Assembly (NCBI GenBank): GCA_027011025.1 | Contig: JALVAU010000088.1 | Location: forward strand, 1 to 11,305 | Length of the DNA stretch: 11,305 bases | Direction: 5' to 3' | DNA from: Campylobacteraceae bacterium | Lineage (GTDB): Bacteria; Campylobacterota; Campylobacteria; Campylobacterales; Sulfurospirillaceae | Part shown: one piece after another, positions 1 to 11,305 of the stretch | Position numbering within the stretch: the stretch's first letter is position 1 | How the letters are laid out: each line of letters opens with the position of its first letter | Position numbers and translations under genes: made by a program | Notes under the pieces: model-generated | Told to the model about the DNA's origin: nothing | The model's input: only the letters and a program-made list of their open reading frames with translations | Databases searched by the model: none

Positions 1-514
1 TTCTTTGGAATTCACCTTGATAATTTCTCTCGCTATAGAGATTAACTTTTGGAATTCCTCCTCTCTTTGAGAAGATACTGAAGAGTTGTTCTATATTAAA
101 ATGTCTTTTGTCAAATGCTATAAATTCTTCAAAATCCAATGGATACAGATGTAATTTGTGAAAATTTTCTAGTTTTATTCTCCTATCGTCACTGCTTATA
201 ATTATCTCTTGTGTTTTCGGTGGGAAAAATGAAAAATCAAAATTTTCCAAAATCAATACTTTTATATTTTTTTTTACTATAAATTTTTTTAATTTTTTTT
301 CATCTATGCTGTTTGGATCAACTCTAATATCATCAAAATCAATATAAAGATACTCGTCTGAGTTAAAATTTTGTAGATAATCCACTATCAAATGGGTCTT
401 GCCTGATTTTCTTGGACCAAGCAAAAGAGTTTTTTTGCTCGTAATTCTAATTTTTCTATCGTAAAAAAAGCTATTTTTTAATTTTATATCATAAAGGGTC
501 TCTAGTAAAATCAT
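1..514 (-). CDS. AAA-family ATPase, AAA_14/DUF4143-like, N-terminal part (cut by window edge)
   Basis: An open frame read on the minus strand from an ATG at 514-512 to the window edge gives 171 residues without a stop. It has a Walker A P-loop at residues 33-40 (GPRKSGKT), a first strand 'YLYIDFDDIR' (55-64), a hydrophobic strand 'VLILEN' (86-91) where Walker B is expected, and 'LYPLDFEEF' (123-131) followed by 'RGGIP' (151-155). The last two match the pattern of AAA_14 ATPases with a C-terminal DUF4143 domain. The Walker B acidic pair normally read as DE is here E-N, so ATP hydrolysis may be weak. An in-frame stop at 532-530 leaves ATG 514 as the only normal start. The nearest purine-rich site (AAGGA, about 18 nt upstream) is too far for a good Shine-Dalgarno. 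Members of this family have varied, mostly unknown roles. The gene is divergent from the ribosomal operon and probably unrelated to it. Confidence 0.75.
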   Translation of the reverse strand, partial: MILLETLYDIKLKNSFFYDRKIRITSKKTLLLGPRKSGKTHLIVDYLQNFNSDEYLYIDFDDIRVDPNSIDEKKLKKFIVKKNIKVLILENFDFSFFPPKTQEIIISSDDRRIKLENFHKLHLYPLDFEEFIAFDKRHFNIEQLFSIFSKRGGIPKVNLYSERNYQGEFQR

Positions 515-586
515 AATACAATGATATTCTTATCCTTATTAAAAGGAAATAAAATTAGTTTAAAAAGAGTAAAATCCCCTAAATCA

Positions 587-615
587 TTGACTTTTAAGTG
601 ATTTTTTAGTACAAT
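587..615 (+). promoter_or_regulatory. Sigma70-type promoter of the S10-spc operon
   Basis: TTGACT at 587-592 (5 of 6 to the -35 consensus) is followed after exactly 17 bp by TACAAT at 610-615 (5 of 6 to TATAAT). Transcription would start near 621-623, leaving a leader of about 160 nt before rpsJ. It is the best promoter match I found upstream of the operon, and no comparable match was seen within it. In many Campylobacterota promoters the -35 box is weak, so this well-formed one fits a highly expressed operon. Confidence 0.7.
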
Positions 616-649
616 CTCGTTCCTTATTAGGTCATCACTGACTATTTTT

Positions 650-742
650 ATTCATTGACTGCTTTAGCAGTTAAAGCTATTTCTAGGCAACAGCCTAAGC
701 TTTAGTGCAATGAATTTAAAAGGGACTTTGTTCCTTTTAAAG
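650..742 (+). repeat. Structured element, copy 1 (before rpsJ)
   Basis: Copy 1 of an element found again at 9201-9261. Identical blocks are TAAGCTTTAGTG (696-707), GAATTTAA (712-719) and TTAAAG (737-742). The four variable bases CAAT (708-711) pair with ATTG (654-657). The hairpin after them (715-741, loop CTTTG) has a different stem sequence from copy 2 but the same position. The same orientation toward a downstream gene is kept in both copies. Confidence 0.6.
715..741 (+). other. 11-bp stem-loop in the rpsJ leader
   Basis: TTTAAAAGGGA (715-725) pairs with TTCCTTTTAAA (731-741), including one G-T wobble, around the five-base loop CTTTG. It ends 33 nt before the rpsJ ribosome binding site. 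The following bases (GAAAACAG) are not T-rich, so it is not a canonical intrinsic terminator. A T6 run at 769-774 lies 27 nt further on, too far to act with it. Confidence 0.6.
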
Positions 743-774
743 AAAACAGTTAGATAGGTGACAAGTTCTTTTTT

Positions 775-779
775 AGGGG
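775..779 (+). promoter_or_regulatory. Ribosome binding site fixing the rpsJ start
   Basis: AGGGG lies five bases before the ATG at 785. It supports that ATG over an in-frame alternative start at 758, which would add nine residues absent from S10 proteins. Confidence 0.75.
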
Positions 780-784
780 TAATT

Positions 785-1096
785 ATGGAAAAAATACGAC
801 TTAAACTCAAGGCACATGACCATAGAGTTTTAGACAGATCTGTTGCAGCAATTGTAGAAGCTGTTAAGCGAACTGGAGCTGAGATAAAAGGCCCAATTCC
901 TATGCCTACGAAGATAAAGCGCTATACAGTGCTTAAATCACCACATGTAAATAAAGATTCAAGAGAGCAATTTGAGATAAGAATTCATGCTCGTATGATA
1001 GATATCGTATCGGCAACTACCGATACTGTTGATTCATTGATGAAGCTTGACCTTGCACCTGAGGTGAATGTCGAAGTAAGAGCAATGGGTAAGTAG
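785..1096 (+). CDS. rpsJ: 30S ribosomal protein S10 (NusE)
   Basis: The 103-residue product is the normal length for S10. It carries the family patterns 'KLKAHDHR' near the N-terminus, '[14 protein letters not shown]' in the middle, and the highly conserved '[15 protein letters not shown]'. S10 sits in the head of the small subunit and, as NusE, also joins NusB and NusG in transcription antitermination and transcription-translation coupling. The start at 785 is chosen because it follows an AGGGG site and gives the standard '[10 protein letters not shown]' beginning. It is the first gene of the operon, downstream of a strong promoter and a structured leader, so signals acting on that leader would control the genes that follow. 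rplC begins about 10 nt after its stop. Confidence 0.98.
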
Positions 1097-1101
1097 GGGA
1101 G
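1096..1101 (+). promoter_or_regulatory. Ribosome binding site deciding the rplC start
   Basis: GGGGAG overlaps the last base of the rpsJ stop codon. Two ATGs follow in tandem at 1104 and 1107. The second lies at a usable spacing of five bases, while the first is only two bases away, so 1107 is preferred. Confidence 0.6.
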
Positions 1102-1106
1102 TAATG

Positions 1107-1685
1107 ATGGAATATATAGTAGAAAAAATTGGAATGAGCAGAACCGTAGAAGTTCCTAGCATTCCTGTAACATTACTTAAGGTTGTAGAAGCAAAAGTTT
1201 GTGAGGTTGACACTGACAAAAGAGCTATTGTAGCTTATGCTAGTGGTAAAAAAATGAATCGAGCAATTGCTGGAAAGCAAAAAAAGTATAACTTAAGTGC
1301 ACAGTTTAATCGTTTCGTAACACTTAAAGTTTCAAATGAAGAAGCAGGCGATCTAGACATATCTGCGCTTAGTGATGTAAAAGTTGTAAAATCAACTTTT
1401 GATTCTAAAGGTAGAGGTTTCGCAGGTGTTATGAAGAGATATAATTTTGCTGGTGGTCCAGGAGGACATGGTAGCCGTTTTCATAGAGCTCCGGGTTCAA
1501 TCGGTAATGCAGAGTGGCCAGGTCGTGTTCAAAAAGGCAGAAGAATGCCAGGACACTATGGAAATGCTAAAACAACAGTTAAAAATGAAGTTCTCTCTTT
1601 TGACGCACAAAATGGTATATTGGTCGTTAAAGGACCGGTTCCTGGCGCAAATGGAGCACTTGGAAGAGTGAGGATAGTTAAATGA
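1107..1685 (+). CDS. rplC: 50S ribosomal protein L3
   Basis: The 192-residue product fits bacterial L3. Recognisable parts are '[15 protein letters not shown]' (about 100-114), '[12 protein letters not shown]' (122-133), '[16 protein letters not shown]' (138-153) and a C-terminal '[11 protein letters not shown]'. L3 binds 23S rRNA early in assembly and sends a long loop toward the peptidyl transferase centre. Where E. coli has 'GQNQTPG', with the glutamine (Q150) methylated by PrmB, this protein has 'GNAEWPG' with no glutamine, so that modification is not expected here. The start at 1107 is set by the GGGGAG site; ATG 1104 would add one methionine. The stop overlaps the rplD start as ATGA, suggesting coupled translation. 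Confidence 0.97.
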
Positions 1686-2296
1686 GTAGTGCAATAGTAC
1701 TAAATGAGAAATTTGAAAATAGTGGAGAGTTGGCACTTCCTGAAAAATATGAAGATATAAACTCACACAACCTATACCTATATGTAAAATCATATCTAGC
1801 AAGTATTCGTGCAAATACTGCAAATACAAAGACTAGAGCCCAAGTGAGTGGTGGTGGTAAAAAACCATGGTCGCAAAAAGGTAAAGGTGGAGCTCGTGCT
1901 GGATCAAGTAGAAGTCCAATCTGGGTTGGCGGTGGTGTATCATTTGGACCAAAGTCAAATAGAAACTATGATCAAAAAGTAAATAAAAAACAGAAGAAAT
2001 TAGCACTTAGTTATGCCTTAAACGAAAAAGCTGCTGCAAATGCACTTTTTGTTACTGACTCTATAAGCATAGAATCAGGAAAGGCAAAAGATGCTGCTGC
2101 ATTGATAAAAACTTTGGGCGCTAGAGATGCCTTGATAGTAAAAGAGCTAGTAGATGAAAAAACATTTTTAGCGTTTAGAAATCTAAAGAATTGCTATCTT
2201 ATAGAAGCAAATGAGTTAAATGCTTATTTGACTACTGCATACTATACAGTAGTGATTGAAAAATCAATACTTGAAACAATAACAAAAGAGGGCTAA
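1682..2296 (+). CDS. rplD: 50S ribosomal protein L4
   Basis: The 204-residue product matches bacterial L4 (usually about 200-210). The diagnostic extended loop is '[20 protein letters not shown]' followed by '[20 protein letters not shown]', roughly residues 51-90; it lines the peptide exit tunnel. The C-terminal half is the globular Rossmann-like domain. In E. coli L4 also represses the S10 operon by binding its leader and causing transcription to stop; that activity is known from gammaproteobacteria and is only a possibility here. Its start codon overlaps the rplC stop (ATGA at 1682-1685). rplW follows after two bases. Confidence 0.97.
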
Positions 2297-2298
2297 TT

Positions 2299-2580
2299 AT
2301 GGCAGATATAACTGATATAAAAGCAATCCTTTATACTGAAAAGAGCTTGAGCCTTCAAGAAAATGGAACAGTTGTTATTCAAACATCAACAAGAATGACA
2401 AAAAATGGTCTAAAAGAAGTTTTAAGAGAGTATTTCGGTTTTACTCCACTCAAAATCAACTCTATGAGAGTTTTGGGAAAAGTAAAGAAATTTAAAGGAA
2501 TTGCCGGTAAAAGAAGTGATTCAAAAAAATTCTATGTTCAGCTACCTGAGGGTGCTAAACTAGAAAATCTGGAGGCGTAA
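2299..2580 (+). CDS. rplW: 50S ribosomal protein L23
   Basis: The 93-residue product is a usual length for L23. It begins '[16 protein letters not shown]', with the family's 'TEKS' motif, and has the tunnel-side section 'VNSMRVLGK'-like ('[15 protein letters not shown]') followed by '[11 protein letters not shown]'. L23 sits at the exit of the peptide tunnel and is the docking site for trigger factor and signal recognition particle. This is a fitting role in an operon that also encodes SecY and methionine aminopeptidase. The gene lies two bases after rplD and one base before rplB. Its 3' end contains the GGAGG (2571-2575) that serves rplB. Confidence 0.96.
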
Positions 2581-2581
2581 T

Positions 2582-3412
2582 ATGGCAATAAAATCATATA
2601 AACCATATACCCCGAGTCGTAGATATGTAACTGGCTTGGATTCAAGCGATATTACAGCTAAGGCGAGTGTCCCGTCATTGTTAAAAAAACTCCCAGTAAG
2701 TGCCGGTAGAAATAACAATGGAAGAATAACATCTCGTCATAAGCAAGGTGGCGCCAAGCGTCTATATAGAATTATAGATTTTAAAAGAAGAAAGTTTGAC
2801 ATAGAAGGTACTGTAAGTGCTATTGAATATGATCCAAACAGAAACTGTCGTATAGCATTAATCACATATGCTGATGGAGAGAAAAGATATATAATTCAGC
2901 CTTCAGGTCTTAAAGTTGGAGATATAGTCCAATCTGCTGAAGCTGGACTTGATATTAAGCCTGGCAATGCTATGAAGATGAAAAATATTCCAGTCGGTAC
3001 TATCATCCATAATATCGAGATGAAACCGGGACATGGTGCACAGATGGCAAGAAGTGCCGGTGGATATGCTCAACTTATGGGTAAAGAAGAGAAGTATGTA
3101 GTTCTTAGACTTCCTAGCGGTGAGATGAGACAAGTTTTAAGCGAATGTATGGCAACAGTTGGAACAGTTGGATGTGAAGATTGGGCAAATGTTGTTATCG
3201 GTAAAGCCGGTCGTAATCGCCACAGAGGGATTCGTCCTCAAACAAGAGGTAGTGCTATGAACCCAGTTGATCACCCGCATGGTGGTGGTGAAGGTAAAAA
3301 GAATTCAGGTCGTCACCCAGTTACTCCTTGGGGTAAACCAACTAAGGGTGCTAAGACTCGTAGAAAAAAAGCGAGTGATAAACTGATTATTTCTAGAAGA
3401 AAAGGAAAATAG
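2582..3412 (+). CDS. rplB: 50S ribosomal protein L2
   Basis: The 276-residue product is full-length L2. The N-terminal '[12 protein letters not shown]', the OB-fold region with '[16 protein letters not shown]' (52-67), the SH3-like part '[22 protein letters not shown]' in outline (139-160) and the C-terminal '[15 protein letters not shown]' (226-240) are all present. His231 corresponds to the conserved histidine (H229 in E. coli) next to the peptidyl transferase centre. L2 is needed for subunit joining and tRNA binding. The GGAGG before its ATG lies inside the end of rplW. The rpsS start follows immediately after its TAG stop with no spacer. Confidence 0.98.
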
Positions 3413-3694
3413 ATGGCAAGAAGTCTAAAAAAAGGTCCTTTCGTAGATTCTCACTTGGCAAAAAAAGTCGAAGTTGCAAAAGCAGCTAACTCTAACAAGC
3501 CTATAAAAACTTGGTCAAGAAGAAGTACTATTACTCCTGATATGATCGGATTGACATTTAATGTACACAATGGAAGAAATTTTGTTCCGGTATATATAAC
3601 AGAGAATCATGTTGGATATAAAATGGGTGAATTTTCTCCTACAAGAACATTTAAAGGCCACAAGGGCTCTGTTCAGAAGAAAATTGGTAAGTAG
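3413..3694 (+). CDS. rpsS: 30S ribosomal protein S19
   Basis: The 93-residue product has the standard S19 opening '[15 protein letters not shown]', the central '[16 protein letters not shown]' and the ending '[15 protein letters not shown]'. S19 forms a complex with S13 in the small-subunit head and contacts the A-site region and the inter-subunit bridge. The ATG directly abuts the rplB stop. An AAGGA site lies in the last codons of rplB. Length and sequence are ordinary. rplV follows after eight bases. Confidence 0.98.
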
Positions 3695-3702
3695 GAGTAG
3701 TT

Positions 3703-4035
3703 ATGAGTAAAGCAGTATTAAAATTTATAAGATTATCTCCTACAAAAGCAAGGCTAATAGCAAGAGAAGTACAGGGAATGAACGCTGAAATTGCACTAGC
3801 AAGATTAGAGTTTACGCCGAATAAAGCTGCTCGCGTTATCTCCAAGGTGATAGCATCAGCTGTAGCAAATGGTGGTTATGAACCAGAAGAAGTTATTATA
3901 TCTTCTTGTCGTGTTGACGCTGGTCCTGTACTTAAAAGATTTAGACCAAGAGCAAGAGGAAGTGCAAGTGGAATTAGAAAACCTACTTCACATGTGATGG
4001 TTGAAGTTAGCGAAGCTGCAAAGAAGGAAGACTAA
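3703..4035 (+). CDS. rplV: 50S ribosomal protein L22
   Basis: The 110-residue product matches L22: '[20 protein letters not shown]' near the start, then '[21 protein letters not shown]' in outline, and the tunnel hairpin '[19 protein letters not shown]' followed by '[16 protein letters not shown]'. The beta-hairpin reaches into the peptide exit tunnel, where in other bacteria mutations give macrolide resistance. Nothing unusual is visible in the hairpin. An AGGAG (3693-3697) overlapping the rpsS stop serves as its ribosome binding site. rpsC starts one base after its TAA. Confidence 0.97.
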
Positions 4036-4036
4036 G

Positions 4037-4729
4037 ATGGGTCAAAAAGTAAATCCAATTGGTTTAAGACTTGGAATCAATAGAAATTGGGATTCAAGAT
4101 GGTATCCGGGTGTAAATATGGCAGCAAATATCGGTGAAGATTATAAGATAAGAACTTTTTTAAAGAAAGAACTCTATTATGCCGGTGTTAGTCAAATTAT
4201 CATCGAAAGAACCGCAAAAAAACTTAGAGTTACAGTTGTTGCGGCTCGTCCGGGAATCATCATAGGTAAAAAGGGTGCAGATATTGAAAAGCTTAGAGTT
4301 AAACTAAATAAGCTTATCGGTAAAGATGTAAATGTAAATATCAAAGAAGAGAGAAAAGCACAAGCTTCAGCTCAACTAGCAGCAGAAAATGTTGCGATGC
4401 AATTAGAGAGAAGAGTTGCATTTAGAAGAGCTATGAAAAAAGTTATCCAAGGTGCTCAAAAATCTGGTGCAAAGGGTATAAAAATATCAGTTGCCGGAAG
4501 ATTGGGTGGTGCAGAGATGGCAAGAACTGAGTGGTATCTTGAAGGAAGAGTTCCTCTTCATACACTAAGAGCCAAGATTGATTATGGTTTCGCAGAAGCT
4601 CATACAACTTACGGTATTATTGGTGTAAAAGTATGGATATTTAAAGGTGAAGTTTTAAGCAAGGGTGTTCCAGCTGAAAAGGCTGAGCCACGAGAGCCTA
4701 GAAAACCAAGAAGAAGAGGTAGAAACTAA
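4037..4729 (+). CDS. rpsC: 30S ribosomal protein S3
   Basis: The 230-residue product begins with the near-invariant '[14 protein letters not shown]', which fixes the start at 4037 rather than an in-frame ATG at 4001. A type II KH domain is visible, with the GXXG loop GKKG at residues 77-80 within '[15 protein letters not shown]'. The C-terminal S3 domain contains '[18 protein letters not shown]' and '[20 protein letters not shown]'. The tail is rich in arginine, lysine and proline. S3 lies at the mRNA entry channel, contributes to mRNA helicase activity and binds S10 and S14. It follows rplV by one base and overlaps rplP by one base (TAATG). Confidence 0.98.
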
Positions 4730-5154
4730 TGTTAATGCCAAAAAGAACAAAATATAAAAAGCAGATGAAGGGTCGTAATCGCGGTAAATCTTTCAGAGGC
4801 AATACTATTGCTTTTGGAGAGATTGCACTTAAAGCAATTGAAGCCGGCAGGATTGATTCTCGCCAGATTGAAGCGGCTAGAATTGCGATGACTAGAAAAG
4901 TAAATAGACAAGCAAAGACTTGGATAAGAGTATTCCCTGATAAACCTTTGACAGCAAAGCCACTAGAGACTAGGATGGGTAAAGGTAAAGGACCTGTTGA
5001 TAGATGGGTTATGAATATAAAGCCGGGTCGTATAGTTTATGAGATGGCAGGAGTCAGTGAAGAGCTTGCAAGAGCAGCTTTAACTCTAGCTATGCACAAA
5101 CTTCCATTTAAAACAAAAATTATAACTAAAGAGAGCGAAAATGAAGTATATTGA
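4729..5154 (+). CDS. rplP: 50S ribosomal protein L16
   Basis: The 141-residue product opens '[19 protein letters not shown]', the usual L16 start, and carries '[14 protein letters not shown]', '[20 protein letters not shown]', '[17 protein letters not shown]' and '[19 protein letters not shown]'. L16 organises the A-site side of the large subunit and is among the last proteins to join. An internal ATG at 4735 is possible, but the 4729 start gives the conserved MLMPKR and overlaps the rpsC stop by one base. Its last 14 bases overlap the rpmC start in another frame, an unusually long overlap for this operon. Confidence 0.98.
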
Positions 5155-5329
5155 TTTAAAAGAGAAAAATGCTTCAGAACTTTTGGAGTTATTAAAAGAG
5201 AAAAAGGTTCTTCTGTTTACAGTAAAACAGAAATTAAAAACAATGCAACTAACTAATCCAAATGAGTTAAGAGAAGTTAGAAGAGATATTGCGCGTATTA
5301 ATACGGCTATTTCCGCTCAAAATAAGTAA
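5141..5329 (+). CDS. rpmC: 50S ribosomal protein L29
   Basis: The 62-residue product fits L29, a two-helix antiparallel hairpin. The visible pattern is '[20 protein letters not shown]', then '[21 protein letters not shown]' in outline, and '[16 protein letters not shown]'. The '[16 protein letters not shown]' pattern is typical. L29 sits near the tunnel exit beside L23. The ATG lies inside the last codons of rplP, giving a 14-bp overlap, and the AAAGAGAG just upstream lies in rplP coding sequence. rpsQ follows after 13 bases. Confidence 0.96.
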
Positions 5330-5342
5330 TTAAGGGTAAGTA

Positions 5343-5594
5343 ATGGCTTTAAAAAGAGAGATTCAAGGCGTAGTTGTACAAAAGGCTGGTGAAAAAACAG
5401 CTACTATTTTGGTTGAAAGAAGAGTAATGCACCCGCGATATCGCAAGTTCGTTAAACGATTCAAAAAATACCTTGTACACGATGAAAAAAATCAAGTAAA
5501 AGCAGGCGACGAAATAATCGCTATAGAGTGCAGACCACTATCTAAAAATAAATCTTTTAGATTAAAAGAAATCGTATCTGTAGGAGTTGAGTAA
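5343..5594 (+). CDS. rpsQ: 30S ribosomal protein S17
   Basis: The 83-residue product is a normal S17, an OB-fold primary binder of 16S rRNA. Family motifs are '[20 protein letters not shown]', '[20 protein letters not shown]' in outline, '[22 protein letters not shown]' in outline and 'KSFRLKEIV'. S17 is one of the proteins that starts assembly of the small-subunit body. A GGG-containing site (TTAAGGGTAAGTA) precedes the ATG. The stop overlaps the rplN start by one base (TAATG), consistent with coupled translation. Confidence 0.97.
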
Positions 5595-5962
5595 TGATTC
5601 AAAGTTTTACTAGACTCAAAGTTGCTGACAATACCGGTGCAAAAGAGATTATGTGTATAAAAGTATTGGGCGGCAGTAAGAGAAGATATGCAAGTGTTGG
5701 TGATGTTATCGTAGCTTCTGTAAAGAAAGCGATACCAACTGCAAAGGTTAAAAAAGGTCAAGTTGTAAAAGCTGTTATTGTTAGAACTAAAAAAGAGATT
5801 CAAAGAGAAAATGGATCTTTAATTAGATTTGATGAAAATGCTGCGGTTATACTTGATAGTAAAAAAGAGCCTATGGGAACAAGAATTTTTGGACCTGTAA
5901 GTCGTGAAGTAAGATATGCAAACTTTATGAAGATTGTATCACTTGCTCCGGAGGTACTATAA
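5594..5962 (+). CDS. rplN: 50S ribosomal protein L14
   Basis: The 122-residue product has exactly the common L14 length. It opens '[20 protein letters not shown]' and includes '[19 protein letters not shown]', '[17 protein letters not shown]' and '[13 protein letters not shown]'. L14 makes an inter-subunit bridge with 16S rRNA and is the target of the silencing factor RsfS in other bacteria. The gene overlaps rpsQ by one base upstream and rplX by one base downstream, both as TAATG. Confidence 0.98.
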
Positions 5963-6198
5963 TGTCAGTTAAATTTAAAATCAAAAAAGGTGATAGTGTA
6001 AAGATTATTGCCGGAGATGATAAGGGTAAAGTCGCAAAAGTTACTAAAGTTCTTCCAAAAAGTTCTCAAGTAATTGTTGAGGGTTGCAAGATAGTTAAAA
6101 AAGCTATCAAGCCTGATGACAATCACCCAAAAGGTGGATTTGTAAACAAAGAGATGCCAATCCATATCTCAAATGTGCAAAAAGTTGAGGGTGAGTGA
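5962..6198 (+). CDS. rplX: 50S ribosomal protein L24
   Basis: The 78-residue product is a short-form L24; E. coli L24 is about 104 residues. Visible is the KOW motif near the N-terminus, '[20 protein letters not shown]', followed by '[17 protein letters not shown]' and '[19 protein letters not shown]'. L24 is one of the two proteins that start large-subunit assembly. The start overlaps the rplN stop (TAATG) and the stop overlaps the rplE start (TGATG). A GGAGG at about 5949-5953, inside the end of rplN, serves as its ribosome binding site. Confidence 0.96.
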
Positions 6199-6743
6199 TG
6201 AATAGATTAAAAGCAAGATACAGTGCAGAAATCAAAGAAGCATTAGTAAAAGAGTTTGATATAAAAAACCCTATGTTGATACCTGCGATTGAGAAAGTTG
6301 TTATTAGTGTTGGTGCCGGTGAAGAGGGAAAAGATAATAAAATTATTCAAAATATAGTTGATACTATCTCTTTAATAGCAGGACAAAAAGCTGTAACAAC
6401 AGTAGCTAAAAAATCAGTAGCAGGTTTTAAAGTAAGAGAAGGATATCCTGTTGGTGTAAAAGTTACACTAAGAGATGAGAGAATGTATGCGTTTTTAGAT
6501 AAATTGATAGCAGTCGCACTTCCTCGTGTAAAGGATTTCCGTGGTCTTCCAAGAAATGGATTTGATGGTAGAGCAAACTATAACTTTGGATTAGATGAGC
6601 AGTTAATGTTTCCTGAGGTAGAGTATGATGATATACTTAAAACTCATGGTATGAACATTACAATTGTAACAACAGCCGGTGATGACAAGCAAGCATATAA
6701 GCTTCTTGAGCTAATCGGGCTACCATTCGCAAAGGGTCGTTAA
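6198..6743 (+). CDS. rplE: 50S ribosomal protein L5
   Basis: The 181-residue product is a normal L5. Typical patterns are '[17 protein letters not shown]', '[20 protein letters not shown]', '[22 protein letters not shown]' in outline, '[19 protein letters not shown]' and '[12 protein letters not shown]'. L5 binds 5S rRNA with L18 and contacts the P-site tRNA. The ATG at 6198 overlaps the rplX TGA by one base. A GTG three bases earlier is possible but less likely. In E. coli S8 represses this part of the operon by binding near the rplX-rplE junction; I see no clear copy of that rRNA-like site here. Confidence 0.97.
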
Positions 6744-6744
6744 A

Positions 6745-6930
6745 ATGGCAAAGAAATCAATGATAGCTAAGGCAAATAGAAAAGCCAAGTTTAGTACAAG
6801 AGCATACACTAGATGTCAAATTTGTGGTCGTCCGCATTCTGTTTATAGAGATTTTGGTATATGTAGAATTTGCCTGAGAAAAATGGCAAATGAGGGTCTG
6901 ATTCCAGGACTCAAAAAAGCAAGTTGGTAA
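6745..6930 (+). CDS. rpsN: 30S ribosomal protein S14, zinc-binding type
   Basis: The 61-residue product is the short S14 form. Cys24, Cys27, Cys40 and Cys43 ('CQIC' ... 'CRIC') make a CXXC-X12-CXXC zinc ribbon, so this is the C+ type rather than the longer zinc-free form. The C-terminal '[18 protein letters not shown]' is typical of the family. S14 binds 16S rRNA in the head beside S3 and S10. It begins one base after rplE stops. Under zinc limitation some bacteria swap this type for a zinc-free paralogue; no such gene is in the window. Confidence 0.98.
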
Positions 6931-6939
6931 GGAAATATA

Positions 6940-7335
6940 ATGATAAATGATCTCGTAGCAGATTCTATAACAAGAATTAGAAATGCAGCCATGAGAAAAT
7001 TGGATGTTACTACGCTTATGCACTCAAAACTTGTAGAGGCTGTTATGGTTGTATTCCAGAACAAAGGCTATATAGAAAGTTTTAATGTTGTAGAAGATGG
7101 TAACAAAAAATTTATAAAAGTTGTGATTAAGTATGACAACAGTGGTAAAAGTGTTATAACAGAAGTGAAAAGAATATCAAAGCCTGGTAGAAGAGTCTAC
7201 AAAGGTAAAGATGAGATAAAGCGCTTCAAAAATGGTTATGGAACGATAGTAGTTAGTACATCAAAAGGTGTACTTAGTAACGAAGAAGCACACAAGGCAA
7301 ATGTCGGTGGCGAACTTCTTTGTAGTATTTGGTAA
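6940..7335 (+). CDS. rpsH: 30S ribosomal protein S8
   Basis: The 131-residue product has the S8 opening '[20 protein letters not shown]', a middle section '[20 protein letters not shown]' and the C-terminal signature '[20 protein letters not shown]' followed by '[19 protein letters not shown]'. S8 is a primary binder of 16S rRNA helix 21 and, in E. coli, the translational repressor of the spc operon. The only non-trivial spacer inside the ribosomal gene run, 73 bases, follows this gene; all other gaps before it are 13 nt or less. A weak AAGGA-like site precedes the ATG. Confidence 0.98.
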
Positions 7336-7408
7336 GAAGTTTTCTTTTTATGGTATTCGATATCCATTTTAAGATGTAGACTTATCGTAGACAAGTAAAA
7401 GGAAAAAA
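7336..7408 (+). other. 73-nt spacer between rpsH and rplF with two weak stem-loops
   Basis: This is by far the largest gap between ribosomal protein genes here. It contains a pyrimidine-rich stretch (TTTTCTTTTTA), an imperfect hairpin ATGGTAT-TCG-ATA(T)CCAT (7350-7367, one bulged T), and a second imperfect hairpin ACTTATC-GTA-GACAAGT (7380-7396, one mismatch). The hexamer GTAGAC occurs at 7376-7381 and 7387-7392. AAAAGGA (7397-7403) is the rplF ribosome binding site. The best -10-like match (TAAGAT at 7370) has no good -35, so I do not call a promoter. Confidence 0.45.
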
Positions 7409-7945
7409 ATGTCTCGTATTGGAAAACAACCAGTAAAGATACCAAGTGGTATTGATGTAAAAGTTGATGGTACAGTTTTGGTATTTAAAAAAGGAAGTGT
7501 TCAAAAAGAGTTGGACACAAAGGGAAATGTTATCATGAAGGTAGAAGATGGAAATATCGTCTTTACACCTAAGAGTGATGATAGAAAAGATAGTGCTTTT
7601 TGGGGAACTTATAGATCTTTAAGCCAAAATGTGATCATTGGATTGACGGATGGTTTTGAGAAAAAACTTGAAATTAATGGAGTTGGTTACAGGGCGGCAG
7701 TTAAAGGAAATGTACTAGAACTTCAACTAGGTTTTTCACATCCTGTAAATTATGAATTTCCAAAAGATCTTAAAGTTACAGTTGAGAAAAATATCATTAC
7801 TATCAAAGGTGATGATAAACAAGTTGTAGGTCAAGTTGCAGCAGAAGTTAGAGCGTTTAGACCACCTGAGCCATATAAAGGTAAAGGTGTTAAATATTCT
7901 GATGAAGTTATTATCCGCAAAGCCGGAAAAACAGCTAAGAAATAG
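7409..7945 (+). CDS. rplF: 50S ribosomal protein L6
   Basis: The 178-residue product is a full-length two-domain L6. It opens '[19 protein letters not shown]', has '[20 protein letters not shown]' near the middle and ends with the diagnostic '[20 protein letters not shown]' plus a lysine-rich tail. L6 lies near the sarcin-ricin loop and the factor-binding site of the large subunit. AAAAGGA sits five bases before the ATG. It is preceded by the 73-nt spacer and followed by rplR after eight bases. Confidence 0.98.
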
Positions 7946-7953
7946 AGGTTAAA

Positions 7954-8310
7954 ATGAGACAAAATATTTTAAAACGCAAGTTAAATTTAAGAGCTAAGCG
8001 TAAGAGAAGAGTAAGAGCTAAAATTTCCGGTACTAGTGATTTAGTGAGAGTTTCTATTTTTAAATCAAATAGATCAGTTTATGCACAAGCAATTGATGAT
8101 GTAAACGGCGTGACACTAGCTAGTGTGGATGGTAATAAATTAGGACTTAAGGCAAATAAAACCGGAGCAAGTGAATTAGGAAAGGTTTTTGCGCAAACTC
8201 TTAAGTCAAAAGATTTAAACAAGGTAGTATTTGATAGAAATGGATATCTCTATCATGGAGTTGTGGCTGCTTTCGCACAAGGCCTTAGAGACAACGGTAT
8301 TACACTGTAA
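7954..8310 (+). CDS. rplR: 50S ribosomal protein L18
   Basis: The 118-residue product fits bacterial L18. It has a basic, arginine/lysine-rich N-terminus ('[15 protein letters not shown]'), then '[18 protein letters not shown]', 'GVTLASVDG' and the C-terminal '[20 protein letters not shown]' with 'LRDNGI'. L18 binds 5S rRNA and, with L5, helps dock it onto the large subunit. The AGAGGTTAAA before the ATG is its ribosome binding site. rpsE follows after 16 bases. Confidence 0.97.
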
Positions 8311-8326
8311 ATAAAGGAACGATATA

Positions 8327-8770
8327 ATGGAAAAATATAATAGAGAAGAGTTTGAAGAAGTTATCGTGAACATTGGTCGTGTAACAAAAGTTGTCAAAGG
8401 TGGTAGAAGATTTAGATTTACTGCTCTTGTAGTAGTTGGCAACAAAAAGGGACTTGTAGGATACGGATTTGGTAAAGCCAAAGAGGTTCCAAACGCGATT
8501 AAAAAAGCAGTTGACGATGCTTTTAAAAATATAATGGAAGTAAATATAAAAGGCTCGACTATAGCACACGATGTAGAAGTTAAGTTTAATTCAAGCAGAA
8601 TTTTACTTAAGCCGGCTAGTGAGGGTACTGGTATCATCGCTGGTGGCGCTACCCGTCCTGTTGTTGAGTTGGCTGGTATTAAAGATATTTTGACTAAGTC
8701 ATTGGGTTCAAACAATGCTTCAAATGTTGTAAGAGCTACACTAAAAGCTCTTAGTATGTTAAAAAGCTAA
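8327..8770 (+). CDS. rpsE: 30S ribosomal protein S5
   Basis: The 147-residue product is S5, somewhat shorter than the 167 residues of E. coli. The N-terminal double-stranded RNA-binding domain has '[20 protein letters not shown]' and '[17 protein letters not shown]'. The C-terminal domain has '[19 protein letters not shown]', '[18 protein letters not shown]' and '[15 protein letters not shown]'. S5 works with S4 in translation accuracy and lies near the mRNA entry site. rplO follows after 14 bases. The gene for L30 (rpmD), which in many bacteria lies here, is absent, as expected for Campylobacterota. Confidence 0.98.
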
Positions 8771-8784
8771 AGGAAGGATGAATT

Positions 8785-9189
8785 ATGGCATTAGATAATT
8801 TAACACCGGCAATTAAATCTACACACAAGACTAAAAGAAAAGGTCGCGGTCAAGGTTCTGGTATGGGAAAAACGGCAAGTCGTGGTGCAAATGGTCAAAA
8901 ATCTCGTACAGGTTATAGTATAAAAAGAGGATTTGAAGGTGGTCAGCAACCACTACAAAGAAGACTTCCAAAGGTTGGTTTTTATTCTGGTCTAGTCAAG
9001 CCTTATGTAATAAATGTAGAGAAAATAAAATCCGTAACTGCTCTTGAAGAGATTACAATGGATACACTTCGTGCTGTTCACAAGATAGCGAACTCTGTAA
9101 AGCAAGTTAAATTGATTGGTAAGGGTGCAAAAGAGTTGGCAGCAAAAATCAAAGACGAAAATGTGATCTATAGCGGAATGAATAAATAA
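8785..9189 (+). CDS. rplO: 50S ribosomal protein L15
   Basis: The 134-residue product is L15. The glycine- and basic-rich N-terminal extension is typical: '[18 protein letters not shown]', '[20 protein letters not shown]' and '[12 protein letters not shown]'. The globular C-terminal half is shorter and less conserved, with a '[19 protein letters not shown]' segment. L15 is a late assembly protein that threads through 23S rRNA. An AAGGAAGG site precedes the ATG. An 82-base spacer containing a strong hairpin separates it from secY. Confidence 0.96.
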
Positions 9190-9200
9190 GAGATGAAGTA

Positions 9201-9261
9201 CTCTATGCAAAGCATAAGCTTTAGTGAGAGGAATTTAACTTGGGCTTAGCCCAAGTTAAAG
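9201..9261 (+). repeat. Structured element, copy 2 (before secY)
   Basis: Copy 2 of the element found before rpsJ (650-742). It shares TAAGCTTTAGTG (9215-9226), GAATTTAA (9231-9238) and the closing TTAAAG (9256-9261). The four variable bases AGAG (9227-9230) can pair with CTCT (9201-9204), just as CAAT pairs with ATTG in copy 1. Between them AAAGC (9209-9213) can pair with GCTTT (9218-9222), or TATGC (9204-9208) with GCATA (9212-9216). Confidence 0.6.
9234..9260 (+). other. 12-bp perfect stem-loop touching the secY ribosome binding site
   Basis: TTTAACTTGGGC (9234-9245) pairs without mismatch with GCCCAAGTTAAA (9249-9260) around a TTA loop. The last three bases of the 3' arm are also the first three of the AAAGGAG ribosome binding site. 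No T-run follows, so a normal rho-independent terminator is unlikely. It could slow or adjust secY translation, protect the mRNA or mark a processing site. Confidence 0.75.
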
Positions 9262-9264
9262 GAG
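9258..9264 (+). promoter_or_regulatory. secY ribosome binding site
   Basis: AAAGGAG lies seven bases before the secY ATG at 9272. Its first three bases lie in the 3' arm of the upstream 12-bp stem, so access by the ribosome could depend on that stem. Confidence 0.75.
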
Positions 9265-9271
9265 ACATTGA

Positions 9272-10534
9272 ATGAGTAAAGATTTAACAAAAAAAATTTT
9301 GATTACCTTAGGTTTCATCTTTGCATACAGGATTTTGGCTTATGTGCCGGTTCCTGGTGTAAACTTAGATGTTGTAAAAGAGTTTTTTGACTCTAACAGT
9401 TCAAATGCTCTAGGTATGTTTAATATGTTTAGTGGAAATGCTGCAAAAAGGCTGAGTATAATTTCATTGGGAATTATGCCTTATATCACCGCTTCTATTG
9501 TTATGGAACTTTTGGCAGCTACTTTTCCATCTCTTGGAAAGATGAAAAAAGAGAGAGATGGTATGACAAAATATATGCAAATTATTCGTTATGCTACGAT
9601 TGCAATTACAATAGTTCAAGCAATTGGTGTATCTATGGGTCTAGGAAGTTTGACCGGTCGTGGTGGAGAGAGTGCTGTTATGATTGACAGGACAACTTTT
9701 ATGGCAATTGCGGCAGCTTCAATGTTGACTGGAACCATGCTTCTTATGTGGATAGGTGAGCAAATTACCCAAAGAGGTATAGGAAACGGTATTAGTCTTA
9801 TCATTTTTGCAGGAATTGTTTCAGGTATTCCTCATGCGATAGGCGGAACTATAAATCTTGTAAATACAGGTGAGTTAAACTTTTTGATAGTTTTAGCAAT
9901 ACTGGTCGTTATACTTGTTACGGTCGGCGTCATTATATATGTAGAAACAGGAGAGAGAAGGGTACCGATATCATATTCACGAAAAGTCATGATGCAAAAT
10001 CAACATAAAAGAATTATGAATTATGTGCCTATTAAAGTTAACTTAAGTGGTGTTATTCCTCCTATTTTTGCTAGTGCAATTTTGATGTTTCCGTCAACTT
10101 TGCTTCAGGCTAGCACAAATCCGATAGTATTGAGTATCAAAGACTTTCTAAGTCCTGGCAGTTATGTATTTAATGTTCTTACATTTTTATTTGTGATATT
10201 CTTTTCATATTTTTACGCATCAATTGTATTTAATGCTAAAGATATATCTGAAAATTTAAAAAAACAGGGTGGATTTATTCCCGGAGTTAGACCCGGAATA
10301 CACACAGCTGATTTTTTAAATGATGTTGCAAGTCGTCTGACATTTTGGGGAGCGATATACTTAGGATTGATTTCAACTCTGCCGTGGGTTCTAGTAAAAT
10401 TTATGGGAGTTCCATTCTATTTTGGAGGAACTGCTGTTTTGATTGTTGTACAAGTTGCACTTGATACCATGAGAAAGATAGAGGCACAGATATATATGAG
10501 CAAGTATGAAACACTTAGTGCGGTAGGTCTATAG
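9272..10534 (+). CDS. secY: Preprotein translocase subunit SecY
   Basis: The 420-residue product is a full-length SecY, the channel of the SecYEG translocon in the inner membrane. About ten hydrophobic segments are seen, starting at residues 9-25 and ending around 384-398. Family markers are the plug-region 'LGMFNMFSGNAAKRLSIISLG' in outline (47-67), 'GIMPYITASIVMELL' (67-81), 'ERDGMTKYMQIIRY' (94-107), 'ITQRGIGNGIS' (165-175), 'VETGERRVPISY' (224-235) and the cytoplasmic C5 loop 'GGFIPGVRPG' (333-342), which touches SecA and the ribosome. Translation may be affected by the hairpin just upstream. The TAG stop overlaps the GTG of map by one base. Confidence 0.98.
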   Translation: MSKDLTKKILITLGFIFAYRILAYVPVPGVNLDVVKEFFDSNSSNALGMFNMFSGNAAKRLSIISLGIMPYITASIVMELLAATFPSLGKMKKERDGMTKYMQIIRYATIAITIVQAIGVSMGLGSLTGRGGESAVMIDRTTFMAIAAASMLTGTMLLMWIGEQITQRGIGNGISLIIFAGIVSGIPHAIGGTINLVNTGELNFLIVLAILVVILVTVGVIIYVETGERRVPISYSRKVMMQNQHKRIMNYVPIKVNLSGVIPPIFASAILMFPSTLLQASTNPIVLSIKDFLSPGSYVFNVLTFLFVIFFSYFYASIVFNAKDISENLKKQGGFIPGVRPGIHTADFLNDVASRLTFWGAIYLGLISTLPWVLVKFMGVPFYFGGTAVLIVVQVALDTMRKIEAQIYMSKYETLSAVGL

Positions 10535-11292
10535 TGGCTATACCTCTTAAAAGCCAAAAAGATATCAAAAAATTATCTTTAGCAAATAAGATTGTAGCAA
10601 AAACACTTAATTACTTAGAGAAAGAAGTTCGCCCAGGCATGTCTCTTTTAGAGATAAATGCCATGGGTGAAGATTTTGTACTTTCGCAAGGTGCAACCCC
10701 AGCATTCAAGGGACTTTATGGTTTTCCTGCCGGAGTATGTACATCGGTTAATGAAGTGATAATTCACGGTATTCCAACAGAGTATAAAATCAAAGAAGGT
10801 GATATACTTGGGCTTGACATAGGAAGCAAAATTGATGGTTGGTATGGTGACGCAGCTATCACTATGGGTGTTGGAGAGATAACAAAAGAGGATAAAGAAC
10901 TTATTTCATGCTCAAAAGATGCACTTTATCATGCCATCGATTATATAAAAGCTGGCATGAGATTTAAAGAGCTGAGTTTTGAATTAGAAAACTTTATATA
11001 CTCAAGAGGTTTTGTGCCGCTTAGAAGCTTTTGTGGACATGGGATAGGTAGAAAACCACACGAAGAACCAGAAATTCCAAACTATTTAGAGGGAAACAAC
11101 CCAAAACAGGGTCCAAAAATAAAAAATGGTATGGTTTTTTGCTTGGAGCCTATGATATGCCAAAGAGAAAGCGAAGCAAAGATATTAGATGATAAATGGT
11201 CAGTAGTTTCAAGTGATAGACTAAGAGGAAGTCACTACGAGCATTGTGTTGCGATAATAAATAACAAAGCAGAGATACTCTCCGTTGAGTAA
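10534..11292 (+). CDS. map: Methionine aminopeptidase, type I
   Basis: The 252-residue product removes the N-terminal methionine from new proteins at the ribosome. The five metal ligands of the pita-bread fold are in place: Asp95 ('GLDIG'), Asp106 ('YGDAA'), His169 ('GHGIG'), Glu205 ('CLEPM') and Glu236 ('HYEH'). The substrate-side histidines His78 ('IIHGIP') and His176 ('PHEEP') are present too. No N-terminal extension is seen, so it is the basic type Ia form. The C-terminal 'WSVVSSDRLRGSHYEHC' differs from the E. coli wording but keeps the metal ligand. The start is a GTG overlapping the secY stop (TAGTG), suggesting coupling and lower initiation. Only 13 bases follow the stop before the window ends. 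Confidence 0.97.
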   Translation: MAIPLKSQKDIKKLSLANKIVAKTLNYLEKEVRPGMSLLEINAMGEDFVLSQGATPAFKGLYGFPAGVCTSVNEVIIHGIPTEYKIKEGDILGLDIGSKIDGWYGDAAITMGVGEITKEDKELISCSKDALYHAIDYIKAGMRFKELSFELENFIYSRGFVPLRSFCGHGIGRKPHEEPEIPNYLEGNNPKQGPKIKNGMVFCLEPMICQRESEAKILDDKWSVVSSDRLRGSHYEHCVAIINNKAEILSVE

Positions 11293-11305
11293 ACATAGTA
11301 AATAT

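What the first reader, a model, noticed from the sequence alone, without database searches (positions are those of the whole stretch)
650..9261. One structured element occurs twice, before rpsJ and before secY, with compensating stem changes
Seen directly: TAAGCTTTAGTG, four variable bases, GAATTTAA, a hairpin, then TTAAAG occur at 696-742 and 9215-9261 in the same orientation. Hairpin stems differ in sequence (AAGGGA with TTCCTT; CTTGGGC with GCCCAAG) but both pair. The four variable bases also pair with different upstream partners: ATTG (654-657) with CAAT, and CTCT (9201-9204) with AGAG. Keeping pairing while sequence changes suggests selection on RNA structure, or a palindromic dispersed repeat. 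The two places are the start of the operon and the secY junction, where regulation would make sense. I do not know a named family that fits.
Basis: partly seen in the sequence, partly recalled or inferred. Interest (0 to 1): 0.75.

Follow-up and report, generated by a model that had tools for sequence, protein, structure and literature searches.

The report
Dispersed hairpin elements at gene starts
The two copies belong to a large, apparently undescribed family of short two-hairpin sequences that come and go in sulfur-cycling Campylobacterota genomes and sit mostly directly before protein-gene starts, where they often supply the ribosome-binding site.

Summary
The repeat is real and one of dozens. 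A covariance model built without the window copies finds 41 copies in this genome at E<=0.01, 20-85 in the nine other same-genus genomes, but 0-4 in genus g3. Its two hairpins (P2, P3) covary strongly. The claimed pairing of the four variable bases with upstream partners is not shown as a family feature. In G003, 49 of 55 clusters are followed within 100 nt by a same-strand gene start, 0 of 55 by one on the opposite strand. In the commonest type P3 abuts a Shine-Dalgarno (SD) sequence, with the ATG 10-13 nt after P3. The downstream proteins fall into 116 families. Orthologous sites show gain and decay: at rpsJ it is an insert in the loop of a native leader hairpin, partly deleted in sister species; at argF and secY it separates genes that abut in relatives. 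No Rfam match. Best reading: a dispersed, probably mobile element that works in RNA as a structured leader, often with its own ribosome-binding site.

The parts
637..756 (+). Whole insert at the rpsJ leader: lies in the loop of the native leader hairpin GTCATC (631-636) / GGTGAC (757-762)
   Evidence: Comparison of 30 orthologous rpsJ leaders: native hairpin (or close variants) without the element in G002, G007, G008, G009 and the 14 g3 genomes fetched
638..648 (+). 5' strand of an outer stem (CTGACTATTTT) pairing with 743-753 (AAAACAGTTAG), one mismatch
   Evidence: MFE fold of 634-765; same complementarity read in G005
679..746 (+). Element copy 1 as matched by covariance model R1 (70.6 bits)
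   Evidence: genome-wide E 1.6e-13
684..697 (+). P2 hairpin, copy 1 (TAGGC-AACA-GCCTA)
   Evidence: sequence; P2 covaries across the family
698..707 (+). Conserved linker AGCTTTAGTG, copy 1
715..741 (+). P3 hairpin, copy 1 (12 bp, loop TTT); no SD follows it; rpsJ has its own SD at 775-779 and ATG at 785
9199..9265 (+). Element copy 2 as matched by R1 (86.2 bits), between rplO and secY
   Evidence: genome-wide E 2.5e-17
9204..9216 (+). P2 hairpin, copy 2 (TATGC-AAA-GCATA)
   Evidence: sequence; the MFE fold of this single copy prefers an alternative pairing that uses the linker
9217..9226 (+). Conserved linker AGCTTTAGTG, copy 2
9234..9260 (+). P3 hairpin, copy 2 (TTTAACTTGGGC-TTA-GCCCAAGTTAAA)
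9261..9265 (+). Shine-Dalgarno GGAGA directly after P3; secY ATG at 9272
   Evidence: sequence; family-wide position

Best explanation
The two copies belong to a dispersed, probably non-autonomous mobile family of about 67-85-nt elements in Campylobacterota (record titles: mainly Sulfurospirillum, Sulfurovum, Sulfurimonas and unnamed relatives). Anatomy: TTCT - hairpin P2 - AGCTTTAGT(G/C) - a short variable stretch - GAATTT - hairpin P3 - tail. In the commonest type the tail is AAAGGAGA or AAAAGGGGA, an SD placed so that the ATG follows 10-13 nt after P3. In other types (the rpsJ copy is one) the tail has no SD and the gene keeps its own further down. Shown here: dispersal, gain and loss at orthologous sites, start-proximal sense placement at protein genes, covariation of P2 and P3. 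Inferred: the DNA copy is inserted at or just before translation starts by unknown machinery, and in the mRNA P3 folds next to the SD and works as a portable ribosome-binding-site cassette (docking site and/or 5' stabiliser) rather than as a ligand-specific switch. At each gene it starts as an insertion, may be kept if it supplies the SD, and otherwise decays.
For: Copies: 53 at E<=1, 41 at E<=0.01 in this genome (3 of the 20 seed rows are other copies of this genome). Taxonomic contrast: of 80 named loci holding the bare pattern, 63 match R1 at E<=1e-5 (6 of them are seeds), 0 of the 15 from other phyla and 0 of 13 viral contigs. Sense starts: G003 49 of 55 clusters, opposite strand 0 of 55, random positions 250 of 2200; own 18 of 24, 0 of 24, 97 of 960. 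ATG 10-13 nt after P3 in 125 of the 173 copies (of 256) that had a start with an SD-like motif within 60 nt; 116 protein families. Covariation. Sense-strand asymmetry in P3: G.U 37 against A.C 9 over 57 dissimilar arm pairs. Sequences on both sides of P3 change together: fourth N4 base G with SD 76 of 85, T with SD 1 of 26, of 113 copies. Filled and empty sites at rpsJ, secY, argF.
Against: No mobilising enzyme found: Y1_Tnp (PF01797) was not found in G000, G004 and G021, which hold 41, 40 and 52 copies. No clear target-site duplication. P2 shows no G.U excess (9 against 8), so RNA-level selection is indicated only for P3, and shared ancestry of copies may inflate it. Single-sequence folding leaves the linker only 33% unpaired on average and often replaces P2. 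Copies also lie inside RNase P RNA, 3 nt before 16S rRNA and in tRNA spacers, two of the three distinct spacer sites antisense to the tRNAs, so translation is not the whole story. No expression data.
Confidence: 0.68

Rival explanations
1. A selfish REP/MITE-like palindrome with no RNA function; its gene-start position reflects insertion preference, and its perfect arms come from DNA-level quasi-palindrome correction by template switching, which mends stems without selection.
For: Copy-number jumps between genera, decay at rpsJ, tandem arrays, copies in rnpB and tRNA spacers, turnover at shared genes, no G.U excess in P2.
Against: G.U 37 against A.C 9 in P3 is not expected from a strand-symmetric DNA process; fixed P3-ATG spacing over many gene families; hairpin plus SD kept at secY, clearly in 8 of 10 same-genus genomes (by eye).
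Confidence: 0.2
2. A true cis-regulatory RNA class (riboswitch or protein-binding leader) with a common trigger, inherited vertically and recruited to many genes.
For: Strong covariation, a conserved linker, sense-strand position before starts, flanks of P3 that change together; many growth-related genes among the targets (names read by eye).
Against: 116 protein families downstream, patchy gain and loss, loss of linker or P3 at rpsJ in sister species, presence in RNase P RNA, no competing stem with covariation support, no Rfam match.
Confidence: 0.1
3. Chance plus one local duplication inside this operon.
For: Only two copies lie in the window.
Against: Dozens of copies per genome, and 42 of 100 genomes (own included) with the 14-base pattern against 2 reversed-control hits in all.
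Confidence: 0.01

Closest known systems
BOX elements of Streptococcus pneumoniae (PMC3049150, passages seen)
   Same: Short modular dispersed repeats with tandem internal units, strongly folded if transcribed, some forming small ORFs, held to be non-autonomous.
   Different: That paper's table reports BOX, RUP and SPRITE over-represented between convergent genes; this family sits before starts on the gene's strand and often supplies the SD.
Correia/NEMIS elements of Neisseria (PMC2649163: start of abstract in the listing; passages of review PMC10969869)
   Same: Small palindromic mobile repeats, co-transcribed, able to change neighbouring gene expression.
   Different: Described there for promoters at the ends, IHF and RNase III; RNase III cleavage not testable here. 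No SD cargo in the passages seen.
REP/BIME sequences with RAYT (Y1) transposases (recalled; PMC12306157 searched for terms only)
   Same: Many short imperfect palindromes outside genes, in tandem and dispersed.
   Different: Arms vary from copy to copy while pairing is kept, and copy number does not follow presence of Y1_Tnp. The tetranucleotide rule of REPs is recalled and was not tested.
Rickettsia palindromic elements (passage of PMC10969869)
   Same: Palindromic inserts, also with conserved peptides.
   Different: Described there as often inserted in frame inside ORFs; here mostly before the ORF.

Membership tests
Any Rfam 15 family | Match at or near gathering score | tested here: not met
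   5 matches in the window at E<=5, best 25.1 bits against a cut-off of 83; in 9 element loci only rRNA, RNase P and tRNA reached gathering score
REP with RAYT/IS200-type transposase | Y1 transposase in genomes with many copies | tested here: not met
   0 Y1_Tnp matches in G000, G004, G021 with 41, 40, 52 copies; the 17 g3 genomes searched have 1-3 Y1_Tnp with 0-4 copies. Several assemblies are incomplete
MITE | Dispersed, highly base-paired, non-autonomous repeat | tested here: met
   only short ORFs start in the units (28-39 codons among tandem copies)
MITE | Terminal inverted repeats and target-site duplication | tested here: inconclusive
   Complementary ends at the rpsJ insert and ATTC/GAAT ends at argF, but no clean duplication in the filled/empty pairs read
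MITE | Related autonomous insertion sequence with the same ends | not tested
   Only PF01797 was searched
Ribosomal-protein leader or riboswitch | Conserved at the same gene across relatives | tested here: not met
   rpsJ: complete in 2, incomplete in 3, absent in the other same-genus and all g3 leaders read; secY: absent in the 20 g2, g3 and g5 loci fetched
Structured RNA under selection | Compensatory base pairs beyond controls | tested here: met
   0 of 500 shuffles and no slid register reach the observed covariation score; seed rows had been chosen partly for pairing
NEMIS/Correia | RNase III cleavage, promoter at ends, IHF site | not testable with these tools
   none

The most novel reading that the evidence does not exclude
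A class of mobile element that targets translation starts: it inserts between the upstream sequence and the ATG, brings its own ribosome-binding site with a shielding hairpin, sometimes leaves a 28-codon upstream ORF whose stop overlaps the real ATG (translational coupling), and so re-sets translation of roughly 2% of genes (49 starts in a 2.2-Mb genome, assuming about one gene per kb) while spreading.
Probability: 0.3. Interest if true: 0.85.

Novelty: new variant of a known kind. Interest (0 to 1): 0.64.

Why it matters
Small dispersed repeats are usually treated as tolerated junk; the pneumococcal ones are reported as enriched between convergent genes. A family found mostly at start codons, often carrying the SD and keeping two covarying hairpins, would be a natural case of mobile translation-control parts, and would give Campylobacterota annotation a missing feature class (it also sits in RNase P RNA and before 16S rRNA). 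It makes a direct question testable: does insertion of the cassette change protein output, and what moves it?

Tried and rejected
N4 pairing with an upstream partner as a conserved stem P1: not shown by covariation, though folding favours it in 40 of 77 leaders; only TTC/GAA is near-constant, which gives no covariation evidence either way. A switch in which the upstream pyrimidine stretch pairs with either AGAGGAA or the SD: on average 1.87 expected pairs with the first and 0.66 with the SD, and 14 of 77 leaders above 1.5 with the SD; not convincing. Y1 transposase link: no correlation seen. Plasmid and phage vectors: no match of the secY copy in either annotated collection; 13 viral contigs with the bare pattern, none with the element. 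Automatic search for empty sites among fetched loci mostly returned tandem units against each other, so filled/empty comparisons were read by eye. Papers: the searches listed no description of this family; the library lacks most subscription journals and all bioRxiv preprints. PMC8632094, PMC3847290 and PMC12306157 were searched for key terms only.
Full report
What was claimed.

Check. The sequence is as stated. AGCTTTAGTG occurs 32 times in this genome against 1 for the reversed pattern. Stretches 645-745 and 9192-9265 fold better than every one of 200 shuffles; a longer rpsJ stretch (640-780) is equalled by 3 of 200. No Rfam family fits.

Anatomy. From genome copies and a pattern scan of species genomes the unit is: TTCT, hairpin P2 (4-6 bp, loop most often AAA or GNNA), AGCTTTAGTG, four variable bases, GAATTT, hairpin P3 (about 12 bp, loop mostly TTT or TTYAC; loops), tail. 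A covariance model R1 (67 positions, 17 pairs) was built from 20 copies, neither window copy among them (3 are other copies of this genome). P2 and P3 covary: 13 of 17 pairs have a double change, score 0.699 against 0.199 for shuffles and at most 0.160 for slid registers. The seed rows had been chosen partly for pairing, which raises the percentage paired more than the number of pair types. The N4 pairing is not shown: over 113 copies it is no commoner than with shuffled N4 at five of six offsets, and at the sixth equals the highest of 200 shuffles; folding of single leaders favours it in 40 of 77. The same folding leaves the linker only 33% unpaired on average, and for the secY copy it replaces P2 by a pairing with the linker, so the drawn P2 rests on covariation, not on energy.

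Which strand. If stems were kept only as DNA, G.T and A.C mismatches should be about equally common on the sense strand. In P3, after removing similar arms (57 kept of 256), G.U is 37 and A.C is 9; with all 203 unique arms 136 and 36. In P2 it is 9 and 8 over 98 unique arms, no asymmetry. So RNA-level selection is indicated for P3 only, and inherited variants may inflate the count.

Copies and spread. R1 finds 53 copies at E<=1 and 41 at E<=0.01 in this genome. Of 60 genomes searched, own included, 39 match: the nine other same-genus genomes 20-85 copies, genus g5 7-60, g2 19-43, but g3 0-4 (at most 86 candidates scored per genome). Over the phylum 44 of 298 genomes, own included, match at E<=1e-5 (at most 17 scored). 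Of 80 named loci with the bare pattern, 63 match R1 at E<=1e-5 (6 are seeds); 62 carry Campylobacterota-type titles and one is titled only 'bacterium'; the 15 loci of other phyla and two Campylobacter loci do not match at that level (one of the 15, L106, matches weakly at 2e-4).

Where copies sit. I placed 84 G003 copies (55 clusters) and 37 own copies (24 clusters) against starts of ORFs with an SD-like motif. Same-strand start within 100 nt: 49 of 55 and 18 of 24. Opposite-strand start: 0 of 55 and 0 of 24. Random positions: 250 of 2200 and 97 of 960. The six misses in G003 are three tRNA-spacer copies, a copy near a contig end, a 49-codon ORF below the length cut and a truncated copy. For 256 copies from all loci, 173 have such a start within 60 nt and 83 do not (these include inner tandem copies and copies at RNA genes); 125 of the 173 lie 10-13 nt after P3, and the proteins fall into 116 families. 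Many look like housekeeping genes; the names are read by eye from the proteins and were not run against a family library.

Types. SD types end AAAGGAGA or AAAAGGGGA and are mostly followed by ATG. Other types end AAGATGACAGTTAAATA, AAAGAAGA or AAAGAAAACAG and the gene has its own SD further on. The base before GAAT predicts the type: G with SD 76 of 85, T with SD 1 of 26. Thus the boxes on both sides of P3 tend to be both SD-like or both not, which fits a two-sided ribosome docking site around P3 but also plain subfamily descent. In G003, of 51 SD-type copies 35 run straight into an ORF of 60 codons or more, 4 have no start, and 12 start a shorter ORF; 7 of these 12 are exactly 28 codons, with TGA overlapping the next ATG. 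This may be coupling or a by-product of unit length.

Gain and loss (read by eye). rpsJ (30 leaders): a native hairpin, GTCATC/GGTGAC or close variants, lies before the SD; the element is an insert in its loop in G000 and G005 (complete), G003 (P2 and linker lost), G001 (P3 lost) and G006 (remnant); none in G002, G007, G008, G009 or the 14 g3 genomes; G021 carries an unrelated insert. secY (30 loci): in the 20 g2, g3 and g5 loci the rplO stop overlaps or lies within 3 nt of the secY ATG; all 10 same-genus genomes have a spacer, in 8 with a clear hairpin before the SD (less regular in G002 and G007), but the full element with linker only in G000 and G004. argF (30 loci): present in 7 (G003, G005, G013, G011, G015, G018, G026) with different types and copy numbers, another hairpin in G025, absent in 20, two not readable (G008 and G023). 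Between this genome and G003, 11 of 18 element-bearing genes have an element in both; in 5 the elements are 91-99% alike, in 6 they are 54-83% alike, each of these 6 less alike than the best unrelated copy in at least one of the two genomes. This is turnover at shared sites.

Other RNAs. Copies lie inside class A RNase P RNA (4 loci), 3 nt before the matched 5' end of 16S rRNA (L064), and between tRNA genes, in both orientations. Insertion in hairpin loops and spacers seems tolerated.

Mechanism. Shown: dispersal, start-proximal sense placement, SD within the element, covarying stems, gain and loss. Inferred: insertion near starts by unknown machinery, and action of P3 plus SD in translation or mRNA stability. 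Y1 transposase presence does not track copy number. The secY copy has no match in the plasmid and phage collections.

Place among known things. It works most like BOX, Correia or REP repeats and is best called a new family of small dispersed repeats with RNA structure; it fails tests for Rfam classes and for RAYT dependence, and MITE status is open because target duplication is inconclusive. The position bias is the opposite of that reported for pneumococcal repeats (PMC3049150, passages). The paper searches listed no description of it.

Noticed in passing
L059, L061, L065, L092 (element at 1470-1535, 1484-1549, 1470-1535, 1695-1764): A copy lies inside class A RNase P RNA, same strand; the ribozyme model still matches end to end.
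   Followed up: partly
L064 1471-1537 (-): A copy ends 3 nt before the Rfam-matched 5' end of 16S rRNA (match ends at 1467); L068 has a near-identical copy and flank.
   Followed up: partly
L189 159-224 (+) and 443-509 (-); L283 1564-1631 (+) and 1846-1911 (-); L285 1579-1646 (-): Copies sit in spacers of tRNA clusters; in L283 one is sense before tRNA-Leu and one antisense after tRNA-Cys.
   Followed up: partly
L303, L293, L296, L306, L308: Tandem units encode 28-codon ORFs such as MKLYRASARALVARNFCGIHFRKKGTIK whose stop overlaps the next ATG.
   Followed up: partly
L198, L202, L204, L207: In or next to some copies of this genome P3 is replaced by a longer palindrome CTGCCCATAAAG...CTTTATGGGCAG.
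   Followed up: no
L183 847-940 (-), L185 3-96 (+): 47-bp tandem units holding only P2 and the linker upstream of a full copy, before an nth-like gene and rplK (names by eye).
   Followed up: no
window 631-636 and 757-762: The rpsJ leader has a native hairpin GTCATC/GGTGAC kept, with variants, in the family's genomes, whatever is inserted in its loop; it could be an S10-operon leader feature of its own.
   Followed up: no
L363 (G025): At the argF upstream junction another, unrelated hairpin (GGGACAGG...CCTGTCCC) is inserted at the same place.
   Followed up: no
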